The translations under genes were made by a program, and so were the position numbers. Positions 1-64,000 of a DNA stretch of 64,000 bases are shown in pieces (within the stretch, counting starts at the first letter, position 1; each line of letters opens with the position of its first letter). Below the pieces are notes generated by a model, which saw nothing but the letters and a program-made list of their open reading frames with translations, made no database searches and was not told the DNA's origin. This DNA comes from Natronoarchaeum mannanilyticum (GTDB lineage Archaea > Halobacteriota > Halobacteria > Halobacteriales > Natronoarchaeaceae), in assembly GCF_039522665.1 (NCBI RefSeq), contig NZ_BAAADV010000001.1, positions 682,001-746,000 of the forward strand, in the 5' to 3' direction.

Positions 1-22
1 CGAACAGTTCCGTCCAACTCAT
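1..22 (-). CDS. possible 5' end of a gene running off the left edge
   Basis: On the minus strand an ATG at 22 opens a frame reading MSWTELF before the window ends. A T-rich box on the minus strand near 47-55 lies about 27 bases upstream, the usual spacing for a leaderless haloarchaeal start. Only seven codons are visible, so the product cannot be named and the call rests on the promoter-like spacing. Confidence 0.35.
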
Positions 23-203
23 GACGCCATCGAAGCGCCGGCGCCACAAAAACGGCGCGGAGCCGATCGGTCCGACGAGCGTCGTACGCCCGTCTGACGG
101 GTGTTTAAGTCGTCCGCCCGCCTGCCATTCGACGGGCGCGCACTGGCCTTTCAATCCCATCCTCCCGACTCGCGCGCCCGCACACCGCTCTCCCCCACTC
201 TCA

Positions 204-234
204 CGCGGCGGCGTGCCCCCCGCACGCCGCCGCG
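204..234. repeat. 13-bp perfect inverted repeat
   Basis: Arms 204-216 and 222-234 are perfectly complementary around a 5-base loop of C on the + strand (G on the minus strand). It lies 87 bases past the stop of the minus-strand regulator gene and before the possible gene start at 22. It could form a hairpin in a read-through transcript. No T-tract follows, so a terminator role is not shown. Confidence 0.6.
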
Positions 235-320
235 ACGCTCCCCCTCGCTTCCACCGCTCGGAGATGTCAGAAGTGCCCGCGTCGCGAGTCGCAACGATCA
301 GAAAGAGCGGCGAAACGGAG

Positions 321-602
321 TTACTCGGCGCACGTACCGGGTTCCGCGCAGCCCTCGGCGGTCGCCATCGCCTCCTCGTCGAGCTCGTAGAGGCTCTGGC
401 GCGCGTCGGCGAAGTAGACGTCCTCGTCGACGATGCCGATCTCCTCGAGGCGCTCCAGCGCGTAGCGAACGGTCCGGGCCGACAGCATCGACTCCTCGAC
501 GATCTGTTTCTGGGTCAGCGGCCCGTCGTACTCGAGTACTTTGAACACCAGCTTCGCGCTCGGCGGAAGGTCTTCGATCTCCTCCCCGTCAGTGCCAGCC
601 AT
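321..602 (-). CDS. MarR/TrmB-like winged helix-turn-helix protein
   Basis: A 93-residue protein, essentially one winged-helix domain. Residues about 12-60 give a helix, then a helix-turn-helix (LTQKQIVEESMLSARTVRYA) and a wing with the DEDVYF segment. The C-terminus holds two cysteines (GCAEPGTCAE) that could be redox active or bind metal, though no full zinc motif is present. Such stand-alone wHTH proteins are common haloarchaeal DNA-binding regulators; the target here is unknown. The ATG at 602 is chosen because the frame upstream is not protein-like. It stands alone and is divergent from the EMC6-like gene. Confidence 0.8.
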   Translation of the reverse strand: MAGTDGEEIEDLPPSAKLVFKVLEYDGPLTQKQIVEESMLSARTVRYALERLEEIGIVDEDVYFADARQSLYELDEEAMATAEGCAEPGTCAE

Positions 603-828
603 CGTTACGAATCGAAAGGTCCCAGCAGCATAAAGATTGATACGAGAGTTCGTCCCGCCGAACCGTTCGGTCGACGGGACCGAAGAATCGTGTCGAGATC
701 GGGAGGAGCACCTCAGATGGTGGGGCGCAATCGTGCCCCGACGGACCGGATCGACGGATCGCCTCGGACGCGTCGGGAACTGGCGAGGGCGCCGAGAACG
801 CCGAGCTGTTGAAGTCCAAGCGAACGGC

Positions 829-834
829 TTTTTA
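829..834 (+). promoter_or_regulatory. TATA-like box for the EMC6-like/ABCE1 operon
   Basis: A TTTTTA box preceded by CGAACGGC (BRE-like) lies 24-29 bases before the ATG at 858, the spacing expected for a leaderless transcript. Confidence 0.5.
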
Positions 835-857
835 CGGCAGGTCACCGAGCACACCGT

Positions 858-1175
858 ATGTCGACCGAGACCGCCGACGGGAGGGAGTCTCACCTCCGGT
901 CGGTCACCATCACGACGATCACCGCGCTCGCGGGCGTCGGCGCCGCGATCGCGTCGGCGTACATCGCCGGCGACGTGAGCGCGGGCGAGGCCGCCAAGAA
1001 CCAGCAGGCCCAGCTGGTCGTGCTCGCGGCCATCGTCGTACAGTACCCGCTGTTCAGCGTCATGGGCTACGACGACTTCGGAGGCGTCAAGGACTACCTG
1101 TTCGTCGCGTTCATGACGTTCTCGCTGTGGTTCATCACCTGGGGAATCATCCTGATGACCGGCGTCACCTTCTAA
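858..1175 (+). CDS. EMC6-like membrane protein
   Basis: A 105-residue protein with about three hydrophobic segments, at residues 15-38, 52-70 and 80-103. It resembles the archaeal proteins annotated as EMC6-like (EMC6/Rab5IP family). In eukaryotes EMC6 belongs to a membrane-protein insertase, and archaeal homologues are thought to help membrane protein insertion; that role is inferred. Its stop codon is separated from the ABCE1 start by one base, so the two are almost certainly co-transcribed. The start is supported by the TATA-like box at 829-834. Confidence 0.75.
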   Translation: MSTETADGRESHLRSVTITTITALAGVGAAIASAYIAGDVSAGEAAKNQQAQLVVLAAIVVQYPLFSVMGYDDFGGVKDYLFVAFMTFSLWFITWGIILMTGVTF

Positions 1176-1176
1176 C

Positions 1177-2991
1177 ATGGCCAGCGACAGTATCGCCGTC
1201 GTCGACCTGGAGCGGTGCCAGCCCGACCGGTGCAACTACGAGTGCAAGAACTACTGCCCGCCGAACCGCACCGGCAAGGAGTGCATCACGCTCCGGGGCG
1301 AGGAGGCCGAGGAAGGCCAGCCCGAGCAGGTGCGCATCTCCGAGGAGATCTGCCTGGGCGAGACCTGCGGCATCTGCGTCGAGAAGTGTCCGTTCGACGC
1401 CATCGAGATCATCAACCTGCCCCAGGAACTCGACAACGATCCTTCGCACCGCTACGGCGAGAACGCGTTCTCGCTGTACGGGCTGCCGGTCCCCGAGGAG
1501 GGCCAGGTGACCGGCATCCTCGGGCCGAACGGGATCGGGAAGACGACCGCCGTCCGGATCCTGGCCGGCGAGATGGCGCCGAATCTCGGACAGCACGAGG
1601 ACCCGCCGGACTGGGACGAGGTGCTCGACGAGTTCCGCGGCACCGAACTGCAGGACTACATCGCCGCCGTGCGCGACGGCGACGTCAGCGTCGCGCGCAA
1701 ACCGCAGTACGTCGACGAGATCCCCGGCCAGTTCGACGGCAACACGCGCCAGCTGCTCGAGCGGACCGACGAGCGCGGCGAGCTGGACTACCTCGTCGAT
1801 CGCATGGAGATCCGCCCCGTGATGGACCAGGACATCGACAACCTCTCGGGCGGCGAGCTCCAGCGGGTCGCCATCGCGGCGTGTCTCGCGCGGGACGCCG
1901 ACTTCTACTTCCTCGACGAGATCACGCCGTACCTCGACATCGGCCAGCGGATGACCGTCGCGCGCCTGATCCGCGAGCTCGCCGAGGAGGGCGATCGGTC
2001 GATGCTGGTCGTCGAACACGACCTCGCGATTCTGGACCTGCTCGCTGACACGCTCCACGTCGCCTACGGGAGCCCCGGCGCGTACGGCGTCGTCACGGAC
2101 CCGAAGTCGGTGCGCAACGGGATCAACGAGTATCTCTCGGGCTACCTCGAGAACGAGAACATGCGGATCCGGCCGAACCCGATCGAGTTCGAGGAACACG
2201 CCCCCCGACCGGTGAGCACGGCCGACACGCTCGTCGAGTACCCCGACGTGTCGAAGAGCTACGGCGAGGGCGAGTTCTCGCTCGACGTCGAGGGCGGCGA
2301 GATCCGGCGCAACGAGGTGCTGGGGATCGTCGGCCCGAACGGGATCGGGAAGTCGACGTTCGCGAAGCTGCTCGCGGGCGCGCTCGAACCCGACGAGGGA
2401 GACCTCGACTTCTCGCTCGACATCGCGTACAAGCCCCAGTACATCGACATCGACCAGCCGATGCGGGTCGACGCGTTCCTGTCGTCGATCACCGACCAGT
2501 TCGGCTCGTCGTACTGGAACACCGAGATCGCCGAACCGCTTCAGCTCGAACGGATCATGGAGCAGAACCTGACCGACCTCTCGGGCGGCGAGCGCCAGCG
2601 GGTCGCCATCGCGGCGACGCTCTCGGAGTCGGCCGACCTGTTCCTGCTGGACGAGCCCTCGGCGCACCTCGACGTCGAGCAGCGCGTGCAGGCGACCAGC
2701 GCCATCCGGCGCTACGCCGAGCAACAGAACGCCACGGTGCTGGTGATCGACCACGACATGTACATGATGGACCTGCTGGCCGACCGCCTGATGGTGTTCG
2801 ACGGCGAGCCCGCCGAGCACGGTCACGCCGGCCAGCCCCAGGAGATGCGCGCGGGGATGAACGACTTCCTCTCGAATCTGGACATCACGTTCCGGCGCGA
2901 CGAGCGCGTCGGCCGCCCGCGCATCAACAAGCCCGACAGTCAGCTGGATCGCCAGCAGAAGAAAGACGGCGAGTACTACTACTCGGTCTGA
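1177..2991 (+). CDS. ribosome recycling ATPase ABCE1/RLI
   Basis: A 604-residue protein, full length for the family. The N-terminus has cysteine clusters for two 4Fe-4S centres (CNYECKNYC and CLGETCGICVEKCPF). Two ABC ATPase domains follow, with Walker A GPNGIGKTT near residue 119 and GPNGIGKST near 386, and signatures LSGGELQR near 223 and LSGGERQR near 468. Both Walker B segments are intact (YFLDEI and FLLDEP). ABCE1 splits ribosomes into subunits after termination and acts in the cytoplasm. It is the second gene of a pair with the EMC6-like protein. No oddities are seen. Confidence 0.98.
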   Translation: MASDSIAVVDLERCQPDRCNYECKNYCPPNRTGKECITLRGEEAEEGQPEQVRISEEICLGETCGICVEKCPFDAIEIINLPQELDNDPSHRYGENAFSLYGLPVPEEGQVTGILGPNGIGKTTAVRILAGEMAPNLGQHEDPPDWDEVLDEFRGTELQDYIAAVRDGDVSVARKPQYVDEIPGQFDGNTRQLLERTDERGELDYLVDRMEIRPVMDQDIDNLSGGELQRVAIAACLARDADFYFLDEITPYLDIGQRMTVARLIRELAEEGDRSMLVVEHDLAILDLLADTLHVAYGSPGAYGVVTDPKSVRNGINEYLSGYLENENMRIRPNPIEFEEHAPRPVSTADTLVEYPDVSKSYGEGEFSLDVEGGEIRRNEVLGIVGPNGIGKSTFAKLLAGALEPDEGDLDFSLDIAYKPQYIDIDQPMRVDAFLSSITDQFGSSYWNTEIAEPLQLERIMEQNLTDLSGGERQRVAIAATLSESADLFLLDEPSAHLDVEQRVQATSAIRRYAEQQNATVLVIDHDMYMMDLLADRLMVFDGEPAEHGHAGQPQEMRAGMNDFLSNLDITFRRDERVGRPRINKPDSQLDRQQKKDGEYYYSV

Positions 2992-3804
2992 GGCGGCCCG
3001 ACGCAGCGTTCCATTTTCTCCGGTTCGTACCGGCGCCGACGCGTAGCGGCGCGCAGGCCCGAAAGCGGCGTCCAGCGCGGCGAGACGCCGAAGCGGAGAT
3101 CGGTATCGTACGGAAGCGGATCACCGGCGACGACCGGGACGACCGTTAGAGGCTCGCTGGTAAGGTCGGCTTTCCTCGCGAGATGGAAGCGGGTTCGCGG
3201 ACCCCGGGGTGGAAATCGACCGGTAAGCCGAACTTACTCCGGGATATCGCAGCGTAGCCAGATCCGCGGTGAGCCGCCGCCGGCGTCGCGAGCCAACGGA
3301 TGACGCGACGACAGGTGCACTGCAGACGCGAGACGTACCCGCCACGGCCCCCGTGCGACGCGGGCACCCTCCGGCCGACGCGGCGGTTCGAGCGGCCACG
3401 CGATGCTCGCCCGCGCGTGTGACCAAGAGAACGTCCGAGGCTCGGCGTCGAGCTGCGCTCGTCGGGCTGTAACGGCCCCCGCGATTTCGCTCGACGTCCG
3501 CGCGGCCCGCGGTAACCGGCTCGTACCCGACGCGCATCGGAGTAACCTCGCCGTTGTGATCCGACGAAGCGGGCTTAACAGAGCCTCTATCGAGCTTACT
3601 TCGAGTAGCCCGATCGTGAGACCGCGTAGGCTCTCGTTTCGCGTCGCCGACGATCCCCGGCTGATCCCGCAAGTACCTGACGTCGAAGTCGCCGGCGACC
3701 CGTCCGGCAGGTGCAACAAGACGCAACCAAGAATCGCCATAGACGCAGCTTCGGATGGCAAAGCCGCGAAAATCGCTTTATGTATACCTCGATCCTACCC
3801 GTGT
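2992..3804. other. gene-free stretch, about 0.8 kb
   Basis: No frame here looks like protein. The long overlapping frames on both strands are rich in Arg, Ser and Pro and lack recognisable domains, as expected for GC-rich non-coding DNA. A short T-rich patch (ATTTTCTCC) near 3013 may end the ABCE1 transcript. The right end holds the promoter of the beta-helix gene. A decayed gene cannot be excluded. Confidence 0.6.
3777..3784 (+). promoter_or_regulatory. TATA box for the beta-helix gene
   Basis: TTTATGTA, preceded by a purine-rich CGAAAATCG, ends about 20 bases before the ATG at 3805. This supports that ATG rather than the long upstream extension of the frame. Confidence 0.55.
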
Positions 3805-4914
3805 ATGGCAGAACGCCAGACCGACGATACCGCGACGATGTCCAAGCTTAACCGACGCACCTTCGCCAAGTTCGCAGGCGCTGCGGGCCTGGCTGCGGGT
3901 ACGACGGGCCTACTCGGCGGTTCGGCCGCGGCGCAGACCCAGACGGTCGACCTCGGCGAGGAGGGGCTGCAGGACGGCGACGCGATCGACGACTACCTGG
4001 CCGAGCACTTCCAGAGCGGGACGGAGGTACACGTCCCGGCAGGTAGCTACGAGTGGTCCGGCGAGGGGCTCGACGGCGACTACGAGAACGCGGCGCTGAT
4101 CGGCGACGGCGAGCCCGGCGCGGTCGAGCTGAACTACCCCGAGGGCGAGCACCGGTACAACGCCATCCGCGCCCAGGCCGGCGAGGTGCGCCTGGAGAAC
4201 CTGCAGATCCGCGGCGCGACCGGCGGCGAGGAGGCCAAGCTCCGCGCCGAGGCGCCCGCCGAGGACGCGACGATGGTGCTCGACAAGATCTGGCTCCCCG
4301 ACGGCGTCGTCGACGGCGCGGACGGGGTCGGCATCTACGTCGGCGCCGAGCACGCCGGGACGATCCGGGTCGTCGACTGCTGGGTGCAGGATTTCTCGGA
4401 CAACGGTCTGTACGCGTCCGGTCCCGGCGGCGACTACGACGACGCCCAGAACGGACGCGTCGTCGTCGAAGGCGGTCTGTTCCGGAACAACAACATCAGC
4501 AACGTGCGGATCGGCACCGACGACAGCGTCGTCCGGAACGTCGCGATGGTCCACGACGCCGAGTCGCCGCCGAACGACGGACAGATCAACCAGCGCAACC
4601 TCCGGATCCGTCAGGCCGGCGAGAACATGGTCGTCGACAGCTGCGACATCTACCACTCGATCGACCACTCCCAGCCGATCGACCTCTCCGAGGAGTTCTC
4701 CGGCGGCGAGGCCGTGATCAAGAACACGCGGATCCTCACGAACTCCGACTCGCAGGTCGCCAACGAGCACGACGGCGACTACCTGCTCGATACGATCCAT
4801 CTCACGGGCGACGGCAATCACGAGATCGCCGTCGAGACCGAGAACATCGTCGAGGGCGAGCAGGCCCAGGAGGCCACGCCGGCAGCACGCGCCCCCGTCG
4901 GGAACCGCTCATGA
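3805..4914 (+). CDS. Tat-exported parallel beta-helix protein
   Basis: A 369-residue protein. Residues about 16-45 form a twin-arginine signal (NRRTFAKFAG, then a hydrophobic stretch ending SAAAQ), so it is folded in the cytoplasm and exported. The remainder has pectate-lyase-like spacing of short beta strands with Asn/Asp-rich turns (RNNNISNVRIG, VDSCDIYHS), indicating a right-handed parallel beta-helix often linked to polysaccharide binding or cleavage. No catalytic residues can be assigned with confidence. The start at 3805 fits the TATA box; an ATG at 3838 is an alternative. Its stop overlaps the start of the next ORF. Confidence 0.8.
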   Translation: MAERQTDDTATMSKLNRRTFAKFAGAAGLAAGTTGLLGGSAAAQTQTVDLGEEGLQDGDAIDDYLAEHFQSGTEVHVPAGSYEWSGEGLDGDYENAALIGDGEPGAVELNYPEGEHRYNAIRAQAGEVRLENLQIRGATGGEEAKLRAEAPAEDATMVLDKIWLPDGVVDGADGVGIYVGAEHAGTIRVVDCWVQDFSDNGLYASGPGGDYDDAQNGRVVVEGGLFRNNNISNVRIGTDDSVVRNVAMVHDAESPPNDGQINQRNLRIRQAGENMVVDSCDIYHSIDHSQPIDLSEEFSGGEAVIKNTRILTNSDSQVANEHDGDYLLDTIHLTGDGNHEIAVETENIVEGEQAQEATPAARAPVGNRS

Positions 4915-5129
4915 GCGCGGAGGAACACGAGAACTGGGAGCGGCTCAGCATGGATCCGGATCCCCAGGACGATCTCGGCTACGAATCGAGCGAGTGGGAC
5001 GTCCTCTCGGTCGAGACGAACGGCCGCAACCAGCGGCTGTTCCTGCCCGCCGACGAGGAGGATCTCCGCGAGGACGCCTTCATCGTCGCCGACTCGTCGG
5101 CGCTGTGTGACGTCGCGGACTGTCGCTGA
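4911..5129 (+). CDS. small acidic hypothetical protein
   Basis: A 72-residue acidic protein whose ATG overlaps the TGA of the beta-helix gene by four bases, implying translational coupling. It has no signal peptide or membrane segment. The end contains two cysteines (ALCDVADCR). I do not recognise the family. The overlap suggests it works with the beta-helix protein or is at least made in proportion to it, but a cytoplasmic protein coupled to an exported one is unusual. Confidence 0.6.
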   Translation: MSAEEHENWERLSMDPDPQDDLGYESSEWDVLSVETNGRNQRLFLPADEEDLREDAFIVADSSALCDVADCR

Positions 5130-5480
5130 CGGCGCGGTCCGGTGACGCGAACGTTCGTTATTCTTCGCGCGCGAGCGACCCTCTCCCCGCCGGTCCCCGC
5201 CGGCCCTCCACGTTCGCGCGCCGCATTCATCTCACCGTATCCGCGTTAAGGCGAGATTACCGCCGGTTTCGACGTTTCTCGCGCGCCGATTGGCAGCCGT
5301 CGGATCGTTGCATTTCCCGCGGTTCGGTGGTAGAGGTCCGGTCCCGACCGGTTGAGGGCCGGTTCCGAACGATGGTTCCGGCGCGCGCGAGTCGACACAA
5401 AGATTTTCCCTGCTTGCATCCGAACAACGTGTAAGCCACCCCGGGACGCTGCGACGATCGGGGGCGTGGGCACTGCAACT
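5130..5480. other. intergenic region before the MoxR operon
   Basis: About 350 bases without a credible gene. It contains a short CCGGTCCCGACCGG inverted repeat and a T-rich patch (AAAGATTTTCCC) near 5400. If that patch is the promoter, the MoxR transcript would carry a leader of roughly 50 bases. Nothing else stands out. Confidence 0.5.
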
Positions 5481-6461
5481 ATGACGGACGCCAATCCACC
5501 GGACGTGCTCGAGAGCACAGGACAGACCGGCGAGTCCGACCCGCCGGTCGACGACGTGGGATCGCTCGCCGACGCCGTCGTCGACAACGTCGAGACCGTG
5601 ATCGTCGGGCAGGATGACGTGATCGAGCACGTCGTCGTCGCCATGCTCGGCGGCGGGCACGTCCTGCTGGAGGACGTCCCCGGCGTCGGCAAGACGATGC
5701 TCGCCCGCTCGATCGCGCGCTCCTTCGACTGCTCGTTCAAGCGCGTCCAGTTCACCCCCGATCTCCTCCCCGCCGACGTCACCGGCGTCAACATGTTCGA
5801 CAAGCGGACGAACGAGTTCGAGTTCCAGCCGGGCCCCCTCTTCGCGAACGTCGTGCTCGGCGACGAGATCAACCGCGCGCCGCCCAAGACCCAGAGCGCG
5901 CTGCTGGAAGCCATGGCGGAGGGGCAGGTCACCGTCGACGGCACCACGCGGGAGCTCCCCCAGCCCTACACCGTGATCGCGACGCAGAACGCCGTCGAGC
6001 CCGGGCGCACGTACGAGCTCCCGATCGCGGAGGTCGACCGGTTCATGAAGAAGCTCGAGCTGGGCTACCCCGACGCCGCCGACGAGACCGAGCTGCTCGA
6101 CCGGGTCGTCGGCGACCACCCCATCGAGTCGCTGTCGCCGGTCGCCGCCGCCGAGGACCTGAGCCGCGCGCGAGCGGCCGTCTCGTCGGTCACCGTCGAG
6201 CGGCCGGTCCGCGAGTACGCCACCGCGCTCTCGGGGTACACCCGCGAGCACGCGGATCTGGGCGCGAGCCCCCGGGCGACCGTCGCGCTGATGCGGGCCG
6301 GACAGGCGCGAGCGGCGTTCGAGGGGCGAGACTACGTCGTGCCCGACGACCTCAAGCGCGAAGCGCCGGCGGTGCTCGCCCACCGGATCCGAGCGGGCGA
6401 GGCCGGCCGCTCCGGCCGCGACGTCGTCGCGGACGCTCTCGACACGGTGCCGGTCCCCTGA
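5481..6461 (+). CDS. MoxR-type AAA+ ATPase
   Basis: A 326-residue ATPase of the MoxR/RavA class. The Walker A motif EDVPGVGKTMLAR is at about residues 70-82, Walker B is VVLGDEINRAPPKTQ and sensor 1 is ATQN. MoxR proteins act as chaperone-like ATPases that load metals or activate partner proteins, usually encoded beside a DUF58 protein as here. The ATG at 5481 is preferred over an in-frame start at 5352 because the extra residues are basic and unlike the family. One base separates it from the DUF58 gene. Confidence 0.92.
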   Translation: MTDANPPDVLESTGQTGESDPPVDDVGSLADAVVDNVETVIVGQDDVIEHVVVAMLGGGHVLLEDVPGVGKTMLARSIARSFDCSFKRVQFTPDLLPADVTGVNMFDKRTNEFEFQPGPLFANVVLGDEINRAPPKTQSALLEAMAEGQVTVDGTTRELPQPYTVIATQNAVEPGRTYELPIAEVDRFMKKLELGYPDAADETELLDRVVGDHPIESLSPVAAAEDLSRARAAVSSVTVERPVREYATALSGYTREHADLGASPRATVALMRAGQARAAFEGRDYVVPDDLKREAPAVLAHRIRAGEAGRSGRDVVADALDTVPVP

Positions 6462-6462
6462 C

Positions 6463-7536
6463 ATGACACTCACACGCCGCGGCTGGGCCGTCGCCGCACT
6501 CGCCGTCGCGCTGCTCCTTCTGGCGCGCGCTCACGGCGCCCGGTCGATCAACGCCGTCGTCGCGCCCGCGCTGGTCGCGCTCGCGGGAGCGCTCCTGCAG
6601 GTCCACCTGCGGGACCGTCCGGACGTCGAGCGGCGCGCGCCGGCGACCGGCGTCGTCGACGAGGAGTTGACCGTCGAACTCGACGTCCCGACCGACCGAC
6701 CGTTCGCCGCGACGGTCGACGACGGGCTCGGCGACGGCGTCACCGCGGAGGGACTGCCGGGAACGACGACGCTCGACGGCTCGCCGATCCGCTACGACGT
6801 CCGGCTCTGGGAGCGCGGCGAGCGCCGCCTCGGCCCCGCCGAGCTCACCGTCGAGGGGTTGCTCGGACTGGCCCGGAAGACGTTCTACTACAACGACATC
6901 GACGCCGTGCTGGCGTACCCGCGAACCTACCGACTCGACCCGTCCGCGGGCGCGCTGGAGGGGCTTCCCGCCAGCCGACCGCTTCCAGGCACCGACGAGT
7001 TCGACGGGCTGCGCGAGTACGAGCGCGGGGACTCCCGCCGGTCGATCCACTGGAAGTCCAGCGCGAAGCGTCCGGACGAGGAGCTGCTCGTCCGACAGTA
7101 CGCCTCGGCCGAGGAGCGGGGCGAGCTAACCGTCGGCGTCTCACCCGGCGATCTCGACGACGAGGTCGCCGATGTCGCGGCTAGCCTCGTGACGTACCTG
7201 CTCGACGCCGGCTTCGAGATCGGACTGGTCGCGCCCGACGAACGCCTCGATCCCGACGCCGGTCGACACCAGCGCGACGCCGCCCTCGCGGCGCTGGCCC
7301 GACTCGGACCGGGCACGCTGTCGGACGCCGCCGCGGAGGACGCCGATCTCCTCGTCCGGTCGACCGGCAGCGACGCGGTCGTGAGCGACGGCGACGACGC
7401 CGTCGCGTTCGATCGCCTCGTCGCGACGGCGGGCGGCGAGCGAGTCCGCCACCAGCGTCCGGTTGAGGGCACTGCGGACGGCGTGTCGCCGGCGAAGAGC
7501 GGAGAGCGAGGGACGAACGGCGAGGTGAGCGCGTGA
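6463..7536 (+). CDS. DUF58 domain membrane protein
   Basis: A 357-residue protein. Two hydrophobic segments at about 5-45 anchor it, followed by a beta-rich region and the DUF58 core with the diagnostic LREYERGDSRRSIHWKSSAK (about 184-203). DUF58 proteins carry a von Willebrand A-like fold and partner MoxR ATPases. The C-terminus overlaps the GTG start of the transglutaminase gene by four bases. The three-gene set MoxR, DUF58, transglutaminase is a widely conserved operon thought to act on the cell envelope; the substrate is unknown. Confidence 0.9.
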   Translation: MTLTRRGWAVAALAVALLLLARAHGARSINAVVAPALVALAGALLQVHLRDRPDVERRAPATGVVDEELTVELDVPTDRPFAATVDDGLGDGVTAEGLPGTTTLDGSPIRYDVRLWERGERRLGPAELTVEGLLGLARKTFYYNDIDAVLAYPRTYRLDPSAGALEGLPASRPLPGTDEFDGLREYERGDSRRSIHWKSSAKRPDEELLVRQYASAEERGELTVGVSPGDLDDEVADVAASLVTYLLDAGFEIGLVAPDERLDPDAGRHQRDAALAALARLGPGTLSDAAAEDADLLVRSTGSDAVVSDGDDAVAFDRLVATAGGERVRHQRPVEGTADGVSPAKSGERGTNGEVSA

Positions 7537-9815
7537 GCGCCCCGACCGCCTCCCGGGACGCGGCGTCGACCGGGCGATTGCCGGCGGGCAGCCGCGCGTT
7601 CCGCGGCGCTGCGCTCGCCAGCGTACTCGTGTTGACGGCGTCGTACGTCAGCGTGCTCGATCGGGTCGCCGGCTTCGTCGGCGGCCCGGCGTCCGACGTC
7701 CCGCTGACCGGCGTCGTGGGGAGCTCGGCGGTCGTTCCGGTCGCCGTCGTCGCGTTACTGGCCGCCACCGGCGTCGCCGCGTTCGTCCGCGAGCGCACCG
7801 CGATCGGCGCGACGATCGCGCTCGTGGTGCTCGGACACCTCTGGTACCTCCAGACGACGCCAGCGACGATCGGCGCCGTGATCGACGCCGGGGGCGTGTT
7901 AGTGTCGGACGCCGCGACGCTGCTGACGGGGGTGTCGGTGGTCAGGATGGCCAACGCCGAGGCCTGGGCCGTCGGCTCGGTGCCGGCGCCGGCCTTTCTC
8001 TCGTGGTACCTCGCGGTGCGCCGCCGGTACGTCGCGAGCGCCGCGATCGGCGGTGCGATGCTGGTAGTGTTCGTGCTGACCGGCGACGCCGGGACGCTCG
8101 GGACGCTCGTCGGCGTGCTCGGCGCAGCCGGCGCGGTCGGGTTCGGCGACCTCGAACGCCGGGGCGCGCCGATCGACCAGGCCGACGCGCTCGCCGCGGC
8201 GTTCGCGGCGATGGCCGTGCTGTCGCTGACGGTGTCGGTCGTCCCCGGCGGCGGCACCGGCGGGCTCCAGGGCCCCGGCGGCCTGGGCGCCGGCAGCGGC
8301 GGCGGCGACACCATCGAGGGCGCCGTCGTGCAGTCCGGCGGCGAGCTCCAGATCGGCGGCAGCACCTCGCTGTCGCCGGAGGTCCGGTTCACGGTCGAGA
8401 GCGACGAGCCGGGGTACTGGCGCACCGCCGTCTTCGGCAAGTTCTCCGGCAGCGAGTGGTACACCGATGTCGGAGTGGACCCGTGGGACGGCGAGGTGGC
8501 GCCGCCGCCCGGTTCGACCGAGTCGGTCGAGCAGGTGTACGAGGTCGAGAGCGCGACCGCCGCGATGCCCGCGATGAACAGGCCCGTGGAGTTGAGCGAC
8601 GACGTTTCGGGGGCCACGCAGGCCACGCCCTACGGGACATTCGTGTACGAGGACTCGCTCGAGGCGGGCGACGCCTACCGCGTGACCAGTCTCCGGCCCG
8701 ACGCCTCGCCCGAGGAACTTCGGCAGGCGGGCGACGAGTACCCCGGACGGATCAGAGCCGATTTCCTCCAGTTGCCGAACGATCAGCCCGAGCGGGTCGG
8801 CGAACTGACCGAACGAGTGACGGCAGACGCCGAAACGCCCTACGACGAAGCGGTCGCGATCGAGCGCTACCTCGAGAGCGAGAAGAGCTACTCGCTCGAC
8901 GTCGAGCGGCCGGAGGGCAACGCCGTCGACGAGTTCCTCTTCGAGATGGAGTCCGGCTACTGCGTCCACTACGCCTCGGCCATGACCGCGATGCTGCGCG
9001 AAGCGGGCGTCCCGGCGCGGATGGCCGCGGGGTACTCGACCGGCCAGCGCGTCGGCGAGGACCGCTACGTCGTCCGTGGGCTCAACGCCCACGCCTGGGT
9101 CGAGGTGTACTTCCCCGGCGAGGGCTGGGTGACGTTCGACCCGACGCCGTCGGACAGTCGTCAGCAGACCCGCGAGAACCGGATCGAGACGGCGCGATCG
9201 ACGGGCAACCCGGACGTCGACACCGACGAGAGCCGCCAGCGCGATCCGGCGCAGTTCGACGAGCGGGAGTCCGACCCGACGCCGTCGCCGAACGAGTCGA
9301 CCGACAACGAGACCGACCCCGAAAACGAGACCGAGCCGGGGTCGGAGCCGGAGAACTCGACGAACGGTACCGATGCGACGTTCGGCGACAGTGAGAACGA
9401 CGATGCGGGACTTCTGACCCGGCTGCCGTCGTACCGGGCGATCGGCGTCTGGCTGCTCGCCCTGTTCGGCGCCGGCGCGCTGGCGCGCCGGACGGGCCAC
9501 GCGGATCGGTTCTCCCGCGCGGTCGCCGTCCGTCGCCAGGGGAGCGGTGGGAGCCCGCGCGAAGACGTCGAGCGCGCGTTCAAGCGGCTCGAGCTGCTGT
9601 TCGCGGGGGAGACCCGACCACGGGCGCCCGGCGAGACGCCACGGGAGTATCTCGACGGGGTCGCGGCGGACGACGAGCGCGTCGATCGGGTTCGTCGCAT
9701 CTACGAGCGGGCGCGGTACGGCGGCGACGTGAGTTCGGAGGAGGCCGCCGAGGCCGTCGAGCTGGTCGACGCGCTCGTCGCCGAGGAGCGACGGTTCACC
9801 CGTCCGAGCGGGTGA
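7533..9815 (+). CDS. transglutaminase-domain membrane protein (DUF3488/DUF4129 type)
   Basis: A 760-residue protein. About six N-terminal membrane helices (residues 25-240) are followed by an outer region with a transglutaminase core: Cys in GYCVHYASAM, His in NAHAWVEVYF and Asp in FDPTPSD, the expected catalytic triad. An Asn/Thr/Glu-rich linker, one more membrane helix (about 638-655) and a DUF4129-like cytoplasmic tail complete it. The GTG start overlaps the previous stop (GTGA). It probably cleaves or crosslinks surface proteins under control of the MoxR/DUF58 pair; this is inferred from family context. Confidence 0.9.
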   Translation: MSAPTASRDAASTGRLPAGSRAFRGAALASVLVLTASYVSVLDRVAGFVGGPASDVPLTGVVGSSAVVPVAVVALLAATGVAAFVRERTAIGATIALVVLGHLWYLQTTPATIGAVIDAGGVLVSDAATLLTGVSVVRMANAEAWAVGSVPAPAFLSWYLAVRRRYVASAAIGGAMLVVFVLTGDAGTLGTLVGVLGAAGAVGFGDLERRGAPIDQADALAAAFAAMAVLSLTVSVVPGGGTGGLQGPGGLGAGSGGGDTIEGAVVQSGGELQIGGSTSLSPEVRFTVESDEPGYWRTAVFGKFSGSEWYTDVGVDPWDGEVAPPPGSTESVEQVYEVESATAAMPAMNRPVELSDDVSGATQATPYGTFVYEDSLEAGDAYRVTSLRPDASPEELRQAGDEYPGRIRADFLQLPNDQPERVGELTERVTADAETPYDEAVAIERYLESEKSYSLDVERPEGNAVDEFLFEMESGYCVHYASAMTAMLREAGVPARMAAGYSTGQRVGEDRYVVRGLNAHAWVEVYFPGEGWVTFDPTPSDSRQQTRENRIETARSTGNPDVDTDESRQRDPAQFDERESDPTPSPNESTDNETDPENETEPGSEPENSTNGTDATFGDSENDDAGLLTRLPSYRAIGVWLLALFGAGALARRTGHADRFSRAVAVRRQGSGGSPREDVERAFKRLELLFAGETRPRAPGETPREYLDGVAADDERVDRVRRIYERARYGGDVSSEEAAEAVELVDALVAEERRFTRPSG

Positions 9816-9885
9816 GCCGGACGGGCGCATCGACCGCTCGAACCGGGGAAAACGACCACGACGGTCGACCGCGGTCCCGACAGTG

Positions 9886-9892
9886 TTTAATA
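9886..9892 (+). promoter_or_regulatory. TATA box for eIF1 gene
   Basis: TTTAATA lies 26-32 bases before the ATG at 9918, consistent with leaderless transcription. Confidence 0.55.
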
Positions 9893-9893
9893 G

Positions 9894-10211
<318 letters not shown>

Positions 10212-10393
10212 CCCGTCACCGTCGAGCGCCGACGTCACGCGAAGCGGTCAGTCACGGTTTTCTTTCGATCGGCAGTATACCGGTCGGAGCCGGAACAGTA
10301 TTGTCCGACGAGCCACACGTACCCACAGACACTCGGCCGACGCGGCGTCGAGACCGCAACGGATCGACGCGGTCGCACGGAGTCAAGTCACAC

Positions 10394-11446
10394 ATGAGCG
10401 ACGAACTGATCGACGTCTCGGGTGGAGCAAACGTGCTCGTCCTCGGCGAGTCGGGCCGCAACGCCGACCGGTGCTGCGACGCGCTGCTCGACGTCGGGCG
10501 CGCGGAGCGTCGCGGCGAGTTGACAGTCTCGTTTCCCGAGGACGTCAGCGACCGGACGCGACTCGACACCGGGGCGACCGGCCGCCAGTCCGCCAAGCTC
10601 GGCCACATCACCGTCGGCGACGTGCTGCGGTCGGCCGACCACTCGCCGCCAGATTTCGCCGAGCCGGTCGCGACCGACATCGTCGAGGATCCGGGCGACC
10701 TGAAGGCGATCGGCACCAGCGTCAGCCGCTTTTGCGAGTCGTGGGCCGAGAGCGGCCACCTGATGGTGCTTTGCTTCGACTCGATCTCCGAGCTGCTGGA
10801 CCGCCGCGATCCGAAGGTCGTGTTTCAGTTCCTCCACACCCTGCTCGAACGGCTCTCGTCGGTCGACACGGTCGCGCACTTCCACCTCGATCCCGACCGG
10901 TTCGACGAGCAGACCGTCTCGACGTTCGCCTCGCTGTTCGACGAGGTGATCGACCCCGCGACCGCGGAGGATCTGGTCGACGAATCGGGGCTCGACGACG
11001 CCGATACCGAGGACGACGGCGGTGAGGATGACGCCGAAGATGCCGACGGCGGTCCGAGCCTGAGCGACGGCATCCCGGCGACCAGCGGCTCCTCGCAGGC
11101 GTCGGACGACGAGATCGCCGCGCGCCTCGACGATCACGTCGAGGAGTACGAGGTCGCCGACGGCGGGACCGCAACCGGGAGCGCGAGCCGACAGGCCAGC
11201 GACGACGACATCGCGGAACGGATCCCGGACGTCGGGGAGGAACCGGAGGACGGCGATCCGAGCGACGGCGCCGGCGAAGCGGACGCGGACGACGCCGGGG
11301 ACGCCGACACTGAGGGCGCCGCCGACACCGAAAATGAAGACGACGAGAGGGGCGCCGAAGACGACGCGAACGACGGCGGGAGCGACGCGATCGCGGGGGC
11401 AGACGATGAGACGGACATCGACGACCTCGAGTTCGACTTCGGTTGA
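10394..11446 (+). CDS. DUF7504-type protein with acidic repeat tail
   Basis: A 350-residue protein. The N-terminal ~195 residues resemble haloarchaeal HTR-like/DUF7504 proteins, a degraded RecA-like fold (SGGANVLVLGESG in place of Walker A). The tail is extremely acidic and carries a repeated short motif, SSQASDDEIAARLDDHVEEYE then SRQASDDDIAERIPDVGEE. The ATG at 10394 matches the usual family start. However, a TATA-like CAGTATAC at about 10273-10280 is spaced for a TTG at 10301, which would add 31 residues that also begin MSDE. Function is unknown; a signalling role is suggested for the family. Confidence 0.75.
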   Translation: MSDELIDVSGGANVLVLGESGRNADRCCDALLDVGRAERRGELTVSFPEDVSDRTRLDTGATGRQSAKLGHITVGDVLRSADHSPPDFAEPVATDIVEDPGDLKAIGTSVSRFCESWAESGHLMVLCFDSISELLDRRDPKVVFQFLHTLLERLSSVDTVAHFHLDPDRFDEQTVSTFASLFDEVIDPATAEDLVDESGLDDADTEDDGGEDDAEDADGGPSLSDGIPATSGSSQASDDEIAARLDDHVEEYEVADGGTATGSASRQASDDDIAERIPDVGEEPEDGDPSDGAGEADADDAGDADTEGAADTENEDDERGAEDDANDGGSDAIAGADDETDIDDLEFDFG

Positions 11447-11533
11447 CCGTCGAGTTCGCTTCGGCTGATCGGTCGCTGCGGCGACAGCTCCGAAGTCCGT
11501 ACACTTTTTTGCGACCCACGCCACCGACACGGT

Positions 11534-13384
11534 GTGCCAGTCTCCCCGGAGATCCTCGTCGTGCTGGCGATCGTGCTGGCCGCGCTGGTGCTCTTTGCCA
11601 CCGAGGCCGCGCCCGTCGACGTGACGGCGATCGGCATCATGGTGTCGCTGCTGCTCGTCGAGCCGGTCACGGAGGCGGCCGCGAGCGTCGGCCTGCTCGC
11701 CGAGTCGTTCGCGGTCGTGTCGCCCGGGGAGGGGATCTCCGGGTTCTCGAGCGTCGCGACGGTGACGGTGCTGGCGATGTTCGTCCTGAGCGCCGGCGTC
11801 GAGCGCACCGGAATCGTCGAGACGCTCGGCGAGCGCGTCGCGGCCTTCACCGGCGACAGCGAGCGCCGCCAACTCGGCGCGACGATCGGCATCGTCGGGC
11901 CGATCTCCGGGTTCATCAACAACACCGCCGCGGTCGCGATCCTGATGCCGATGGTGTCGGATCTGGCGAAGAAGGGCGGCACCTCGCCCTCGAAACTGCT
12001 CTTGCCGCTGTCGTACGCCTCGATGTTCGGCGGCACGCTGACGCTGATCGGCACGTCGACGAACATCCTCGCGTCGGATCTTTGGGTGACCCTCGGCCCG
12101 ACGGGCGCCGAGCAGTTCTCGATGTTCGAGTTCACCAAGCTCGGCGTGATCGTCGCGCTCGTCGGCACCGCCTACCTCTTTACCGTGGGGTGGTGGCTCA
12201 CGCCCGAGCGCATCAAGGCCGAGGAGGATCTCACCAGCGACTTCGAGCTCTCGGAGTACCTCACCGAAGTCGTCGTGCGCGAGGAGTCGCCGCTGGTCGG
12301 CCAGACCGTCCGCGAGGCGCTGGCGTCGATGGAGGAAGACGTCGACGTCGTCCAGCTGATCCGAGACAACCGGACGTTCGGCGAGCCGCTGGGCCAGAAG
12401 GTGATCCGCGGCGGCGACGTGTTCGTCGTCCGGACCGACCGCGAATCGCTGATCGACGTCAGCGAGGGCGAAGGCCTGGATCTGCTGCCCGAGATCGAGG
12501 TGTCGGACGCCGAGCTCGAGACGACCGAACAGAACCAGGGACTCGTCGAGGTCGTCGTCGCGCCCCGGTCGTCGCTGATCGGCGAGACGCTGGCGACGAG
12601 CCGGTTCCGCGAGCGCTACGACGCGACCGTGCTCGCGCTGCGTCGCGGCCCGGAACTGATGCGCTCGCGGCTCGACGAGGTGTCGCTGCGCGTCGGCGAC
12701 ACGCTGCTCGTCCAGGCGACCGAGGACAGCCTCGGCCGGCTGAACCGGAACCGCGATTTCATCGTCGCCCAGCGCGTCGAGCGCGCCCAGTACCGCCGCG
12801 AGAAGGTACCGATCGCGGTCGGCATCGTGATCGCGGTGGTCGCGCTGGCGGCGCTGGACGTGATGCCGATCGTCGTCTCCGCGCTGACCGGCGCGCTCGC
12901 GATGGTGGTCACCGGCTGCCTGAAGCCCTCGGAGTTTTACGACGCGGTCCAGTGGGACGTGATCTTCCTGCTCGCGGGCGTGATCCCGCTGGGGATCGCG
13001 ATGGAGGAGACGGGGACGGCGACCCTGATCGCCGACGGCGTCGTCGCCAGCGCGGAGCTGCTACCCCCGATCGGCGTGCTCGGCCTGTTCTACGTCGTCA
13101 CGGCTCTTTTGACCAACGTCGTCAGCAACAACGCCAGCGTCGTGTTGATGATCCCGGTCGCCGTCGAGGCGGCGACCCGCATCGGCGCCGACCCGTTCGC
13201 GTTCGTGCTCGCGGTCACGTTCGCGGCGAGCACGGCGTTCATGACGCCCGTGGGCTACCAGACGAACCTGTTCGTCTACGGGCCCGGCGGCTATCGCTTC
13301 TCGGACTACGTGCGCGTCGGCGGCCCGCTCCAGTTGCTGCTCGCGATCGTGACGACGGTCGGCATCTGGTTCTTCTGGCTCTAA
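11534..13384 (+). CDS. SLC13-family permease with TrkA-C domains
   Basis: A 616-residue membrane transporter. N-terminal helices (residues 5-235) and C-terminal helices (about 420-615) each carry the SLC13/DASS signature (GFINNTAAVAILMP and LLTNVVSNNASVVLMIP). Between them lie two TrkA-C (RCK-C) ligand-binding domains, one beginning EESPLVGQTV and one SSLIGETLA. Such proteins move anions such as sulfate, phosphate or dicarboxylates with Na+. The substrate cannot be read from the sequence. The GTG start follows a T-rich TATA-like box near 11502-11508. Its stop overlaps the convergent gene by three bases. Confidence 0.92.
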   Translation: MPVSPEILVVLAIVLAALVLFATEAAPVDVTAIGIMVSLLLVEPVTEAAASVGLLAESFAVVSPGEGISGFSSVATVTVLAMFVLSAGVERTGIVETLGERVAAFTGDSERRQLGATIGIVGPISGFINNTAAVAILMPMVSDLAKKGGTSPSKLLLPLSYASMFGGTLTLIGTSTNILASDLWVTLGPTGAEQFSMFEFTKLGVIVALVGTAYLFTVGWWLTPERIKAEEDLTSDFELSEYLTEVVVREESPLVGQTVREALASMEEDVDVVQLIRDNRTFGEPLGQKVIRGGDVFVVRTDRESLIDVSEGEGLDLLPEIEVSDAELETTEQNQGLVEVVVAPRSSLIGETLATSRFRERYDATVLALRRGPELMRSRLDEVSLRVGDTLLVQATEDSLGRLNRNRDFIVAQRVERAQYRREKVPIAVGIVIAVVALAALDVMPIVVSALTGALAMVVTGCLKPSEFYDAVQWDVIFLLAGVIPLGIAMEETGTATLIADGVVASAELLPPIGVLGLFYVVTALLTNVVSNNASVVLMIPVAVEAATRIGADPFAFVLAVTFAASTAFMTPVGYQTNLFVYGPGGYRFSDYVRVGGPLQLLLAIVTTVGIWFFWL

Positions 13385-13788
13385 TCCCGGATTATCTCGA
13401 CGATCTCGTCGACGATCGGCGTCACTGCTACTTCGGGCTCGAAGGAGACGTACAGCCCCTCCATCCCGTCGAGCACGCGGACGACGGTCGTGTAGTCGGT
13501 GTAGGTGACGAACCCCCGCGTCTCCTCGGCCGGCGGGTACAGGTCCTCGAACAGCTCGCGCTCGGTGAAATCGACGTGCATGTACGAATGCAGTCGCTCG
13601 GCGACGTCGTCGAGCGCCGCGGTGGACTCGTACTCGTCGAGGACCCGGTCACTCGCGTACAGCATCTGGAACTCGTCGACGGTGTACTCGGCGCCGACGA
13701 GCACGCGATCGTCGCTTTCCTCGCGAGCGGCGGCGATCGCCGCCTCCGCGTCGAAATCGACGTGCTCCGGCGAGTTCGAGATCGGCAT
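13381..13788 (-). CDS. haloarchaeal hypothetical protein
   Basis: A 135-residue acidic soluble protein without membrane segments. Its pattern (an N-terminal helix, VLVGAEYTVDEFQMLYASD, a middle helix, then VVRVLDGMEGLYVSFEPE) resembles the small DUF7522-like haloarchaeal proteins, but I am not sure of the family. No catalytic residues are evident. It has a promoter box at 13814-13822 and is divergent from tRNA-Pro. Confidence 0.7.
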   Translation of the reverse strand: MPISNSPEHVDFDAEAAIAAAREESDDRVLVGAEYTVDEFQMLYASDRVLDEYESTAALDDVAERLHSYMHVDFTERELFEDLYPPAEETRGFVTYTDYTTVVRVLDGMEGLYVSFEPEVAVTPIVDEIVEIIRD

Positions 13789-13813
13789 CGAGACGATGTT
13801 TCACGTCGCGTAG

Positions 13814-13822
13814 TGTTAAGCG
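13814..13822 (-). promoter_or_regulatory. TATA-like box for the gene at 13381-13788
   Basis: On the minus strand GCTTAACAC lies 26-34 bases before the ATG at 13788. Confidence 0.45.
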
Positions 13823-13851
13823 TTCGCACGCTTTGGCGGGGAGCGAAACGC

Positions 13852-13855
13852 TTTA
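13852..13855 (+). promoter_or_regulatory. TATA-like box for tRNA-Pro
   Basis: CGAAACGCTTTACCC with TTTA at 13852-13855 lies about 27-30 bases before the first base of the mature tRNA. Confidence 0.5.
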
Positions 13856-13881
13856 CCCGCCCTCGGGCGAAGTGGGGGTAC

Positions 13882-13954
13882 GGGACCGTGGGGTAGCTTG
13901 GTATCCTTCGAGCCTTGGGTGCTCGCCACCCCGGTTCAAATCCGGGCGGTCCCA
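13882..13954 (+). tRNA. tRNA-Pro (anticodon TGG)
   Basis: A 73-base cloverleaf without intron. The acceptor stem GGGACCG pairs with CGGTCCC, discriminator A is at 13954, and no CCA is encoded. The anticodon stem CGAGC/GCTCG closes loop CTTGGGT, giving TGG. The T arm is CCCGGTTCAAATCCGGG. The last 22 bases plus the following T (13933-13955) occur again exactly at 14056-14078. Confidence 0.95.
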
Positions 13955-14427
13955 TGAATTCTGCGAGGAACGGACGTGACGAGCGAATTCTGAACTCGTC
14001 CGGATTTGAAGTAGAGAACGCGCAGCGCGAGCGAAGCGAGCGACCGCGTTCGCGTGGTTCAAATCCGGGCGGTCCCATACCACCTTTTTCTTCGTTGGGT
14101 CGCCTGCGGCGACCGCTCCTCGAAAAACGTGGGCGAAAAAGCCGCGGTTCACTACGTTCACCGCGGTGAACCGCCTCGTTTCACTCGGCGGATGCTACGC
14201 TGTGATAGGTTCCCCGCCCGGATTTGAACTACGCGAGACGAGCGCAGCGCGATTCGGAGCGAACACCGTGAGCGAGAATCGCGGAACTGCGAGCGGTGAA
14301 ACCGCGAGCGTAGCGAGTCTCGCACCGGACGGTCACATATATTCTGCGAGACGCAGTCACGAACGGGGCGAGTGACGGAAACAGACCCGAAGAGCGACGC
14401 CGAGTATCTCCGACCGACGACACCATT
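13955..14427. other. gene-free region with repeated tRNA-Pro T-arm fragments
   Basis: About 470 bases holding no credible gene. Besides the direct copy at 14056-14078 it has two inverted copies of the T-arm: an 11-base match at 14000-14010 and a 16-base match at 14214-14229. The copies at 14000-14010 and 14059-14069 are the arms of an inverted repeat whose interior contains GAACGCG/CGCGTTC and GCGAGCGAAGCGAGC. Further short GC-rich palindromes follow at about 14140-14190 (CCGCGGTTCAC / GTGAACCGC) and 14250-14325. Confidence 0.75.
14056..14078 (+). repeat. 23-base exact copy of the tRNA-Pro 3' end
   Basis: Identical to 13933-13955, i.e. the 3' half of the T arm, the 3' acceptor strand, the discriminator and one following base. 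The distance between copies is 123 bases. A tRNA 3'-end duplication is the usual footprint of integrase-mediated insertion, here with almost nothing left between the copies and no integrase gene nearby. Confidence 0.85.
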
Positions 14428-14664
14428 TTGCTCCCGCTCCCCGAAGAGCCGCTCGTGCCACGGCTCGTTGAGTCTGACGCGGCGTTCTACGTCGGCGTCG
14501 GCGCCTTCGCCGTCGCGGTGTTCGTCTGCGGCGTCGCCGCCGGGATCGCCAGCGGCGCGATCGATCCGAGCCGCCGCGAGCTCGTCGGGTTCGGCGTCGG
14601 CTTCGGGCTGTTCACGTGCTCGTATCTGTTCGCCATCGTCGCGTACCGCCACATCCAGCGGTAG
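14428..14664 (+). CDS. small two-helix membrane protein
   Basis: A 78-residue protein if started at TTG 14428, or 69 residues from GTG 14455. Two hydrophobic stretches at about 21-42 and 52-72 are separated by a short polar loop (DPSRREL). No family is recognised. The hydrophobic pattern and third-position GC support coding. The start is uncertain because no ATG is available. Confidence 0.6.
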   Translation: MLPLPEEPLVPRLVESDAAFYVGVGAFAVAVFVCGVAAGIASGAIDPSRRELVGFGVGFGLFTCSYLFAIVAYRHIQR

Positions 14665-14740
14665 CGGGCGCGCGAACGGCTGACACGCTCGTATCGACTC
14701 CGGAAAGGTTATCCGTGTGGTGGCACTCTCTCGAAAAGCA

Positions 14741-14935
14741 ATGGCAACTGGAACGGTTGACTTCTTCAACGACACGGGCGGTTACGGTTTCATCGAGACT
14801 GAGGACGCGGACGAGGACGTTTTCTTCCACATGGAGGACGTCGGCGGCCCGGACCTCGAGGAGGGACAGGAAGTGGAGTTCGACATCGAAGAGGCCGACA
14901 AGGGCCCGCGCGCGACGAACCTCACCCGGCTGTAA
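14741..14935 (+). CDS. cspA: cold-shock domain protein
   Basis: A 64-residue single cold-shock domain, with RNP1-like GGYGFIETED and RNP2-like DVFFHMED. It binds single-stranded RNA or DNA and acts as an RNA chaperone. The TATA-like GGTTATCC about 30 bases before the ATG gives it its own promoter. Length is normal for the haloarchaeal family. Confidence 0.95.
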   Translation: MATGTVDFFNDTGGYGFIETEDADEDVFFHMEDVGGPDLEEGQEVEFDIEEADKGPRATNLTRL

Positions 14936-15062
14936 ACGCCGAGTAAACTTCCTACTATCATCACTACCGCGTAGCGGCGGCACTGGGGTGCGTTCTATCG
15001 GAACTGATCGTCACGCCACACAGCCGCGGCGCCGCGGGGCGTGTCCGCGGCACCGCGGCCGC

Positions 15063-15575
15063 CTACTCGCGCTCGCCGACGCGGGAGCCGAGCCAGGTGC
15101 CGAGCGCGAGCGCGTATACGAGGTGGCCGACGTGGAAGACGAGCGACTCGTCGCTGTCGAGATCCATCCCTAGTAGTCGGCCGAGGACGATCCGGCTACC
15201 GAACGCCGACAGCGCGAGGCCGTAGGCCGTCGCGAGAACCATCCCCGCGGTCTCCCGGCCGTGCTCGGGGAGCTCCGCGACGCCGAAGATGCGGTAGATT
15301 GCGCCGAAGACGGCGCCGCCGCCGGCGCCGTACAGGAGGTGCAACGCCAGCCCGACCCCAGGGTAGTGCGCGGCGTCCTCGCCGCCGACGTACTGCTCCC
15401 AGAACGCCGCGGTCGGCGGGAGCGAGCGGGCGATCGGCAGCCGGTAGGCCGTCAGTACGACCGTCGCGAACGCCCCGCCGATCGCGCCCCGCAGGACGTC
15501 GTCGGTCACCGTCGTCGACCGTTCGGACGTCGCGTCGGCGTCGGTGCGCTCGGAACGCGGATCGAGTGTCGCCAT
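15063..15575 (-). CDS. four-helix membrane protein of unknown function
   Basis: A 170-residue protein with an acidic N-terminus (residues 1-25) and about four membrane segments at roughly 28-46, 77-98, 108-128 and 146-164. The glycine-rich LLYGAGGGAVFGAIYRIFG and the closing HLVYALALGTWLGSRVG resemble small haloarchaeal membrane proteins of the DUF6789/YagU-like kind; this is a weak match by eye. It is divergent from the carbonic anhydrase gene. Confidence 0.65.
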   Translation of the reverse strand: MATLDPRSERTDADATSERSTTVTDDVLRGAIGGAFATVVLTAYRLPIARSLPPTAAFWEQYVGGEDAAHYPGVGLALHLLYGAGGGAVFGAIYRIFGVAELPEHGRETAGMVLATAYGLALSAFGSRIVLGRLLGMDLDSDESLVFHVGHLVYALALGTWLGSRVGERE

Positions 15576-15646
15576 CGCGTGTGAGCTACCACGAGACCGC
15601 GGAAATGCGTGGGGGGCAGTGCCCGGAAGTCGGTCGACGCGGGTGA

Positions 15647-15652
15647 TTTATG
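15647..15652 (+). promoter_or_regulatory. TATA box for carbonic anhydrase
   Basis: TTTATG lies 24-29 bases before the ATG at 15676. Confidence 0.5.
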
Positions 15653-15675
15653 CCGCTCGTGCGGTATAACTAGAC

Positions 15676-16377
15676 ATGGCGACGCCCATCGTCCGGGAGC
15701 TGTTGGATCGCAACCGCGATCACACCGACGCGCTCCCGGCCGGCTACTTCGACGCCGTCCAGACGAGACAGGAGCCGACCGTCGTCTCGGTGAGCTGTTC
15801 GGACTCCAGAGTTCCCCAGGGCGGAATGTTCGCCGTGGACGAGCCGGGGTACCTGTTCACGTCGAGCAACATCGGAAATCAGGTCGCCGACGAGTACGAG
15901 GGCGAGGCCGTCATCGACGGCAACCTGATGTTCCCGGTCCACTACACCGGCACGCGCGCCGTCGCCGTCGTCGGGCACACGCGGTGTGGCGCCGTGACGG
16001 CGGCCTACCGGTGGCTCACCGAGGACGAGGCGGTCGATCAGCCGGGCGTCCGCAAGCGCGTCGAGGAGCTGGTGCCGATCGTGGAGGACGGCCTCGCGAG
16101 CGACCGGGTCGACGCGGACGCCGAGTCCGCCGCGGTGATCGACCAGCTCGTCGAGTACAACGTCGAGCGGCAGGTCCAGTTCCTGGTCGATCACGACTCC
16201 CTGTCCGACGACGTCTCCGTCTGCGGGTTCGTCTACGACTTCCACGGCACCTACGGCGACGTCGCGGGGCGAACGTACGCGGTCAACGTCGGCGGTGAGA
16301 CCGATCCGGCCGCGATCCGCTCGGAGCTCCCCGAAGGGTACCACGAGTTCGTCCGGTCGCTGCTCGCCGCCCCGTAG
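15676..16377 (+). CDS. beta-class carbonic anhydrase
   Basis: A 233-residue enzyme interconverting CO2 and bicarbonate. The zinc ligands and catalytic dyad are visible: CSDSR gives Cys41, Asp43 and Arg45, and GHTRCG near residue 98 gives the His and second Cys. The tail VGGETDP onward is typical of archaeal beta enzymes. It is cytoplasmic, with no signal peptide. It is monocistronic with a clear promoter. Confidence 0.93.
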   Translation: MATPIVRELLDRNRDHTDALPAGYFDAVQTRQEPTVVSVSCSDSRVPQGGMFAVDEPGYLFTSSNIGNQVADEYEGEAVIDGNLMFPVHYTGTRAVAVVGHTRCGAVTAAYRWLTEDEAVDQPGVRKRVEELVPIVEDGLASDRVDADAESAAVIDQLVEYNVERQVQFLVDHDSLSDDVSVCGFVYDFHGTYGDVAGRTYAVNVGGETDPAAIRSELPEGYHEFVRSLLAAP

Positions 16378-16586
16378 AATCCGAACTGCACCGTTCCGGT
16401 CGGTCGAAGAAACGAACCGAGAGTGGCCGGAGATCGAAGAGGATTTACTGGATGGCGGATTGTCTTTCGGCAGGGTTGCGTCGTCGTCCGACGCCGACGT
16501 GTGGCGGTTTTTGCCGTGGTACCACTCCCCGATGCATTTTACCACACACTGCGAAACTTATGAATATCGAGCCAGTTCAACATAGT

Positions 16587-16603
16587 TTCTTATACGATAT
16601 CGT
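16587..16603 (+). promoter_or_regulatory. TATA-like box overlapping a 10-bp palindrome
   Basis: A TTCTTATAC box (16587-16595) is followed by the perfect palindrome ACGATATCGT (16594-16603), 18-27 bases before the regulator start at 16621. A repressor sitting there would block TBP or polymerase, so autoregulation by the downstream wHTH protein is a reasonable guess. Confidence 0.45.
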
Positions 16604-16620
16604 CGAACCTAGACGTACGG

Positions 16621-16854
16621 ATGAACGCGCAGCAACCCCGTTCGGAGTCGACCGTCGACGCGCTTCCCGAGGAACTCGATTCGCCGCGCGCGAAGCTGGT
16701 GTATCTCTACCTGTCGGTCGCGGACGACGCCGGCCTGGCGGACCTGCAGGAGACGCTCGACCTGAAGAAGATAACGCTGTTTAGCATCCTCGACACCCTC
16801 CAGAGCCGCGATCTGGTCGAACACGACGGCGAGACGTACGCGGTCTCCGCGTGA
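16621..16854 (+). CDS. TrmB-like winged helix regulator
   Basis: A 77-residue protein, mostly one winged helix. A helix at 22-33 (SPRAKLVYLYLS) is followed by a helix-turn-helix (GLADLQETLDLKKITLFSILDTL) and a wing (LVEHDGETYAVS). It resembles the N-terminal DNA-binding domain of TrmB-type haloarchaeal regulators but lacks any ligand domain. The palindrome overlapping its promoter suggests self-control. Confidence 0.8.
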   Translation: MNAQQPRSESTVDALPEELDSPRAKLVYLYLSVADDAGLADLQETLDLKKITLFSILDTLQSRDLVEHDGETYAVSA

Positions 16855-16899
16855 GCGGTCGCGAAACGGACTTGTAGGTGTACGCCCAACCCCGAGAGC

Positions 16900-17160
16900 G
16901 TGCCCGACGACAGCTCGCTGACCGACTTTTTCCAGGGGGACAGCGACGCCGACGGCGAACCGGCATCCAGCGACGACGAGCAGGACGCCGACAGTCGGCC
17001 GAGCGGAGAACCGGCGGCGACCGACGGCGTCGACGCCGCCACAACCGTCACCTACGAGTGGAGCGACGACGGTGTCGCCTGCGCCGACTGCGGCGAGCCG
17101 ACGCGGCGGCGCTGGCGGGACGACGGGACGTTCGTCTGCGCGGACTGCAAGGACTGGTAG
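16900..17160 (+). CDS. zinc-ribbon protein (DUF7573-like)
   Basis: An 86-residue protein starting with GTG. It has an acidic low-complexity N-terminus (about 1-48) and a C-terminal four-cysteine ribbon, CADCGEPTRRRWRDDG then CADCKDW. The arrangement matches the haloarchaeal proteins called DUF7573. It probably binds one zinc ion; the role is unknown. It is separated by 45 bases from the regulator gene and could share its transcript. Confidence 0.75.
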   Translation: MPDDSSLTDFFQGDSDADGEPASSDDEQDADSRPSGEPAATDGVDAATTVTYEWSDDGVACADCGEPTRRRWRDDGTFVCADCKDW

Positions 17161-17191
17161 CGCGAGATGTCGGGAGTTTCGCGGACAGCGG

Positions 17192-17992
17192 TCACTCGGG
17201 CGGCGTCAGCTCCGCGAGGACCGGCAGGTGGTCCGACGGGAACCGGCCGTCCTCGTCGCGGTCGGCGCAGGTCGCGACGCGCTCGACGCCGACGCCGGGG
17301 GTGACGAGAACGTGGTCGATCTCCATGCCCGCGAGCAGCGAGTCGTAGTCGTTTCTGGTCGTTCCGGGGCCTTCGATCGGTTTCGACGCGACGGTGCGAG
17401 CGTCGCGGAACCGGAGGCCGGGGGCGTCGGCGTCGACGAGCCGGCGGATCGGCGGGGCGTCGGCCTCGCAGTTGAAATCGCCCGACAGGATCACCGGGTC
17501 GCCGTCGGCGAACGATTCGAGGCGACGCCGAAGCAGGGTCGCGCTCTCCAGACGAGCGCGTTCGCCCCGGTGGTCGAGGTGGACGTTGCAGTGGACGAGC
17601 GCCGTGTCCGCGGGCTCGTCGCGCAGTCTAACGCACGTGGCGATCCGCGGGAGGTCGGCGTCCCAGCCGACGCTGCCGGGCTCGTCGGGCGTCTCCGAGA
17701 GCCAGAACGTCTCCCGATCCGCGAGGGCGAAGCGGCCTGACCGGAACCCGATCGGGACGTGCTCGCCTTCGTCGGGCGCGGCCGCTCGGCCCCGCCCGAC
17801 GATCCGGTGGTCGGGCAGGCGCTCGCGAAGGTCCGCGACCTGGTGGGCCAGGGGCTCCTGAAACCCGACGACGTCGGGGTCGTACGATCGCACCACGTCG
17901 GCGAGGGCGTCCCGGCGGTGCGCCCAGGCACGGTCGCCGTCCTCCGGCGTATCGTAGCGGACGTTGTACGTGAGGAGTCGGAGCGGGGTCAC
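17192..17992 (-). CDS. endonuclease/exonuclease/phosphatase-fold protein
   Basis: A 266-residue EEP-superfamily enzyme. Visible motifs are LTYNVR at the start, DVVGFQEP with the catalytic Glu, VHLDHRGE, the SGDFNCE Asn/Asp pair, and the terminal SDHLPV with the catalytic His. These are Mg-dependent phosphodiesterases or phosphatases; the substrate cannot be told. No signal peptide is present, so it is cytoplasmic. The GTG at 17992 puts LRLLTYNVR at the normal position. It is divergent from the MATE gene. Confidence 0.88.
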   Translation of the reverse strand: MTPLRLLTYNVRYDTPEDGDRAWAHRRDALADVVRSYDPDVVGFQEPLAHQVADLRERLPDHRIVGRGRAAAPDEGEHVPIGFRSGRFALADRETFWLSETPDEPGSVGWDADLPRIATCVRLRDEPADTALVHCNVHLDHRGERARLESATLLRRRLESFADGDPVILSGDFNCEADAPPIRRLVDADAPGLRFRDARTVASKPIEGPGTTRNDYDSLLAGMEIDHVLVTPGVGVERVATCADRDEDGRFPSDHLPVLAELTPPE

Positions 17993-18116
17993 GGTTGCCA
18001 GGTCGCGGTCCGCCGTCCTAAAGCCGCCGGGTATCGGCGTCCGGACGGCCGCAGTCGGTGCGGGACGCCGTCGATGCGACGTTCCGATTCTTTCATTACA
18101 GGCGACGGGAATAGTA

Positions 18117-19604
18117 GTGTCAGTGGCAGAGACGGTCGAAGACTCACTGACCGACGGCAGCCTGGTGGGCCCGATGGTCCGGCTGGCCTGGCCGATCATC
18201 GTGATCCAGCTGCTGCAGGTCACGTACAACGTCGCGGACACGCTGTGGCTGGGGCGGTACTCGGCGGCCGCGGTCGGCGCGATGAGCCTCGCGTTCCCCG
18301 TGAGTCTGCTGTTGGTCTCCTTTGCCGGCGGGTTCACGACGGGCGGGAGCATCCTCGTCGCCCAGTACACGGGCGCCGACAGCGACCGCTCGGCCGGGTC
18401 GGTCGCCGGCCAGACGATGAGCTTCGTGATCGGGGTGGGCGTCCTGATCGGGGCCGTCGGCGTCGCGTCGACCGAGCGGCTGCTGGGGCTGTTCCCGAGC
18501 CAGCAAGAGACCGCGGCGACGGTCGTCCCGATGGCCGTCGAGTACCTCGAAGTGCTGTTCGCCGGGATGCCGTTTTTCATCGGCTTCTACGCGTTCACCG
18601 CGATCATGCGGGGGTACGGCGACACGCGCGCGCCAATGTACGTGATGGCCGTCAGCGTGCTCCTGAACGTCGTCCTCGACCCGTTCCTCATCTTCGGGTG
18701 GTGGATCGCGCCCGATCTGGGCGTCGCCGGCGCGGCGGCCGCGACGATCGCCTCGCGCGCCGTCGCGACGCTGCTGGGGCTGTGGATCCTCTTCGGAACC
18801 GCGCGCGGACCGGCGGTCTCGCTGCCCGACATCCGCCCGCGGCTCGACACCGTCCGGAAGATCGTCGACCTCGGCGTGCCGGCGTCGATCGAACAGTCGA
18901 CCAACGCCATGGCGCTGATCGCGATGGCGGCGATGACGGTTTCGTTCGCCCCGCCGGTGGTCGCGGCCTACGGGCTGGGAAACCGGCTGGTGTCGCTCGT
19001 CTTCCTGCCGGCGATGGGGCTGGGCCAGGCGACAAACTCGATCGTCGGCCAGAACCTCGGCGCCGAGAAGACCGGTCGGGCCGAACGGGCGGCGTGGCTG
19101 GCGGTCGGGCTCTGCGCCGGCGTGATGGTCGTCGCCGCCGCGCTGGCGGCGGCGTTCGCTCGTCCGATCGTCGAGCTGTTCATCGCCGTCGAGGACGAGT
19201 ACGCCGCCGCGGCGATCGGCCACGGCGTCGCGTACCTCCGGATCAGCACGATCGGATTCGTGTTCATCGCCGTCTCGGAGGTGCTGCTGGGTGCGTTCCG
19301 GGGCGCCGGCAACACCCGTACCGCGATGGCGATCTCGATGTTCAAGCTGTGGGTCGTCAGCGTCTGCGGTACCTACCTGCTGACCTTCACCTTCGAGTTC
19401 GGCGTGACCGGGCTCTGGGTCGGTTCGACGCTCGAACACGTCGGCGGCGCCGTGCTCGCGCTGGCCTGGTTCGCACGGGGCACCTGGAAGGAGGCGGTGA
19501 TCGACGACGATCGGACCGGAGACCCGACGGACGACGGCGAACCCGGCGGCGCCCCCGACGACGCGCCCGACGCCGACGTCCCGCCGGCAGACGGCGCAGA
19601 GTGA
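18117..19604 (+). CDS. MATE family efflux transporter
   Basis: A 495-residue membrane protein with 12 predicted helices in two similar halves (VRLAWPIIVIQLLQVTYN near the start, VDLGVPASIEQSTNAMALI at the start of the second half). MATE proteins expel drugs or metabolites using a Na+ or H+ gradient. The tail after residue 460 is an acidic, Asp/Gly/Pro-rich extension. GTG 18117 or 18123 is the likely start; residues further upstream are not family-like. Confidence 0.92.
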   Translation: MSVAETVEDSLTDGSLVGPMVRLAWPIIVIQLLQVTYNVADTLWLGRYSAAAVGAMSLAFPVSLLLVSFAGGFTTGGSILVAQYTGADSDRSAGSVAGQTMSFVIGVGVLIGAVGVASTERLLGLFPSQQETAATVVPMAVEYLEVLFAGMPFFIGFYAFTAIMRGYGDTRAPMYVMAVSVLLNVVLDPFLIFGWWIAPDLGVAGAAAATIASRAVATLLGLWILFGTARGPAVSLPDIRPRLDTVRKIVDLGVPASIEQSTNAMALIAMAAMTVSFAPPVVAAYGLGNRLVSLVFLPAMGLGQATNSIVGQNLGAEKTGRAERAAWLAVGLCAGVMVVAAALAAAFARPIVELFIAVEDEYAAAAIGHGVAYLRISTIGFVFIAVSEVLLGAFRGAGNTRTAMAISMFKLWVVSVCGTYLLTFTFEFGVTGLWVGSTLEHVGGAVLALAWFARGTWKEAVIDDDRTGDPTDDGEPGGAPDDAPDADVPPADGAE

Positions 19605-19670
19605 TGCCGATCGGCGGTATCAGGAACAGTCGCCGCCTCGCCGCCGCGAAGCTACAAGATCCTGGCGTCC

Positions 19671-20159
19671 GTGGAGCGAATCACTGTGTCCCAGCGCAAC
19701 GAGTTCGACTGCACCGGCGCCTGGTCGCGCGACGGCGTCGCATCGTTCCTGCGCGAGACGACCGTGCCGGTCCGACTGTCGTGTCGCACGCCCGCCGACC
19801 GGCTCTGGATGCTCTCGCTGTGGTACGAGTACCGCGACGGCCGGCTGTGGTGTGCGACCGCCGCCGACGCTGACGTCGTCGAGTACCTGCGGGCCGACGA
19901 CGAGATCACCTTCGAGGTGTCGACGAACGAGCCGCCCTACCGGGGCGTGCGGGGCAACGGCGTCGCGCGGGTCGAAGACGACGGCGGCAAGGAGCTCCTG
20001 ACGACGCTCCTGGAGCGGTATCTCGGCGGGACGGACTCGTCGCTGGCGAATCGATTGCTCGACGAGGATCGGGAAGAGGTTCGAATCGCGATCGAGCCCC
20101 GGCGGGCGTTCAGCTGGGATTACTCGGCGCGGATGGCCGACGCCGTCGAAGAATCCTAG
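19671..20159 (+). CDS. pyridoxamine 5'-phosphate oxidase-fold FMN protein
   Basis: A 162-residue split-barrel protein. FLRETTVPVRLSCRTPADRLWMLSLWYEYRDGRLW is the usual flavin-binding opening, and the later YRGVRGNGVARV strand fits the family. Such proteins reduce or oxidise small molecules with FMN or F420; the substrate is unknown. The GTG at 19671 is used; a GTG at 19686 is a good alternative. Its stop overlaps the convergent archaemetzincin gene by four bases. A second protein of this fold is at 33451. Confidence 0.8.
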   Translation: MERITVSQRNEFDCTGAWSRDGVASFLRETTVPVRLSCRTPADRLWMLSLWYEYRDGRLWCATAADADVVEYLRADDEITFEVSTNEPPYRGVRGNGVARVEDDGGKELLTTLLERYLGGTDSSLANRLLDEDREEVRIAIEPRRAFSWDYSARMADAVEES

Positions 20160-20677
20160 AGGACTTGCCGCTGGCAGCTGCCACAGAGGGTCTCCTCTTT
20201 GACGTCGACCTCGCGCACGGTCGGCGAGAAGTTCATCACGCAGCGGTTGTTGTCGCAGTGCTCCAGCCCGAGGGTGTGGCCGATCTCGTGGACGATCTCC
20301 TTGCGCACGCGGTCGCCGAAGATCTCGTCGGCGTCGCGCTCGGAGAACCCGCCGTCGCTCGAAGTTTGGAGGCGGTACGTCGAGACGACGCTGCCGTTGC
20401 CGTCGAGGTAGGCGAGCCCGAACACGTAGTTGCGCTTGCGGTAGAACAGGTCCTTGGCCGTGACGGCGATGTTCTTCTCGCCCGACCCGACGCGGCTGGC
20501 CAGCTCGATGAAGTCCTCGGCGCGGTACTGGTTCCGATTGGCGTCGAACGCGCCGCTGGGGATCGGCTGTGACTCGTGGACGGTGACCTCGCAGTCGTAC
20601 ACCGTCCGGAGGCCGGCGGACGCCTTCCGCTTGACCTCCGCGGGCAGGTCCCCCACCGGCACGATGTCAACGAGCAT
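20156..20677 (-). CDS. amzA: archaemetzincin zinc protease
   Basis: A 173-residue metalloprotease. The zinc site HEIGHTLGLEHC is followed by the Met-turn-like CVMNFS and a four-cysteine pattern (CDNNRC and CGSC) typical of archaemetzincins, which bind a second structural zinc. Peptidase activity is known for human homologues; archaeal substrates are unknown. The ATG at 20677 lies about 29 bases after a TATA-like box (20703-20710 on the minus strand), which argues against the longer frame starting at 20758. Confidence 0.92.
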   Translation of the reverse strand: MLVDIVPVGDLPAEVKRKASAGLRTVYDCEVTVHESQPIPSGAFDANRNQYRAEDFIELASRVGSGEKNIAVTAKDLFYRKRNYVFGLAYLDGNGSVVSTYRLQTSSDGGFSERDADEIFGDRVRKEIVHEIGHTLGLEHCDNNRCVMNFSPTVREVDVKEETLCGSCQRQVL

Positions 20678-20702
20678 GCGACCGTATACTATCGCGCCGA
20701 GC

Positions 20703-20710
20703 ATAAATAT
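20703..20710 (-). promoter_or_regulatory. TATA box for amzA
   Basis: On the minus strand ATATTTAT lies 26-33 bases before the ATG at 20677. The box is nearly symmetric, so it could also serve rightward transcription towards the hairpin element. Confidence 0.5.
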
Positions 20711-20914
20711 CCCGCCGTGGCGGCATCCGTTTCGAGGGCCTGCGGGCGATTGGTTCACTCGGTTCGAGGTTCTGGTTTGGGCGTGGTCGGGACGGGATTG
20801 CTTCTAGGAACTGGTGGAACTGGGACGGACGGAAACACCTCGAAAGCCCTCGGCCCGCCCCTAGCAGTGACGGCAGTTCAGACCAACGGGAACACATCGA
20901 AAGCCCTCGGCCCG

Positions 20915-20977
20915 GTCGCGGCGTCTGCGGAAGATCTCCTCGTTTCGCTCGGATAGTGCCACCGCAGACGCCGCGAC
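20915..20977 (+). repeat. 16-bp perfect helix of copy A
   Basis: Arms 20915-20930 and 20962-20977 pair perfectly and extend to 18 bp with the flanking CG bases. The 31-base loop contains a CTCGTTTCGCTCGGATAG segment that is conserved in copy B although the arms there are entirely different in sequence. Confidence 0.85.
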
Positions 20978-21344
20978 CGAGCCTCGCCCTTTCAGTCCGC
21001 CGGAAGACTCGCTACGCTCGTCTTCCGAGCCCTACCTCGCTGCGCTCGGCAGGACGCCAGGAACAGCAGTGCGCGGGTCGCCTAGGGGCGACCACGCGCG
21101 CCCCGGCCCTCCCCCGTCGTCCGCACGAGCAAAGCGAGTGCAGGCTCGGAAGAGCGAAGCTCTTCCGGCGGCGCGACACGGGGTCGCGCCGGGCCGCGCG
21201 GTTGCGGTGGCGCGCGCTGTCGAGTCCTTGTGACGAGACAGCGTCGCGCGAGGGACGGCGCCGGAGGCGCCGAGGCTGGGGAGGATGAGGCTGCGGTTGG
21301 GTGGGAATGAAAGGGGCCGCCGCGCCCGATCCGGTGAGGTCGTT

Positions 21345-21404
21345 CGAAAGGCGGCGCGGAGCGCCGCCTTTCGTGATGACGAGAGACGCCTTTGGCGTCT
21401 CTCG
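21345..21404 (+). repeat. double hairpin joined by TGATGA
   Basis: The first hairpin has 13-bp arms CGAAAGGCGGCGC and its complement with loop GGA (21345-21373). The second has 11-bp arms CGAGAGACGCC and its complement with loop TTT (21380-21404). The same pair exists at 35236-35291 with different arm sequences, and there it runs opposite to the rest of the element. Confidence 0.85.
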
Positions 21405-21661
21405 GACCACGACGCAAGCACCGCAGCGACCGACGGGAGCGAGGAGCACAGCGAGCCGTAACCGGTCGAGCGTGGCGGGGGCTTTCAGAGCGTCGTGAGT
21501 AACTGCTACTGTTCCAGAGAGCGCGGCGGGAATTCTCAGGACAGTATCGACCCTGTCCGGTACTCCGGATCCAGAGAACCCACGAGAAAACGAGCGATCG
21601 AGACGAACTCTCTCTGATCGAACCCGACACGTCCTTACCCCCGCCGCGCGTCCCGCCCGAC

Positions 21662-22552
21662 ATGAACGACGACCCGAACAGCGGTCCTGACGCGGACGCG
21701 GTCGTCCTCGACATCGACGGCGTGCTGGTCGACGTCGCGGACTCGTACCGCCGCGCGATCGTGGAGTCGGTCGAGGCGGTGTACGGCGAGGCGATCCCCA
21801 GGACCGGGATCCAGCAGTTCAAGGACGCCGGCGGATTCAACAACGACTGGGAGCTCACGTACGCCGCGGCGCTGTACGTGCTGGCCGACCGCGAGGGCTA
21901 CGACGCCGACCTCGCGGCGTTCACCGACGCGATCGCCGAGCGCGGCGGCGGCCTCGACGCCGCGGAAGCCGAGGTCCGCGAGGCGCTCGACGCCGACGCC
22001 TGGGCGCTCGTCGAGCAGCGCTGGGACCCCGAGCGCCTGCGCGACGTGTTCCAGCAGCTCTACCTCGGGAGCGATCTGTACCGCGAGCTCGAAGGCCGGG
22101 AGCCCGACTCCGAGACGCGAGGGTACATCCACGACGAGCCGGTGTTGCTCGACGACGAAACCCGCCGAGAGCTCGTCGAGCGGTACGACGTCGGCGTCGT
22201 CACCGGCCGCCCCGCGGCGGAGGCCGACATCGCCCTCGAACGGGCGGGCCTCGACATCCCGGACGAGCACCGCTTCACGATGGACGACTGGGAGGAGGGC
22301 AAGCCCCACCCGAAGGCGCTGACGACGCTGGCCGAGCGGTTCGACGCCCGGTCGGTCGTGTTCGTCGGCGACACGCTGGATGACGTGCGGACCGCGGTCA
22401 ACGCCACCGAGGCCGATCCCGACCGCGAGTACCGCGGCGTCGGCGTCCTGACCGGCGGGCTCACAGGTGAAGACGGCCGGCGAAAGTACGAGGATGCCGG
22501 CGCCGCCGCTGTGCTGGCGTCGGTCAACGCGCTCCCCGACTGGTTGGAGTAA
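21662..22552 (+). CDS. HAD-superfamily hydrolase (TIGR01548-like)
   Basis: A 296-residue HAD phosphatase. Motif I DIDGVLVD is near residue 17, motif II VVTGRP near 180, motif III lysine in [10 protein letters not shown] and motif [11 protein letters not shown] near 237. The length and the inserted helical cap match the haloarchaeal TIGR01548 family. The substrate is unknown; some relatives sit in histidine biosynthesis clusters, but that context is absent here. The ATG at 21662 is about 140 bases past the end of hairpin element A. Confidence 0.88.
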
Positions 22553-22587
22553 CAACAATTTTGTCGACCGGAAACGTAAGCCGAGCT

Positions 22588-22995
22588 ATGCTCGATCCGC
22601 GCGACCGCCAGTTCGTCGCGACGCTTGGCTTCGCTGCGATGGTCGCCGTCCTCGTCGCCGCCCTCGGGCAGGAGCACGCGGGCGTCGAGCGCTGGGAGCT
22701 CGTCGCGGTTGGCGTCTGGATCGTGCTGATGCCCGTAGCGTGGAAGCTGACCTACAGCGGCTTCGAGCGCTACGACGTCGCGCCGATGGACCTCTCCGAT
22801 CTGGGGAACGCGATATTGTTCGGTGCGGTCGGTGCCGCGGGGCTGTACGCGGCGAGCAGACTGGTTCCCGACGCCGTTCCGGGCTGGCTTCGATTTATCG
22901 CGGTCGTTGTCGTCGTCGCACCGCTGTCGACGCGGGCGTTCGCGTGGGTCGCCGAACGGCTCCCCGGGGGCGACCCCGAGTACGCCGACTCATGA
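22588..22995 (+). CDS. four-helix membrane protein, paralogue 1
   Basis: A 135-residue protein with hydrophobic segments at about 9-28, 36-55, 75-93 and 99-121. It begins MLDPRDRQFVATL, nearly the same as the next gene (MIQDPRDRRFVAAL), and both keep the same order of helices and a DAVPxW motif. Function is unknown. The ATG at 22588 is chosen over TTG 22561 because of this match. It overlaps the next gene by four bases. Confidence 0.72.
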   Translation: MLDPRDRQFVATLGFAAMVAVLVAALGQEHAGVERWELVAVGVWIVLMPVAWKLTYSGFERYDVAPMDLSDLGNAILFGAVGAAGLYAASRLVPDAVPGWLRFIAVVVVVAPLSTRAFAWVAERLPGGDPEYADS

Positions 22996-23378
22996 TACAG
23001 GATCCCCGCGATCGCCGATTCGTCGCCGCGCTCTGCGTCGCGGTGGTCGCGTCGGTGCCGCTGGGCGTGCTCGCCGCCCGCATCCTCGGCGTCGCCCACT
23101 GGGAGTACGCCGCCGCGGGGATCCAGCTCGCCGCCGCGCCGATCTGCTGGTGGCTCGCGTTCGTCCGGTTTGAGCGCCCCGACGGGACGCCGATCGAGCT
23201 GGGCCAGGGCGGCCAGTTTCTCCTTCGGGCCGGCACCACGGTCGTCGCCCTGACAGCGGCCTACGTCCTCGCTCCCGACGCAGTCCCGCAGTGGGCCTTC
23301 GCAGCGGCGCCTGCAGCCGCCGTCGGCGTCCAGCTGTGGTATCTCGATCGGGCGTCCTGGGTCGAGGTGCCGGAGTAG
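22992..23378 (+). CDS. four-helix membrane protein, paralogue 2
   Basis: A 128-residue tandem paralogue of the previous gene with the same four-helix layout and the shared segments DPRDRRFVAAL, FERPDGTPIEL (versus FERYDVAPMDL) and PDAVPQW (versus PDAVPGW). The ATG overlaps the TGA of the previous gene. The two proteins probably form a heteromer; this is inferred from duplication and coupling only. Confidence 0.72.
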   Translation: MIQDPRDRRFVAALCVAVVASVPLGVLAARILGVAHWEYAAAGIQLAAAPICWWLAFVRFERPDGTPIELGQGGQFLLRAGTTVVALTAAYVLAPDAVPQWAFAAAPAAAVGVQLWYLDRASWVEVPE

Positions 23379-23488
23379 GACGGTTGGGCGGGCCATCAGC
23401 ACAGCCCCGCCGCCGGATCGGGACGTCGGCGCGGCCCCGACGTTGCCGGTCACACAACCCTTTTTGTGCGCTCGGCCAACTCACGAGT

Positions 23489-24157
23489 ATGCGAATCGCG
23501 CTACTCGGCGGCACCGGCGACATCGGCCAGGGGCTCGCGCTGCGGTGGGCCTACGACACCAACCACGAGGTCATCATCGGCTCCCGGGACCCCGAGAAGG
23601 CCCGGACGAAGGCCGAGGAGTACGAAACCGAACTCGACAGCCGCGGCGTCGACCGATCGATCAACGGGTTCGAGAACGCGATGGCGGCCGACCGCGCGAA
23701 CGTCGTCGTGCTGGCCGTACCGCCGTACCACGTCTCGGACACCGTCGAGTCGATCGCCGACCGGCTCGACGACGAGACGACGCTCGTCTCGCCCGCGGTC
23801 GGCATGAAAAGCGACGAGAGCGGGCTCCACTACCACAAGCCCGGCGCGGGCAGCGTCACCGCGGTCGCCGCCGAGGCGGCGCCCGAGGACGTGCCCGTCG
23901 TCGGCGCGTTCCACAACCTCTCGGCCGACCGGCTCGCCAACCTGGACGTCCAGTTCGACGTCGACACGCTGGTCGTCGGCGACGACGCCGACGCCAAAGA
24001 GACGGTCGCCGCGCTCGCGGAGGGGATCGACGGGCTCCGAGCGTTAGACGCCGGGCCGATCGAGAACGCCGCCGAGGTCGAGAGCGTGACGCCGCTCGTG
24101 ATCAACATCGCCCGCTACAACGACGGGATGCACGACGTCGGCGTCAAGTTCAGCTAG
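23489..24157 (+). CDS. npdG: NADPH-dependent F420 reductase
   Basis: A 222-residue Rossmann protein. GGTGDIGQG at residues 7-15 binds the dinucleotide, GSRDPEKA fits NADPH preference, and AVPPYHV plus the closing RYNDGMHDVGVKFS match the F420:NADP oxidoreductase family. It moves hydride between NADP and coenzyme F420 in the cytoplasm. A CCCTTTTTGTG box near 23458 is about 28 bases upstream. It is convergent with the thioredoxin gene. Confidence 0.9.
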   Translation: MRIALLGGTGDIGQGLALRWAYDTNHEVIIGSRDPEKARTKAEEYETELDSRGVDRSINGFENAMAADRANVVVLAVPPYHVSDTVESIADRLDDETTLVSPAVGMKSDESGLHYHKPGAGSVTAVAAEAAPEDVPVVGAFHNLSADRLANLDVQFDVDTLVVGDDADAKETVAALAEGIDGLRALDAGPIENAAEVESVTPLVINIARYNDGMHDVGVKFS

Positions 24158-24285
24158 GCGGTTCGGCGACGATCGCTTCGTTGACGGCACAGCTCGACCG
24201 CGGACGGCACGGCACCGCCACCCGCAGCGCGGCGCCGCCGCTGACGGCGCGGAGACCGGAGAAAATCGTCGTTTCGTCGTCCGCT

Positions 24286-24555
24286 CTAGGCGCCGGCCTG
24301 GTCGAGCGCGCTCTCGATGTCGTCGCGCTGCGTGACGCCGACGAACCGCTCGACGATGCCGTCGTCGTTCTCGACGATCAGCGTCGGCAGCGAGCGCACC
24401 TGGTACTCGTTGGCGACGTCCTGCTCCTCGTCGACGTTGATCTTCTCGATCTCGAAGCTGTCCCCGCGGTCGTCCTCGATCTCCTCGAGGATCGGGTCCT
24501 GCGTCTTGCACGGCCCGCACCAGTCTGCGTAGAAGTCCTTCAGCGTTACAGTCAT
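24286..24555 (-). CDS. trxA: thioredoxin
   Basis: An 89-residue thioredoxin with the redox motif WCGPC at residues 12-16 and the cis-proline segment RSLPTLIV near 54-61. It reduces disulfides in the cytoplasm. It is slightly shorter than the bacterial protein because it lacks the first strand and helix, a common form in haloarchaea. It is divergent from the Sec61-beta gene. Confidence 0.93.
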   Translation of the reverse strand: MTVTLKDFYADWCGPCKTQDPILEEIEDDRGDSFEIEKINVDEEQDVANEYQVRSLPTLIVENDDGIVERFVGVTQRDDIESALDQAGA

Positions 24556-24765
24556 GCTGCTATCAAATGCTATTCCCGTCGGTCGCGCATAAGGGTTTCC
24601 CACTTTGGTACACCGCGCGCGAAACCGCCAGCCCGCCCCGTCCGCGGGCCCGAGAACCCGATACCGAGCGCTTCGCGGGCACCCGCTGCGACGGTTGCTA
24701 CGGGAGCCCGCACGGCGACCGGCCCGGTCGAAAGGTTTAGTGCCCCGGATGCCGGAGGACCGAAC

Positions 24766-24942
24766 ATGAGCAGCGGCCAAAACTCCGGCGGCCTGATGTC
24801 GAGTGCGGGACTGGTCCGGTACTTCGACGCGGAGGATCGAAACGCGATCAAGATGGATCCCAAGTCGGTTTTCGTCTTCGCGATCCTGCTGGGCATCGCG
24901 GTCCAGGCGGTGTCGGTCGCCGTCTACGGCATCACGGTCTGA
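24766..24942 (+). CDS. secG: preprotein translocase subunit Sec61-beta
   Basis: A 58-residue tail-anchored protein. The GGLMSSAGLVRYFDAED segment and the single membrane helix (about 34-55) are diagnostic of archaeal Sec61-beta, the small subunit of the SecYE channel. It lies in the membrane with its N-terminus in the cytoplasm. A GGTTTAG box about 29 bases upstream supports the ATG. Confidence 0.95.
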   Translation: MSSGQNSGGLMSSAGLVRYFDAEDRNAIKMDPKSVFVFAILLGIAVQAVSVAVYGITV

Positions 24943-25077
24943 ACACCGGAACCCACTCACCGAGTGTCTTCTTTCGCGCGCTCGACCGACCAGCGGCGCC
25001 GCCGAGCATCCCGGCGGTAGCGGCCCCGCCACGCGATGGCGCGGGGTTTTTGCGCGACCGATCCCTACGGCGGGTAG

Positions 25078-25680
25078 ATGACACGCACTGCAGGCGTCGT
25101 CGCCGTTCAGGGCGACGTCAGCGAACACGCGGCGGCGATCGAGCGCGCGGCCGCGGCCGCCGGCGAGTCGGTCGAGGTCCGCGAGATCCGCGAGGCGGGG
25201 ATCGTCCCCGACTGCGACGTCCTGGCGCTGCCCGGCGGCGAGTCGACGACGATCTCCCGGCTGCTGGCCCAGGAGGGAATCGACGAGGAGATCCGCGACC
25301 ACGTCGCGGCGGGCAAGCCCGTGCTGGCGACCTGCGCGGGGCTGATCGTCGCGTCGGCCGACGCGCGGGACGACCGCGTGGCGACGCTGGACGCCCTCGA
25401 CGCCGCCGTCGAGCGCAACGCCTTCGGCCGCCAGAAGGACAGCTTCGAGGCGCCCCTGTCCGTCGAGGGGCTCGACGAACCGTTCCCCGCAGTGTTCATC
25501 CGCGCGCCCGCGATCGCCGAGGTCGGCGAGGACGTCGAGGTGCTGGCGACGGTCGAGGACCGACCGGTCGCGGTGCGCCAGGGGCCGGTGGTCGGGCTCT
25601 CCTTCCACCCCGAACTGGTCGCCGACGAGCGGCTCCACCGGCTCGCGCTGTTCGAGGCGCCCGCGGCGGCGACGCGGTAG
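25078..25680 (+). CDS. pdxT: pyridoxal 5'-phosphate synthase glutaminase subunit
   Basis: A 200-residue class I glutamine amidotransferase. The nucleophile elbow is TCAGLIV (Cys near 82), the His/Glu pair is in LSFHPEL, and GGESTTISRLL is the family signature. With PdxS it makes PLP, supplying ammonia from glutamine. No pdxS is present in this window. A GGGTTTTTG box about 28 bases upstream of the ATG is the likely promoter. Confidence 0.95.
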   Translation: MTRTAGVVAVQGDVSEHAAAIERAAAAAGESVEVREIREAGIVPDCDVLALPGGESTTISRLLAQEGIDEEIRDHVAAGKPVLATCAGLIVASADARDDRVATLDALDAAVERNAFGRQKDSFEAPLSVEGLDEPFPAVFIRAPAIAEVGEDVEVLATVEDRPVAVRQGPVVGLSFHPELVADERLHRLALFEAPAAATR

Positions 25681-25763
25681 GACGCCGCGACGCCGTCCGT
25701 CCCGCAACGCCGCGGACCGGGCGAGAGCGTGCACTTTTCTCCCTGGGGGCCCTCGCGGTAGGT

Positions 25764-26213
25764 ATGAACGCGACCATCGACGCCGTCCGGGTCGCCGGCA
25801 CCGAGCAGGGCCCGGTCGCCGTCGTCGTCCTCGCGGTCGAAGGGGAGAGCGACGTCCTGCCGATCTTCATCGGGTTCGAGGAGGCCGCGAGCATCGCCCG
25901 CGGCGTGGACGCCGAGGACATCGGCCGGCCGCTGACCCACGATCTCCTGCTCGACGTCGTCGAGGAGCTGGGCGGTCGGGTCACCCGGATCGTCGTCGAC
26001 GACGTCGAGGACGGCACGTACATCGCCGACCTGCACGTCGACACGCCCCGCGGCGAGGCCGTGATCGACGCCCGCCCGAGCGACTCGCTGGCGCTGGCCG
26101 CCCGGACGAACGCCGACGTCGAGGTCGAGCGGTCGGTGTTCGACGCCGGCGCCCAGCCCGCCGCCGAGTTCGACGACTTGGACGAGATCCAGGACGTTGC
26201 GGAGCTGGCCTGA
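25764..26213 (+). CDS. DUF151 (bifunctional nuclease family) protein
   Basis: A 149-residue protein. GPVAVVVLAVEGESDVLPIFIG, the RPLTHDLL segment and the closing DARPSDSLALAAR are hallmarks of the DUF151 family. Plant and bacterial members have been reported as DNase/RNase proteins; the archaeal role is untested. It sits between pdxT and hisE, each with its own promoter-like box. Confidence 0.9.
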   Translation: MNATIDAVRVAGTEQGPVAVVVLAVEGESDVLPIFIGFEEAASIARGVDAEDIGRPLTHDLLLDVVEELGGRVTRIVVDDVEDGTYIADLHVDTPRGEAVIDARPSDSLALAARTNADVEVERSVFDAGAQPAAEFDDLDEIQDVAELA

Positions 26214-26232
26214 CAGCCGCGTCGCGGTAGCT

Positions 26233-26239
26233 TTTATAT
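26233..26239 (+). promoter_or_regulatory. TATA box for hisE
   Basis: TTTATAT lies 23-29 bases before the ATG at 26262; one of the clearest boxes in the window. Confidence 0.6.
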
Positions 26240-26261
26240 CAGCGGTCCCCACCTGCCGGAC

Positions 26262-26585
26262 ATGACCGACGAGACCGAGGAGGACGTCGCGGACGAATCG
26301 GGTGCTGACGTACTCGACGAGCTATTCGCCGTCATCGAGGACCGAAAGGAGAACCTGCCGGAGGACTCCTACACGGCGTCGCTGTTCGACCACGAGAAGG
26401 GCGAGAACGCCGTGCTGGAGAAGCTCGGCGAGGAGACGACCGAACTCGTGCTGGCCGCGAAGGACGACGACCGCGAGGAGCTGGCCCACGAGAGCGCCGA
26501 CATCGTCTACCACCTGCTCGTGCTGCTGGCGATGAAGGACATGGACCTGGCGGATCTGCGCGCCGAGCTGGCCGAGCGGCGGTGA
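26262..26585 (+). CDS. hisE: phosphoribosyl-ATP diphosphatase
   Basis: A 107-residue enzyme for the second step of histidine synthesis, hydrolysing phosphoribosyl-ATP to phosphoribosyl-AMP. The all-helical MazG-like core shows EKLGEETTELVLAAKDDD and ELAHESADIVYHLLVLL with the metal-binding Glu/Asp residues. An acidic 17-residue N-terminal extension is typical of halophiles. No other his genes lie nearby. Confidence 0.93.
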   Translation: MTDETEEDVADESGADVLDELFAVIEDRKENLPEDSYTASLFDHEKGENAVLEKLGEETTELVLAAKDDDREELAHESADIVYHLLVLLAMKDMDLADLRAELAERR

Positions 26586-26694
26586 GCGATCGCGGAGTGA
26601 TCGGGGAGTGATCGCGAACGTCGAACGACGAGCGGAGCGAGTCGTTCGGGGGTGAGTCGAGCGGAGCGAGACGAACATCACCTGAACGTGAGCC

Positions 26695-26734
26695 TACAGG
26701 CGGTGAGCGGCTCTTACAGGCGGGGAGCGGCTCT
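26695..26734. repeat. two tandem 20-base repeats
   Basis: Units 26695-26714 and 26715-26734 differ at one base (TACAGGCGG[T/G]GAGCGGCTCT), and a third unit begins ACAAG. They lie in the non-coding 200 bases after hisE, next to GAGCGGAGCGAGTCG-type palindromes. No function is evident. Confidence 0.7.
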
Positions 26735-26781
26735 ACAAGCTCGATTCCGCCGGAACAGAAGCTGACAAGCGCCCCGCACAG

Positions 26782-27186
26782 TCACCGCGCCGCGGTCCGC
26801 CGGCGCGGCTCTTCGTCCCCGGCGACGGCCGCGCCGATCGCCCCCGCGACCGCGCTCTCGAGGGCGACGATCATCGAGAACGCGACGATACTCACCGCGA
26901 GCACCAGCCCGCCCAGCGAGCCGAGCGCGGCGCCGACCGGCCCGCCGACGAAGCCGATCACCGTCAGTCCGAGCCACAGGATCGCGGCGGCGGCGATGCC
27001 GCCGAGGCTGCCCGCCAGCAGGCCGTGCCAGGCGCCGGAGCCGAGGCTGCCGCCGGCCATGTAGCCGGCGACGAACCCGCCGATCAGGCCCGCCGCGAGC
27101 TGTCCGAGGCCGGGCACCACGACGCCGACCGCGCCCAGGACGGTGATCACGAGGAAGCCGACGACCGCCGCGCGCCAGTTTGTCAT
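26782..27186 (-). CDS. DUF5518-like membrane protein
   Basis: A 134-residue, glycine-rich membrane protein with about four helices. The opening MTNWRAAVVGFLVITVLG and the GLIGGFVAGYMAGG motif match haloarchaeal DUF5518 proteins. A short charged tail (EEPRRR) ends it. Function is unknown. It is divergent from the AI-2E permease gene. Confidence 0.8.
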   Translation of the reverse strand: MTNWRAAVVGFLVITVLGAVGVVVPGLGQLAAGLIGGFVAGYMAGGSLGSGAWHGLLAGSLGGIAAAAILWLGLTVIGFVGGPVGAALGSLGGLVLAVSIVAFSMIVALESAVAGAIGAAVAGDEEPRRRTAAR

Positions 27187-27292
27187 GCGAGTCCCTACGT
27201 CGCCGAGGCTGAAAACCGTGTTCGGAGCTCGGCCGGTCGGAGCGGTGCGTCGTTTCACCGGACTAATGTATCGGCCGCTTGCATCACCGTGT

Positions 27293-28558
27293 ATGTCAGC
27301 CACACCCGAGCCGCCGGACTGGATCGTCGAGCAGCCCGGACTGACCGCGTTCGCGCTGTTGAGCAGCCTCCTCGCGCTGCTCGTGTTGCTGCCGTATCTC
27401 CAGTTCGTGCTGTTCGGCGTCGTGCTGGCGTACATCCTGCTGCCCGTCCAGCGGCGCCTCGAACGGTACGTCCGGCCGACGTTCGCCGCGATCGCGGTCG
27501 TGATCGCCACGCTGCTGGTCGTGTTGCTCCCGCTCGTCTACGTGCTCGGGATCGCCGTCGAGCAGTCGATCGAGCTCGTCGACGCCATCAGGCGGGGCGG
27601 GTTCGACGTCACGACGATCGAGGCGACGATCGAATCGCTCGGGTACGCGGTCGACCTCGGCGAGCTGTACGAGTCCAATCAGGGCCGGATCGCGTCGGCG
27701 CTCCGGCAGGTGACGATGGGGGCGCTCGGCCTCGTCGGGAGCCTTCCGGGCCTCTTTATCGGGCTGACCGTCACGCTGTTCGTTCTCTTCGCCCTGCTTC
27801 GCGACGGCGAGGGGCTCGTGGCGTGGGTCCAGTGGGTGCTGCCGATCGACGACGAGATCCTCGACGAGCTCCGCGCGGGACTGGATCAGCTCATGTGGGC
27901 CTCCGTCGTCGGCAACGTCGCCGTCGCCGCGATCCAGGCGGTGATGCTCGGCGTCGGGCTGGCGATCGCGGGCGTCCCCGCGGTCGTCTTTCTCACCGTC
28001 GCCACGTTCGTCCTGACGCTGCTGCCGCTGGTCGGCGCGTTCGGCGTCTGGATCCCGGCCGCGGCGTATCTCGTCGCTATCGGTCAGACGACCGGCGGTG
28101 CGTTGCTCGCCATCTACGGGCTCGTCGTCTCGCTCTCGGACTCGTACCTGCGGCCGGCGCTGATCGGCCGGACGAGCGCGTTCAACTCGGCGAGCGTCGT
28201 CGTCGGCATCTTCGGCGGGCTCGTCGTGTTCGGCGCGGTCGGGCTGTTCATCGGGCCCGTCGTCCTCGGCGGCGCGAAGCTCGCGCTCGATTGCTTCGCC
28301 CGAGGACACACGGGACACGCTCCGCCCGACGTCGACGGCGAGAGATCGAACGCCGGCGCTATCGCCGAGCGCGGGGATGCGGACGGCGTCCCCGGACGGT
28401 CGGACGCCGACGCCCAGTCAGCCGACACCGGCGGCGAGACGGAAACGGTGGGCGAAGACGAGACGCCGCCCGAGGACGAGACGGCAACCGAGCCGGACGA
28501 CGAGACCGCCGAAGACGCGGCGAACGGCGAGCGCCGCGGCGACGATCGGTCGAGCTGA
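27293..28558 (+). CDS. AI-2E family transporter
   Basis: A 421-residue membrane protein with seven to eight helices. FVLTLLPLVGAFGVWIPAA near residue 240 and the SLSDSYLRPALIG segment are typical of the AI-2E/PerM family. Members act as exporters or Na+/H+ antiporters, so autoinducer transport should not be assumed. The last ~80 residues form an acidic, low-complexity cytoplasmic tail. The ATG at 27293 fits an ACTAATGTA box about 29 bases upstream. Confidence 0.88.
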   Translation: MSATPEPPDWIVEQPGLTAFALLSSLLALLVLLPYLQFVLFGVVLAYILLPVQRRLERYVRPTFAAIAVVIATLLVVLLPLVYVLGIAVEQSIELVDAIRRGGFDVTTIEATIESLGYAVDLGELYESNQGRIASALRQVTMGALGLVGSLPGLFIGLTVTLFVLFALLRDGEGLVAWVQWVLPIDDEILDELRAGLDQLMWASVVGNVAVAAIQAVMLGVGLAIAGVPAVVFLTVATFVLTLLPLVGAFGVWIPAAAYLVAIGQTTGGALLAIYGLVVSLSDSYLRPALIGRTSAFNSASVVVGIFGGLVVFGAVGLFIGPVVLGGAKLALDCFARGHTGHAPPDVDGERSNAGAIAERGDADGVPGRSDADAQSADTGGETETVGEDETPPEDETATEPDDETAEDAANGERRGDDRSS

Positions 28559-28564
28559 GGCTGG

Positions 28565-29626
28565 TCAGTCGTCGACGTTCCGCTCGCGGCCGTAACTGAC
28601 CTCGAACGGTCCTTCGTCCGGGTCCTTCTGGGGGACCATCGGCCCGATCTCGGCGGTCCGGCGGGTCAGCGTCGCCGTCCGGAGGATGTACGCGGCGAGC
28701 AGACACACCGGGGCGAGGACGATCGTCGCCAGCAGCGCGGTCACGTACGGCAGGAACGTGACGTCGATCGCCATCCCGCCGAGGTCGCCGTAGACGAGGG
28801 GGATGAGCGAGGCGGCCAGGATCGACGGGACGCCGACGTAGATCGTCAGCTGGGAGAACCTGGTGAGCTCGCGCTGGAGGTAGATCGTCTTGAAGTGGGC
28901 CTGGGCGGTGCCGAACAGCTCGAACGCCTCGATCAGGTCGTCGAACGCCGCGGACTCGCGCTCTGACAGCTCGTCGGCGTCGTTGTGGAGGTGTCTGGCG
29001 CCGTAGAGCTGCACGCTCTCCTCGTACTCGACGGCCGCGGAAAGCACGTCGTACGCGGACACGTCGGCCCGATCGAGACGGTCGGCCACCCGATCGGCCT
29101 CGTCCGTGACGTTGTCGGCGTAGCGACCGACCAGCTCCCGGTACTCCTCGTTCTCGTGGTCGTCGACGGCGTCGGCGAGCTCGTCTGCGCTGTCCCGGAT
29201 CGCCGCGACGAGCAGTTCGAGCATGCGCGTCGGCTCCGCCGGCGTCGCGGGCACTCCGGTCGCGTCCGCGACGTCCCGCCGGAACGTCTGGACGCCGCCG
29301 AACCGGTCGCGGAACTCGCCCGCCGGCGAGAACTCCTGAGAGAGGATCAGCTGGTTGACCGAGACGACCAGCGTGACCAGCGAGAACGTCCCGGCGATCA
29401 TCCCGCTGGCCATCCGCGTCACCGAGTTGGCGTTCGCGAACGCGATCGCGTCGGCGGCGTGCAGCCCGAGCAGCAGTCCGCAGACGAGCACCGCGCCGCA
29501 GGCCGCGACGACGAGTCGATCCCCGTCGACCAGCACCCACTGGACGATCCGACTGCGGGACTTGCGCCGTATGCCGAAGAAGTCCTCGGACGACGCCCCC
29601 GACCCATCGCCCGCTGACGAACCCAT
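28565..29626 (-). CDS. haloarchaeal four-helix membrane protein
   Basis: A 353-residue protein. Two helices at about 36-58 and 70-92 are followed by a ~170-residue helical, acidic cytoplasmic domain and two more helices at about 268-290 and 295-318. The layout resembles a DUF4239-like or bestrophin-like plan, but no motif allows a firm name. A T-rich box near 29651 precedes the ATG on the minus strand. It neighbours an ion-channel-like gene on the same strand. Confidence 0.7.
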   Translation of the reverse strand: MGSSAGDGSGASSEDFFGIRRKSRSRIVQWVLVDGDRLVVAACGAVLVCGLLLGLHAADAIAFANANSVTRMASGMIAGTFSLVTLVVSVNQLILSQEFSPAGEFRDRFGGVQTFRRDVADATGVPATPAEPTRMLELLVAAIRDSADELADAVDDHENEEYRELVGRYADNVTDEADRVADRLDRADVSAYDVLSAAVEYEESVQLYGARHLHNDADELSERESAAFDDLIEAFELFGTAQAHFKTIYLQRELTRFSQLTIYVGVPSILAASLIPLVYGDLGGMAIDVTFLPYVTALLATIVLAPVCLLAAYILRTATLTRRTAEIGPMVPQKDPDEGPFEVSYGRERNVDD

Positions 29627-29672
29627 GGGTGTAGCAAGGTCGAACCGGGCAAAAACCGTTGGCCCGCGCCGC

Positions 29673-30674
29673 TCAGTCGGCGTCCAGCGGCGGCCAGTAC
29701 CAGGCGTCGGCTTCGACCAGCGCGAGGAGTCGGCGGCGGCGCTCGTCGACGTCGTCGAGCGCGTCCGCGAACTCCTCGTCGGACATCGTCGGGACGCCGG
29801 CGGCGCGGAGGCGATCGAGATCGGGCGGCCGCGGCGTCCGATCGACGGGCTCGATAAAGGCCTCGTCGAGCGTCTGGAGGTAGTCGCTCGTGCTCGACCG
29901 GGCGCCCTTGACGAGGGCCTCGTTCGGACGCCGCTCCTCCGGGACGCCGAAGCGCAGCAGCGTCAGCGCGTCGTCGAAGACGGCGACGGCCACCGTCGAC
30001 GCGTCGGTCCCGCCCTCGCTGTGGTAGTAGTGGAGAATCGGGTAGGACTTGTGCTGCTCGGCGAGGCGGCCGATGTCGGACGCGAGTTCGTTGAGCGGCA
30101 GGTCGAGCTGGGCCAGGTCATCGCCGTTCCAGCCCGACCGGACGAAGGCTTCGCTGCGCTCTCCCAGCCCGTGGACGCTGCTGGCGAACGACCGCTTGTC
30201 GGCGACGGCGCCCAGCACCGAGAGGATATAGGAGACCGACAGCGTCGCGAACAGCATTCCGCTGGCCGTCGTCAACCCCGAAGCGATCTGCCAGAGCTCG
30301 CCGTGGGGCGTGTAATCGCCGTTTCCGTCGGTGAACATCGTGTACGCGACGTAGTAGCCGCGCCCGACCCAGTTGGGAAACCCTCCGTGTCGCGTGCTGA
30401 GCAGCGCCGTCTCGCTGGCGCCGAAGAGGACCGTCCAGCCGGCCCAGAGGAGCCCGATCCACGCGAACAGCGTGACGACGAGGATGAGCGGCCCGGCGAG
30501 ACTCAGGAGCCGGCGGCGACCGCTGCCGACCGCCTTGAGGCCGCGCCACGTCGCCGTCGACAGCCGAGCCGAGATCGGCCCGGCGCCGCCGTCGACCCAC
30601 AGCGCCGTCCAGAGGAGGTCGACCGTGGCCGCGAGGATCACCGCGACGCCGAGGGCGAACAGCGCGACGTTCAT
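29673..30674 (-). CDS. ion-channel-like membrane protein with divergent filter
   Basis: A 333-residue protein. Helices lie at about 2-22 and 50-75, then a pore-loop-like segment YYVAYTMFTDGNGDYTPHG and another helix (about 128-152), the 2TM-pore layout of potassium channels. The filter TDGNGD departs from the canonical TVGYGD. The soluble C-terminal half is helical, without an RCK nucleotide motif. The ATG at 30674 is chosen because residues further upstream are basic and unlike membrane protein. Transport specificity is unknown. Confidence 0.75.
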   Translation of the reverse strand: MNVALFALGVAVILAATVDLLWTALWVDGGAGPISARLSTATWRGLKAVGSGRRRLLSLAGPLILVVTLFAWIGLLWAGWTVLFGASETALLSTRHGGFPNWVGRGYYVAYTMFTDGNGDYTPHGELWQIASGLTTASGMLFATLSVSYILSVLGAVADKRSFASSVHGLGERSEAFVRSGWNGDDLAQLDLPLNELASDIGRLAEQHKSYPILHYYHSEGGTDASTVAVAVFDDALTLLRFGVPEERRPNEALVKGARSSTSDYLQTLDEAFIEPVDRTPRPPDLDRLRAAGVPTMSDEEFADALDDVDERRRRLLALVEADAWYWPPLDAD

Positions 30675-30902
30675 GGCGGCGTTCCGGGTCGAGAGCAGGC
30701 CCGATCGCTGCCCGGTACCGATACCACTACGGCGCTCGGCGTAGCGATGCGGCAAGAACGGACGCGTCCGGCTAACACTCCCTCGTCCACGGGTAGTAGC
30801 GTCCACGGAATTACGGAAAAACACCGGGTGTGGCGCGAGCGCTCGCCGGTCGGCCGCAGCCGAGACCTCCCCGCGGGGCCGCGCGAGCGCCGAAAGACGC
30901 CC

Positions 30903-30909
30903 TTTTATA
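30903..30909 (+). promoter_or_regulatory. TATA box for the NOG1-like GTPase
   Basis: TTTTATA lies 23-29 bases before the ATG at 30932. Confidence 0.55.
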
Positions 30910-30931
30910 GCCAGCGCCGCTAGACGTCGCT

Positions 30932-31924
30932 ATGATTTTCGAGGATCTTCCGACGACGCCCACGTCGGAGGAGCTGATCGACAAGGCGTTCTCGCGGGCG
31001 GCGCGCTCGGGCCGGTCGAAGCAGGGCCGGGAGGCCCAGGAGTCGATGACACAGACGGCGACGAACATCCTCTCGGACAACCTCCAGAACGTCGTCACGT
31101 CCTGGCCGGACTTCGACGACGTGGACCCGTTCTACCGCGAACTGGCCGACGCCATCGTCGACGCCAGCGACTACGGCGTCGACGCCGGCGGGGTCGACGC
31201 GCTGCGCCAGAGCCTCTCCGAGGTCACGTGGGCGAGCCGCCAGACCCGCCAGATCGGCGAGGACGCCATGGGGAAGATGCGCAAGGCCGACGAGGACCTC
31301 GCGCGCAAGCACCGCAAGCAGGCGTTCGCCCGGATGGCCGACGTCGTCGAGGACGTCTCCGAGAACCTGCTGTTGATCAACGAGGCGCGCAACGACCTGC
31401 GGGACCTGCCCGAGATCAACCCCGACGAGCCGGCGATCGTCGTCGCGGGCTACCCGAACGTCGGCAAGTCCAGCTTCGTCAACGGCGTCACGCGGGCGCG
31501 CAACGAGACCGCCGAGTACCCCTTCACGACGAAGGGGATCGGGGTGGGGCACTTCGAGCGCGACCGCGTGCGCTACCAGATCGTCGACACGCCGGGGCTG
31601 CTCGATCGGCCGCCGGAGGAGCGAAACGAGATCGAGTCGCAAGCGGTCTCGGCGCTGGAACATCTCGCGGACTGCGTGCTCGTGCTGGTCGACGCCAGCA
31701 TGAACTGCGGCTACCCGGTCGACGTCCAGCTCGAACTGCGCGACGCCATCGCCGAGCAGTTCGGCGACGCGCCCGTGATCACGGTGTGTAACAAGTCCGA
31801 CCTCTCGACCGACGTGGAGGCCGACCACTACATGAGCGTCGAGACGGGCGAGAACGTCGATGCGGTCGTCGACGCCGCGGTCGAGGCGATCGACTGGGAG
31901 CGGGAGCTGCCGTTCGAGCGGTAG
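30932..31924 (+). CDS. NOG1-type GTPase
   Basis: A 330-residue OBG/NOG1 GTPase. The N-terminal helical region (1-160) contains the Nog1 domain, followed by G1 GYPNVGKSS near 171, G3 DTPGLLD near 217 and G4 NKSD near 288. In eukaryotes Nog1 acts in 60S subunit assembly, and archaeal homologues are presumed to help large-subunit biogenesis. It is cytoplasmic and monocistronic. Confidence 0.93.
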   Translation: MIFEDLPTTPTSEELIDKAFSRAARSGRSKQGREAQESMTQTATNILSDNLQNVVTSWPDFDDVDPFYRELADAIVDASDYGVDAGGVDALRQSLSEVTWASRQTRQIGEDAMGKMRKADEDLARKHRKQAFARMADVVEDVSENLLLINEARNDLRDLPEINPDEPAIVVAGYPNVGKSSFVNGVTRARNETAEYPFTTKGIGVGHFERDRVRYQIVDTPGLLDRPPEERNEIESQAVSALEHLADCVLVLVDASMNCGYPVDVQLELRDAIAEQFGDAPVITVCNKSDLSTDVEADHYMSVETGENVDAVVDAAVEAIDWERELPFER

Positions 31925-31948
31925 TCCGAAAGCTGCGTATCGGTCGCC

Positions 31949-33301
31949 TCACGCGGGGACGCCGACCGCGGGCCGGTCGACTCGCGGCTCGGGCTCGAAC
32001 TCGCCGCCGCGCTGGTCGATGTCGACGTACCGAACCTGCACGGACACCTCGCGCTCGGAGTGTCCGTCGACGACAGCGTAGATCTCGTCCGTCACCGCCG
32101 ACTGCGAGGCGGCTTCGCCAGTCCGTCCGACGGTGACGATAACCCGATCCTGGTGACGGAACGGGAAGTTCTCGGTCATCTCGACCTGCACCGAGAGCAG
32201 CCGGTACTCCTCGTGGGCGGGATCGTCGAGCAGTTCCCCGAGATCCTGTTCGACCTCGGTCTCGAACGTCGCCGTCTGGAACGCGGTGACCGAAGTGCCC
32301 ACCAGAAAGCTCGAGAGGACGACCATCGCGACGCCGAACAGCGCGGCGTTGCGCAACAGCTTCTGCTGGGCGGCCGCCTCCTCGAACCACTCGCCCGGCC
32401 GGTAGCCCATGTACCACAGCGTCACCAGCCCGGCGAGGTTGACGGAGGTGATGTTGACCAGCACGAGCACGGTCGATCCCAGCCCGGCCAGCGGCAGCCC
32501 CCAGGCGAGCGCGATGCCGGCCGCGGCGGCGGGCGGGATCAGCGCCGCGGCGATCATCACGCCGACCAGCGCGGTCGAGACGCCCGTCGAGAGACTCAAC
32601 ACGCCGGCGACGCCGGCGCCCAGCGCGATGATCAGGCTGAGCAGGTCCGGCGCGAGTCGCTCGTTGATCTCGCCGACGCTGGTCAGCGTCAGCCCCGGCG
32701 GCACCAGGTTGGCGGTCTTGAGGAGCCACGCCAGCACTGCCGAGCCGGCGATCGCAAGCCCGATCCCCAGCGCCTGGTAGGCCAACCCCTCGCGGACCAT
32801 CTCCTCGTCGTTGACGACCGTCCCGACGCTGGCGCCCAGCGCCGGGCCGATCAGCGGCGCGATCACCATCGATCCGACGACGACCGCCGGCGAGTCCAGC
32901 AACAGCCCCGCCGTCGCGACGAAGGCGCTGATCAGCGTCATCGTCACGTAGATCCAGAACGTCGGCGTCATCTCGTCGGCCTCCGTGCGGAGCTCCTGCC
33001 GGGAGATCCGATCCTCCTCGACGTCGTCGGTTGCGTACCGCTCCTCCAGCCGGTCGAACTTCCGCGAGATGACCGTCTCGGCGTCGACGACCACCGTGTA
33101 CGCGTCGTCGGAGACGCCCTCCTCCTGGAGCCTGTCCAGCACCGGCTCGACGGCGTTGGACGGTAGCGGGAAGTAGACGACGCCCGTGAACTCCCGGCCG
33201 CTCGTCTCGTCGGTGACGACGTAGTCGACCTCCTCGTCGTCGAGCGCGTCGAGAATCGTCTCGCGCTTGCCGGCCGGAATCGTCAGCTGGACGAGTCGCA
33301 C
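31949..33301 (-). CDS. DUF389 (TIGR00341) membrane protein
   Basis: A 450-residue protein. A soluble N-terminal domain (1-115) precedes about six membrane helices carrying SPAVVVGSMVIAPLIGP and GVMIAAALIPPAAAAG, the family hallmarks; a soluble C-terminal domain follows. I choose the GTG at 33301, giving VRLVQLTIPAGKRE, the usual family opening, because TGTATTTG on the minus strand (33326-33333) then sits at TATA distance. An ATG at 33334 would lie within that box. Function is unknown. Confidence 0.88.
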   Translation of the reverse strand: MRLVQLTIPAGKRETILDALDDEEVDYVVTDETSGREFTGVVYFPLPSNAVEPVLDRLQEEGVSDDAYTVVVDAETVISRKFDRLEERYATDDVEEDRISRQELRTEADEMTPTFWIYVTMTLISAFVATAGLLLDSPAVVVGSMVIAPLIGPALGASVGTVVNDEEMVREGLAYQALGIGLAIAGSAVLAWLLKTANLVPPGLTLTSVGEINERLAPDLLSLIIALGAGVAGVLSLSTGVSTALVGVMIAAALIPPAAAAGIALAWGLPLAGLGSTVLVLVNITSVNLAGLVTLWYMGYRPGEWFEEAAAQQKLLRNAALFGVAMVVLSSFLVGTSVTAFQTATFETEVEQDLGELLDDPAHEEYRLLSVQVEMTENFPFRHQDRVIVTVGRTGEAASQSAVTDEIYAVVDGHSEREVSVQVRYVDIDQRGGEFEPEPRVDRPAVGVPA

Positions 33302-33450
33302 GTTGGGCCGGAGGGACCCGACGCTCAAATACATCCGGGGTCCGAACCGGGCGGCGGCGTCGCGGTGCGGCGTCGTGACGCCGCTATCGCCGCGTCGCGG
33401 CCCCGCGGAGTGACAGTAGATTCTTCGGGCGAGCGCCCGAATCGGGTGCC

Positions 33451-33897
33451 ATGCGCGTCGTCGAGAACACGATGGACGTCCCGATCGAGCGCCTGCTGGA
33501 GCGGCCGCTGTTTTGCTTTCTGGCCTCGGTGGACGACGGCCTGCCCCGGGTGTCGCCGCTGTGGTATCTCTGGGAGGACGAGACCGTCTGGATCATGGCC
33601 GACCGCGAGAAGACCTACGTCAGCCGCGTCGAGGCGACGCCGGAAGCCGCTCTGGCGGTCGTCGAGTTCCTGCCGGGCTCGGGCGTCGTGCGCCACGTCG
33701 GCTTCCGCGGGCGGGCCTCCGTAGAACCGTTCGATCTCGACCGGACGAACCGACTCCTGAAGCGCTATCTCGGCCCCGATCCAGAGACCTGGGACGACCG
33801 CTTCCTGCCGCCCTGGAGCGACCGCTGGTGTTTCATCCGGTTCGAGCCCGAAACCGTGGTCGCGCGCGACCAGAGCTACGACGTCGGGATCGCGTAG
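33451..33897 (+). CDS. pyridoxamine 5'-phosphate oxidase-fold protein
   Basis: A 148-residue split-barrel flavin protein. [29 protein letters not shown] and the basic [20 protein letters not shown] match F420- or FMN-binding members of the PPOX family. Likely a cytoplasmic oxidoreductase; the substrate is unknown. It is the second protein of this fold in the window, but the two are not close copies. Confidence 0.85.
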
Positions 33898-33944
33898 CTG
33901 CGTCGGGCGGTCGAGCGCGTCGAGTTAGAGCACCGAGGAGTGGG

Positions 33945-34358
33945 TCAGAGCGTCGAGATCGTCGCCCGCTCGCCGAGTCGCACCTCGTTGAACGTCTCGC
34001 GACCGATCGACGGCCCGGAGCAGTCTCCGTCAGACGTGCCGGGCGATTCGCAGATGTTGACCGTGAGCTCGTAGGGACCGTGGTTCTCGTCGAGATACGT
34101 CGCGGCGTCGTCGTCGATTTCGATCGGGAGTTCGGTCGGCAGCGGGGCGTCCTCTTCGGGGAGTCTCGCGGACAGTTCGCCGTCGTCGAGCAGCCACGTC
34201 GCGACGGGGCCCTCGGCGTCCGAGCGCTCGGGGTCGACGCGACCCCAGACTTGCTTTGTGACGACGGTGCCGCTCTGTCTGAGGTCGAGCGCTTCGAAGC
34301 AGCCAGCGGTGCTGGCGAGGCCGGTCGTCGCTGCAGCGAGGAGGGCGCGGCGGCGCAT
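33945..34358 (-). CDS. small lipoprotein
   Basis: A 137-residue exported protein. [20 protein letters not shown] is a Tat-type lipoprotein signal with the lipobox TAGC, Cys20 being the expected lipid anchor. The mature part is acidic with two further cysteines ([13 protein letters not shown]) that could form a disulfide outside the cell. No family is recognised. It is divergent from engB. Confidence 0.8.
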
Positions 34359-34493
34359 ACGGCTCGGTGTTCGTGTCACCTCATAGCACTTTCCGTTCGA
34401 CGAGATCGCTCGGTTCCGGCGCGATCGGAGGCGAGCACCGCTCGATCGGGCGCGAACGCGACCCTTTTCCGCGGTGCGCGCCAACGCCGCGGT

Positions 34494-35111
34494 ATGTTCG
34501 AAAACCGCCCGAACTGCTCCGACGAGGTGATTCTGGTCGGGCGCTCCAACGTCGGGAAGTCGACGATCATGCGGGAGCTGACGGGCCACAGCTTCGAGAC
34601 CGGCGGGAAGCCGGGGGTGACCCGCTCGCCCAACCACTACGACTGGTCCGGCGACGACTTCATGATCACCGACCTGCCCGGCTTCGGGTTCATGTCCGGC
34701 GTCCCCGACGACGTCCGCGAGCAGATCAAGACCGACATCGTCCGCTACATCGAGGAGTACGCCGACAACATCCTCGCGGGCGTGCTGGTGCTCGACGGGA
34801 AGTCGGCCGTGGACATCATCGACCGCCACTCCGGCGAGGACGAGATCCCCCACGACGTCGAGATGTTTCACTTCCTGCGCGACGTCGGCGTCCCGACCGT
34901 CGTGGCGGTCAACAAGATGGACAAGGTCGACGACGAGGACGAGCGCCTGAACGACATCTGCGACCGGCTGGGGCTGTACCCGCCGTGGAAGCAGTGGCAG
35001 GACACGATCGCGCCGATCACCGCCAAGCGCGGGTCGATCGGACCGATGGAGGAGGCGATCCGCGGACATCTGGAGGACGCGAAGCGGGACGACCTGAAGA
35101 AGTTCTTCTAG
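34494..35111 (+). CDS. engB: GTP-binding protein EngB
   Basis: A 205-residue GTPase of the EngB/YihA class. G1 GRSNVGKST is at 16-24, the switch segment is [14 protein letters not shown]3 is DLPGFGF and G4 is NKMD. In bacteria EngB helps 50S subunit assembly; the archaeal role is inferred to be similar. Its 3' end lies 29 bases before hairpin element B. Confidence 0.92.
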
Positions 35112-35235
35112 CGGTTGTTACCGCCTCGAAATTTCCCAACGCTCTCTCTGGAACAGCAGCGGTTACTAACGCCCTGAAAGCCCCCGCCGCGCTCGACCGG
35201 TTGCGGCTCGCTGCGCTCCTCGCTTCGCTGTCGTT

Positions 35236-35291
35236 CGAAAGAGCGCGAAGCGCTCTTTCGTGATGACGAAAGACGCCTACGGCGTCTTTCG
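35236..35291 (+). repeat. double hairpin of copy B, flipped within the element
   Basis: Hairpins 35236-35260 (11-bp arms, loop GAA) and 35267-35291 (11-bp arms, loop TAC) are joined by TGATGA on the + strand. Copy A also has TGATGA on +, although the two elements lie on opposite strands, so this module is inverted relative to its surroundings. Confidence 0.85.
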
Positions 35292-35397
35292 AACCACGGT
35301 GCTTACCTCGCCTCACCGGGTCGAGCACGCCGAAAGAGCACGCTCTTTCGAGCCTGTGCTCGCTTCGCTCGCACAGACGACGGCCCCTTTCATTCCC

Positions 35398-35455
35398 GAA
35401 AGACGCCTGACGGCGTCTTTCGACCCTCGCGAACCCTTCGGGTTCGCTCAGTCCC
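35398..35455. repeat. 58-bp two-hairpin insertion specific to copy B
   Basis: Where copy A (reverse complement) reads CATTCCCACCC, copy B has CATTCCC, then two hairpins (most of 35397-35422, CGAAAGACGCC arms; 35429-35447, GCGAACCC arms), then CCCACCC. The three-base CCC is repeated on both sides of the insert. Confidence 0.75.
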
Positions 35456-35933
35456 ACCCAACCACAACCTCGTCCTCCCCAGCCGATTCGTTCGGTCGCT
35501 ACGCTCCCTCACTCGTCGATCGCGCACTGCTGTCTCGCCATGAAGGCTCGACAGCGCGCGCCACCGCAACCGTACGGCCCGGCGCGCCCCTGTGGCGCGC
35601 CGCCGGAAGAGCTTCGCTCTTCCGAGCCCGCACTCGCTTTGCTCGTGCGGACGACGGGGGAGGGCCGGGCCGCGCGTGGTCGCCGTTAGGCGACCCGCGC
35701 ACTGCGGTCGCGGTTTCCTTGGCGGACTGAAAGGGCGAGGGCCGGTGGCCGGTTCTCACGCGGCCCTATCCGAACGCAGTGAGGATATCCGCGCGAGAAC
35801 CGGCGAGCGGGCCGAGGGCTTTCGTGGTGTTCCAAGCGGTCCCTGCTGCCACCGTTGCTAGGAGCGGGCCGAGGGCTTCGTGGTGGTATCCTGACCATCA
35901 TCAGCAAGAACCGAAGGAGTCGCGCGAACCGGA

Positions 35934-36638
35934 TCAGCCGAGTCGTTTCACGAGCGCGTCGCCGTCGACGAACGGAATGTTGTTCCGGGCGGCGTACTCG
36001 CGGGCGGCGGCGGTCGAGAGCGCGTCGCCAGTGTCGTCGTCAAGCATCTCGCAGACGACGACCGCCGGCGGCTGATCGGCGGCGTCGGCCAGCGCGAGGC
36101 CGAGCTCGGTGTGGCCCCGGCGGTCGGCGAGCAGCCCCTCGGCGGCCCGGAGCAGGTGGACGTGGCCGGGCGCGCGGAAGTCGCCGGCGAAGTCCTCGGC
36201 GTCCAGCTCGTCGCCGTTCGCGACTCGCTCGGCGAACGCGCCCAGTTCGGTGATCGTGAGCGCGCGGTCGGCGTCGGTGACGCCGGTGAACGCGTCGCAG
36301 TGGTTGACCGTCAGCGAGAACGACGAGCGGTCGCCGTACGCGAGGTGCTCGGTCTCGCCGGCGGGGTGGTCGATCACGTCCGCGAGGAAGGGAAGCTCCG
36401 CGGCGTCCGCGACGGCGTCCGAGAACGCGGTGCAGATCAGCCCGCCGGCGTCGTTGCGCATGCGGGCGACGGCGTCGGCGTCGACCGCGCGGGCGGGGTA
36501 GATCAGGTCGGTCTCGCCCTCGCGGTCGTCGAAATCGTGGACGCAGACCGGCCGGCCCTCGCGGAACGCCGCGACGGCCGCGTCGACCGCGCTCGCGGCG
36601 TCCGCGTCGCCGATCTCGACGTCGGTGTCGCCGCTCAT
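35934..36638 (-). CDS. ribB: 3,4-dihydroxy-2-butanone-4-phosphate synthase
   Basis: A 234-residue enzyme turning ribulose 5-phosphate into the four-carbon unit of riboflavin. The active-site [13 protein letters not shown], the [13 protein letters not shown] motif and the [12 protein letters not shown] loop are all present. It overlaps the upstream riboflavin kinase/regulator gene by four bases, so the two are translationally coupled. A single RibB domain is present without a RibA (GTP cyclohydrolase) fusion, as is normal in archaea. Confidence 0.95.
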
Positions 36639-37342
36639 CGCCGCTCCTCGACGGTGACGGTGACCTGTTCGTCGTCCTCGAGGCCCAGCTCGTCGCGGAG
36701 CCTGTCGGGAGCGATCAGCTCGATCTGGTCCTCGTCGTGGTGGGTGCGCTCGGGCGTGATGAGGTGGGCCCCCTCGTAGCGTTGTCCGTCCGCGGTCGCG
36801 ATCGTCGCCGGGTAGCAGATCGCCGGGCCGTAGGTTCGCTCCTCGTCCTCCCAGCCGTCGATCGGCACCGGTTCGAGCGACTCCAGGGCGGACCGGCGCC
36901 GGACGCTCGCGTCGGTCAGGTCGACGTTGAGCGTCCCCTCGAACGGCGCGTAGTCCAGTCGCTCCTCGAACTGGCGCATGTACCCCGGCAGCGAGATGTA
37001 GTGGCGCCCCTCCCCCATCCCGCCGGTGACGGTGCCGGCCAACTCGACCGACGACGCGCCCTCGAAGATCCGCCGGTAGTCCTCGTACTCGGCGCGCAGG
37101 GCCTGCTCGCCGTCGTCGGTGATGGCGATCCACTGCCCGTCGGTGACGGTCTCGCGCTCGACGTAGCCGGCGTCGTCGAGCCGCTGGAGGCGCCGCGACG
37201 CCGTCTGCGTGGAGGCGTCGACCTGCTCGGCGACGTCGGCGCAGGAGACTTTCATCTCCCCGCCGGTGCCGCCGTCGAGCGCCAGCAGCTTCAGCACGGC
37301 CAGTTCGTCGTGCCCGACGGCGATCGACGCTGCGTTAGACAT
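36635..37342 (-). CDS. rbkR: RbkR: HTH regulator fused to CTP-dependent riboflavin kinase
   Basis: A 235-residue two-domain protein. Residues 1-95 are a winged helix ([28 protein letters not shown]), and residues 100-235 are the archaeal CTP-dependent riboflavin kinase ([35 protein letters not shown]). Proteins of this architecture both phosphorylate riboflavin to FMN and control riboflavin genes in archaea, so it probably regulates its own operon with ribB. The start at 37342 has a TATA-like box at 37367-37378. Confidence 0.93.
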
Positions 37343-37366
37343 AGCTACGACTTGGATCGCGCGCGG

Positions 37367-37378
37367 CATAAGGATAAC
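37367..37378 (-). promoter_or_regulatory. TATA-like box for rbkR-ribB
   Basis: On the minus strand GTTATCCTTATG spans 25-36 bases before the ATG at 37342. I looked for an obvious long inverted repeat as an RbkR operator and did not find one. Confidence 0.45.
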
Positions 37379-37515
37379 GAATACGAGACGCGTAACAGAA
37401 ACGTGAACCGTTCGCCGGTTTCCGGTCGTTGACGTATCTTTGCGCGAGGAAGATAAACGTCTTCGGGAACGTGTTCGGGCCATCGGACCGGCCCGCCCGG
37501 CCCGACGACCGCTGC

Positions 37516-38073
37516 TCAGTCCTGCCCGGTCTCGATCTCGATCCCCTCGAACGTCACCTCGACGGGCTCGCCGTACCGGTCGCCGTTCTCCTCGTCGTGG
37601 CGCATGAACGTCGGCGGGTCGACCTCGATCGTCAGGTCGTACTCCCCCTCGCCGGGCACCTCGAGGTTCGTCCCGTAGTGGAACAGGCCAGGGTGCCAGA
37701 CGAACGGCACTTCGAACGGCCCGACGGTATCGGCGTCCTCGGCAGCCGGATCGAGCGTCGCCCGCACGTCGAGCTCGGGGACAAACCGCCCGTCTGCTGC
37801 GTCCGTCACCGCGATTTCGAGGTGGCAGTTTTCCTCGTCCGGTTCCACCCACTCGAACTCGCCGTCGCTTTCGAGCCGGTACATCCCCTCGGCTTCCTCC
37901 TGGGCGTAGCCGACGACGTAGTCCTCGGCGGTCTGCATGTCGCCACCGGCGTCGGCGACTTTCTCGATCATGTAGTCGATCGAGCGCGTGTACGCCTCGC
38001 CTTCGGCCTTCGCGAGCTCTAGCTGTCGGTCGTCGACCTCGTCGCTGGTCGTTTTGGCCGGATTCTGGCTCAT
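37516..38073 (-). CDS. iron-transport-type (P19/Tp34-like) soluble protein
   Basis: A 185-residue acidic protein. [25 protein letters not shown] and [28 protein letters not shown] resemble the immunoglobulin-like metal-binding family found in P19/Tp34 iron proteins (haloarchaeal relatives have been given DUF names). The Met and His residues of HPGLFHYG and FMRHDEE could bind metal. Unlike bacterial P19 it has no signal peptide, so an uptake role is uncertain. Confidence 0.7.
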
Positions 38074-38181
38074 TCTTGTACCACCGTTCGAAGCTGCCAC
38101 GGGGGCGGGCAAAACCGCTGGGGGACGCCGGAACCGTAGTGATGTGGTTGCAGTGAGAAAGCCGAGAGCGACAGGACGCCG

Positions 38182-39165
38182 TCAGTCGCTCGCGAGCGGA
38201 TCGTCTGCCCAGAACTCGCTGTCCTTGTTCAGCTTCGGCACCCAGGTGTCGGCGTCGCGCGCGAGCAGCGCGACCCTGGACTGGGGAACGTCCTTCAGCG
38301 CGCCGTGCTCGGGCATGTGCTCCTGAATATCCTCGGCAAACGCGAGGACGTCCTCGTGGTCGGGCATCGAGGAGCGGTCCAGCCGGCCGCGCGAGTGGCC
38401 GACGTGCATGTACGCTTTGAGCTCGACGAAATCGGGGTCCGCGCGATCGTAGAACGCGGCGTACCAGTCGGGGTCGCGCATGTTCTCGCCCTCGACGAGC
38501 GTCGTCCTGAGGACGGTCCGCGTCTCGTCTTTCGCGGCGAGCACGTCCATCGTGTCGAGCAACGATTCCCAGGCGTCGTCCTCGACCGGCTTGACGACGT
38601 CCTCGAACATCGCCCGGTTGTGCGCGTCGACGCTGACGTACAGCTGCGTCGGGTCGCAGCGCGCTAGCATCTCGGGGTTCGTCCCGTTGCTCACGAGGAA
38701 CGTGGTGATGTCTCGCTCGTGGAACTCGTCGATCAGTTCGGGGAGATAGGGGTACAGCGAGGGCTCGCCGTCGAGCGAGATCGCGACGTGGCGCGGTTCC
38801 ATCGCCTGCTCGAACACCTCGCGTGGCACCTCGTCGTTACCGCCGAAGCCCGACAGGAGCCGCTTTTGCAGGCGCAGGCTGGCGTCGACGACGGCCTCCG
38901 GGTCGTCCCACTCGACGTCGTCGAGTTCGTATGCGTGGCCGGCGTGGTCGCGCCAGCAGAACACGCAGCGCTCGTTGCACTTGACGACGGGCGTCATCTG
39001 GATGCAGCGGTGGGACTCGATCCCGTAGAACGCGTACTTGTAGCACTTGCCCTCGCCGCGCAGGGCGTTAGCTGTCCACCCGCACGTCTGGGCGGCGGTG
39101 TGGTTCTCGCTGTGGTACTCCGGATCCGAGACCTGCTTGGGGCCGCCGGAGTCGCTGTCGCTCAT
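38182..39165 (-). CDS. twy1: 4-demethylwyosine synthase
   Basis: A 327-residue radical SAM enzyme that builds the tricyclic base of wyosine from m1G37 in tRNA-Phe using pyruvate. The radical SAM cluster is [10 protein letters not shown], and the second Fe-S cysteines include those of TCGW and KCYKYAFYG near the N-terminus. [25 protein letters not shown] and LYVSVDAHN follow the normal order. Length is typical of archaeal Taw1/Twy1. Confidence 0.95.
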
Positions 39166-39253
39166 TGGTGGGTGGAAGGCGGTCCAGCCCTAAAACGTCC
39201 GTCGCTCCTCGGCTCGCGGAAAAGGCGCTCGTTATCTGTGCGGACTAGAGATG

Positions 39254-39260
39254 TTAATTA
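39254..39260 (+). promoter_or_regulatory. TATA box for the Doc-like toxin gene
   Basis: TTAATTA lies 25-31 bases before the ATG at 39285. The surrounding 100 bases are clearly richer in A and T than the neighbourhood. Confidence 0.55.
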
Positions 39261-39284
39261 GTCTGGAAGAGTAGATATCGAGTA

Positions 39285-39890
39285 ATGGCGGACGACCCTG
39301 ACAGGGTTGATGGTACTCCCTTCGACGGTATCGAAGATGCAGAATCGTCAACAGAAGGTGGCGGGTTCTGGTATCCGACCGTAGAGGATATCGTCCGCGT
39401 CCACGACGACATCATCGAGGAGGATCCCGATGGAGAACCGGGGATCGAGGACCGCGAACGGATCCAGTACGCGGTTGACTACGTCAAACACGGGATGTTC
39501 GGCGAGAAGCCTGAGACGATTCACGAAAAGGCGTTTGGCCTCATGCGTCTGATCGTTTCGAACCACTGGTTCGTCGATGGGAACAAGCGAACGGCGCTGA
39601 ACACTACAAACTTGTTCTACCTCTTCAACGGATACGAACTCGATTACGGTGAGGACCTTCGAGCGATGCTCAAGCTCCTCGCAGTAAGAGAGGAGATCGT
39701 CGACAGGGATGTTGCGATTGATTATCTCGCAGATCAGACGGGAACGATCGACGAGGACGCGATGTGGTCTCTCGGACAGGTCCTCGTGACTGGTGCACTT
39801 GCGGATCAGTTCGGCGTGAATCTCGATACTCTGGACGTTCGGATCGACGGAACCGACGCAGATCCGGATCACGACGACCACAACGGTTAA
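39285..39890 (+). CDS. Fic/Doc (death-on-curing) family protein, probable toxin
   Basis: A 201-residue protein. The Fic-fold motif HWFVDGNKRTALN at about residues 89-101 matches the Doc version (HxFxDGNKRTA), in which phage P1 Doc phosphorylates EF-Tu; archaeal targets would be EF-1A-like but this is inference. The N-terminal 60 residues precede the fold and lack a clear inhibitory (S/T)xxxE(G/N) motif. Codon use is less GC-biased than the neighbours, a sign of transfer. The small ORF 31 bases downstream is a candidate antitoxin. Confidence 0.85.
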   Translation: MADDPDRVDGTPFDGIEDAESSTEGGGFWYPTVEDIVRVHDDIIEEDPDGEPGIEDRERIQYAVDYVKHGMFGEKPETIHEKAFGLMRLIVSNHWFVDGNKRTALNTTNLFYLFNGYELDYGEDLRAMLKLLAVREEIVDRDVAIDYLADQTGTIDEDAMWSLGQVLVTGALADQFGVNLDTLDVRIDGTDADPDHDDHNG

Positions 39891-39921
39891 CAGCGAAACG
39901 GCCCCAAGGCTAGATCGACGA

Positions 39922-40128
39922 ATGGCTGTCGAAGATAACGAGGATCACCCCCCGAAGAATCTCATGGTCTCTATTCTCGAATCGATCAGGGAGGCCTACG
40001 TGGAGGAACACGGGGAGGAGCCTCCGGAGGAGTTCATGCAGCGGGCTCGGAACGAGATCGTCCACAACTTCGCCAGCAAGGATCGTGACGAACACCGTGA
40101 CATCTACGAGGCGCTTGCGAAGGAGTAG
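39922..40128 (+). CDS. small acidic protein, candidate antitoxin of the Doc-like gene
   Basis: A 68-residue, mostly helical, charged protein (SILESIREAYVEEHGEEPPEEFMQRARNE). It follows the Doc-like gene by 31 bases on the same strand and shares its less GC-biased codon use. It does not resemble Phd, the usual Doc antitoxin, which is normally encoded upstream, and no DNA-binding motif is evident. The antitoxin role is inferred from position only. Confidence 0.65.
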   Translation: MAVEDNEDHPPKNLMVSILESIREAYVEEHGEEPPEEFMQRARNEIVHNFASKDRDEHRDIYEALAKE

Positions 40129-40249
40129 CGCAGGAACGCTTGGCAGGTGGGGGACACTGCGAGCCTGAGAGTGGTTTTGCATTCATCTATTTGCCGAGGT
40201 ACAAGCAGATAGTCCGCCCGAAATGAAGCAGTAGCGACACCCACACAGG

Positions 40250-40804
40250 CTACTCCTCGTCGGCGCCGGGCTGCATCTGGCTCTGAAGCTTCTGGATCCG
40301 TTCCTGAATCTCCTCGGCCTGTTCCTGTCCCTGCTCCTGTGCCTGCTCGACCTGATCTTCCATCTGATCGAGCGCGTCGACGATCCGCCGTTCGGTCTGC
40401 TCGTGGGCGTCGACGAGGACGTCGAGCTGGTCGTCGAGCGCGTGGAGGTACGCTTCCGGAATCTCGTCGGCGCTCCCGGCGCTTTCCTCGACGACGGACA
40501 TCGCCTCGCGCTGCTGGGCTTCGAGCTGGTCGAACTGCTCGTCGATCGTCTCGCGGATCTGCTCGACGGCGTCGTCGGACTGCGGGAGCGTCGCCTCGAC
40601 GGCGTCGAGGTAGCTGTGGAGCGCCCGCCGGCTGGTGTCGATCCCCTGCTCGTACAGCTCGCCGGTCGTCTCCGTCCCCGAGACGACGGCCTCGCTCATC
40701 CGGCGTTGTAGCTCGACCATCCGCTCGAAGGCGTCGCGGCTCTGTTCGATCGTCTTCCGCTGGAGTTCGAAGGCGTTCGTGAGCGGCGTGTAGTCGTCTG
40801 TCAT
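40250..40804 (-). CDS. coiled-coil protein, phasin-like
   Basis: A 184-residue protein that is almost entirely alpha-helical, with heptad-like Leu/Gln/Glu patterns, ending in a Gln/Glu-rich coiled coil (EQAQEQGQEQAEEIQERIQK). The opening NAFELQRKTIEQSRDAFERMVELQR is reminiscent of phasins, which coat polyhydroxyalkanoate granules, but no PHA synthase is nearby and any coiled-coil role remains possible. It is divergent from the DUF373 gene. Confidence 0.7.
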   Translation of the reverse strand: MTDDYTPLTNAFELQRKTIEQSRDAFERMVELQRRMSEAVVSGTETTGELYEQGIDTSRRALHSYLDAVEATLPQSDDAVEQIRETIDEQFDQLEAQQREAMSVVEESAGSADEIPEAYLHALDDQLDVLVDAHEQTERRIVDALDQMEDQVEQAQEQGQEQAEEIQERIQKLQSQMQPGADEE

Positions 40805-40976
40805 TGTCTGTGGTCGGTGACGGCCGCTCGCGCCGGCGGCCGACTGTCGGTTGACTCCCCTACGCGCGAAACTTCGAACGGTGCGTGCATAATGATACCG
40901 GGTGCCAAGATGCGATCGCGCACAGCGCGAGGGGCTTGCACAAAGATAAAAGCGGACCGCGACGTAGCGTCGACCG

Positions 40977-42065
40977 ATGCTGCTGGTGCTGTGCGTCGAC
41001 CTCGACGACGACCTGGGTCGGAAGACCTCGGTCGGTTCGCCCGTGATCGGCGAGGAGCCGGTGCGGGAAGCCGCGGTCGCGCTGGCGACGGCCGATCCCG
41101 AGGACAGCGACGTCAACGTGCTGTTCCAGGGGCTCCACATCGCCGAAGGTATCGAGGACGAGGCCGTCGAGGTCGCCGCCGTGACGGGGACCGACGGGAG
41201 CGACGTCGCGGCCAACCGCGCGGTCGGCGAGGAGGTCGACACCGTGCTGGCGAGCCTCTCGACCAGCGAGGAGGTTCGGGCGCTGGTCGTCACCGACGGC
41301 GCCCAGGACGAGAGCGTGATCCCGGTGATCCGTTCGCGGGTCGCCATCGACGGCGTCAATCGCGTCGTCGTCCGGCAGGCACAGGACCTCGAATCGATGT
41401 ACTACACGATCAAGCAGGTGCTCAACGACCCCGAGACGCGGGGGACGCTGCTGGTGCCGATCGGCATCCTGCTGATGATGTACCCGCTGTCGGTGCTGGC
41501 GAGCTACTTCGAGCTGCCGGGGCTGGTACTCGGGACGACCTCGGCGCTGCTCGGGCTCTACTTGCTCTCGCGGGGGCTGGGCCTGAGCGAGTCGATCGAT
41601 CGCTGGGCCGAGCAGGCTCGCAAGAGCCTCTACGCCGGGCGTGCGACGCTGATCACCTACCTCGTGGCCACCGTGTTGCTGGTGATCGGCGGCGCCAGCG
41701 GCGTCGAACAGCTCGAAACGCTCCAGTCGAGCAACGCGGCGCCGCTGAGCGCCGTCGAGGTGGCCGCGGCGCTGGTGTACGGCGCCGTGCGCTGGTTCGC
41801 GGCCGCCGGACTGACGACCAGCCTCGGCCAGATCACCGACGAGTACCTGGCCGAGCGGTTGCGCTGGCGCTACCTCAACGCGCCGTTCTACGTGCTTGCA
41901 ATCGCGGTCGTGCTCCACGCCGTCGGCGCGTACGTGCTCGGCATCGTCGATCTGTCGTTCCTCGCCGCAGCGCTGACCGGCGGGACGCTGCTGGGCATCG
42001 CCAGCACGCTCACGTTCGCCATCGCCGAGGCGCGGTTCCCGCGGGACGCCGAGCCCGCGTCGTAG
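40977..42065 (+). CDS. DUF373 family membrane protein
   Basis: A 362-residue protein. The N-terminal ~140 residues are a Rossmann-like domain opening LLVLCVDLDDDLGRKT, the DUF373 hallmark; six or so membrane helices follow (about 160-355). It is found across archaea but its function is unknown. An AGATAAAAG box about 29 bases upstream supports the ATG. Confidence 0.92.
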   Translation: MLLVLCVDLDDDLGRKTSVGSPVIGEEPVREAAVALATADPEDSDVNVLFQGLHIAEGIEDEAVEVAAVTGTDGSDVAANRAVGEEVDTVLASLSTSEEVRALVVTDGAQDESVIPVIRSRVAIDGVNRVVVRQAQDLESMYYTIKQVLNDPETRGTLLVPIGILLMMYPLSVLASYFELPGLVLGTTSALLGLYLLSRGLGLSESIDRWAEQARKSLYAGRATLITYLVATVLLVIGGASGVEQLETLQSSNAAPLSAVEVAAALVYGAVRWFAAAGLTTSLGQITDEYLAERLRWRYLNAPFYVLAIAVVLHAVGAYVLGIVDLSFLAAALTGGTLLGIASTLTFAIAEARFPRDAEPAS

Positions 42066-42125
42066 CCGACTGCGATCGAACGCCGTTCCGAAACGTTTTC
42101 TCTCCGCCGTCGAGTCGGCGAACGT

Positions 42126-42827
42126 ATGCCGATCTACGACCGCGACGAGTCCGACGGCTTCGAGGCGATCGACCGTCGACCGGGCGGCGTCGGCTGGATC
42201 GCCCACCCCGACGAGGAGGGCCGGCGGGCGAGCCACGCGGTCCGGGGCGACGACGGCGTCTGGTTGCTGGATCCGATCGACTCGCCGGGCGTCGACGAGC
42301 TGATCGCCGACGTCGGCGATGTGGCTGGCGTCGCGGTGCTGTCGGACTACCACGCCCGCGACGCCGCGGCGTTCGCGCGCCGGCACGACGTTCCCGTCCA
42401 CGTCCCGTCGTGGATCGACCGCGGCGCGGACCGCACCGACGCGCCGATCGAGCGGTTCGAGGGCGACCTCGGAAACTCGGACTTCCGCGCGATCGAGTAC
42501 GACCCGTTCCCGGGCTGGACCGAGGCGTTTCTCTACCGCGAGTCGGACGGGACGCTGTACGTCCCCGACTCGATGGCGGCGTCGGTCCGGCCGACGGTCG
42601 GCGACGAGCGGATCGGGCTCTACCTGCTGATTCGCCTGCGACCGCCCAGGGAGCAGCTCGCGAGGCTCGATGTCGAGCGCGTGCTGTTCGGGCACGGTGC
42701 GGGCGTGTTCGAGGAAGCGGACGGCGCGCTCGACCACGCGCTGGCGAACGCCCGTCGCAACTTCCCTCGGGCGCTCGTCGACGGCGGCTGGTCGGAGTTG
42801 AAGCTGGCCGCGGCGGCGCTCCAGTAA
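42126..42827 (+). CDS. metallo-beta-lactamase-fold-like protein, degenerate
   Basis: A 233-residue protein with the strand-helix alternation of MBL-fold hydrolases (VWLLDPIDSPGVDELI, VAVLSDYHARDAAAFARRHDVPVHVP, VLFGHGAGVFEEADGAL). The zinc motif HxHxDH is not present; only YHARDA and the late FGHGAG resemble parts of it, so a metal site may be reduced or lost. No signal peptide. The family is assigned by pattern and is uncertain. Confidence 0.7.
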   Translation: MPIYDRDESDGFEAIDRRPGGVGWIAHPDEEGRRASHAVRGDDGVWLLDPIDSPGVDELIADVGDVAGVAVLSDYHARDAAAFARRHDVPVHVPSWIDRGADRTDAPIERFEGDLGNSDFRAIEYDPFPGWTEAFLYRESDGTLYVPDSMAASVRPTVGDERIGLYLLIRLRPPREQLARLDVERVLFGHGAGVFEEADGALDHALANARRNFPRALVDGGWSELKLAAAALQ

Positions 42828-42849
42828 AACGACTCCTCCGGGCTTACCG

Positions 42850-42921
42850 CTCACGAACTGCGTTCACGGCTCGCTACGCTCACCGCTCACGAACTGCGTT
42901 CACGGTTCGCTACGCTCACCG
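42850..42921. repeat. two tandem 36-base repeats at the idsA 3' end
   Basis: Units 42850-42885 and 42886-42921 are identical except for one C/T change, and a third begins TTCACGAAC. Each unit contains GAACTGCGTTCACGG and GCTACGCTCACCG. The second unit runs over the idsA stop codon (42916-42918) into its last codons. Confidence 0.85.
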
Positions 42922-43761
42922 TTCACGAACGACCACGAACTCGGCTAAATCGCGCAGGTACTCGCCGGCTTCGGTGTCCGCGGCGTCGGTCCGTTCCAGG
43001 GCGCTCAGCGCGCGGTCGGCTTCCTCGCGGGCCTTGGCGTTGGCTTCCTCGGTCGTCAGTTGCGTCACCTCGACCACGGAGGGCCGGCCCATCTCGGCGT
43101 CCTGCCCGGTCGGCTTGCCCAGGTCGTCGGCGTCCGCGGTGGCGTCGAGGACGTCGTCGCGGATCTGGAAGGCGACGCCGACGCGCTCGGCGTACTCGCC
43201 GAACGCCTCGACGGTGAAGGGGTCGGCGTCGGCGGCGATCGCGCCGAGTTCGGCGGCCGCCCTGAATAGCGCGCCGGTCTTGCGCCGGGCGAGTTCCATG
43301 TACTCTTCCTCGTCGCCGGGGATCGCGACGAGCTCGGTCGCCTCGCCCTCGCCGAGTTCGATCATCGCCTCGGTGGCGGCCTGCATCGCGCGGGGTTCGC
43401 CTGAAAACAGCTCGAACGCCTCGCCGAGCAGGCCGTCGCTGGCGACGATCGCCGGCCCGTAGCCGAAGGCGGTCCAGGCGCTCTCGACGCCGCGGCGCAC
43501 CTCCGACTGGTCGATCACGTCGTCGACGACCAGCGAGGCGTTGTGGACCAGCTCGACGCCGACGCCGAAGTCCACGGCGTCCTCGGCGTCGCCGCCGGCG
43601 GCCTCGCAGGCCAGCAGCGTCACGAGCGGCCGGACGCGCTTCCCCCCCGAGAGCGCGACGTGGCCGACCTCCTCGCCCAGCTCCGACGGCTCGACGCCGT
43701 CGATCACGGCTTCGAGCCGATCCTCGACGAGCGTCCGTCGGCGCTCCAGAAACTCCATCAC
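42916..43761 (-). CDS. idsA: geranylgeranyl (polyprenyl) diphosphate synthase
   Basis: A 281-residue all-helical prenyltransferase that makes C20 or C25 chains for archaeal membrane lipids. GGKRVRPLVTLL, the first Asp-rich motif DDVID near 79-83 and the second, QIRDDVLD, near 199-206 are present. Position five before the first motif is not bulky, consistent with a C20 or longer product, but chain length cannot be fixed by eye. It may start at the second Met. Its last codons overlap a 36-base tandem repeat. Confidence 0.93.
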   Translation of the reverse strand: MMEFLERRRTLVEDRLEAVIDGVEPSELGEEVGHVALSGGKRVRPLVTLLACEAAGGDAEDAVDFGVGVELVHNASLVVDDVIDQSEVRRGVESAWTAFGYGPAIVASDGLLGEAFELFSGEPRAMQAATEAMIELGEGEATELVAIPGDEEEYMELARRKTGALFRAAAELGAIAADADPFTVEAFGEYAERVGVAFQIRDDVLDATADADDLGKPTGQDAEMGRPSVVEVTQLTTEEANAKAREEADRALSALERTDAADTEAGEYLRDLAEFVVVRER

Positions 43762-43894
43762 CGCCGGGTTAGGAGTCGCCCGGCAAGTAGGTGACGGATC
43801 GGAGCGTCTCGATACCGACCGGAAGTAGCCGGAGGCGACGAACGGACGACCTCTCGCGAGAGCCGCGGCATAGTTTCCCTCCTGTTCGCAGGAA

Positions 43895-43901
43895 TTTTAT
43901 T
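43895..43901 (+). promoter_or_regulatory. TATA box for a 56-residue membrane protein
   Basis: TTTTATT lies 24-30 bases before the ATG at 43925. Confidence 0.5.
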
Positions 43902-43924
43902 CGGAGAGAGACGATGCTGCGCCG

Positions 43925-44095
43925 ATGGACAAGTACATCGCCGCGATCTCGGGCGTGCAGATGACCGTCGTGGGCGGATTTCTGGCGCTACTGTTGGAGG
44001 GTGACGGCACGGTGGGACTCGTCGCGGCGACGGCGATGCTACTGGGCACGATGCTCGTCGCGACGACGGCGTACGACGATCTCCAGTCGCGATAG
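43925..44095 (+). CDS. 56-residue two-helix membrane protein
   Basis: A short frame starting MDKYIAAISGVQMTVV and ending AYDDLQSR. Two hydrophobic segments (about 5-24 and 31-48) are split by a GDGT turn. It has a good TATA box at the right distance, strong third-position GC and a clean stop, so I consider it real although short. No family is recognised. The overlapping minus-strand frame is a shadow. Confidence 0.65.
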   Translation: MDKYIAAISGVQMTVVGGFLALLLEGDGTVGLVAATAMLLGTMLVATTAYDDLQSR

Positions 44096-44249
44096 CCGGC
44101 TCCCCGACCGTCGAATGCCGACGCCGCCACCCGGTTTTAGGCAGCTGTTACCCGGCGCGAGAGAGCGGTAGTCGCGCGCCTACCAGTGTGGTAGGTTGAA
44201 ACAAACCGAAGGAAAGGCTTGAAGGTGCTGAGTGACGTGGTACGTGTAT

Positions 44250-44861
44250 ATGTCCGAGGCTCAGAGCGTCACACTCTCCTACGAGGACGGCGCGAGGGCG
44301 GTGGAGCTGGCTCGGGAAGCCGTCGAATCGTACGTCCAGAACGGATCCCGCGAACAACCCGGCAGCATGCGCGAGGCGTTCTACGCGCGAACCGGCGCCT
44401 ACGTGCGCCTGCAGTCGACGCGGGGCCGGGGGAGCCTGCGGGGCTGCGCCGGCGCTCACCAGGGCGGCGACCAGCTCGGTCACGTCATCGTCGACGCCGC
44501 GATCCGCGCGGCAAGCGACGACTCCTGCGGGTCGGAGGTACGACCCGCCGAACTGTCGAATATCACTGTGTCGGTCTGCGCGGTAACCAACCTCCTTCTG
44601 ACGGACGATCCGATCGAGGACCTCGAACTCGGCCGCCACGGCGTCGTCGTCGACGCCGGCAGCGAGACGGGCTGGCTCTACCCGACGGTGCCCGTCGAGA
44701 ACAATTGGACGGCCGAGGAGTATCTGGGGCGGACGTGCCGAAAAGCCGGGCTGCCGCCGCAGGCCTGGCAGCGCGAGGACGTCATGGTCACGCTGTTCGA
44801 GGGCCAGACGTTCCGCGAGCGCGAACCCGAAGGCAGCGTCGAGCAGCTGAAGCTCGAGTAG
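44250..44861 (+). CDS. AMMECR1 domain protein
   Basis: A 203-residue protein. AFYARTGAYVRLQSTRGRGSLRGCAG contains the conserved LRGC motif, and the SNITVSVCAV and GWLYPTVPVENNWTAEEYL segments fit the family (TIGR00296). AMMECR1 proteins occur in archaea and eukaryotes; their activity is unknown though an RNA- or nucleotide-modifying role has been suggested. The ATG at 44250 is preferred to GTG 44232. Confidence 0.88.
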   Translation: MSEAQSVTLSYEDGARAVELAREAVESYVQNGSREQPGSMREAFYARTGAYVRLQSTRGRGSLRGCAGAHQGGDQLGHVIVDAAIRAASDDSCGSEVRPAELSNITVSVCAVTNLLLTDDPIEDLELGRHGVVVDAGSETGWLYPTVPVENNWTAEEYLGRTCRKAGLPPQAWQREDVMVTLFEGQTFREREPEGSVEQLKLE

Positions 44862-44917
44862 ACGCCGCGCGGCGGACTTCCTGGAGAGCCGTACTTTCGG
44901 AACGTAGAGATCCTCGA

Positions 44918-44954
44918 CCCGATATATCTTCGAAGCGAAAGCAGTGATATCGGG
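44918..44954. promoter_or_regulatory. inverted repeat before the TauE/SafE gene
   Basis: CCCGATAT (44918-44925) and ATATCGGG (44947-44954) form an exact 8-bp inverted repeat with a 21-base spacer. It ends three bases before an AGCTTTAGA box (about 44955-44963), itself 30 bases before the ATG at 44993. This is a good position for a dimeric activator or repressor site. Confidence 0.5.
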
Positions 44955-44992
44955 AAGCTTTAGACTGTAAAGGAGATACCGGGCAGTCGTTG

Positions 44993-45763
44993 ATGCTCCC
45001 TAACGCCGGCTTACCAGACCCTACGGTCCTCCTTATCGCCGCTAGCCTCTCCCTGTTCGGCGTCGGTCTCGTCAAAGGCATCGCCGGGTTCGGGACGGGG
45101 CTGCTCGCCGTCCCGATCATCTCGAAGCTGTACTCCCCCGCGCTGGCGCTCGGCGTGCTCTCGGTCACCCTCTGGCTCGTGAACGTCCACGTCGTGACGA
45201 CGAGCGGGCTGCCGCGTCGCGTGCTCGCCACCCACCGGGGCCACATCCTGATCGCCGTCGTCGCGTCGGTCCTCGGCGTACTCGGGATGACGCTGCTGCC
45301 GGAGTTCGTGGTCTACATCGGGCTCGGGAGCTACATCTCCCTGTACCTGCTCTCCCGGAACGTCCGGTGGACGCCCGGCATCGGCCCGAACCGGCCGCAG
45401 AACAGCCTCCTGGCGGGCGGCGTCGGCGGGTTCATCACCGGGGCGTTTCTCTCCGGCGGGCCGGTGTTCGTCAGCTACTTCCAGTCGATCGAAATCTCCC
45501 AGGACGAGTTCGTCGGCGCGCTCGGGTTCGTGTTCACGCTGACGATGATGGTCCGCATCGCGCCGCTGTACGCCACGGGCTCGTTCGGCGTCTCGCAGAC
45601 GGCGCTCGGAGTCGGGTTTCTCGTCCCCCTCTCGATGGGCGTCGCGACGGGCGATCGACTTCGACCGCACGTCCCCCGTGGCGCGTTCGACCGGTTCGTC
45701 GAACTCCTGCTGGTTGCGGTCGCAGCGAACTTGCTGCTGGACGGGCTGCCGGCGGTGCTGTAG
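44993..45763 (+). CDS. TauE/SafE family anion permease
   Basis: A 256-residue membrane protein with about eight helices. GIAGFGTGLLAVPII near residue 30 and the repeat GGVGGFITGAFLSGGPVFV in the second half are the family signatures. Such proteins export sulfite, sulfoacetate or similar anions. The substrate is not known. The ATG at 44993 is used; the adjacent TTG at 44990 adds nothing. Confidence 0.9.
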   Translation: MLPNAGLPDPTVLLIAASLSLFGVGLVKGIAGFGTGLLAVPIISKLYSPALALGVLSVTLWLVNVHVVTTSGLPRRVLATHRGHILIAVVASVLGVLGMTLLPEFVVYIGLGSYISLYLLSRNVRWTPGIGPNRPQNSLLAGGVGGFITGAFLSGGPVFVSYFQSIEISQDEFVGALGFVFTLTMMVRIAPLYATGSFGVSQTALGVGFLVPLSMGVATGDRLRPHVPRGAFDRFVELLLVAVAANLLLDGLPAVL

Positions 45764-45773
45764 CGGCGACTGT

Positions 45774-46922
45774 TCACTCAAGGTCGACCAGTTCTGCGTC
45801 TTCCCGGAGCCGCGCGGCCGCGGCGTCAACGTCGAACTCGGCGACGATCTCGCCGTCGCGCACGAGCGGCTCGAACAGCGCTTCGGCGTCCGCGGGAGCT
45901 TCATTGTCTGCAAGTCCGACGTGGTGGCCGCCGTCTGCCGTTCGGTACACTTCTTTGACCCCCGAGAGCTTTCCGCGCTTGGAGATCGCCTCGCCCTCGA
46001 TCGCAACGATGTCGAGCGCGAAGTCCATCGGGTCGGCGTTCGTGACGTAGCTGCCGACGCCGAACCCGTCGACGATGTCCCGCAGGCTCCGCATGGCGTC
46101 GGGCGTGATACCGCCGCTGACGAAAATGTCGACGTCCTCCCGGCCGACGGCGTCGAGTTCCCAGCGCACCTCGCGGACGATGTGCCTGAAATCGCCGCGG
46201 CGCGAGCCCGTCGTGTCGATGCGCACGCTGTCGAGATCGTCGCCGAGCGCGGCGGCCGCCCGTAGCGTCTCGTCGACTTCGTCGGTGAACGTGTCGCAGA
46301 GCGCGACGCGGGGCACGTCTTCGCCGACCGCCTCGTCGAACGCCCGCCAGGCGGCCTCCTGCTCGCCCTTCCCGAAGAGCAGCATCAGGGCGTGAGGCAT
46401 CGTCCCGCCGGCCTCGCGGCCCAGCACCTCCCCGGCGGCGACGTGGGAGAATCCGTCCATCCCAGCGAGGAGGCCGGCGCGCTCGACCAGCGGCGTGATC
46501 GCGGGGTGGACGTGGCGCGCACCGAAGGACAGCACCTGCGAGTCCGGGGCGGCCCGCCTCGCTTCCAGCGCGCGCGTCGCGAACGCGCTGGCCTGCGAGA
46601 GAAAGCCCAGCAGCGACGTCTCGAAGCGCGCGAACTCCAGGTACGGCCCCTCGATGCGCATCACCGGGCCGCCGTCGAACAGCCGGCCCTCCGGGATGGC
46701 ATCGACGTCAACCGCCCTGCCCTCGAAGAGGTTGGCGACGTCTTTCACGCCCGCGAGGGCGTCGAACTCCCCCGTGGGAAACTGGTCGACGGTCACTTCC
46801 GCGACGACGCGAGGGTTCTTCCCGGCGTGTTCGAGCGTCCGCTCGGTCCGCCGGAAGTACGCGTCGGTCGCGGTGCCCTCCCCGATCGCCTCGTCGGACA
46901 CCGTGTCGAATGGGCCGCTCAT
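45774..46922 (-). CDS. pncB: nicotinate phosphoribosyltransferase
   Basis: A 382-residue enzyme converting nicotinate and PRPP to nicotinate mononucleotide for NAD salvage. FETSLLGFLSQASAFATRAL, SFGARHVHPAITP, the RIDTTGSRRGD phosphate-binding stretch and GSYVTNADPMDF are typical. It is cytoplasmic. With the nicotinamidase-like gene at 51383 it would form a two-step nicotinamide salvage route, though the genes are not in one operon. Confidence 0.93.
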   Translation of the reverse strand: MSGPFDTVSDEAIGEGTATDAYFRRTERTLEHAGKNPRVVAEVTVDQFPTGEFDALAGVKDVANLFEGRAVDVDAIPEGRLFDGGPVMRIEGPYLEFARFETSLLGFLSQASAFATRALEARRAAPDSQVLSFGARHVHPAITPLVERAGLLAGMDGFSHVAAGEVLGREAGGTMPHALMLLFGKGEQEAAWRAFDEAVGEDVPRVALCDTFTDEVDETLRAAAALGDDLDSVRIDTTGSRRGDFRHIVREVRWELDAVGREDVDIFVSGGITPDAMRSLRDIVDGFGVGSYVTNADPMDFALDIVAIEGEAISKRGKLSGVKEVYRTADGGHHVGLADNEAPADAEALFEPLVRDGEIVAEFDVDAAAARLREDAELVDLE

Positions 46923-46953
46923 GCAGGAGAGTTGCGCGAGGCCGGAGGAAAAG

Positions 46954-48483
46954 CTATCCGTTCGCGGGCGCCGCGGCGCCAGCGGCGTCCGACTCGACGG
47001 GCGACGCCGCTACCGAATCGCGAGCGGCCGTTTCGGCTGCCGCGACCGTCGGGGCGTGAACGCCGTCGAGCGCGTCGACCGTCGGGGCGTGGACGATCGT
47101 CACGACGTCGTCAGTCCGGGTCACGCGGTACGCGCCGGTGAAGGAGGCGCTCTCGGGAACGCGATAGACCCCCGCCGATACCTCGGTCGCGTTCTGCGAA
47201 TCCAGCAGTCGCTCGTAGCCGCCGCGGAACGCCGTCGCCTCCGAGGCGTTCGTCCAGGCCGTCCGGAGCACGTAGCCCGTCCGGCCGTCGCCGTCGCGGT
47301 ACGGAACCAGTACGTCGCCGTCCCAGCCGTCGGTGATCGGGTGCTCGTACCGGTAGATCGTGTGCTCGCCGGACGCCGAGAAGGGGTACTGGTAGCCGAT
47401 CACGCCGTTGTGCCAGAGCCCCGCGAACAGCGACGCCTCGCCGAGGCGTTCGGTGCGAGCGTCGCTCTCGCTGCTCTCGACGGTCTCACCGCTCTCACCG
47501 CTCCCGTCCTCATCGGATCCGCTCGCCCCGAACCGCTCCCACTCGCCGTCACTGCGGTCGGTGACGGTGACCTCGCGCGGCGGGTCGTCGGGGTAGCGCT
47601 CGGGATGGATGATCTGGGCGGTGCTCGTCGGCGGATTCTCGTACGCCCGGTCGACGGCGTCCCAGCCGCCTCGTTCGTGAAGGTCGTCGACGAACGCCGG
47701 CCCGTCGCTGTAGGGCAGGAACGTCGTCAGGTACAGCCCCATGTTCAGCGACTCCGAGGCGGGACCTCGGCCGTCGGTCGAGACGTCGACGCACTCGAAC
47801 GCCGCGCCGCAGTCGGCGTCGTAGCGCTGCATCAGGTAGTTCGCTTCCCCCTCGATCAGGCCGTTCCAGGCGAGCCGCTCGTCGCGCGTGTCGGTCGCCC
47901 GCGCGATGCCGAACTGCTGGTCCTGCAGAGCGTGGACGAGCTCGTGGACGAGCGTCGACCGATCGATCCGGACCGCGTCTGGGTCGTCGCTGACGATGAC
48001 GATCTTGCCGCCACCGGCGGAGGTGTAGTAGCCCGCCACAGACGAGCCGTACAGCTCGTCGAACGCCGCGGTGACGTTGCCCTCGTCGCCGACGATAAAG
48101 GAAGCGCGCCAGGCGACCGTGTCGACCGCGTCGTACGACCCGAAGAGGCCGCTCGACGACTCGCGGTACTCCGCGCGCGAGACGACGTCGACCGGGACCG
48201 TGCGCTCGAAGTTCAGCCCGCGATCTCGCTCGATCCGGGCCATCGCCCGCGCGACGACGGCGTCGAGCTCGGCCTCGGAGAGCCCGTCGGAGCCGTCGAC
48301 GGCGATCGACTCGTTCCAGCGGTAGCCGTCGACCAGCCCGAGCTCGTCGTCGGTCAGCTCGCGAGCGCTCGCATCGTCCTCGCCGGGGGCGCCGTCGGCG
48401 CCCGGCGCCGTCGGTAGGCCGGAACACCCCGCCAACAGCGCGATCGCGAGCACCGCGAGCAGCGCCGCGGCCCGTCCATGCAT
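46954..48483 (-). CDS. Hvo_1808-type surface lipoprotein
   Basis: A 509-residue secreted protein. The N-terminus is a signal peptide with lipobox LAGC near residue 19. The domain carries HELVHALQDQQFG, a gluzincin-like HExxH motif, with the later LIEGEANYL supplying a possible third ligand. This matches the Hvo_1808 family of haloarchaeal surface proteins. No C-terminal sorting helix is present, unlike the paralogue next door. Protease activity is possible but unproven. Confidence 0.88.
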   Translation of the reverse strand: MHGRAAALLAVLAIALLAGCSGLPTAPGADGAPGEDDASARELTDDELGLVDGYRWNESIAVDGSDGLSEAELDAVVARAMARIERDRGLNFERTVPVDVVSRAEYRESSSGLFGSYDAVDTVAWRASFIVGDEGNVTAAFDELYGSSVAGYYTSAGGGKIVIVSDDPDAVRIDRSTLVHELVHALQDQQFGIARATDTRDERLAWNGLIEGEANYLMQRYDADCGAAFECVDVSTDGRGPASESLNMGLYLTTFLPYSDGPAFVDDLHERGGWDAVDRAYENPPTSTAQIIHPERYPDDPPREVTVTDRSDGEWERFGASGSDEDGSGESGETVESSESDARTERLGEASLFAGLWHNGVIGYQYPFSASGEHTIYRYEHPITDGWDGDVLVPYRDGDGRTGYVLRTAWTNASEATAFRGGYERLLDSQNATEVSAGVYRVPESASFTGAYRVTRTDDVVTIVHAPTVDALDGVHAPTVAAAETAARDSVAASPVESDAAGAAAPANG

Positions 48484-48545
48484 GGCTCGACGGTACGGGA
48501 GAGACGTGATAAAATGGCCGGTCCGCGGCGTCGGTCGCGCTCGAG

Positions 48546-50204
48546 TCAGTTCCGAACGGCGCGCCGCACTGCGAGCAGCGCCGCGCCGATCAGCGCCGCC
48601 GCGGACGCCGCGGCGCCGAAGCCGGGGATGGGGTCCTGCTCGTCGGTGTGGGCGTCGGAGTCGGTGAGGTTGGACTCGCCCTCGGGCGCCGCGTCGGGGT
48701 CGAGCTGCTGGAGTTCCTCGACGGTCGGCGCGTGGACGATCCGGACGGTCGAGCCGTTCAGCTGGACGGAGTAGGCGCCCTCGAACTCACCGGACAGCTC
48801 GTACGTGTCCGCCCGACCGTCGACCGGATCTGCGTCGTAGTACCGCAACAGTTCGCCGTAGGCGCCCGCGAACTCCTCGGCCTCGGCGGGCGACTCCCAG
48901 GCGAGCTGCCAGACGTAGCCCGTCTCGTTGTCGTCGTTCCGGTAGGGCGTGAGCCGGTCGCCGTTCCAGCCGTCGGAGGGCGGCGCCGAGTAGTCGTAGG
49001 GGTCCAGGGAGTTCTGGCCGCCCGAGAGGAACTCGTTGGCCCGGACGAACTCTGGCTCCTCGTACTTGAACGTCGGCGCCGCGAACATCATGAACACGGC
49101 GGGCTCGCCGGCGATGCCGTAGTTCGGGCGACCTTCGACTGACAGTTGCTCCCACCGGTCGGCTGTTCGGTTGGGCGCGGAGATGTTTTGCGTGGTCTCG
49201 TTCGGGTACCGATCGGGGTACATCACCTCCTGGCTCGTGTTGGGCGCTCGATCGTAGGCCCGATCGACGGCGCTCCAGTTGCCGCCCTCGCGGAGGTGCT
49301 CGACGAACGCCGGTCCGTCGCTGTAGGGCTGGAAGGAAAGCAGGTACAGCGGGAGGTTCGCGAGGTCGCCGGCGGAGGGCCCCTCCCCGCTCTCGACGGT
49401 GCGGCAGGTGCCCGACCAGTTACCCTCGCAGGCGTTACGGTAGATCGTCTCGACGTAGCGGGCGTCGCCCTCGATCAGCCCGTTCTCGGCGTTGGAATCG
49501 TCGAGCGTCCGCGCGTCGAAGCGCGTGAGGTTGAACTGCTGGTCCTGAACGGCGTGGACCAGCTCGTGGGCGAGGACGGGCTCGGAGAACTGGACGGCCT
49601 CGGGGTCGTCGGTGACGACGACGAGGCGATCGGTCACGGGATCGTAGTAGCCGCCGACACCCGCGCCGAGGTTCTCCTGCTGGACTTCGACCGCGTCCTC
49701 GTCGGCGCCGACGAGCATCAGCGCCTCGTAGGTGACGTTCTCGAACTGGCGCTGGCTCTCGGTGATGTTGCCGAACGCCGAGGAGTTCTGGAACTCCGAC
49801 CGGGTTCTGATCTCGACATCGACGTCTTCCTCGAACTCCAGACAGCGGACCGCCTCGACGCGGGCTTGCGTGCGCGCGACGAGGGCGTCGAGTTCGCTCT
49901 CGTTGAGTCCGTCGGAGTCGTTGACGGCGATCGACTCGTTGTACCAGTACCCTTCCGACCAGCCGAGGACGTCCTCGTCGGGATCGGCGCGGTCCTCGGG
50001 CGGCGAGACGGCGCAGTCGCCGATCGGGGCAGACTGCTGGAGGGATGTCGACGGCGCCGCGGCGTCGGCCTGCTGTGCGGGGGCGACCGTGTGCACAACC
50101 CCACCCGAAGGCTGGACGCTCGATGCCGGCGCCGCCGCGGCGGGGGCCGCGACGCCCGACAGCACGAACAGCAGCGCCGCGCCGACGGCGAGGAACTGGC
50201 GCAT
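48546..50204 (-). CDS. Hvo_1808-type surface protein with PGF-CTERM anchor
   Basis: A 552-residue paralogue of the downstream gene. It has a Sec signal peptide (MRQFLAVGAALLFVLSGVA, cleaved after AAAAP) and the same HELVHAVQDQQFN and LIEGDARYV motifs. The C-terminus, IPGFGAAASAAALIGAALLA followed by basic residues, is a PGF-CTERM signal for archaeosortase processing and lipid attachment. So the pair uses two different anchors. The ATG at 50204 gives a proper signal peptide; the longer frame does not. Confidence 0.9.
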   Translation of the reverse strand: MRQFLAVGAALLFVLSGVAAPAAAAPASSVQPSGGVVHTVAPAQQADAAAPSTSLQQSAPIGDCAVSPPEDRADPDEDVLGWSEGYWYNESIAVNDSDGLNESELDALVARTQARVEAVRCLEFEEDVDVEIRTRSEFQNSSAFGNITESQRQFENVTYEALMLVGADEDAVEVQQENLGAGVGGYYDPVTDRLVVVTDDPEAVQFSEPVLAHELVHAVQDQQFNLTRFDARTLDDSNAENGLIEGDARYVETIYRNACEGNWSGTCRTVESGEGPSAGDLANLPLYLLSFQPYSDGPAFVEHLREGGNWSAVDRAYDRAPNTSQEVMYPDRYPNETTQNISAPNRTADRWEQLSVEGRPNYGIAGEPAVFMMFAAPTFKYEEPEFVRANEFLSGGQNSLDPYDYSAPPSDGWNGDRLTPYRNDDNETGYVWQLAWESPAEAEEFAGAYGELLRYYDADPVDGRADTYELSGEFEGAYSVQLNGSTVRIVHAPTVEELQQLDPDAAPEGESNLTDSDAHTDEQDPIPGFGAAASAAALIGAALLAVRRAVRN

Positions 50205-50397
50205 GCGTGAGTGGACGTGACAGTCGCACAAAAAGTATGGCATTCGACGGGGATCGTCGTGAGGCGCCCGCAGGGCCGATCTTCGGCGCCTGCAGGACCG
50301 TTCACCGGGCGTTCGTTTCGGTGATCATTCCGCACGGAAGAAGGTATGACGGCCGTCTGACTGACCTTTTTCCCCCGAGCCTGCGAACCGACTGTCG

Positions 50398-50529
50398 ATG
50401 CCCCGCCGGTACTCCGTCGTCTGCGACGACGACCTCGGCGACCGGGTCGAGGCGCTCGCCCGGGAGTACGACCTGACCGAGCAAGAGGTCATCCGCCAGC
50501 TGCTGCGCGAGGCGCTGGAGGAGGATTAG
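50398..50529 (+). CDS. 43-residue ribbon-helix-helix protein
   Basis: A short frame, MPRRYSVVCDDDLGDRVEAL then AREYDLTEQEVIRQLLREALEED. The opening strand and two helices with LTEQEVIRQLLREAL are the CopG-type ribbon-helix-helix DNA-binding fold. ATG at 50398, TAG at 50527-50529, overlapping the stop of the convergent Nob1 gene by four bases. Its role is unknown; small RHH proteins are often regulators or antitoxins. Confidence 0.75.
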   Translation: MPRRYSVVCDDDLGDRVEALAREYDLTEQEVIRQLLREALEED

Positions 50530-50990
50530 GCGTTCGAGGGGTTCTTCCGGGACAGCGAGCTGCCGCAGATCGGACAGCGATCCTTGCTCTCGTCGAACTC
50601 GCGGCCGCAGCCCTGGCACTGGAACCGCCAGTCGCGTTGCTCGTCGATCCCCTCGCGGGCGATCACCTCGACCGCGACGTTGAGCTTGTCGGCGACGTTC
50701 TGCATCGCGTAGTCGTCGGTGACCAGCGTGCCGTCGAGCTCGAACGTCGCGGCGATCAGCCTGACGTCAGTGCTCGACAGCTCCTCGAAGTCGCCGCTCT
50801 CGCGGGCGGCGCGCTCGACCGTCTCGACGGTCTCCTCGCCGGGGATGTGGACGTGCATCCCCGAGCCCTCCATCGCGTCGTACCGGTAGGCGCTCTCGTC
50901 TTCGAGCTCCTCCCGAACCAGCGGGATCGAGGCGGTGTCCTCCGTCGTGTGATACTCGTTGATGAACGCGGAAGAGTCGAGAACGTACAT
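50526..50990 (-). CDS. Nob1-type rRNA maturation endonuclease
   Basis: A 154-residue PIN-domain nuclease plus zinc ribbon. The PIN acidic residues are visible in YVLDSSAFINEY, STDVRLIA and LVTDDYAMQNVA; the ribbon is CQGCGREF and CPICGSSL. Nob1 cuts the 3' end of 16S rRNA in the late small subunit. It directly follows the PRC-barrel gene with no gap, as expected for an operon. Confidence 0.93.
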   Translation of the reverse strand: MYVLDSSAFINEYHTTEDTASIPLVREELEDESAYRYDAMEGSGMHVHIPGEETVETVERAARESGDFEELSSTDVRLIAATFELDGTLVTDDYAMQNVADKLNVAVEVIAREGIDEQRDWRFQCQGCGREFDESKDRCPICGSSLSRKNPSNA

Positions 50991-51233
50991 TTAGCGGCTG
51001 ACGACGATGTAATCCTTGACCGCCTGCACGGCCTGGACGGGCACCCTGTATCGGCCCGCTTCGTCGGTGTCGAGGCTCACGTTGCGCGTCGTCTCCTCGT
51101 CCGGTTCGATCAGGACCTCGTCGAGCTCGCCGCTCTTGAGATCCATCGTGATGTTGTACAGCATTCCGAGTTCGGTTCCGTCGCTCCCCATGACGGCCTT
51201 CCCCGAGAGGTTCTCGGCGAGTATGTCGGGCAT
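50991..51233 (-). CDS. PRC-barrel domain protein
   Basis: An 80-residue single PRC-barrel domain (LSGKAVMGSDGTELGMLYNI, then VPVQAVQAVKDYIVV). PRC barrels occur in RimM and in archaeal stand-alone proteins and bind protein partners. Since it is fused transcriptionally to Nob1, a role in ribosome maturation is reasonable but inferred. The start at 51233 fits the TATA box at 51256-51263. Confidence 0.88.
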   Translation of the reverse strand: MPDILAENLSGKAVMGSDGTELGMLYNITMDLKSGELDEVLIEPDEETTRNVSLDTDEAGRYRVPVQAVQAVKDYIVVSR

Positions 51234-51255
51234 ACCACCGGCTTTCGGCTGCTGT

Positions 51256-51263
51256 ACTATAAA
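51256..51263 (-). promoter_or_regulatory. TATA box for the PRC-barrel/Nob1 operon
   Basis: On the minus strand TTTATAGT lies 23-30 bases before the ATG at 51233. Confidence 0.6.
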
Positions 51264-51382
51264 CTCCACGGGCATCCTTTCCGTCGGGGACCGTCGGAAA
51301 GATGTCGCCGGGCGGACGAATCGGTCGAGATTACGAGCGTCGCTCCGCGAGATTTTTTCCGTGCGGGTCGCTACCACCGGGT

Positions 51383-51955
51383 ATGGAACTCGATCCCGAC
51401 GCCGCCGCGATCGTCGTGGTGGACATGCAAAACGGGTTCGCCCACCCCGACGGCAGCCTCTACGCCCCGGGGAGCGAGGCCGCGATCGAACCGATCGCCG
51501 AACTGGTCGACCGGGCGCGCGACGCCGGCGCGCGTGTCGTCTACACCCGCGACGTCCACCCGCCCGAGCAGTTCGAGGGGAACCACTACTACGACGAGTT
51601 CGAGCGCTGGGGCGAGCACGTCGTCGAGGGAAGCTGGGAGACCGAGATCGTCGATGGGCTGGATGTCCGCGAGGAGGATCTGGTCGTCGAGAAACACACC
51701 TACGACGCGTTCCACGAGACCCAGCTCGACGGCTGGCTGAGCGCCCGCGGCGTCGACGATCTGGTGCTCTGTGGCACGCTGGCGAACGTCTGCGTGCTGC
51801 ACACCGGCGGGAGCGCCGGGCTGCGGGACTACCGCCCGCTGCTCGTCGAGGACGCCATCGGCGCGATCGAGGACGACCACAAGGAGTACGCGCTGGAGCA
51901 CGCCGACTGGCTATTCGGTGAGATCGTCGACCGCGAGGACGTCGAGTTCGTCTGA
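51383..51955 (+). CDS. isochorismatase-family hydrolase, probable nicotinamidase
   Basis: A 190-residue cysteine hydrolase. The catalytic triad is visible: Asp in VVVDMQNGF (residue 14), Lys in VVEKHTYDAF and Cys in CGTLANVCVLHT. The metal-binding region DVHPPEQFEGNHYYDEF fits nicotinamidase, which makes nicotinate from nicotinamide. Other substrates of this superfamily cannot be excluded. A GAGATTTTTTCC box precedes the ATG by about 30 bases. Confidence 0.85.
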   Translation: MELDPDAAAIVVVDMQNGFAHPDGSLYAPGSEAAIEPIAELVDRARDAGARVVYTRDVHPPEQFEGNHYYDEFERWGEHVVEGSWETEIVDGLDVREEDLVVEKHTYDAFHETQLDGWLSARGVDDLVLCGTLANVCVLHTGGSAGLRDYRPLLVEDAIGAIEDDHKEYALEHADWLFGEIVDREDVEFV

Positions 51956-52026
51956 CGCCCGGGTAGCGATGGATACGGTCCCGCCGGCGAGGAATTTACG
52001 GGTCTGGAGCGGGACGTCCCCGGCAG

Positions 52027-53223
52027 ATGCCCTCCAGACGACGATATCTCGCCGCGGTCGGTGCGGCCGGCGTCCCGCTCGCGGGCTGTAGCTACATCCA
52101 CGGGTCGCCCTCGGCCGACGAGCCGCCCGAAGCCGGGGTCGACGATCCGCCGGAACCGAGAAGCGACCTCCACGGCGCCGACGGCGAGTGGTCGAGTTTT
52201 GGCTGCAACGCCAGCAACGCCCGCGCGGTCGGCGACGGTCGCGCGCCGGTCGACGGCGTCGCCGAGCGGTGGCGCGTCGAGGTCGCCGGAAGCGCGTACC
52301 GGGAGCCGGTGGCCGCGGACGGTCGGGTCTATCACTGCTTCACCGATCTCAGCGCGTACGACGCCGACGACGGGTCAGAACTGTGGCGTCACCCCGACGT
52401 CGAGACGACGCCGGTCGTCCGGGACGGCGTCGTGTACGCCGGCGCCGAGGGACGCCTGCTCGCGCTCGACGCCGAAACGGGCGATACTGCGTGGGAACTG
52501 ACGCTCTCCGAGAACGAGTCCGTCGGCGTCCCGGCACTGTTTCCCGGAGAGGGCCTCTACGTGCCCGTCGGCGAAGCGGTGTACAAGATCGATCCGGAAA
52601 CGAACGGCGTCGAGTGGTCGCGCGACGCGTTCGGGCGGGTCCTCGGCCCGCCGGCGTACGTCAGCCAGATGGGGTGCGCGTTCGCCACGGAAGCGGGCTA
52701 CGTCTACCTGCTCGGACACGACGGAACGGGCTTCGGGCGGTGGAGCCTTCCTGCCGTCCCCGAAGCGCCGCTCACCGCCGACGTTGACGCGCTGTACGTC
52801 AACTGCCTCGACGGAGCGACGTACGGTATCGATATGGAGCGATCGCCCCGACTGGATATCGACTGGCACGCCGAAACGGGTTGGGCGAGCGCCGGGATCG
52901 CGGTCCACCAGTTCGTCTACACCACCGGGACGAACGGTCTCCGGGCGATCGATCCGGACTCCGGCGACTCGCTCTGGGAGTACGACACCGGCGACTGGCG
53001 CTGGACCGCGCCGGCGCTGGGACGGGACACGCTGTTCGTCGGCGGCGGCCGCCTGTACGCGCTCGACCCGACGCCGGGATCGGGGACGCCCGACCAACCG
53101 GCGGTGCGCTTCGAGAAATCCTTCCACGGCCGCGTCGGGCCGGGACCGGTGCTGGACGACGGAACCGTCTACGTGATCGCCCAGACGGGCGAGCGAACTT
53201 ACCACCTGCTCGCGCTGGAGTGA
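52027..53223 (+). CDS. PQQ-like beta-propeller lipoprotein
   Basis: A 398-residue exported protein. The N-terminus is a Tat-type lipoprotein signal (SRRRYLAAVGAAGVPLAGC, lipobox LAGC). The remainder has repeated propeller blades with YAGAEGRLLALDAETGDTAW-type motifs. It may scaffold other surface proteins, as BamB does in bacteria, since it has no evident cofactor site. An AATTTACGG box is about 28 bases upstream. Confidence 0.88.
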   Translation: MPSRRRYLAAVGAAGVPLAGCSYIHGSPSADEPPEAGVDDPPEPRSDLHGADGEWSSFGCNASNARAVGDGRAPVDGVAERWRVEVAGSAYREPVAADGRVYHCFTDLSAYDADDGSELWRHPDVETTPVVRDGVVYAGAEGRLLALDAETGDTAWELTLSENESVGVPALFPGEGLYVPVGEAVYKIDPETNGVEWSRDAFGRVLGPPAYVSQMGCAFATEAGYVYLLGHDGTGFGRWSLPAVPEAPLTADVDALYVNCLDGATYGIDMERSPRLDIDWHAETGWASAGIAVHQFVYTTGTNGLRAIDPDSGDSLWEYDTGDWRWTAPALGRDTLFVGGGRLYALDPTPGSGTPDQPAVRFEKSFHGRVGPGPVLDDGTVYVIAQTGERTYHLLALE

Positions 53224-53260
53224 TCCGCCCCCGATTCGACGTTCCGGCCGACCGTCGTCC

Positions 53261-54190
53261 TCAGTGACCGATCTCGACGCGTACCCGATCTCCGACATCG
53301 AACGGGACGTCGGGACAGATCAGCTTCGCGCCGAACTCGTCGCGGGCCGCAAACAGCGCGATGCCGGTGATCGGTTCGCCGTTGGCCAGCACCGTCACGC
53401 CGCCCCAGGTGACGTGGCGACCCGTCGCGACGCCCACCCGGTGGCCCGCCAACGTGACGGGGCGATCGCTCGCGGACGCCGCGGCCGATCCGGCGTCTGC
53501 CCCGCTCGGCGTAGCGTCACCGTCGGCGTCTGTCGACGGGTGCCCCGCTCCGGCGTCGGCCGACAGCAGACCGCCGCCCTCGTAGTGCGGGAAGCCGCCG
53601 TCGAGAACGCCGATCGGCCGGTCGTCACTGTCGGTTCCTCCCGTCGCCATCCCGACGAAGCGCTCGCCCGGAGCCGGATGAGCGGGCTCGTCGAGGACGA
53701 CGAACGTCTCGCCGCGCTCGACGACGCGGCCGGCGCCGTCCCACGCCAGCGGTTCGACGCCGACGGCCGGCTCGACGCGCAGCGAGCCCGCCGCCCGGTA
53801 GGGGTTCGCGTCGGCCGACCGGAAGCCCAGATGGATGTGATTCGGAACCCACGGCGCGAAGAACCCCGCTCGCACCAGTTCGCCCAGCGGGTCGCCCACC
53901 GCAATCGACTCGCCCGGTTCGACGGCGGGCTCGACGTGCAGGATCCGGGCGATGCGGTCGCCCTGGTCGACTACGATCAGGTGGTCGTGCTCGGCCGCGT
54001 ACGGCTTCGGCGGCGCCCGAACGGTCCGAGTGTCGACCACCTCGCCGGCGACCGGGCTGGGCGCCACGGTCTCGCCGGCGGCCGGGTACAGGTCGATCGC
54101 CCGGCCCCGGTCGTGGGCGTCGAACGGCGAGTTGTACAGCGAGAACCGGCGGTAGCGCGAAATGGTCTCCTCGGGCAGCGTGACGGCCAT
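53261..54190 (-). CDS. M23-like (lysostaphin-fold) protein
   Basis: A 309-residue protein. PAAGETVAPSPVAGEVVDTRTV, HDHLIVVDQGDRIARILHVEP, EPGESIAVGDPLGELVRAG and VPNHIHLGFR follow the strand order of M23 peptidase domains, the last giving an HxH ligand pair. A low-complexity linker (about 205-245) precedes a small C-terminal domain. There is no signal peptide, so a cell-wall role is doubtful and the family match is by pattern. It is divergent from the lipoate-ligase-like gene by only 37 bases. Confidence 0.72.
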   Translation of the reverse strand: MAVTLPEETISRYRRFSLYNSPFDAHDRGRAIDLYPAAGETVAPSPVAGEVVDTRTVRAPPKPYAAEHDHLIVVDQGDRIARILHVEPAVEPGESIAVGDPLGELVRAGFFAPWVPNHIHLGFRSADANPYRAAGSLRVEPAVGVEPLAWDGAGRVVERGETFVVLDEPAHPAPGERFVGMATGGTDSDDRPIGVLDGGFPHYEGGGLLSADAGAGHPSTDADGDATPSGADAGSAAASASDRPVTLAGHRVGVATGRHVTWGGVTVLANGEPITGIALFAARDEFGAKLICPDVPFDVGDRVRVEIGH

Positions 54191-54227
54191 CGGGCGTTCT
54201 TAGGGCCGCCGGCTCTTAGTCCCGGTC

Positions 54228-54908
54228 ATGCGCGTGCTCCGCGGGCGGGCCGCGACGCCCGAGGCCGACGCCGAAGCGACCGCCGAGCTGCTGGCGCGGA
54301 CGGGAGAAACCGGCGAGCCCGGGCTTCGCGTCTGGCGGCCCCACCGGCAGGTCGCGTTCGGGCGTCGGGACGCAAACGCCGAGGGGTACGAGGGAGCGCG
54401 GCGCGCCGCCGGCGAGCGCGGGTTCGAGCCGGTCGAGCGCAGCGTCGGCGGGCGGGCGGTGGCCTACACAGGCACGACGCTCGCGGTCGCGCACGCCCGC
54501 CCGATCGACGACATTCGACAGGGGCTCGACGAGCGCTATGACGAGGCGGTCGACCAGCTCCGCGCCGCGCTGGGACGCCTCGGCGTCGACGCCGAACCGG
54601 GCGAGCCGCCGAACTCGTTCTGCCCCGGAACGCACTCGCTACAGGCCGAAGATCGGAAGATCGCCGGCGTCGCCCAGCGCGTCAAACAAGAGGCCGCGCT
54701 CGTCGCGTCCGTCGTGATGGTCGACGAGCGCAGCGAGATCGCCGACGTGCTCGCCCCCGTCTACGGCGCGCTCGGCGTCCCGTTCGATCCCGAGACGGTG
54801 GGGTCGGTCGCGGACGCGGGCGGACCGGACGATCCGGAGACGGTCGCACGAGCAATCGAGGACGCCGTCATCGGGAGCCGAGAGGCGACGATCGAGCGGA
54901 TCTCGTAA
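54228..54908 (+). CDS. lipoate-protein ligase family protein
   Basis: A 226-residue biotin/lipoate ligase-fold protein. RVWRPHRQVAFGRRDANAEGYEGARR, ERSVGGRAVAYTGTTLAV and the AEDRKIAGVAQRVKQEAALV segment with the conserved Lys are typical. It would transfer lipoate or octanoate to 2-oxoacid dehydrogenase or glycine cleavage proteins, none of which is in this window. It is shorter than bacterial LplA and lacks the C-terminal accessory domain. Confidence 0.82.
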   Translation: MRVLRGRAATPEADAEATAELLARTGETGEPGLRVWRPHRQVAFGRRDANAEGYEGARRAAGERGFEPVERSVGGRAVAYTGTTLAVAHARPIDDIRQGLDERYDEAVDQLRAALGRLGVDAEPGEPPNSFCPGTHSLQAEDRKIAGVAQRVKQEAALVASVVMVDERSEIADVLAPVYGALGVPFDPETVGSVADAGGPDDPETVARAIEDAVIGSREATIERIS

Positions 54909-54955
54909 CCGCGCGCTTCCGGGACGTTTAGGGGCGCGCCCCGACGAGAGCGAGT

Positions 54956-56239
54956 ATGCTCATCGCCAACGCCACGCTGCCGGACGGCCGCGAGCGCGAC
55001 GTCCGGATCGCCGACGGGGAGATCGACGCCGTCGAGCCCTCGCTGTCGGGCGAGCCGGACGTCGACGCCGCGGGCAAGCGACTCTTTCCGGGCGCGATCG
55101 ACGTTCACGTCCACTTCCGCCAGCCGGGCTACTCGCACAAGGAGACCTGGGAGACCGGCTCGCGAAGCGCCGCCGCGGGCGGCGTGACGACCGTCGTCGA
55201 CCAACCAAACACCGACCCGGCGACGGTCGACGGCGCCGGCTTCGACGAGAAGGCCGACCTCGCCGCGGCGTCGTACGTCGACTACGGGATCAACGGCGGC
55301 GTCACGGAGAGTTGGAATCCCGACGAGCTGTTCGACCGGCCGCTGTTCGCGCTCGGCGAGGTGTTTCTCGCGGACTCGACCGGCGACATGGGGATCGACG
55401 CCGACCTGTTCGGCGACGCCGTCGCGCGGGCTGCCGAGAACGACGTGACCGTCACCGTCCACGCCGAGGACGCCGATCTGTTCGACCAGTCCGCGCGGGA
55501 TGCCGACGCCGGCGGCGAGGGCGAGGCGGCAAACGCCGACCTCTGGAGCGCGTTCCGGGCAGCCGAAGCCGAGGAAGCCGCGGTCGAGCGCGCGGTCGAG
55601 GTCGGCGGCGACAGCGACGCCGACGTGCACATCGCCCACACGAGCACGCCCGAGGGGATCGACGCCGCGAGCGCCGGCGGCGCGACCTGCGAGGTGACGC
55701 CGCACCACCTCTTTCTCTCGCGCGAGGACCTCGGCGAGCTGGGCACGTACGGCCGGATGAACCCGCCGCTGCGATCGGCCGAGCGCCGCGAGGCCGTCTA
55801 CGAGCGCGTGGCCGACGGGACGGTCGACGTGATCGCGACCGATCACGCGCCCCACACCCGCGAGGAGAAGGAGGCCGGGCTCTGGGACGCGCCCAGCGGC
55901 GTCCCCGGCGTCGAGACGATGCTCCCCCTCCTGCTGGAGGAAGCCAGACAGGAGAACCTCTCCTACGAGCGCGTCCGGGACCTGATCGCCGCCAATCCCG
56001 CCGACATCTTCGACCTGCCGAGCAAGGGGCAGATCGAGGAGGGGCGCGACGCCGACCTCGTGCTGTTCGATCCCGAAAGTAGTCAGAAAATCCGGGGCGA
56101 GGATCTGAACTCGAAGTGCGAGTGGACGCCGTTCGAGGGCCGGCGCGGCGTGTTCCCGGAACTCACGCTCGTCCGGGGCGAAATCGTCTACCGAAACGGA
56201 AACTTTGGCACCGCCGTCGGGCGGAACGTCCGCCGATAA
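54956..56239 (+). CDS. pyrC: dihydroorotase
   Basis: A 427-residue amidohydrolase for the third step of pyrimidine synthesis, closing carbamoyl-aspartate to dihydroorotate. The metal-binding motifs are DVHVHFRQPGYSHKE (near 48), TVHAED, IAHTST and ATDHAPHT. All the expected His and Asp ligands are present. It is type I-like in length. It has its own start 47 bases after the lipoate-ligase-like gene and may be co-transcribed. Confidence 0.95.
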   Translation: MLIANATLPDGRERDVRIADGEIDAVEPSLSGEPDVDAAGKRLFPGAIDVHVHFRQPGYSHKETWETGSRSAAAGGVTTVVDQPNTDPATVDGAGFDEKADLAAASYVDYGINGGVTESWNPDELFDRPLFALGEVFLADSTGDMGIDADLFGDAVARAAENDVTVTVHAEDADLFDQSARDADAGGEGEAANADLWSAFRAAEAEEAAVERAVEVGGDSDADVHIAHTSTPEGIDAASAGGATCEVTPHHLFLSREDLGELGTYGRMNPPLRSAERREAVYERVADGTVDVIATDHAPHTREEKEAGLWDAPSGVPGVETMLPLLLEEARQENLSYERVRDLIAANPADIFDLPSKGQIEEGRDADLVLFDPESSQKIRGEDLNSKCEWTPFEGRRGVFPELTLVRGEIVYRNGNFGTAVGRNVRR

Positions 56240-56281
56240 GCGAGTCATAACTAACCCGCGTCGAGGGGGAGTCTCGGGGTG

Positions 56282-57076
56282 ATGGTCGCCCACCTGCCGG
56301 AGACGCTCTGGCGCAGCGCGACGCACTACGTCCGCAAGCAGCGCGACGAGCCGACCGGCCCCGCCTCCCCCGAGCTGTTCGAGTCGATCCTCGCAGAGTA
56401 CGACGAGGACGCCGTCTTCGTCCACGCCGGTCTGAGCGACGTGAGCGCGGCGTTCGACGGCAACCCCTACGAGTTCCTGCTCGATCGGCTCGACGCCGAG
56501 TTCGAGTCGATCCTGACGCCGGGCTACACCCAGTCGTTCCGCGAGACGGGCCACTTCCACCGTCAGGAGACCGAGCCGGCCGTCGGCGCCTTTGCGAGCC
56601 TGTTCTTCGACGACGCCGACTACCGGACGTGCGATCCGCTGCACTCGATTCTCGTGCGGGGGGACTACCGCTTCGAGGGCCGGACCCACCGCGACACGTT
56701 CGCGCCCGACGGCTGCTTCGGCAAGCTCGCCGACGACGGCGTCCGTATCCTCAACGTCGGGACGCCGTGGCTCGTCTCGACCCAGCTCCACTACGTCGAG
56801 CGCGTGCTGGACGTCCCCTACGCCGAAACCGTCGAGGTCGAGGGGACCGTGGAGTACGAAGACGGGGAGCGCGAGGACGTGATCCAGCGCAACTACAGCA
56901 AGAACAAGTACGTCTACTACTGGAACCGCGTCGGCGTCCAGCGCGATCTGATGGAGGAGGGCGTGCTCGACCTGTTCGATCTCAACGGCCTCACGGTCAT
57001 CTCGGTCCGGGCCGACGAGCTGCTCGACGCGCTGGAGCCCAAGATCGAGGACGATCCGTACTACCTGGTGCGCTGA
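56282..57076 (+). CDS. AAC(3)-family acetyltransferase-like protein
   Basis: A 264-residue protein of the Antibiotic_NAT (aminoglycoside 3-N-acetyltransferase) fold. VFVHAGLSDVSAAF, ESILTPGYTQSF and CDPLHSILVRG correspond to family segments, and the FGKLADDGVRILNVGTPW loop follows. Members acetylate sugars or other amines, so drug resistance should not be assumed; a role in surface glycan modification is more likely. The ATG at 56282 is used; GTG 56279 adds one residue. Confidence 0.85.
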   Translation: MVAHLPETLWRSATHYVRKQRDEPTGPASPELFESILAEYDEDAVFVHAGLSDVSAAFDGNPYEFLLDRLDAEFESILTPGYTQSFRETGHFHRQETEPAVGAFASLFFDDADYRTCDPLHSILVRGDYRFEGRTHRDTFAPDGCFGKLADDGVRILNVGTPWLVSTQLHYVERVLDVPYAETVEVEGTVEYEDGEREDVIQRNYSKNKYVYYWNRVGVQRDLMEEGVLDLFDLNGLTVISVRADELLDALEPKIEDDPYYLVR

Positions 57077-57101
57077 CCCGCCGGGGATCAGGGCCGGTGA
57101 C

Positions 57102-57878
57102 TCAGTCGTCCGCCGTCAGGTCGTGACCGCACTCGGGACACTCCGAGTGGTCGTGGCGCAGTTCGGCGCTGGACTCGCGGACGTCCCGCATCACCGCCGA
57201 GATCCGATCTTCGGCGTCCAGCTCCTCCTCGACAGTGAGATCGACGCCCTCGACCTCCAGCAGGAACTTGGCAACCTCGGTCGCCTCGTACATCACGTCG
57301 TCCAGTTCTTCGGCGGTGAAGAAGTCGCACATCGCGCCGTAGAGGAAGGTCGCGCCGGCTTTCCGGACCTTCTCCTCGAACGACGAGCGGGCCTGGTTGA
57401 CCGCCTGGGGCGTGTACGTGTCGGTCATGAAAGGAACCAGCTCGGGCAGGTTCTCGCCGATCTTGGTCATCTCGACGCCCGTCTCGGTCCGGAAGTCCGC
57501 GCAGAGGCGCGCAATCGCCCACTCGCGGGCGGTGACGTACGTGCGCTCCCGGAGGAACTCGTTGACCCGGTCGTACTGCGCGCCGTCCATCTTCTTGAAC
57601 CGCGCGTACTTCTGGACGTCCGGCGGGACGTCGGGCGCGTCGTCGCCGCCCGACGCCGCGTCGGCGTCCGGAACGGAGGGCTGGGCAGCCGGTGCGTCGT
57701 CGGCGTCGGGCGACGCCTCGGCGTCCTGTCCGTCGGCGTCGGGCGACACCGCGGCGTCGTCCCGGTCCTCGGAACGGGATTCGGGTTCGGTCGTCGTGAC
57801 AGATCCGTCCGGATCGTCGGAGCGGTCCGCAGAAAGATCGTCTCGGTCGGCAGAGGGATTCGGCGACTCGTCGGACAT
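57102..57878 (-). CDS. DUF5806 family protein
   Basis: A 258-residue protein. The first ~85 residues are acidic, low-complexity sequence; the conserved core starts DVPPDVQKYARFKKMDGAQYDRVNEFLRER and continues through LCADFRTETGVEMTKIGENLPELVPF, strongly matching the haloarchaeal family. A CPECGH near the end is half of a zinc motif. Function is unknown. The core is soluble and helical. Confidence 0.85.
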   Translation of the reverse strand: MSDESPNPSADRDDLSADRSDDPDGSVTTTEPESRSEDRDDAAVSPDADGQDAEASPDADDAPAAQPSVPDADAASGGDDAPDVPPDVQKYARFKKMDGAQYDRVNEFLRERTYVTAREWAIARLCADFRTETGVEMTKIGENLPELVPFMTDTYTPQAVNQARSSFEEKVRKAGATFLYGAMCDFFTAEELDDVMYEATEVAKFLLEVEGVDLTVEEELDAEDRISAVMRDVRESSAELRHDHSECPECGHDLTADD

Positions 57879-58010
57879 GGCGAGACGTTGCCGTGCACCC
57901 CCTAAAAGCGTTGTCGTGGGGAGGTGGAGCGCACTGGACTCGCAGCGCGCCCGACGCCAAGAACCTGCGACGCACCGACATTTAGGTGAATGGAGTTGGA
58001 ACCTCCGCCA

Positions 58011-58463
58011 ATGGACTGGAAGAAGCTCGCGGCGATCGGCGCCGCGCTGATCGTCGGGGCGATCGTCGTCGGAACGGTCGAGGGAACGGTGATCGATCGG
58101 CTCGGTGCGCCCGACGCCTACGGCGCCGCGACGACGGCCGCGTACGTCGCCGCGGTGCTCGCGACGCTGACGGCGTTCACCGGGTACGACGCCGTCGGGA
58201 GCGCGCAGTACCGCGACGCGTCGGTTCGGCGGCGCGCGATCGACGTCGGCGTCGCCGCCGTCGCGGCCGGGCTCGTCGCCGTCCCGGCCGCCTTCCTCGC
58301 GCTGGCGATCGGCGTCGGGACGATCGACGGGGGCGTCGGACCGCTCGCGTTCAGCTTCGGTCCGGAGGGCGTCGCCCTCGTCGTCGGCGTCCTCGCCGGG
58401 GTGGTCGGGCTCGACCGCCGGATTCGAGACGCGAACGAGCGAACGCGGCCGGACCGAGCGTAG
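58011..58463 (+). CDS. four-helix membrane protein
   Basis: A 150-residue protein with four hydrophobic segments (about 6-24, 42-62, 80-105, 118-138) and a short charged tail. No family is recognised. An ATG at 57990 would add seven residues (MELEPPP); the start at 58011 gives the more usual positively charged opening MDWKK. It is convergent with the beta-propeller gene. Confidence 0.65.
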   Translation: MDWKKLAAIGAALIVGAIVVGTVEGTVIDRLGAPDAYGAATTAAYVAAVLATLTAFTGYDAVGSAQYRDASVRRRAIDVGVAAVAAGLVAVPAAFLALAIGVGTIDGGVGPLAFSFGPEGVALVVGVLAGVVGLDRRIRDANERTRPDRA

Positions 58464-58475
58464 CCGCGGATCGCG

Positions 58476-60443
58476 CTACAGGTCGACTCTTCGCTCTTCC
58501 TCCCAGGTCGTCTCGTCGACCACGACGAGTTCCTGCTGGCCGAACACGTAGAGGTAGTCGTCGATGTAGGTCGCCCGAACGGCCGGGCCGTCGGTCTCGA
58601 CGACCGTCTCGCGCGCCAGGCCGTCCTCGTAGTCGTAGACGTAGCCGCCCCGATCGGTCGGCAGGAAGAACACGCCGTGGCGCTCGTCGAGCAGGAAGGC
58701 GTGGTGAGATTCGGAGATCGCCGACCAGCGCGCGTCGAGGATCGCCTCGTCCTCGACTTGCGGGTTCGACCGATCGGAGATGTCGAACGTCACGGCCTTG
58801 ACGTCGCCGTCCTCCTGCCCGATGCCGAGCACGCGGTCCTCCGAGAGCGGGTGGAGGTACGTCGAGAAGCCCGGCAGCTTCAGTTCGCCCATGATCTCGG
58901 GATTCTCGGGCTCCGAGAGATCGACAGTGTAGAACGGATCGATCTGCCGGTAGGTCACCAGATAGGCTTCGTCGCCGACGTAGCGCACCGAGTAGATGCG
59001 CTGGTCGACGCCCATCCCCTGGACCTCGCCGGTAACGTCCAACTCGTCGTCGAGCACGTACAGGTCGTTCTCCGATTCGGCGGCCGGCGCCGCGACGGTC
59101 GTCGCGATCCTGAGGTGCCCCTCGTGCTCGGAGAGCGAGAACTGGTCGAGCGGGCGCCCGGGAACCTTGCCGGTGGCGCTCACCCCGAGCGAGCCGGTCG
59201 TGTCGACGCGGACGATCCCGGTCGACTGGAACTCGCGGAGATTGTCCTCGCTGTAGCTCTCGAAGGCGCTCTCGAGTTCCTCCCGGGCGTCCCCGCGCTC
59301 GTCCTCGTCGAGGCGGGCGCGCCACTCGCTCAGGATCGCCTCGATCTCGGCGCGTCGGGCGCGCTCGGAGAGGTCGTACTCCTGAAGCTGTTCGAGATCC
59401 GCGACGGCCTGCTCGTCGAGGACGTCGCTGCCGGGGCCGAGCAGGAACTCCAGTTGCATCTCCGCGCGCGACGCCGAGTCGGGGTAGGTGAGATACACCG
59501 CGTTCGCGGAGACGTAGGTGACGGTGTGACCCGCCGAGCCGACGAAGCTCGCGGCGTCCTCGACCTCGCCGTCGGCCGGATCGAGTCGGACGACGCTGTA
59601 GGTCGTGTCCGCGCCGGTTGCCTCGGGCGAGTAGTTGACGTCCGAGCACTCGACGGTAGCGGCGGCCGAGTCAGCGTTCCCGCCGGCGGTGTCGTCTCCG
59701 CCGCCGACCGGCCGAATCGGACAGGGATCCTCGCGGTCGGTGTGCTCGGCGACGACGAGGTAGAGTTCGCCGCCCTTCAGCCGAGCCGTTTCCAGTCGCC
59801 CGTCGATCGGCTTCGTCCACTCCCGTTCGGGGTTCTCGCGGTCGGAGACATCGAACCCGTGGAGCTCGTCGTCCTGCAGCACGACGAGCGTGTCGTTCGC
59901 GAGCAGCAACTGGCCGGTCTCGGGGACGCCCGCCACCAGCTCGGGGTCGGCGGGCTCCTCGGCGTCGAGCACGCGCGTATCGACGTAGCGGCTGTACTGC
60001 TGGCCGGCGTAGAACACCGATCGTCCGTCGGTCTTGAGCACGTCCGGCTCGTCGATCCCCTCGACCTGAACGTTAGTGTCGGCGTGACGGTCGGCGCCGC
60101 CGGACGCCGATGCGCTCTCGCCGCTCGCCCCACCCGCGGCGCCGTCCGCGCTCGCGGCGTCGTCCGTCTCGGCGACGTCCTCCCGCGCAACGTCTGCGCC
60201 GCCGGTCGTCACGCCGCCGCCGACGAACGCGGCGCCGCCCCGCGCCTGCGAACTGCTCAGGTAGTCGCGGAACTGCGCCTCGGAGTCGAACGTCTCGACG
60301 GTCGCGCCCTCGGTTCGCCAGTCGGCCGGCTCGTCGGTCCCGTCGTCGGCGCCCGGCGGTCCCAGCGCGAAGCCGGCGACCGCCAGCGCGCCGGCGAACA
60401 GGACGACGAGTCCCGCCGCGGCGAGCTTGTTCGTCTCTGGCAT
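58476..60443 (-). CDS. secreted beta-propeller domain protein (PF09826-like)
   Basis: A 655-residue protein. One N-terminal membrane helix (about 5-26) anchors it, followed by an acidic Gly/Ser/Ala-rich linker (about 60-115) and a large propeller domain with HADTNVQVEGIDEPDVLKTDG, the family opening, and YSVRYVGDEAYLVTYRQIDPFYTVDLS. An internal helical insertion (about 320-390) is rich in Glu and Arg. It lies outside the cell; function is unknown. Two inverted repeats lie upstream. The ATG at 60443 is preferred over one at 60473. Confidence 0.9.
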   Translation of the reverse strand: MPETNKLAAAGLVVLFAGALAVAGFALGPPGADDGTDEPADWRTEGATVETFDSEAQFRDYLSSSQARGGAAFVGGGVTTGGADVAREDVAETDDAASADGAAGGASGESASASGGADRHADTNVQVEGIDEPDVLKTDGRSVFYAGQQYSRYVDTRVLDAEEPADPELVAGVPETGQLLLANDTLVVLQDDELHGFDVSDRENPEREWTKPIDGRLETARLKGGELYLVVAEHTDREDPCPIRPVGGGDDTAGGNADSAAATVECSDVNYSPEATGADTTYSVVRLDPADGEVEDAASFVGSAGHTVTYVSANAVYLTYPDSASRAEMQLEFLLGPGSDVLDEQAVADLEQLQEYDLSERARRAEIEAILSEWRARLDEDERGDAREELESAFESYSEDNLREFQSTGIVRVDTTGSLGVSATGKVPGRPLDQFSLSEHEGHLRIATTVAAPAAESENDLYVLDDELDVTGEVQGMGVDQRIYSVRYVGDEAYLVTYRQIDPFYTVDLSEPENPEIMGELKLPGFSTYLHPLSEDRVLGIGQEDGDVKAVTFDISDRSNPQVEDEAILDARWSAISESHHAFLLDERHGVFFLPTDRGGYVYDYEDGLARETVVETDGPAVRATYIDDYLYVFGQQELVVVDETTWEEERRVDL

Positions 60444-60465
60444 CGTGACGGCACCTACGACGGAG

Positions 60466-60482
60466 GGTACCATTCCGGTACC
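60466..60482. promoter_or_regulatory. GGTACC-ATTCC-GGTACC repeat before the beta-propeller gene
   Basis: Two GGTACC palindromes five bases apart lie 23-39 bases before the ATG at 60443, where the TATA element is expected. They may be part of a regulated promoter, but the match is short. Confidence 0.4.
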
Positions 60483-60486
60483 GATG

Positions 60487-60506
60487 ACTCAAACAGCCGT
60501 TTGAGT
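60487..60506. promoter_or_regulatory. perfect 8-4-8 inverted repeat upstream of beta-propeller gene
   Basis: ACTCAAAC (60487-60494), spacer AGCC, GTTTGAGT (60499-60506). It sits immediately upstream of the promoter region of the minus-strand propeller gene and 95 bases before the divergent stress-protein gene. A dimeric regulator site is the natural reading. Confidence 0.6.
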
Positions 60507-60600
60507 GTTCGTCCCGACCGAAGCCCGGCGGCGGCCGCGACTGACGCGCCGCTTCGTCCCGGCACAACTGTTTTGACGGGGGGACGAAAACCTCCACCCG

Positions 60601-60969
60601 ATGAAGGTACTGCTCGGGATCGGGGGGAGCGACGAGTCCCAGCGCGCGCTCGACGAGACGGTCGCGCGGGCCGCGGAGACGGACGACGAGCTGACGATCG
60701 CCATCTTCGAGAAGCCCGGCGTCGATCGCGATCCCGACGAGATCGAGGCGACGGCCAGAGAGCGCCTCGACGAGGCGGGCGTCGACGCGACGATCCGGCA
60801 CATCGAGGGCGACCCCGGGAGCCGGCTCGTCCAGATCGCGGAGGCCGACGGCTACGACCAGCTCGTGATCGGCGGCGGCGAAGTGAGCCCGATGGGGAAG
60901 ATCCAGCTCGGCTCGGTCACCGAGTTCGTCCTCCTGAACGCCCAGGTCACGGTGAAGCTGGTACGATGA
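60601..60969 (+). CDS. universal stress protein, short form
   Basis: A 122-residue Usp-fold protein. The ATP-binding pattern GGGEVSPMGKIQLGS near residues 94-108 fits G-x2-G-x9-G(S/T) with variation. It probably binds nucleotide and acts in stress response. Its TGA overlaps the ATG of the GNAT gene by four bases, so the two are coupled. Confidence 0.85.
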   Translation: MKVLLGIGGSDESQRALDETVARAAETDDELTIAIFEKPGVDRDPDEIEATARERLDEAGVDATIRHIEGDPGSRLVQIAEADGYDQLVIGGGEVSPMGKIQLGSVTEFVLLNAQVTVKLVR

Positions 60970-61490
60970 GCGACCGAATCTACCCCGACGAGGCCGCGAG
61001 CGGGTTCCCCGAGCCTCCCGTCGAGTTCGAGGACCGCGAGGGACGCACGATCGAGGTCCGGGCCTACGAGTCGGGCGACGAGGAAGCCCTGGTCGAGATG
61101 TACGACGCGTTCGACCCGGCCGACCGCGCCCAGGGGATCCCGCCGTCGACCGAGGAGCGGATCCGCGACTGGCTGGAGCTGATCGTCGACGAGGGGCACA
61201 ACGTGATCGCCTGGCACGACGACGCCGTCGCCGGGCACGCGACGCTGGTTCCCGACGGCGCCGAGGCGTACGAGCTGGCGATCTTCGTCACCCAGGAGTA
61301 CCAGCGCGCCGGCATCGGCGGGCGACTGATCCGCGCGCTGCTGGGATACGGCGCGAGCCAGGACGTCCAGCACGTCTGGCTGACCGTCGAGCGCTGGAAC
61401 CGGGCGGCCGTCGCGCTGTACGAGGACGTCGGGTTCGAGCGCAGCGGCACCGAGAGCTTCGAGCTGGAGATGTCGCTCCGGCTTGACTGA
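60966..61490 (+). CDS. GNAT acetyltransferase
   Basis: A 174-residue GNAT-fold enzyme. The acetyl-CoA-binding loop is QEYQRAGIGGRLIRALL, near residues 112-128, followed by VWLTVERWNRAAVALYEDVGFE, the usual end of the fold. It transfers an acetyl group to an unknown amine. Coupling to the stress protein upstream resembles bacterial and archaeal pairs in which an acetyltransferase modifies a Usp-linked target; this is inference. Confidence 0.88.
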   Translation: MSDRIYPDEAASGFPEPPVEFEDREGRTIEVRAYESGDEEALVEMYDAFDPADRAQGIPPSTEERIRDWLELIVDEGHNVIAWHDDAVAGHATLVPDGAEAYELAIFVTQEYQRAGIGGRLIRALLGYGASQDVQHVWLTVERWNRAAVALYEDVGFERSGTESFELEMSLRLD

Positions 61491-61504
61491 AAACGGCGCT
61501 TCTT
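61491..61504 (+). terminator. possible T-rich terminator between convergent genes
   Basis: The 14 bases between the GNAT stop and the convergent stress-protein stop include CTTCTTTT. Short T-tracts are sufficient for archaeal termination, but the evidence is thin. Confidence 0.3.
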
Positions 61505-61981
61505 TTACACCGAAAGAACCGGCTGGCTGGCGTACAGCAGCGTGTACTCCGCAGCTTTCTCCAGCACGTCCGGCTCGTCGTCAGTGTGGGACTCGCGGGG
61601 GATCACCAGGAAGTCCGCCTCGACCTCCTCGGCGACGTCGAGGACGACGCTGCCGGGGTGGCGGGTCTTCCGACGGGTCGAGAAGCCGAAGGCGATCGTC
61701 GTGTCGACCGGGACGCCCTCCTCGGCACCGATCTCCGACACCGTCTCCAGGTACGCCTGGTTGTTCTCCGCCACGTCGTCCTCGTCGAGATCGCCGCTTT
61801 CGAGGCCGCGCACGACGTCCTCGCCGACCACGTACACCGCGGACACCGCGGCGTCGTACCGGTCTGCGATCGCGACGGCGTACTCGACGGCGCGGGTCGA
61901 CTCGTCGCTGCCGTCGACCGGGACGAGCACGCGCTCGACCGAGAGGGGGTCGCCGGCGGCGTCTAGCTCGTTCGCGTTCAT
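61505..61981 (-). CDS. universal stress protein, atypical
   Basis: A 158-residue Usp-fold protein opening RVLVPVDGSDESTRAVEYAV. The usual ATP-binding G-x2-G-x9-G motif is replaced by IPRESHTDDEPDVLEKAAEY, so it likely does not bind ATP in the standard way. The 20-residue N-terminal extension is unusual but short. It is divergent from another stress-protein gene. Confidence 0.85.
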   Translation of the reverse strand: MNANELDAAGDPLSVERVLVPVDGSDESTRAVEYAVAIADRYDAAVSAVYVVGEDVVRGLESGDLDEDDVAENNQAYLETVSEIGAEEGVPVDTTIAFGFSTRRKTRHPGSVVLDVAEEVEADFLVIPRESHTDDEPDVLEKAAEYTLLYASQPVLSV

Positions 61982-62119
61982 ACGTACCCCTCCGGATCCG
62001 CGGGGCAAAAACTCTCCCCTCGCTGACGGACCGGGCGCCCCGTCGCGCCGGTGATCGACGCCGCGCGCGAGCGGGACGGCGTCAGAGGTTTAATGCCGAC
62101 CGCGGCGAAACGACTTCCT

Positions 62120-62542
62120 ATGATCGATACGGTCGTCGTCGCCACCGACGGGTCCGCGAGCGTCGAGCGCGCGGTCGACGTCGCGCTCGACCTGGCAACC
62201 CGGTTCGACGCCGAAGTCCACGCGCTGTACGTGATCGACGAGAGCGAAGTCGACGGGTCGCCCGAGGAGTTGCGCGACGAGCTGCGCGACGCGCTCGAAG
62301 AGAAAGGGCAGGACGCGCTCGACGCGGTGCGCGAGCGGACCGACCGCGAGATCGTCACCGACGTGCGCGAGGGGCGGCCCGCGGTCGAGATCTCGAACTA
62401 CGCGCGCGAGCAGGACGCCGACGTCGTCGCGACCGGCACGCGCGGGCGCCACGGCGAGCACCGCTTCCTGCTCGGCAGCGTCGCCGAGCGCGTGGTGCGC
62501 TCCTGTCCGGTGCCCGTGCTGTCGGTGCGCCAGCTCGCCTGA
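62120..62542 (+). CDS. universal stress protein
   Basis: A 140-residue canonical Usp. TVVVATDGSASVERAVDVAL opens the fold and TGTRGRHGEHRFLLGSVAER is a full ATP-binding motif near residues 108-127. It is the third Usp gene within two kilobases. The ATG at 62120 is chosen because residues further upstream are not Usp-like. Confidence 0.93.
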   Translation: MIDTVVVATDGSASVERAVDVALDLATRFDAEVHALYVIDESEVDGSPEELRDELRDALEEKGQDALDAVRERTDREIVTDVREGRPAVEISNYAREQDADVVATGTRGRHGEHRFLLGSVAERVVRSCPVPVLSVRQLA

Positions 62543-62629
62543 TCGGGCAACTACAGCCAGAGCGCCCACCGCGCCCGCCGCTTGCGACCAACCGGCGGCT
62601 TCTTGCGTCCGCGGGCCACACCGGCCTAC

Positions 62630-63739
62630 ATGGACGACGATCTCATCGACGACGAGGAGCTCGCCGCGCCGCGCAAGTCCGTGCTGCCCGGCGAGGGCTT
62701 TTTCGTCCCCGACTCGTTCGAGGAGGACTTAGAGGAGCAGGAGGCAGCCGAGGCGCTCGAGGGCGCCGAAGTCGCCGTAGTGGCTGATCCGGACGCCGAC
62801 GGGCTGGCCTGCGTCGCCCTGCTCCGCGAAGTGTACGGCGAGGCCGCGCTCGTACCCGCCGGCCCCCACGACCTCGAAGAGGGGATGGAGTACGTCGCCG
62901 AGTACGGCGAGGACGGCATCCGCGCGTTCGTCTGCGACCTCTGTCCCGACAAGTTCGAGTACGTCGACGAGGAGCTCGCCGCGCTGTCCGAGCGCGCGAG
63001 CGAGGTGCGCTGGTTCGACCACCACCAGTGGGACGACGACGTCGCCGCCGCGGTGCGCGACGCCGGCGTCGAGCTGGTCGTCGGCGAGTCCGACGAGGAG
63101 TGTACGGCCGACGTGGCGCTCCGCGAACTCGACCACGAGTTCCCGCGGCGCTTCCGCGAGCTCGCCGCCGTCACGCGGGACCACGACCTCTGGATTCGCG
63201 AGGACCCTCGCAGCGACGATCTGGCGGACTACTCCTACTGGTCGGAGCCCGAGGAGTACGTCGCGACGGTGCTCGAGCACGGACCCGACCTCCCGGAGGA
63301 CGTGCTGGCGTTCCTCGAGGAACAGCGCGTCGAGAAGGAGGACCTGATCGAGCGAGCGGTCGCCCGCGCCGAGTACGAGGAGATCGGTCCGTGGACGGTC
63401 GGGGTCACCTACGGCCGCTGCTCGCAAAACGAGGTCGCGGAAGCGATGCGCGAGGACGGCGCCGACGCCTCCGTGATCGTCAAACCGGCGGGCTCGGCGT
63501 CGATCCGCGGCACGGACGGCTTCGAGCTGTGCCACGAGGTCGCCGGCCAGGTCAACGGCGGCGGCCACCCGAAGGCGGCGGGCTGCAAGCCCGACATCTA
63601 CGACGACATGCTCGACTACGCCAACCACTGGACCTCCCGAGGCGCCACGACGAAACAGGTGATCCTCGACGCGTTCCGGAACGTCGTTCCGGAGGACTAC
63701 GAGGACGAAGAAAAGGACTCCTCGGCCGACGACGAGTAG
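62630..63739 (+). CDS. DHH-family phosphoesterase (RecJ-like)
   Basis: A 369-residue enzyme. The DHH domain shows DPDADGLACV near residue 53 and the namesake FDHHQWDD near 130; the C-terminal DHHA1 domain ends with GGGHPKAAG. Such archaeal proteins are single-strand nucleases or nanoRNases of the RecJ/GAN group. The acidic N-terminal 40 residues are an extension. It is cytoplasmic and Mn-dependent by family. Confidence 0.92.
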   Translation: MDDDLIDDEELAAPRKSVLPGEGFFVPDSFEEDLEEQEAAEALEGAEVAVVADPDADGLACVALLREVYGEAALVPAGPHDLEEGMEYVAEYGEDGIRAFVCDLCPDKFEYVDEELAALSERASEVRWFDHHQWDDDVAAAVRDAGVELVVGESDEECTADVALRELDHEFPRRFRELAAVTRDHDLWIREDPRSDDLADYSYWSEPEEYVATVLEHGPDLPEDVLAFLEEQRVEKEDLIERAVARAEYEEIGPWTVGVTYGRCSQNEVAEAMREDGADASVIVKPAGSASIRGTDGFELCHEVAGQVNGGGHPKAAGCKPDIYDDMLDYANHWTSRGATTKQVILDAFRNVVPEDYEDEEKDSSADDE

Positions 63740-63740
63740 C

Positions 63741-64000
63741 TTACCGCTCGCCGGCGACCCACTTGTGGGAGTACGCGGCGCCACAGGCGCACTGGGCGTA
63801 CGCGTGGATCACGTCGCCCTCGCCGTAGAGGCCGCCGACGTCCTCGTTCTGTTCTTCGGCGAACGCGAAGACGAACCGCGCTTCGTGGCCGTCGGCATCA
63901 CTATCGTCGGCGTCACCACCATCGGCGTCCCCGCCGTCGGCGTCCGGACACGCGCCACCGGTGAGATCCTCGTGGATCTCGCCCTCCGCCCCCATCGCCT
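63741..64000 (-). CDS. DUF5807-like protein, 5' part outside the window
   Basis: The C-terminal part of a minus-strand gene running in from the right edge. EIHEDLTGGACPDADG, an acidic repeat (GDADDSDADG) and ARFVFAFAEEQNEDVGGLYGEGDVIHAY followed by CACGAAYSHKW match the end of the haloarchaeal DUF5807 family as I recall it. The frame stays open to the boundary, so the ATG at 63995 is probably internal. Function is unknown. Confidence 0.75.
   Translation of the reverse strand, partial: AMGAEGEIHEDLTGGACPDADGGDADGGDADDSDADGHEARFVFAFAEEQNEDVGGLYGEGDVIHAYAQCACGAAYSHKWVAGER

What the first reader, a model, noticed from the sequence alone, without database searches (positions are those of the whole stretch)
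20831..21522. Large hairpin-rich non-coding element with covarying stems: candidate structured RNA
This gene-free 0.7-kb element is matched along its length by 35141-35890 on the other strand. Single-stranded blocks are conserved while stems change and still pair. The 16-bp helix 20915-20930/20962-20977 is wholly different in sequence at 35748-35763/35789-35804, yet both pair, the latter with one G-U on the minus strand only. The helix 21170-21190 has A-T where copy B has C-G, and the helix 21216-21242 has T-A where copy B has C-G, flanking a conserved GA/GA internal loop (TC/TC on the other strand). Paired changes, G-U tolerance and a strand-specific tandem GA argue for RNA transcribed from + in copy A and - in copy B.
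Basis: seen in the sequence. Interest (0 to 1): 0.88.

Follow-up and report, generated by a model that had tools for sequence, protein, structure and literature searches.

The report
Haloarchaeal hairpin elements with rewritten stems
The two 0.7-kb stretches are members of an uncatalogued family of gene-free DNA elements, scattered in a few to about 100 hairpin modules through most salt-loving archaea, whose hairpin stems change completely yet stay perfectly paired; they behave like mobile or recombining hairpin elements rather than two copies of one RNA gene.

Summary
In detail: both copies exist, the stems pair and the changes are compensated, far beyond chance (0 of 500 shuffles). But this is not two copies of one RNA. 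Each copy is two inverted copies of a ~100-120-nt hairpin module ('E': GAAAGCCCC-stem-conserved loop-stem-CCCCTTTCAGTCC) around an inner domain. A covariance model of E finds about 50 modules in this genome, up to 107 in others, in 113 of 146 sampled genomes of the order, and none outside it in a phylum-wide sample. No Rfam family matches. Sites are lineage-specific: both window sites and two tested elsewhere are empty in relatives. At eight sites shared by two sister species, flanking genes are 88-95% identical but most stems have been replaced and remain paired. Wobble pairs favour the strand whose 3' end is the outer edge, in left and right modules alike (33:7, P = 4e-5), so the two modules are 'read' on opposite strands, contradicting a single + strand transcript. 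Best reading: a non-autonomous, mobile or recombining DNA element family recognised as folded single-strand hairpins. The enzyme is unknown; an outward-read ncRNA remains the main rival.

The parts
20785..20898 (+). Copy A, left outer degenerate 54-57-bp units (one clear unit 20842-20898, an older one about 20785-20841)
   Evidence: GAAAGCCCTCGGCC motif at 20842 and 20899, spacing 57; the same arrays occur in other copies and genomes
20899..20998 (+).
   Evidence: CM R1, 47.3 bits, E 3.2e-9; folds with GAAAG/CTTTC closing helix
21002..21055 (+). 54-nt double hairpin GGAAGACTCGCT..GGCAGGAC just inside the left E
   Evidence: 8 copies in this genome; those read lie just inside a left E
21071..21099 (+). 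Inner hairpin hA (GCGCGGGTCGCC..GGCGACCACGCGC)
   Evidence: conserved in 15 genomic copies, all but one cell WC-paired
21170..21190 (+). Inner hairpin hB; covaries (CGAC/GTCG, CAGC/GCTG, TGCGCC/GGCGCA among copies)
   Evidence: 16 genomic copies listed; 14 fully complementary
21210..21251 (+). M2 hairpin with conserved tandem GA/GA internal loop
   Evidence: counterpart found 5' of E (G-strand) in G039 and next to E in G032
21304..21486 (-). Copy A, right E module (inverted; its G-strand is +), with nested small hairpins (21345-21373 and about 21376-21403) inserted in its loop
   Evidence: CM R1, 56.1 bits, E 2.4e-11
21487..21540 (+). Copy A, right outer degenerate unit, inverted relative to the left units
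   Evidence: alignment of 20 copies
35125..35175 (-). Copy B, right outer degenerate unit, reaching to the stop codon of the gene ending at 35111
35176..35354 (+). Copy B, right E module (inverted), with nested CGAAAG..CTTTCG hairpins 35236-35260, 35267-35291 and 35331-35350
   Evidence: CM R1, 60.6 bits, E 2e-12
35520..35561 (-). Copy B M2 tandem-GA hairpin
35581..35601 (-). Copy B hairpin hB
35672..35700 (-). Copy B hairpin hA
35724..35823 (-). Copy B, left E module (short-loop variant), stem wholly different from copy A
   Evidence: CM R1, 35.6 bits, E 2.2e-6
35824..35890 (-). Copy B, left outer unit
   Evidence: CGAAGCCCTCGGCC at 35867-35880, 57 bp from the inner motif

Best explanation
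The stretch is one copy of a non-autonomous, gene-free, mobile or recombining DNA element family of the Halobacteria order. Its core is a ~100-120-nt hairpin module (E) with a lineage-specific closing helix, a free-to-vary stem and a conserved internal loop. Elements occur as inverted pairs E..E' (compact ~250 bp, or long ~450-750 bp as in the window) or as a half-element E+M2. Shown: distribution, copy number, modular make-up, lineage-specific occupation of sites, covariation, whole-stem turnover, strand asymmetry. Inferred: at each end the strand whose 3' terminus is the outer edge folds into the E hairpin and is recognised by a structure- and loop-specific factor acting in trans, as in elements mobilised through folded single-stranded ends. 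Stem sequence is then free, and new stems arrive by exchange between copies or by re-insertion, with arm-to-arm correction or selection keeping them complementary. The 54-57-bp decaying units outside are inferred to be remnants of earlier ends or tandem duplications at the junction.
For: About 50 E modules in this genome and 41, 40, 94 and 107 in four others; 113 of 146 order genomes positive, none outside the order in the phylum sample. Empty sites: copy A in two same-family genomes and copy B in one; a Halobacterium locus present only in sister species G033 and G059 and absent from the others read, several with a ~64-bp gap; a g7 locus occupied in G039 and G158, with a different element in G150, empty in about 20 genomes read. 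Intergenic in every gene orientation. Orthologous pairs show replaced stems, one inverted loop (L180) and one chimeric module (L181). Wobble asymmetry intrinsic to the module. Lineage-specific closing helix: CAAAG/CTTTG in 21 of 21 modules of G039.
Against: No transposase or autonomous parent was found; genes between three wide E(+)/E(-) pairs were ordinary. No target-site duplication or clean junction could be defined, because intergenic DNA is too diverged between species. Eight of 13 sites examined in one species are shared with its sister, so hopping is slow. An absent element could also be a deletion. Conserved loops and tandem GA would fit an RNA equally well.
Confidence: 0.5

Rival explanations
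1. Dispersed structured non-coding RNA family: M2-linker-E is transcribed on the G-strand (outward in paired elements) and ends at GGGGCUUUC; copies spread by duplication.
For: Strong covariation; wobble bias to one module strand; conserved tandem GA and asymmetric internal loop; CTTATAAAC just upstream of M2 in two loci (L018 by sequence, L147).
Against: The inspected long elements and compact pairs show no TATA-like sequence upstream on the G-strand, and the half-element flank consensus is not a clear promoter. Sites differ between species. Wobbles are scarce (about 3% of cells) for an RNA that replaces whole stems. No expression data were available.
Confidence: 0.27
2. Resident DNA element acting as cruciform or hairpin (recombination, supercoil sink, protein-binding site), homogenised by gene conversion and moved only by rearrangement.
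For: Scarce wobbles, near-perfect stems, modules exchanged between loci, a loop inversion; outer units contain palindromic CTGTTTATAAACAG in one genome.
Against: Strand asymmetry is not expected of a symmetric cruciform; copy number ranges from 0 to 107.
Confidence: 0.13
3. Conjugation or single-strand-DNA control element, analogous to ssDNA promoters or initiation sites upstream of ssb on conjugative plasmids (analogy from own knowledge).
For: A single E lies at a fixed place upstream of a structured leader and an OB-fold gene on plasmids of several genera.
Against: Most copies are chromosomal, intergenic and not near such genes.
Confidence: 0.05

Closest known systems
Short mobile repeats (SMR) of Haloquadratum walsbyi (PMC3119063)
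   Same: About 110 bp, prominent inverted repeats unrelated to known transposons, no reported target duplications, up to 54 copies, mobilisation unknown, nested into palindromes of other elements
   Different: SMR copies of one type are commonly >95% identical; E stems differ between copies and E is usually built into larger paired or half elements. Sequence identity to the HqIRS families was not tested
MITEs
   Same: Short, gene-free, inverted ends, many copies, lineage-specific sites
   Different: No parent transposon, no target duplication found; the ends are structured hairpins with conserved loops
PATEs / IS200-IS605 ends
   Same: Near-terminal hairpins, high heterogeneity between copies, common in haloarchaea
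   Different: PATEs lack inverted terminal repeats; E pairs are inverted; no TnpA or TnpB link seen
Integron attC sites (from own knowledge)
   Same: Folded single strand recognised by structure with variable stem and conserved ends
   Different: No integrase, no cassette array; analogy of working only
Large ornate RNAs such as GOLLD, ROOL, OLE
   Same: Large covarying non-coding structure
   Different: Those are defined RNA genes; E is a multi-copy dispersed module with no Rfam match

Membership tests
Structured non-coding RNA class | Helices with compensatory changes above chance | tested here: met
   23 of 28 pairs; 0/500 shuffles; slides fall to 35-44% paired
Structured non-coding RNA class | Match to a described family | tested here: not met
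   No Rfam 15 family at gathering score; weak chance hits only
Structured non-coding RNA class | One consistent transcribed strand over the whole element | tested here: not met
   Wobble bias lies on opposite DNA strands for left and right modules
Structured non-coding RNA class | Stable transcript | not testable with these tools
   No expression data
MITE | Short, gene-free, multi-copy | tested here: met
MITE | Terminal inverted repeats | tested here: met
   E and inverted E' in paired forms; half elements in G039 lack the second E
MITE | Target-site duplication | tested here: inconclusive
   Empty sites found but intergenic DNA too diverged to define junctions
MITE | Parent transposon with the same ends | tested here: inconclusive
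   None found between three wide pairs; no exhaustive search
PATE | No inverted terminal repeats, palindromes near the ends | tested here: not met
   Ends are inverted repeats; definition from PMC3119063
Short mobile repeat (SMR) | About 110 bp with inverted repeats unrelated to transposons, dispersed | tested here: inconclusive
   E is 100-121 bp without inserts and dispersed; lack of a transposon relation only partly tested
Short mobile repeat (SMR) | Sequence relation to HqIRS40-43 or HqIRS55 | not tested

The most novel reading that the evidence does not exclude
An order-wide family of hairpin elements in haloarchaea whose stems are rewritten wholesale within one species divergence while staying complementary, implying either structure-only recognition of a single strand by an unknown mobilising enzyme or an arm-to-arm copying mechanism acting on hairpins.
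Probability: 0.4. Interest if true: 0.85.

Novelty: new variant of a known kind. Interest (0 to 1): 0.7.

Why it matters
Up to about 100 such modules sit in the intergenic DNA of most sampled haloarchaea, without a family model and mostly unannotated in the plasmid records checked. They give a natural series of hairpins with free stems and fixed loops, which makes single-strand recognition, hairpin stability and arm correction in archaea directly testable. They also warn that compensatory changes plus occasional G-U pairs do not by themselves prove an RNA.

Tried and rejected
Rfam at gathering and loose thresholds: chance hits only. Long-range closing helix between left GAAAGCCC and right GGGGCTTTC: rejected as the main structure, because the two modules of a pair carry unrelated stems and can carry different closing helices. 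PATE: rejected on inverted ends. Composite elements with cargo: genes between the three wide pairs are ordinary. Phages: no match. Exact-pattern scan of genome contigs: only unrelated chance matches. 54-nt double hairpin as an independently mobile module: not supported in this genome, where the copies read lie at one place of the element. Consistent promoter upstream of half-elements: not convincing. Literature searches found no description of this family; subscription papers were not covered.

Full report
OBSERVATION. Copy A (window 20785-21540) and copy B (35125-35890, other strand) are as described. They lie in gene-free intervals, match along their length, and the named helices pair in both with different sequence. 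The genome holds about 25 related places (77 pieces), so the pair in the window is a sample of a repeat family.

ANATOMY. Aligning 20 genomic copies and plasmid relatives shows two inverted copies of one module, E: GAAAGCCCC, a stem, a conserved internal loop around CTCGCTGCGCTCCTCG and GGTGCTTGCG, the other arm, then CCCCTTTCAGTCC. In the window the left E has a shorter loop. Between them lie hairpins hA and hB and M2, which has a tandem GA/GA loop. Outside both ends are 54-57-bp degenerate units, inverted left against right and decaying outward; L006 has four left units. Other genomes show other arrangements: compact E-spacer-E' in Halobacterium sp. DL1 (G033, recognised by coordinates identical to a named plasmid hit), long pairs in G032, half-elements E+M2 in G039. 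Nested CGAAAG..CTTTCG hairpins sit in the E loop in G000, G033 and G032.

DISTRIBUTION. A covariance model of 31 E modules finds about 50 in G000, 41 and 40 in two Halobacterium species, 94 in G039 and 107 in G032. In an even sample of the order 113 of 146 genomes are positive; in a phylum-wide sample 29 of 197 are, and every positive belongs to the order.

STRUCTURE STATISTICS. On 31 sequences 93.0% of cells pair (shuffled 77.5%), 23 of 28 pairs have changes on both sides, 115 cells change on both sides, and no shuffle reaches any measure. Relatedness inflates such shuffles, but the slid controls fall to 35-44%. The closing helix changes as a unit: GAAAG/CTTTC, CAAAG/CTTTG in all 21 modules of G039, GGAAG/CTTCC in 16 of 23 in G032, also GCAAG/CTTGC and CGAAG/CTTCG.

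STRAND. In the stems, mismatches that would be wobbles on the G-strand (5' GGACTGAAAGGGG..GGGGCTTTC 3') outnumber those on the C-strand 44 to 7 in the outer 14 pairs, or 33 to 7 after collapsing shared contexts (P = 4e-5). The bias holds for right modules (13:1) and left modules (5:0) of G000 (copy B's left module, with one opposite case, was not in that set). Since the two are inverted, the favoured strand is the one whose 3' end is the outer edge at both ends. One transcript cannot supply both.

EVOLUTION. The site of copy A is empty in G003 and G005, and that of copy B is a 12-bp gap in G003. A Halobacterium locus is occupied only in sisters G033 and G059 among the genomes read. A locus in g7 is occupied in G039 and G158, carries a different element in G150, and is empty in most others. 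G033 and G059 share eight occupied sites with flanking genes 88-95% identical, but the compared stretches are 52-81% identical and most stems differ while pairing. L180 has a loop inverted relative to its ends, and L181 joins the arm of one module to the arm of another. Stems therefore change by exchange or replacement rather than only by point compensation.

CONTEXT. Elements lie between divergent, tandem and convergent genes alike; only the half-elements of G039 favour the 3' side of genes (16 of 20). Genes between wide E pairs are ordinary. On plasmids of several genera a single E has a fixed place before a structured leader and an OB-fold gene, which hints at single-stranded DNA biology.

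READING. The simplest account is a non-autonomous element family whose ends are recognised as folded single strands, with sequence-free stems. The mobilising enzyme, junctions and any RNA are not shown. A G-strand RNA is the main rival and needs expression data.

Noticed in passing
L040, L041, L042, L045, L047, L172 (plasmids of several haloarchaeal genera): A single E module lies at a fixed distance before a conserved ~500-nt hairpin-rich leader and an OB-fold (SSB/RPA-like) gene, in several cases on plasmids typed MPF_T.
   Followed up: partly
window 20785-20898 and 21487-21540; L006 about 1397-1612: Degenerate tandem units of 54-57 bp outside both ends, inverted left against right, decaying outward; L006 has four on the left.
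   Followed up: partly
L180 895-1001; L181 790-1015: An E module whose loop is inverted relative to its ends, and a chimeric module with arms from two different modules.
   Followed up: partly
window 21345-21403, 35236-35291; L106 1349-1516; L062 4576-4750: Paired small hairpins CGAAAG..CTTTCG inserted at the same point of the E loop in three genera.
   Followed up: no
L044 372-482; L112 1208-1383: Modules with the same ends (GAAAGCCCC or GAAAGCCCT .. CCCTTTCA) but a different inner domain.
   Followed up: no
L147 (G150): Outer units of this copy carry repeated TTTATAA, one as the palindrome CTGTTTATAAACAG.
   Followed up: no
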